In this document: positions 1 through 11,853 of the stretch, piece after piece
Numbering within the stretch: the first letter of the stretch is position 1
Layout of the letters: each line of letters starts with the position of its first letter
NCBI GenBank assembly: GCA_020722945.1
Contig: DYJV01000068.1
Span: 1 to 11,853, forward strand
From: Candidatus Methylomirabilis sp.
GTDB taxonomy: Bacteria > DYJV01
Direction: 5' to 3'
DNA length: 11,853 bases
Translations under genes and position numbers: made by a program
Notes under the pieces: generated by a model
What the model was told of the DNA's origin: nothing
The model's database searches: none
The model's input: only the letters and a program-made list of their open reading frames with translations

Positions 1-7
1 TTACTAA

Positions 8-247
8 CTTTCAAGTGATAAGATTAGAAAATTATCAGAAAAGTATAACTATTTTCCCCTGATTTAATGATTACAAAATGTTAAAAAGGAAAAAGAAGAT
101 TATTTAGATCAACAAATTGAAACTTTGAAGCTTGATCTTGTATAATACATCAAAAAAGATAGAGAGTTTATATCTTTAAAAAATCAGAGTATTATTAATA
201 TTTTAAAATTAAAAAAAATGCTTGATTTTTTAAAAAAAATTCTATAA
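8..247 (+). pseudogene. Possible decayed remnant of a coiled-coil-like reading frame
   Basis: I do not recognise a gene here. Frame 2 reads as sequence of protein-like composition (rich in K, E, D, L, I and Q, for example EDYLDQQIETLKLDL from about 95) but is broken by in-frame stops at 65-67, 68-70 and 143-145 and ends at TAA 245-247. The segments either side of the stop at 143 stay in the same frame and have similar heptad-like composition, which would fit point-mutation decay of a helical protein. The stop at 143 lies inside the TATAAT of the downstream promoter. In such AT-rich DNA, open stretches of 24 and 33 codons with this composition can arise by chance, so this is a suggestion only. 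Confidence 0.25.
117..146 (+). promoter_or_regulatory. Promoter of the rpsP operon
   Basis: TTGAAA (117-122) and a perfect TATAAT (141-146) are separated by 18 nt, a good match to a housekeeping sigma-70-type promoter. Transcription would start near 153, leaving a leader of about 140 nt before rpsP. It is the best promoter match between the window start and rpsP. A weaker alternative is TTGATT (222-227) with TATAAG (243-248), whose spacer of 15 nt is short. Confidence 0.6.
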
Positions 248-292
248 GAGAATAACCTATTTTAATATTTTTTCTATAAGGAGAGTAACTTT

Positions 293-550
293 ATGGCAGT
301 TAGAATCAGATGTCAAAGATTAGGAAGAAAGAAGAAACCTTTTTTTAGAATTGTCGCAGCTAATTCAGAATCACCAAGAGACGGAAAGTTTTTAGAAATT
401 TTAGGCTACTATAATCCTTTACCAGATCCTTCTGTAATCAAGATAAATGCAGATAGATATAAATATTGGTTAAATGTCGGAGCACAACCTTCTAATACTG
501 TGGCTAAATTAGTTGAAAATACAAAGTTATTTGAACAATCAGAAGAATAA
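293..550 (+). CDS. rpsP: 30S ribosomal protein S16 (bS16)
   Basis: Component of the 30S subunit that binds 16S rRNA and helps assemble the 5' and central domains. The 85-residue product has the family length and the diagnostic N-terminus [20 protein letters not shown], followed by [16 protein letters not shown] and a C-terminal helical part with [11 protein letters not shown]. The ATG is preceded by AAGGAG at 278-283 with 9-nt spacing, so the start is secure. It is the first gene of a run encoding translation factors; only 14 bp separate it from the KH-domain gene. The rpsP-khpA-rimM-trmD-rplS order is a classic bacterial arrangement, which supports every member. Confidence 0.98.
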
Positions 551-564
551 GGAGGATCAGATTA

Positions 565-798
565 ATGTTAAAAGAACTTATTGAATTTGTTGCAAAATCT
601 TTGGTAGATTATCCTGAAAAGGTAAAGGTTACTGAGGTAGAGGGTGAAAAGACTTCTGTTATTGAGCTATTGGTAGCAAAAGAAGATCTGGGGAAAGTTA
701 TCGGTAAACAGGGTAAAACAGCAAGAGCATTAAGGACAATTTTAGCAGCCTCATCAAACAAAGTAAACAAAAGAGCAGTTTTAGAAATAATTGAATAA
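565..798 (+). CDS. khpA: KH-domain RNA-binding protein KhpA (YlqC/UPF0109 family)
   Basis: Small RNA-binding protein of 77 residues, the normal size for KhpA, which in other bacteria pairs with KhpB/Jag and influences cell division and RNA metabolism. A single KH domain covers almost the whole protein; the GxxG loop is GKQG at residues 47-50 within [20 protein letters not shown] near-perfect ribosome binding site AAGGAGG (549-555) lies 9 nt before ATG. Its stop codon overlaps the TTG start of rimM by 8 bp, so the two are probably translationally coupled. Family assignment comes from motif and gene position; specific RNA targets cannot be read from sequence. Confidence 0.95.
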
Positions 799-1294
799 AC
801 AGCTTCTTAAGATTGGCAAGTTTATTAAACCTCACGGAATAAAAGGTTTAATAAAGTTTTTTTATTATGGAGATTTAGACAATTTTGATTATAAAGAAGT
901 TTTTCTTGAAAATGAAGGAAAACTTCTTTCTTATTTTATAGAGCAGTGGCGTCATTTTAAAGATAACATCCTCCTCTTAAAGATAAAAGGTATTGATACC
1001 ATTGAAGATATTGATACTTTTCTCAAAGGGAGAGATGTCTTCGTAAATAGAGAAAATATTACTCCTCTTGAAGATGGAGAGTATTATTGGTTTGAGTTGA
1101 TTGGTTCTAAAGTTTACGATATGGATAAGAATTACATTGGTGAACTCACTCAAATAATCGAAACAGGTAGTAACGATGTTTTTATTGTTAAAGATAAGGA
1201 TAAAGAAATTCTTATTCCATACATAGAAGATGTTGTAAAAGAGATAGATATCGCAAACTCTCAAATATTTGTATCTATGTTAGAGGCAGTTTAA
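791..1294 (+). CDS. rimM: Ribosome maturation factor RimM
   Basis: Assembly factor that binds S19 and promotes maturation of the 30S head. The N-terminal RimM domain contains [16 protein letters not shown] (residues 8-23). The C-terminal PRC-barrel contains [14 protein letters not shown] (from about 97) and GSNDVFIV...[14 protein letters not shown], both typical. Length 167 residues is usual. The start must be the TTG at 791: the conserved N-terminus begins a few codons later and there is no in-frame ATG nearby. This start lies inside the khpA reading frame (8-bp overlap) and no clear Shine-Dalgarno precedes it, so initiation probably depends on ribosomes ending khpA. The next gene starts 2 nt after the stop. 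Confidence 0.95.
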
Positions 1295-1296
1295 TT

Positions 1297-2577
1297 TTGT
1301 TTCATTTTAATGTTCTTACTATTTTCCCTGAAATAATTGACAATTTTCTTAAATTCTCAATTCTAAAAAGGGGCATTGAAAGCAACCTAATCTCTTGTAA
1401 TATCTTAAATATTAGGGATTTTGCAGAAAATAAACATAAAGTAGTAGATGACACCCCTTACGGTGGAGGTTTAGGTATGGTTTTAAAACCTGAACCAATT
1501 ATTAATGCTATCAGCTCTTTGACAAATGAGAAGAAAGGTAAACTAATTATTTTATCTGCAAAAGGGAAACTTTTTAACAGCCGTAAAGCATTAGAATATT
1601 CAAAGTGTGATGCGATCACCCTAATATGTGGACGATATGAAGGGATAGACCAGAGAATTATCGATATTGCTGACGAGGAGATTAGTATAGGGGATTTTAT
1701 CCTCATGGGTGGAGAGATAGCTGCATCTGTAATAATTGAGAGTGTTTCAAGATTTATCCCCGGAGTTTTAGGGAAAGAAGATTCAGCTATAAATGAGTCT
1801 TTCTCTGGCAACTTTCTTGAGTATCCTCAATATACAAAACCAAAAGAGCACAACAACCTCTCTGTTCCAGAGATACTTACCTCAGGGCACCATAAAGAGA
1901 TCGAAAAATGGAGAAAAACTCAACAGCTCAAAATCACTCTCCAGAATAGACCAGATCTTATAAGAGAACGGGAATACCCTCTATCAATTGAAGAGATAAA
2001 AGAAATTAAGGCAAATTTACCACCAAAAGAGATTTATGTATCACTTATTCATTACCCTGTTTACAACAAAAATGGTGATGAAGTCGCAACTGCAACAACC
2101 AACATGGATATACACGATATTGCACGAGCCTCAAGAACATACTGTATCTCAAAATATTTTATAGTTACCCCTATTATTGACCAGATAAATTATATAAAAA
2201 GAATTACCAAACATTGGATTGAAGGATACGGTTACCAATACAACAAAAATCGTTCAGAAGCTCTCAATACAATAGAGATAATGACCACTTTTGAAGAGTG
2301 TATCCAAAACATAAAAGATTTTACCACAAAAAAACTTCTTATAGTTGGAACATCCGCAAGCCATTCAGACAACAATCTAATCTCTTTCAGAAAATTGAGA
2401 GAGTTAGCTGAAGAGTATGCTATACTTCTTGTTTTTGGGACAGGATGGGGATTATCGAAGAAATTATTCGATAGATTTGATTATATACTTGAACCCATTT
2501 ATGGATTAGGCGAATTTAATCATCTTTCTGTAAGAAGTGCAGTATCAATAGTATTAGACAGAATATTAAAAATATAA
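1297..2577 (+). CDS. trmD: tRNA (guanine-37-N1)-methyltransferase TrmD fused to a C-terminal SPOUT-type RNA methyltransferase domain
   Basis: Residues 1 to about 228 are TrmD, which uses S-adenosylmethionine to methylate N1 of G37 in tRNAs and prevents +1 frameshifting. Diagnostic motifs are [19 protein letters not shown] (50-68), [12 protein letters not shown] (111-122), the knot segment [14 protein letters not shown] (127-140) and [11 protein letters not shown] (149-159). Residues from about 246 to 426 match the separate SAM-dependent SPOUT family (Pfam Methyltrn_RNA_4, like Thermotoga TM1570): [15 protein letters not shown] (246-260), VGTSASH (350-356), FGTGWGL (380-386) and [16 protein letters not shown] (407-422). 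The two halves form one uninterrupted frame joined by a charged linker. TTG is the start; AGAGG (1282-1286) lies 10 nt upstream. Aligned by eye, E. coli catalytic Asp169 corresponds to Glu167 here (INESF against TEDSF), while Arg154 is kept as Arg152. The target of the C-terminal domain is unknown to me. Confidence 0.95.
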
Positions 2578-2594
2578 CATCAGGAGGAGATAAA

Positions 2595-2942
2595 ATGAAT
2601 ACCATCGATTATTTACAAATGGAACAGATGAGAGAAGATATCCCAAGTTTTAAAGCTGGGGATACAATAAAAGTTCATTTGAGAGTTAGAGAGGGTGACA
2701 AAGAGAGAATCCAGATATTTCAAGGAGATGTAATTGCAAAGAGAAATAATGGATTAGCTTCAACCTTTACTGTAAGAAAAGTATCATTTGGAATAGGAGT
2801 AGAGAGGGTTTTCCCTTTACATTCACCATTTTTGGATAAGGTAGAGATTGTTAAAACAGGTAAAGTAAGACGTGGTAAACTTTACTACCTCAGAAATCTT
2901 AAAGGTAAAGCAGCTAAAATAGAAGAAAAGAAAACTTGGTAA
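2595..2942 (+). CDS. rplS: 50S ribosomal protein L19 (bL19)
   Basis: Large-subunit protein located at the interface with the 30S subunit. The 115-residue product has the family length and motifs: [65 protein letters not shown] and [14 protein letters not shown] strong AGGAGGAG (2582-2589) precedes ATG with 5-nt spacing, much stronger than the sites of its immediate downstream neighbours. It lies 17 bp after the TrmD fusion and 13 bp before rnhB. This completes the translation part of the operon. Confidence 0.98.
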
Positions 2943-2955
2943 CAAAATTGATATA

Positions 2956-3549
2956 ATGTCAAATAAATTATTTTTATTTGATATAGGGATAAGAGAAAAA
3001 TATCCTATTATCGCTGGTGTAGATGAAGCAGGCCGCGGTCCATTAGCAGGTCCAGTAGTTGCATCAGCAGTAATATTACCACAAGATTTTAATTCAGATA
3101 TAATAAATGATTCAAAAAAGCTTTCTCCATCTCAAAGGGAGAAAGCTTTTTTTTTGATTAAAGATATCGCTCTTGATTTTTCAGTTACAGCTTTAAGCAA
3201 CCAAATCATAGATAAGATCAATATCCTTAATGCTACTCTTTTAGCAATGAGAACCTCCATAGAGAAACTAAAAATATCTCCAGATACCGTAATCATTGAT
3301 GGGGACAAGCACCCTTTATCAAAATATAATGAGCAATTAATCGTAAAAGGTGATACACTTTCACTTTCAATAGCTTCAGCATCTATAATTTCAAAATATA
3401 TAAGGGATAGGTTAATGGATAATTACAGCAAGATTTACCCTTTATATAACTTTTCAAAACATAAAGGTTATCCAACAAAAGAGCATAGAGAGATGATAGC
3501 GAAGTTTGGAATCTCAAAAATCCATAGAAGAAGTTTTAGGCTTCTATAA
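2956..3549 (+). CDS. rnhB: Ribonuclease HII
   Basis: Cleaves RNA in RNA-DNA hybrids and starts ribonucleotide excision repair at single ribonucleotides embedded in DNA. The 197-residue protein has the full catalytic set: Asp23-Glu24 in GVDEAGRGPLAGPVV (21-35), Asp115 in VIIDGD (112-117) and Asp133 in VKGDTLSLSIASASIISK (130-147), plus DSKKLS (52-57) and HKGYPTKEH (169-177). ATG 2956 is the only start that retains the N-terminus. No Shine-Dalgarno is visible before it, so translation may rely on ribosomes finishing rplS 13 bp upstream. A perfect hairpin with a T-run lies inside the coding sequence (separate entry), over codons for the conserved DSKKLS region and REKAFF. Confidence 0.97.
   Translation: MSNKLFLFDIGIREKYPIIAGVDEAGRGPLAGPVVASAVILPQDFNSDIINDSKKLSPSQREKAFFLIKDIALDFSVTALSNQIIDKINILNATLLAMRTSIEKLKISPDTVIIDGDKHPLSKYNEQLIVKGDTLSLSIASASIISKYIRDRLMDNYSKIYPLYNFSKHKGYPTKEHREMIAKFGISKIHRRSFRLL
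3114..3155 (+). terminator. Intrinsic-terminator-like hairpin inside rnhB
   Basis: AAAAAAGCTTTCTCC (3114-3128) and GGAGAAAGCTTTTTT (3138-3152) are perfect 15-bp inverted complements around a 9-nt loop (3129-3137), and T residues run without break from 3147 to 3155. This is the layout of a factor-independent terminator, except that it sits about 160 nt inside an intact reading frame. The stem has five G-C pairs, all in the loop-proximal part. The complementary strand also has a run of six T after the hairpin. Structure is seen directly; termination activity is inference. Confidence 0.5.
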
Positions 3550-3552
3550 GAC

Positions 3553-3924
3553 ATGAAAATATCACGAGGGAAATTTGGAGAGATTATTGCAAAAAATTAC
3601 CTTGAAAAAAATGGTTACAAAGTATTATTTCAAAATTACAAGACAAGGTTTGGAGAAATTGATATTATAGCAGAAGAGAAAGATTTTATAATATTTGTAG
3701 AGGTTAAATATAGGACAAACCCCAATTTTGGAAAAGCAGAGGAGAGCATAAACAATTTTAAATTAGAAAAGATAAAGAAAACAGCAGAGCATTTTATCGA
3801 ATCATTCAACAAAGTAACACACAAAATCAGATTTGACATCATTGCAATCAATAACTTCAGCCATTTAGAGATTAACCATTACAAAAATATCATTTTAGAG
3901 GGGGATATACAGTATGATAGATAA
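3553..3924 (+). CDS. yraN: YraN/UPF0102-family endonuclease-like protein
   Basis: A 123-residue member of the UPF0102 (YraN) family, which has a restriction-endonuclease-like fold; its cellular role is not well established. Visible family motifs are GKFGEIIAKNYLEKNGYKVL (residues 6-25), RFGEIDIIAEEKDFIIFVEV (32-51) and the following KYR. Acidic residues and lysine in GEIDII and FVEVKYR form the predicted nuclease-like site. It starts 3 bp after rnhB with no strong ribosome binding site and overlaps the next gene by 11 bp. The rnhB-yraN pairing is common in bacteria and hints at a role in nucleic acid repair or recombination, which is inference. Confidence 0.93.
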   Translation: MKISRGKFGEIIAKNYLEKNGYKVLFQNYKTRFGEIDIIAEEKDFIIFVEVKYRTNPNFGKAEESINNFKLEKIKKTAEHFIESFNKVTHKIRFDIIAINNFSHLEINHYKNIILEGDIQYDR

Positions 3925-5320
3925 AAGTATTTTCAGGGAGTATGACATAAGGGGTATTATTGACCAGAATCTTAATGAAAAAGCAGTAAGATTAATTGCA
4001 AGAGCTTACGGAAGCCATTTATACAAGAAATCATCCCCCAAAAATCAACTCACAATTTCAATAGGAATGGACGCAAGGGTATCTTCAGAAAAATTTTTTA
4101 AAATAATGGCTGATGAATTTTCAAAGATAGGGATAAATGTGATTGGTATTGGATTATGTCCCACACCACTTCTCTATTACTCACTATTTTCAATTAAAGA
4201 TTTAGATGGTGGAGTAATGATTACAGGGAGTCACAATCCTCCAGAATACAATGGTTTTAAAATTTGTGTCGGCAAAGACACTATTTATGGTGAGGAGATA
4301 CAAGAGCTATATCAGATAATAATTAACAACAAGATGGTATCAGATAGAGAGCAAAAGGGAGATATCTCATATTTTGATATAAAAAAATCTTATATAGATT
4401 ACATCACTAAGCAGTTCTCACATCTTAATGGATGTTTCAAACAGAGCATAGTCATAGATGCAGGCAATGGCGTTGGAAATCTTGTTGCACCTAAAATATT
4501 ACGAAATCTTGGGTTTAATGTTATAGATATATTCTCAGAACCTGATGGAAATTTTCCCAACCACCACCCTGACCCAACAGTTGAGAAAAATTTAGAAACA
4601 CTCAAAAAAAGAGTTTTAGAGAGTAACGCTATACTCGGTATAGGTTATGACGGTGATGCTGACAGAATCGGTGCGATTGATGAGAATGCAAATATAATAT
4701 GGGGGGATCAACTTATGATTCTCTATTCAAGGGATATTCTTGAAAATAGTAAAGGTGCAAAAATAATAGGTGAAGTAAAATGTTCACAAACAATGTATGA
4801 TGACATCGCTAAAAATGGTGGCATACCGATAATGTGGAGAACTGGTCATTCACTTATAAAAAACAAATTAAAAGATGAGAAAGCCGCTATTGCAGGTGAG
4901 ATGAGTGGGCATATCTTCTTTGCTGACAGATATTTTGGTTATGACGATGCTATATATGCAACTCTGAGATTAGTAGAGATAATTTGCAAAAAAAAGGTAA
5001 AATTAAGTCAACTCCTTCAAAATATTCCAAAAACTTTTATAACAGAGGAGATACGATTTAATTGCCCTGAAGATAAAAAATTTTCTATCCCTGAAAAGTT
5101 AAAAGCTCTTATAATTGAAGACAAAACTTTAAAGAACCAAATTAAGGATATTATAACAATCGATGGAGTTAGAATTATATTTGAAGATGGATGGGGACTT
5201 GTGAGGGCAAGCAATACTCAATCTGTTTTGGTTATGAGATTTGAGGGGAACAGTTTAGAGAAGAGGGATTTTTACAGAACTGTAATAGAAAATAAGCTAC
5301 AAATATTAATGCAAAATTAA
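3914..5320 (+). CDS. manB: Phosphomannomutase/phosphoglucomutase (AlgC-like)
   Basis: Interconverts hexose 6-phosphates and 1-phosphates, supplying mannose-1-P or glucose-1-P for nucleotide sugars, lipopolysaccharide and exopolysaccharide. The 468-residue protein carries all four landmarks of the alpha-D-phosphohexomutase family: phosphoserine loop TGSHNPPEYNGFKI (104-117) with Ser106, Mg2+ loop GYDGDADRIG (244-253) with Asp246, Asp248 and Asp250, sugar-binding GEMSGH (328-333), and phosphate-binding RASNTQS (431-437), where many relatives have proline instead of the last serine. The N-terminal FREYDIRG (7-14) is typical. GAGGGGGA just before ATG, inside yraN, is the likely ribosome binding site; the 11-bp overlap suggests coupling. 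Substrate preference between mannose and glucose cannot be decided from motifs, so the gene symbol is provisional. Confidence 0.93.
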   Translation: MIDKSIFREYDIRGIIDQNLNEKAVRLIARAYGSHLYKKSSPKNQLTISIGMDARVSSEKFFKIMADEFSKIGINVIGIGLCPTPLLYYSLFSIKDLDGGVMITGSHNPPEYNGFKICVGKDTIYGEEIQELYQIIINNKMVSDREQKGDISYFDIKKSYIDYITKQFSHLNGCFKQSIVIDAGNGVGNLVAPKILRNLGFNVIDIFSEPDGNFPNHHPDPTVEKNLETLKKRVLESNAILGIGYDGDADRIGAIDENANIIWGDQLMILYSRDILENSKGAKIIGEVKCSQTMYDDIAKNGGIPIMWRTGHSLIKNKLKDEKAAIAGEMSGHIFFADRYFGYDDAIYATLRLVEIICKKKVKLSQLLQNIPKTFITEEIRFNCPEDKKFSIPEKLKALIIEDKTLKNQIKDIITIDGVRIIFEDGWGLVRASNTQSVLVMRFEGNSLEKRDFYRTVIENKLQILMQN

Positions 5321-5369
5321 AAAATTACTAATAATTAATATTTTAATGATTATAGAATTTTTTCTCTTT

Positions 5370-5399
5370 TTGATACTAAGAGTAAATATTTAATATAGA
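5370..5399 (+). promoter_or_regulatory. Candidate promoter for the metallohydrolase-TPR-regulator genes
   Basis: The 175-bp AT-rich gap 5321-5495 contains no gene and no GC-rich terminator hairpin that I can see. TTGATA (5370-5375) with TATAGA (5394-5399) at 18-nt spacing is one candidate; a second TTGATA (5414-5419) has only a poor -10 (AATTAT, 5437-5442). In DNA this AT-rich such matches are common, so the exact site is uncertain, but a new transcription unit starting in this gap is likely. Confidence 0.3.
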
Positions 5400-5495
5400 G
5401 ATACAAATTTTTATTGATATTTTTAACTTTTTATGCAATTATTAACAGCAGTTTTTATGAATATTTATTTTAATTAGAAGAAAGAGAGGAAGTTT

Positions 5496-6122
5496 ATGAT
5501 TTTTAAGCACCTGCTTGTAGGACCACTTGATGTAAACTGCTTTATACTCGGTTGTGAGAAAACAAAGGAATCTATCGTTATAGACCCAGGTGGAAATGTT
5601 CAAGACATTATTGACTTTTTAACTACAAATCACCTTAAACTCAAATATATTTTATGCACACATTCGCACTTCGACCATATTGGAGGGAACAAACAACTTA
5701 AAGATTTTACTGGTGCAAAGATAGCTATTCATAAAGATGAAGCTGACTCTATCACCAATATTTCATCTACTGCTGCTTTATTCGGCATGAAAATAGACAA
5801 CTCCCCTGAAGCAGATATACTCCTTAACGATGGAGACAAACTCTATGTAGGGGAGGAGATCACCCTTACAACCATCCATACACCCGGTCATTCCTCTGGT
5901 TCCTCCTCTTTTTTACTTGAAAATAGTAAAATTATTTTTGTAGGTGATACACTATTTGCTGGTTCAATAGGTCGGACAGATTTACCCGGTGGAGATTTTT
6001 CAACTCTTATCAATTCAGTTAAAAAAAATATCTTCACATTACCTGATGAAACTACTGTTTTACCCGGACATGGACCAGATACATCTGTTGGGGAAGAGAA
6101 GAGGCATAATCCCTTTTTTTAG
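5496..6122 (+). CDS. Metallo-beta-lactamase-fold hydrolase, glyoxalase II-like (YcbL type)
   Basis: Predicted dinuclear-metal hydrolase of 208 residues, similar to the short YcbL/GloB-like group that can hydrolyse thioesters such as S-lactoylglutathione; the true substrate is unknown. Metal ligands are visible in order: THSHFDH (55-61: His56, His58, Asp60, His61), His132 in HTPGHSSGS (128-136), Asp151 in GDTLFAGSIGRTDLPGG (150-166) and His192 in VLPGHGPDTSVGEE (188-201). The protein lacks the C-terminal substrate-binding helical domain of full glyoxalase II, as usual for YcbL. AGAGAGGA (5483-5490) precedes ATG by 5 nt. The gene ends with CCC TTT TTT TAG, giving the typical NPFF tail. Confidence 0.93.
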   Translation: MIFKHLLVGPLDVNCFILGCEKTKESIVIDPGGNVQDIIDFLTTNHLKLKYILCTHSHFDHIGGNKQLKDFTGAKIAIHKDEADSITNISSTAALFGMKIDNSPEADILLNDGDKLYVGEEITLTTIHTPGHSSGSSSFLLENSKIIFVGDTLFAGSIGRTDLPGGDFSTLINSVKKNIFTLPDETTVLPGHGPDTSVGEEKRHNPFF

Positions 6123-6215
6123 AACAATTAAAAAGTTTATTTTAGGCTACGAAATATCTCTCTTTTATTTTTAAGTATCAACCAAATTTAAATAGATAGT
6201 AGGAAAGGGGATAAA

Positions 6216-6956
6216 ATGGATATAAAAGAGGGTGTCTATTCAAAAACATCTATGATAAAAATAGGGACAGGCTCAACATCCAAGAAGACAAAATCTGTAA
6301 ACTACTACTATGCAAAACAGAAAGACACCAATACAATCTCTGTGGATCTCCTCAGTGTTAACCACCAACCTATAGGTTTTATAGAAGATATCGAAGTTGA
6401 TAAATTCCTAAAAGAGTATGAATTTATTTCTGATCTTACCACATTCAAGAAAAATGAGGAGAAGTTATTACCAGAGAAAATTGAATCTACTGAACATGTA
6501 AGATTAGGAGACAAACACTTAGATAACAAAGAGTTCAATAGTGCAGAATACGAATATGGGATAGCTCTCAAATATGATGAGAAAAATCTTAAAGCTCACC
6601 ATGGAATAAGTAAAGTATATCTTGAAACAGGACAAACAGAAAAAGCAAAAGATATACTCAAGAAAATGAGTGCTATCGAAGAATTATACGACCCAGAGAA
6701 CAAACATATATTCAATGAATTGGCAATAAATTTAAGAAAGCAAAAGATGTATGAAGAAGCATTTAATAATTACCAAAAAGCTATCAGCATGGACCCAAAC
6801 GACGAGATACTTTATTACAATATGGCAAGAGCATATTACGACAAAGGTGAATTGGAAACAGCAATAAAGATATTTCAACAAGCACTAACTATAAACCCTA
6901 ATTTTACAGAGGCCAAAAAAGCACTCGATTTTATCACAAGAAAAATGAAACAATGA
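6216..6956 (+). CDS. Tetratricopeptide repeat protein
   Basis: Unrecognised at gene level. The 246-residue protein has no signal peptide and is probably cytoplasmic. Residues 1 to about 90 are a lysine-rich, non-TPR region (MDIKEGVYSKTSMIKIGTG, then SVNYYYAKQKD) of unknown function. Residues from about 93 to the end are helical repeats: around 93-126, a weaker one around 127-155, then two clear TPRs, 164-197 (ending SMDPND) and 198-231 (YNMARAYYDKGELETAIKIF, ending TINPNF). TPRs form protein-protein scaffolds. AGGAAAGGGG (6201-6210) precedes ATG by 5 nt. The stop overlaps the next gene's start as ATGA, so it is translationally coupled to a Crp-family regulator and may act in the same pathway; that is inference. 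Confidence 0.85.
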   Translation: MDIKEGVYSKTSMIKIGTGSTSKKTKSVNYYYAKQKDTNTISVDLLSVNHQPIGFIEDIEVDKFLKEYEFISDLTTFKKNEEKLLPEKIESTEHVRLGDKHLDNKEFNSAEYEYGIALKYDEKNLKAHHGISKVYLETGQTEKAKDILKKMSAIEELYDPENKHIFNELAINLRKQKMYEEAFNNYQKAISMDPNDEILYYNMARAYYDKGELETAIKIFQQALTINPNFTEAKKALDFITRKMKQ

Positions 6957-7570
6957 TAATAGAAAATATCTTAAACAAAATTAAAGCAATTGGGAAAACC
7001 TCCAATTTCCAAATTGATGATAGTATCCTTACTGAAGGGACAGAGGGTAATACTATATTTTTTCTCTTAAAGGGTGAAGTTGGTGTTACACTATTTACAG
7101 AATTAGGAAAAGAGATTCTTCTTAACAAATTAAAAGCACCAAATTTCTTTGGAGAGATAGGAATGCTCGACAATAGAGAGAGGAGTGCAACTATTGTAGC
7201 ATTGACAGAGTGTGAAGTAGTAGAGATAAATAGGGAGAAATTCCTTGAATTTATTAAGCAGGAGAATGAAACTTTTTTCATATTTATGCTTGAAATGATC
7301 AGAAGATTACGTGAAGCAAACAGAAAAATATATATACTCAGCATTAATAACGCTTCAGAGAGACTAAAATGTTATATCAGAGATCTTTTCCTCAACTCTC
7401 TAAACAAACAACCCCCAAAACTTAACCTTCCCTTTCATTCAGATTTGTCAAAGGAGATCGGTCTTGCAAGGGAAACTATAACCAAAATATTAGGAGAGTT
7501 TAAGAAAGAGGGTGTAATATCAGATACAAATGGTGAAATAAAGGTAAACGAAAAACTACTTTTTAAATAA
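6953..7570 (+). CDS. Crp/Fnr-family transcriptional regulator
   Basis: DNA-binding regulator of 205 residues. The N-terminal cyclic-nucleotide-binding-like beta barrel (about 16-100) contains the phosphate-binding cassette FGEIGMLDNRERSATIVA (66-83), with the Arg77-Ser78 pair that contacts cyclic nucleotide phosphate in true binders, so a cyclic nucleotide ligand is plausible. A long dimerisation helix follows (about 105-140), then a winged helix-turn-helix with HSDLSKEIGLARETITKILG (162-181). There is no cysteine cluster of the FNR type near the N-terminus, so an Fe-S oxygen sensor is unlikely. Its ATG overlaps the TPR stop codon (ATGA). Its 3' end overlaps the convergent permease gene by 15 bp. 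Target genes cannot be inferred with confidence. Confidence 0.92.
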   Translation: MIIENILNKIKAIGKTSNFQIDDSILTEGTEGNTIFFLLKGEVGVTLFTELGKEILLNKLKAPNFFGEIGMLDNRERSATIVALTECEVVEINREKFLEFIKQENETFFIFMLEMIRRLREANRKIYILSINNASERLKCYIRDLFLNSLNKQPPKLNLPFHSDLSKEIGLARETITKILGEFKKEGVISDTNGEIKVNEKLLFK

Positions 7571-8338
7571 TCCCAAACATACAAAATATACAATTCCACC
7601 AAAACAAACTATTGTAGAACCTGTAGGCATATCAAGATACCAAGATATCAGAAACCCAACAAAATATATAAAAAAACTGTAAAATACACTAATAAAAAAA
7701 GCTTTTTTATAATCATTGCAGAAAAGAAAAGCAAAAGTCCCCGGGAGTATGAGAAGGGCACTCACCAGAATAATTCCTATCAATTTTATACTTACAACAA
7801 TAATAACCGAGATAATAAGAAGGAGGATTGAATCGTAAAAAGAAACATTTATCCTTGATATCTTTGCAACCTCTTCGTCAAAAGCAATAAATATAAATTC
7901 TTTGAAGAAAAGGTAGAGAAGAGATAAAGATAGTATAGATGTCACAACAATTACATAAATATCATTTATGGTGAGAGATAGAACAGAACCAAACATATAA
8001 CTCATAAGATCAAAATTATAATCTTTTTTTAGGTATATAAAAACAGCTCCCAAAGCCATTGTAAACGAAAAGAACAATCCTATACTGTTGTCATAATCTA
8101 TCTTTCCCATATTAGTTGTCTTGCCTATCAGAAAAGCAACTAATATACATAAAATAGCTGTGGTAAGCATTATATTGGTGCCTAATAGTAGTGCCAGAGC
8201 TACCCCTGCAAATGCTGAGTGTGAGATCCCAACACCAAGGAAAGATAATTTTCTTAATATCACAAAGATCGAGACAATCCCAAATATCAGACTTAAAAAT
8301 ATTCCTGCAATTAAGGTATTACTGAATATTGTTATCAT
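7556..8338 (-). CDS. znuB: Zinc/manganese ABC transporter permease (ZnuB/MntB family)
   Basis: Integral membrane subunit of an ABC-3 family metal importer in the cytoplasmic membrane. The 260 residues form about seven or eight hydrophobic segments. Family signatures are FVILRKLSFLGVGISHSAFA (residues 25-44), where GxGISHSAFAGVA is the usual motif, and the late SIKLIGIILVSALLILPGTF segment with LIGxILVSALLILP. The start at 8338 lies 20 bp inside the upstream ATPase gene, so the pair is translationally coupled. No substrate-binding lipoprotein (ZnuA-type) is encoded in the window. The metal, zinc or manganese or iron, cannot be settled from the permease alone; the symbol follows the commonest annotation. 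Confidence 0.88.
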   Translation of the reverse strand: MITIFSNTLIAGIFLSLIFGIVSIFVILRKLSFLGVGISHSAFAGVALALLLGTNIMLTTAILCILVAFLIGKTTNMGKIDYDNSIGLFFSFTMALGAVFIYLKKDYNFDLMSYMFGSVLSLTINDIYVIVVTSILSLSLLYLFFKEFIFIAFDEEVAKISRINVSFYDSILLLIISVIIVVSIKLIGIILVSALLILPGTFAFLFCNDYKKAFFISVFYSFFIYFVGFLISWYLDMPTGSTIVCFGGIVYFVCLGLFKK

Positions 8339-9104
8339 ATCGTTTCTGTTTACAAGTAAAACACTCTTTATCGTGTATTACAAACATCATATCTTTGCCA
8401 AAAACTTTCTCTACAATATCAGAAGGGATGCAACCACTTCCATAAAAATGTATGGTTTTGTTGAGACATATAATTTTATCAACATACATAGAGACTGTCC
8501 CTATATCGTGTGAGATAATAAGTATTGAAGTCCCTTTGGTTTTAAGATCAGTAAGTATTTTGTAAAGATCGTGCTGAGCCATTATATCAAGGCTTGTAAG
8601 TGGCTCATCCAATATTAATATTTTTGGATTGGTTGATAAAGCTCTTGCAATAAGCACTCTCTGCTTTAATCCACCCGACAGTTTCTGAAAATCACTATCT
8701 TTATACTCTGATATTTTAAGAAGTTCTAACTTTTCAGTTACAATGTCAAGGTCTTTAATGGAAGGTTGTTTGAAGTATGGTATAAGAGGGAATCTACCCA
8801 TCATAATAACATCTACAACTTTAGCAGGAAAATTAATATTTTGTTTGCTGAATTGGGGAAGATAACCAACAGAACCCGCAGGGTATTTACCTGCTGGAAA
8901 ACTCAACAACTGTATCTCTCCACTTATAGATGGAATAATACCAAGAAGAGTTTTTATCAATGTTGTTTTCCCAGAACCATTAGGACCTATAATAGAAACA
9001 AACTCTGATGAGAAGAGAGTTAGATTGATGTTTTCTAATATAGATATACCACCAAGGGAAACATTGACGTTTTTTAAAAATCCTATTTCTCTCCCTTGTG
9101 GCAT
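8319..9104 (-). CDS. znuC: Zinc/manganese ABC transporter ATP-binding protein (ZnuC/MntA family)
   Basis: Cytoplasmic ATPase that energises the adjacent permease. The 261-residue protein shows the Walker A motif GPNGSGKT (40-47), Q-loop Gln84 in YLPQF, signature KLSGGLKQRVLIARAL (141-156), Walker B ILILDEP (162-168), D-loop SLD (171-173) and the H-loop His199 in IISHD. The family C-terminal extension is present and ends in IHDKECFTCKQK (243-254), a His/Cys-rich stretch (His244, Cys248, Cys251) that could bind metal; this is only suggestive. ATG 9104 is used although no Shine-Dalgarno is seen upstream; it lies 52 bp downstream of rpsT on the same strand with no terminator in between. Confidence 0.9.
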   Translation of the reverse strand: MPQGREIGFLKNVNVSLGGISILENINLTLFSSEFVSIIGPNGSGKTTLIKTLLGIIPSISGEIQLLSFPAGKYPAGSVGYLPQFSKQNINFPAKVVDVIMMGRFPLIPYFKQPSIKDLDIVTEKLELLKISEYKDSDFQKLSGGLKQRVLIARALSTNPKILILDEPLTSLDIMAQHDLYKILTDLKTKGTSILIISHDIGTVSMYVDKIICLNKTIHFYGSGCIPSDIVEKVFGKDMMFVIHDKECFTCKQKRYDNNIQ

Positions 9105-9117
9105 ATTATCGGCTATT

Positions 9118-9143
9118 TTTAATAATATAGTTTAATAATATAG
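9118..9143. repeat. Perfect 13-bp tandem direct repeat between rpsT and znuC
   Basis: TTTAATAATATAG occurs twice head to tail (9118-9130 and 9131-9143), perfectly repeated, in the 52-bp gap upstream of the ABC transporter genes. On the transporter's strand it reads CTATATTATTAAA twice. One copy supplies a TATATT (9129-9124) that stands 18 nt from TTGTAG (9153-9148), so a weak internal promoter is possible. It could equally be a regulator binding site or simple slippage in AT-rich DNA. Confidence 0.6.
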
Positions 9144-9156
9144 CTTACTACAAAAC

Positions 9157-9429
9157 CTAAAGTGAAGATTTAAGATTGTTGATTCTGAGTGCCAATCTTG
9201 ATATTTTTCTTGAAGCATTTTTCTTATGGTAAACACCTTTACTTTTAGCTTTATATACAATTTTAGTTGCTTCAGAAAAGAGAGAGTCTATATTTTCTGT
9301 GTTTTTCTGTTCTATAGCAATCAATAATTTTTTAATTGCTGTCTTTGTATAACTTTTGATAGCTTTGTTTCTTATATTTTTCTTTTCATTTTGCTTCACT
9401 CTCTTTAATGCTGATTTGTGATTTGCCAA
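9157..9429 (-). CDS. rpsT: 30S ribosomal protein S20 (bS20)
   Basis: Primary 16S rRNA-binding protein of the 30S subunit. The 90-residue product starts MANHKSALKRVKQNEKKNIR and continues as lysine-rich helices with KSKGVYHKKNASRKISRLAL near the C-terminus, all typical for bS20. The initiation codon is TTG (complement of 9427-9429): the family's invariant N-terminus begins exactly there and AGGAGG (complement of 9436-9441) is placed 6 nt upstream. E. coli rpsT also uses UUG and is autoregulated at translation. Here the leader contains a CCUCCU that can pair with the ribosome binding site (separate entry). znuC and znuB follow on the same strand with no visible terminator, so they may be cotranscribed. 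Confidence 0.97.
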   Translation of the reverse strand: MANHKSALKRVKQNEKKNIRNKAIKSYTKTAIKKLLIAIEQKNTENIDSLFSEATKIVYKAKSKGVYHKKNASRKISRLALRINNLKSSL

Positions 9430-9435
9430 GATAAT

Positions 9436-9468
9436 CCTCCTACTTTATAATTAAGGAGGTTTAATTAT
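9436..9468 (-). promoter_or_regulatory. rpsT leader: anti-Shine-Dalgarno hairpin region
   Basis: Read on the minus strand, CCTCCT (9459-9454) is the exact complement of the ribosome binding site AGGAGG (9441-9436), with a 12-nt loop, so the mRNA could hide its own binding site. The same CCTCC also lies in the 6-nt loop (9460-9455) of a second, perfect 8-bp AT-only stem, ATAATTAA (9468-9461) with TTAATTAT (9454-9447). The two structures are mutually exclusive. Whether the outer arm is transcribed depends on the start site: the promoter below predicts initiation near 9457. Pairing is seen directly; regulation is inference. Confidence 0.5.
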
Positions 9469-9490
9469 ATTTTTCTTTCAATATTGTCAA
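9464..9490 (-). promoter_or_regulatory. Promoter of rpsT
   Basis: On the minus strand a consensus TTGACA (9490-9485) and a consensus TATAAT (9469-9464) are 15 nt apart. Both hexamers are perfect but the spacing is 2 nt short of optimum; using TAATTA (9467-9462) gives 17 nt. The predicted start is about 9455-9457, giving a leader of roughly 25-30 nt. The -10 element overlaps the AT-only palindrome 9447-9468. Confidence 0.6.
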
Positions 9491-9540
9491 GATTTTTTTC
9501 ATTACTACAAAAAATATTTTAAAAAAATAGAGACATCATC

Positions 9541-9570
9541 TACTATTGATACCCTATTCTAAAAATAGTA
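9541..9570. repeat. Inverted repeat abutting the ktrB promoter (possible operator)
   Basis: TACTATT (9541-9547) and AATAGTA (9564-9570) are perfect complements separated by 16 nt, with a further CTATT at 9554-9558. The right arm ends directly against the -35 hexamer of the K+ channel promoter. A regulator dimer could bind here, but the arms are short and AT-rich, so chance cannot be excluded. Confidence 0.35.
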
Positions 9571-9600
9571 TTGACAATTTATTTTTTCCAATGGTATAAA
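9571..9600 (+). promoter_or_regulatory. Promoter of the ktrBA operon
   Basis: Consensus TTGACA (9571-9576), an 18-nt spacer ending in TGG, and TATAAA (9595-9600): the TG at 9592-9593 makes it an extended -10. This is the strongest promoter match in the window. The predicted first transcribed base is 9607, which is the A of the ktrB ATG. It also decides the gene start: the in-frame TTG at 9571 is the -35 hexamer, not an initiation codon. Confidence 0.7.
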
Positions 9601-9606
9601 TTTACG

Positions 9607-10899
9607 ATGTATAAAATTAAATTCAACATCTGGGGATATTTTGTATCTACCTTTGTATTTCTAATAGTTTTTGGTGCATTTCTCCTCAAAATTCCTTCAG
9701 CCTACAAAATTACAGAATTTGGAAATCTCTCATTCATAGATGCACTATTTACATCTACTTCTGCTGTGTGCGTTACAGGACTTACAGTCAAGAATACCTC
9801 TAATTTTACATACTTTGGGCAATTATTAATACTTTTTCTTATTCAAGTGGGTGGTTTAGGGATTATGACAATAACTACATCGATAGTTTTATTTGTAAAG
9901 GGTGAAATCAACCTTAATCAAAGATTAATGGTTACAAAAATTACAGATCTATTCGGAATGAATGAAGTTGAAAGCATCCTCAAATACATTATATTATTGA
10001 CATTTATTATAGAAACATTGGGGGCATTATTTTTGACATTAGGTTTTCTCCTTCAAGGTGAAGATATTCACTCTGCTATTTATCTTGGAATATTTCATTC
10101 AATATCAGCATTTTGCAATGCAGGATTCTCAACATTTGACAACAGCCTTTTAAATTCAAATAACCTTATCAAAATAGTAGTATCATTACTCGTAATATTA
10201 GGTGGGTTAGGTTACTATGTGATCTACGACATATATAGAAACATAAATTTTAAAAGAAGATTCAAAACTCACACCAAAATAGTGTTAATTACAAGTTCGC
10301 TACTTATAATATTTGGAGCATTTATTTTCCTATTCATAGCTAAAGATATGGATATAATGGACAGTTTCTTTCAATCTATTTCAGCAAGAACTGCTGGATT
10401 TAATTCAATTGATCTTCTACCGCTCGACAATTTAAGTAAGCTTACATTATTAATATTAATGATAATAGGTGCTTCACCAGGTGGGACTGGAGGTGGAATA
10501 AAAACATCCACATTCTTCGTAGCTACTTTATCAGTTGTAGAGATTTTAAAGGGTAATAATAAGATTGTATTTTTAGGTAGGGAGATATCTTCCAATACAA
10601 TATTAAGGAGTTTTTGCATTATTTCACTATACATATTTGTAGATATCCTTGCATCCCTTGTAATGACTTTTTTTTATCAATACAATTTTATTGAAATACT
10701 ATTTGAGACAACATCTGCACTTGGCACAGTTGGTCTATCACTCGGCGTATCAGGAAAAGTTGACAATCCAGGCAAAATTATCCTTATATTGTGTATGTTT
10801 ATAGGAAGGGTTGGTCCTGCAGCTCTTTTCCTCTCAATGATTCACTTAGAGAAACAAAATTTAATAACCTATCCTGAAGAAAAAATTATATTGGGGTAA
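9607..10899 (+). CDS. ktrB: K+ uptake channel subunit, KtrB/TrkH family
   Basis: Membrane subunit of a K+ uptake system, 430 residues from ATG 9607, the size of KtrB. Four pseudo-repeats each carry a selectivity-filter loop: VCVTGL (54-59), CNAGFS (170-175), RTAGFN (261-266) and LGTVGLS (372-378). The intramembrane gating loop SPGGTGGGIKTST (290-302) and the C-terminal RVGPAAL (401-407) are typical. The N-terminus MYKIKFNIWGYFVSTF leads straight into the first hydrophobic helix. A TTG at 9571 would add 12 residues but coincides with the -35 box, so I reject it. No Shine-Dalgarno precedes ATG and the promoter implies a leaderless mRNA. KtrA follows after 3 bp. KtrB against TrkH is decided by length and by the small TrkA-like partner. 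Confidence 0.92.
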   Translation: MYKIKFNIWGYFVSTFVFLIVFGAFLLKIPSAYKITEFGNLSFIDALFTSTSAVCVTGLTVKNTSNFTYFGQLLILFLIQVGGLGIMTITTSIVLFVKGEINLNQRLMVTKITDLFGMNEVESILKYIILLTFIIETLGALFLTLGFLLQGEDIHSAIYLGIFHSISAFCNAGFSTFDNSLLNSNNLIKIVVSLLVILGGLGYYVIYDIYRNINFKRRFKTHTKIVLITSSLLIIFGAFIFLFIAKDMDIMDSFFQSISARTAGFNSIDLLPLDNLSKLTLLILMIIGASPGGTGGGIKTSTFFVATLSVVEILKGNNKIVFLGREISSNTILRSFCIISLYIFVDILASLVMTFFYQYNFIEILFETTSALGTVGLSLGVSGKVDNPGKIILILCMFIGRVGPAALFLSMIHLEKQNLITYPEEKIILG

Positions 10900-10902
10900 T
10901 CA

Positions 10903-11559
10903 ATGGAAAACAAATTTAAAGACATACTTGTAATTGGTTTGGGAATTTTTGGTTACGAAACTGCCAAGCAACTTGCAGTAGAGAAACTTAATGTAATTGT
11001 TGTTGACAAAAATATCAAAAAAGTTTCAATGATTAAAGACTTTGTTAGTGAGGCACTTGTAGCTGACGCTTCGTCAGAAGAAGTTCTCAAAGAGCTCTCT
11101 GTTGACAAATACGATGTTGTGATAGTCGGAATAGGTAGCAGCAATTTTGAAAGTTTGATAATGTGCATCACTTATTTGAAAAATCTCAAAGCACAAAAAA
11201 TAATTGCCAAAGCTAACAACGAAATTCAAAAAGAGATACTTTCTAAAATAGGGGCAGATGAGGTCATTCTACCAGAGAAAGAGGTCGCAACTAAACTTGC
11301 AAGACATATAGTAAAACCTAATATAGTTGATTTCTTTTATTTGGCAAATGATAGCACAATCGCAACCATTAAAATCCCTGGGAAATTTATTAATAAAACA
11401 TTAAAAGAGATAGACCTTCGAAACAAATACAACATCAATGCAGTAATGATAATAAGGAACAACAAATCAATGATGATAAAAAACCCAGATCTAAAGTTTT
11501 TAGATGGTGATGAGATTGTTGTAATGGGTGAAGAGGATGCTATAAAGAAAATTTTTTAA
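10903..11559 (+). CDS. ktrA: K+ uptake regulatory subunit, KtrA/TrkA (RCK) family
   Basis: Peripheral cytoplasmic ring subunit that gates the KtrB channel in response to nucleotides (ATP/ADP, NAD(H)). The 218 residues contain one RCK_N Rossmann domain with GLGIFG (12-17) and acidic Asp35 at the end of the second strand (VIVVD), then VADASSEEVL and VIVGIGSS. An RCK_C domain follows from about 145 (IKIPGKFINKTLKEIDLRNK ... FLDGDEIVVMGEED). A single RCK_N/RCK_C pair is the KtrA form; E. coli TrkA has two. GGGG about 6 nt before ATG, within the ktrB stop region, is a modest ribosome binding site; the 3-bp gap suggests coupled translation. Confidence 0.93.
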   Translation: MENKFKDILVIGLGIFGYETAKQLAVEKLNVIVVDKNIKKVSMIKDFVSEALVADASSEEVLKELSVDKYDVVIVGIGSSNFESLIMCITYLKNLKAQKIIAKANNEIQKEILSKIGADEVILPEKEVATKLARHIVKPNIVDFFYLANDSTIATIKIPGKFINKTLKEIDLRNKYNINAVMIIRNNKSMMIKNPDLKFLDGDEIVVMGEEDAIKKIF

Positions 11560-11660
11560 AAAAATAGAAGAATATCTCCACAATCATAAAGTAAATATCC
11601 ATCCATTTCATATAGTTAACACAAGACTGAAGTAAAAACAAAAAGAAATAGGAAAAAATT

Positions 11661-11853
11661 GACCACCCTGCAGCTTTACCTGCCACCCCCCAGAAGAACA
11701 GGCGTAAGGCTGAAGTGCTGAAGGCTGAAGGAAAAGATAAAAAAATAAAAGCAAGAAAAGACAAAAAAATAAAAGAATGACCACCCCGTAGCTTTGCGAC
11801 ACCTCTCCCTCGACGAGGTGGGGAGCTAAAATGGAAGAAAGACCACCCCGTCA
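11661..11853. repeat. Dispersed GC-rich intergenic repeat, three copies
   Basis: GACCACCCTG (11661), GACCACCCCG (11779) and GACCACCCCG (11841) head three copies of one element. The first two continue similarly, each with AGCTTT after the head and a C-rich ACC/CCC stretch; the third is cut by the window end. The second copy has alternative stems CACCTC/GAGGTG (11800-11805 with 11815-11820) and CTCCC/GGGAG (11805-11809 with 11821-11825). Its GC content contrasts sharply with the rest of the window. It resembles intergenic palindromic elements I have seen in several bacterial phyla, a memory-based impression. No gene was found in 11560-11853. Confidence 0.6.
11706..11775. repeat. Purine-rich tandem repeats between GC-rich element copies
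   Basis: GCTGAAG occurs three times (11709-11715, 11717-11723, 11724-11730), part of a larger AAGGCTGAAG duplication (11706 and 11721). It is followed by two copies of a 21-bp purine-rich unit with one mismatch, starting GAAAAGA and ending ATAAAAG (11731-11751 and 11755-11775). The plus strand is almost free of T here. No reading frame of credible composition spans it; the repeats probably arose by slippage or local duplication. Confidence 0.6.

Follow-up and report, generated by a model that had tools for sequence, protein, structure and literature searches.

Why should a gene for RNase HII, beginning 13 nt behind the stop codon of a ribosomal-protein gene, carry within its own reading frame a structure shaped like the end of a transcript? 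The question is raised by an 11,853-nt stretch of DNA from Candidatus Methylomirabilis sp. (hereafter the window), in which four codirectional genes follow one another on the plus strand: rplS (ribosomal protein L19, 2595..2942; TIGR01024), rnhB (RNase HII, 2956..3549), yraN (UPF0102, 3553..3924; PF02021, NF009150), lying 3' of rnhB, and manB (phosphomannomutase/phosphoglucomutase-type, 3914..5320; PF02878/79/80), the last of the run. From sequence comparison, we propose that the hairpin in rnhB is probably a genuine intrinsic (Rho-independent) terminator, kept by selection, that would limit transcription of rnhB-yraN-manB after rplS.

A terminator-shaped hairpin within the rnhB reading frame

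Direct reading of the plus strand confirmed the perfect 15-bp stem, 9-nt loop, and run of nine T described in the initial annotation, at 3114-3155. The left arm (AAAAAAGCTTTCTCC, 3114..3128) consists of the third base of a serine codon, the codons for K-K-L-S, and two bases of a proline codon; the loop (ATCTCAAAG) occupies 3129..3137; and the right arm (GGAGAAAGCTTTTTT, 3138..3152) consists of the third base of an arginine codon, the codons for E-K-A-F, and two bases of a further phenylalanine codon. The T9 run (3147..3155, the U tract of the RNA) shares six T with the stem. The gene was likewise found to be intact, as had been claimed, with an ORF of 197 amino acids that matches PF01351 (E 3.9e-35) and, above their cut-offs, NF000594 and NF000595; the hairpin starts 158 nt into it. 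The structure folds at -20.4 kcal/mol (z -4.3 versus dinucleotide shuffles). ORF calling was simple and the stem scanner covered perfect stems, while the terminator scanner did not report this hairpin, with its 9-nt loop, because its permitted loops were limited to 3-8 nt.

The hairpin has the features expected of intrinsic terminators, namely a stable stem with a G+C-richer core, a short loop, and a U-rich tract (U9) directly 3' of it, and its energy and shape resemble those of the intergenic terminators of its host, of which AAAAGAGCTTTCATCTAAAAGTGAAAGCTCTTTT is an example. Unlike these, it is embedded in conserved protein-coding DNA, where its arms encode the KKLSP and REKAFF of RNase HII. 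A 572-kb sample of the genome, including the window and comprising 551 ORFs, contained 31 intergenic terminator-shaped sites, among which the rnhB stem would take 8th place by energy. Within the same sample, it was the strongest intragenic terminator-shaped site, and the scan of all 551 ORFs revealed no other truly intragenic sense site close to it. The runner-up (L084) proved to be intergenic, lying just past the TAA stop of a mis-extended ORF. An 11-bp hairpin with a T-rich tail was also observed in L145 (14480-14511), 49 nt into a 333-nt ORF, and may be a further intragenic site or the result of a mis-called start. Elsewhere in the window, the rimM frame contains a long imperfect hairpin (893-929; 15 pairs, G-T allowed) followed by a T-rich stretch, and trmD (1297-2577) forms a single ORF to which a second domain of the RNA methyltransferase type is fused (PF01746 + PF09936).

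Read from the minus strand, the same structure is a hairpin followed by T6, given that A6 and T9 flank the stem, and it might act as a bidirectional or antisense terminator halting minus-strand transcription into rnhB. No plausible minus-strand gene lies nearer than about 4 kb, with other plus-strand genes in between, the longer T run belongs to the sense strand, and many host terminators are likewise two-sided, all of which makes a role on the minus strand extremely improbable.

Codon choice and conservation of the stem

The amino acids were initially thought to constrain only one arm of the stem. This was incorrect: RNase HII conserves KKLS as well as RExxF, and in an A+T-rich code the two come close to being complementary, so that the protein motif predisposes both arms. 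When codons were shuffled over 121 rnhB genes, 79 of the 154 hits fell in the same 60-nt bin as the hairpin, and the DSKKLSxxxRExxF motif therefore predisposes this site. In an A+T-rich genome, DSKKLSxxxRE(K)AFF tends to be encoded as AAAAAGCTTTCT...AGAGAAAGCTTTTT; the hairpin could thus be a by-product of coding, held open by ribosomes. Consistent with such a coincidence are the concentration of shuffle hits at this place and a shuffle hit rate for rnhB of 0.13%, roughly 4 times that of the average sampled gene; in the window, a comparable hairpin with a T tail was obtained in 60 of 56,814 codon shuffles of the whole gene (~0.1%). Nonetheless, the perfect pairing was unexpected by chance, as the initial annotation had held. 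Exact enumeration for S-K-K-L-S-P and R-E-K-A-F-F under host codon usage (from ~170,000 codons of the genome) gave P = 1.6e-4 for 15 of 15 pairs.

We then compared the locus within its phylum, using two genomes, that of the window (G000) and G001, which represent two families of one order. Gene order is the same in G001 (rplS-rnhB-yraN-manB), and its RnhB is 69% identical to that of the window. No stem-breaking synonymous change, which had been set beforehand as the observation that would speak against a selected stem, was found in this relative: 30 of 30 stem bases are retained, together with the T9 run, while the loop reads TAAACAACG instead of ATCTCAAAG, with the CCA/CCT, TCT/AAA, and AGG/CGG substitutions confined to loop bases. 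Across five genes, codon identity at identical residues was 47-57%, approximately the expectation from independent codon usage, and the two genomes are thus near codon saturation. G001 was not picked for its hairpin, and with the codon usage of that genome a perfect stem has a probability of 1.6e-5; that of all 10 stem codons agreeing by codon usage alone is 7.7e-4 (~1e-3). Identical-codon runs about as long are found elsewhere (6 in yraN versus 5 at the hairpin), and the case therefore rests on pairing and not on identity alone. The stems of both genomes (n = 2) are the same, with no compensatory pair, so that no covariation is visible and the comparison speaks for conservation of structure rather than providing compensatory proof. 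On the sequences compared, the rnhB stem is kept beyond coding constraint, and with the stem kept while the loop and the remaining rnhB sequence diverged, a selected terminator-like element is likely.

These data also weigh against coding coincidence. A perfect stem is improbable in each genome, it was retained at near codon saturation, and z is -4.4 in G000 and -7.5 in G001, compared with a mean of -0.2 for other rnhB genes. We therefore regard the hairpin as unlikely to be a by-product of the protein sequence.

Alternatively, the hairpin could mark a processing site or structural 3' end, guarding an rplS mRNA end that Rho or RNase had generated, or give rise to a small RNA derived from the ORF. 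The distance of ~170 nt from the rplS stop codon to the hairpin, the presence of Rho, and the functional ORF-internal RNAs known in E. coli (PMC7815308) are consistent with such a role. Conservation extends to the U tract, which is needed for termination and not for protection, and an Rfam search of the window gave no family match; such a function is quite improbable. A search of viral contigs for the stem pattern gave no match, and a search of genome contigs returned only rnhB genes of other phyla.

Transcriptional slippage sites likewise combine a hairpin with a homopolymeric run immediately behind it (PMC5009743). In that paper, which cites Penno et al. 2015, slippage-stimulating stem-loops are described as sharing features with intrinsic terminators, and the stimulation of polymerase slippage by nascent RNA stem-loops could make the rnhB site a programmed one, with mRNAs one T longer or shorter encoding a truncated RnhB. 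Gain or loss of a T would lead to a stop at 68 or 66 amino acids in G000, and immediate stops are also met in G001. Such stops are reached quickly anyway in shifted frames of A+T-rich DNA, and the 66-68-amino acid fragment would lack most of the enzyme; unlike known slippage sites, the hairpin has no evident useful shifted-frame product. Moreover, T9 runs are not rare in the sampled coding sequences (9 in 572 kb), whereas the stem is rare. Programmed slippage is accordingly a highly improbable function of this site.

Terminator-shaped hairpins in other rnhB genes

To place the hairpin among its homologs, we scrutinized 119 rnhB genes retrieved from 386 genomes by a codon-pattern search. A stem longer than 11 bp at this place occurred in G000 and G001 only. 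In the other A+T-rich rnhB genes (n = 62) the stem reached at most 8 bp, a further observation at odds with coding coincidence. Most of the ~120 rnhB genes, including some located directly behind rplS, are without the hairpin, which counts against the terminator reading and rules out that rnhB genes generally carry it.

Using a broader definition (8 or more Watson-Crick pairs and a T-rich tail), terminator-shaped hairpins were detected at the same place in 6 of 121 rnhB genes with flanking sequence, belonging to three lineages, versus a mean of 0.13 genes and a maximum of 2 in 1,199 runs of the codon-shuffle null. All six begin 96-110 nt past the codons for GVDEAGRG, and no terminator-shaped hairpin was found in 239 kb of neighboring coding sequence. 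In another phylum, both species of one genus (G010 and G464; L013 and L147) carry an independent 11-bp hairpin, GGCCGAAAAGC...GCTTTTCGGCC then TTATTTTT, located 110 nt past the GVDEAGRG codons in an rnhB with rplS directly upstream. About 15 consecutive codons are identical there between the two species, compared with 69% codon identity overall; among 51 further pattern matches in this phylum, no hairpin was found outside the genus. The third lineage, family f15, has a weaker 8-bp hairpin (AGCCTCTC...GAGAGGCT) in the rnhB codons for S-L-S and R-E-A, which is kept in three genera (L019, L042, L043, L047) and includes G-U pairs in two of these genes, L042 and L043. Roughly one gene's length separates rplS and rnhB in this family, and its hairpins depart only mildly from the codon-shuffle expectation (z about -2), which is in agreement with coding coincidence.

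The pairing registers of the three lineages (i+j = 48, 44, and 62) differ, and the hairpins are therefore independent; homology of those in other lineages to that of the window is ruled out on the same grounds. With the window's phylum, chosen for its hairpin, set aside, two lineages remain versus 0.13 expected (P ~0.01, a Poisson estimate), and recurrence across lineages is for this reason suggestive only. Other phyla thus have unrelated terminator-shaped hairpins at these codons, which suggests that the motif of a protein can predispose its gene to evolve internal terminators. A wider proposal, which is possible though doubtful, is that rnhB is a recurrent coding-embedded terminator site. 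Here, DSKKLSxxxRExxF, being near-self-complementary in codon space, would have given rise to terminators repeatedly where rnhB trails rplS, with different pairs each time, and these might uncouple ribosomal-protein output from the downstream genes and be opened by translation of rnhB.

A putative role in transcription behind rplS

The initial annotation reported no clear ribosome binding sites for rnhB and yraN compared with a strong one for rplS, and our scan for Shine-Dalgarno sequences agreed. In the window, rplS has a strong site (AGGAGG), rnhB no match, yraN 3 nt (AGG), and manB 4 nt (GAGG); in G001, the rplS site is AAGGAGG, and the match of rnhB does not exceed 3 nt. No terminator was found in the rplS-rnhB gap of either genome. 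Rho was found in both, so that polarity could be handled without the hairpin, which argues against the terminator reading.

If the hairpin is an intrinsic terminator, polymerase leaving the ribosomal-protein genes, which are presumably strongly expressed, would transcribe the stem and U9 and be released at the U9 in a fraction of passages, which would reduce the RNA made from rnhB, yraN, and manB. Such a terminator would have been put inside rnhB with no space left between this gene and rplS. We infer that termination at this hairpin would occur in the cell. More speculatively, a ribosome that trails polymerase closely within rnhB might keep the hairpin from forming; read-through could then be set by translation, as the missing Shine-Dalgarno sequence of rnhB hints, and a translation-dependent attenuator is plausible. 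The intragenic attenuator originally proposed is thus retained in part. Stem conservation in G001, the strong Shine-Dalgarno sequence of rplS and its absence from rnhB, and the missing gap terminator make a selected terminator-like element likely, while no antiterminator stands out. In a search upstream of the left arm, pairing was no better than with permuted codons, and the one candidate, a GAGAAA/TTTCTC pairing present in both folds, was rejected on finding that permuted codons pair equally well. An antiterminator structure is not required by every attenuator.

A literature search on rnhB with premature termination or attenuation returned no report, while related arrangements are known from other systems. 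Suppression of intrinsic terminator hairpins by translating ribosomes is established (PMC5021804), and candidate intragenic intrinsic terminators in E. coli rsxC and narY have been tested for firing on uncoupling (PMC5021804). Premature RNA 3' ends within E. coli ORFs are common (PMC7815308). In common with these E. coli sites (PMC7815308, PMC5021804), the rnhB hairpin would be an ORF-internal terminator, presumably held in check by translating ribosomes. It differs from them in its place in the gene that immediately follows a ribosomal-protein gene, and in its conservation between families of one phylum; the E. coli sites have experimental data, whereas the rnhB hairpin is known here as sequence. 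With translation-coupled attenuators such as pyrL-pyrBI, it would share prevention of the terminator by a ribosome close behind polymerase, although it has no leader peptide, identified sensing pause site, or demonstrated ligand, and the terminator is carried by the gene itself. In the ABC importer operons of cellulolytic Clostridia, internal terminators are reported to set stoichiometry (PMC9045158). As would be the case behind rplS, incomplete termination downstream of a strongly expressed gene lowers the distal genes there, and the rnhB hairpin differs in sitting in the coding sequence of the next gene.

If the hairpin acts as we infer, the same piece of DNA would hold two conserved messages, an enzyme motif and a transcription terminator, and would provide a clean case of RNA function shaping synonymous codon choice. 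It would also point to a simple rule, if true, by which a ribosomal-protein operon may be insulated from the genes behind it without intergenic space.
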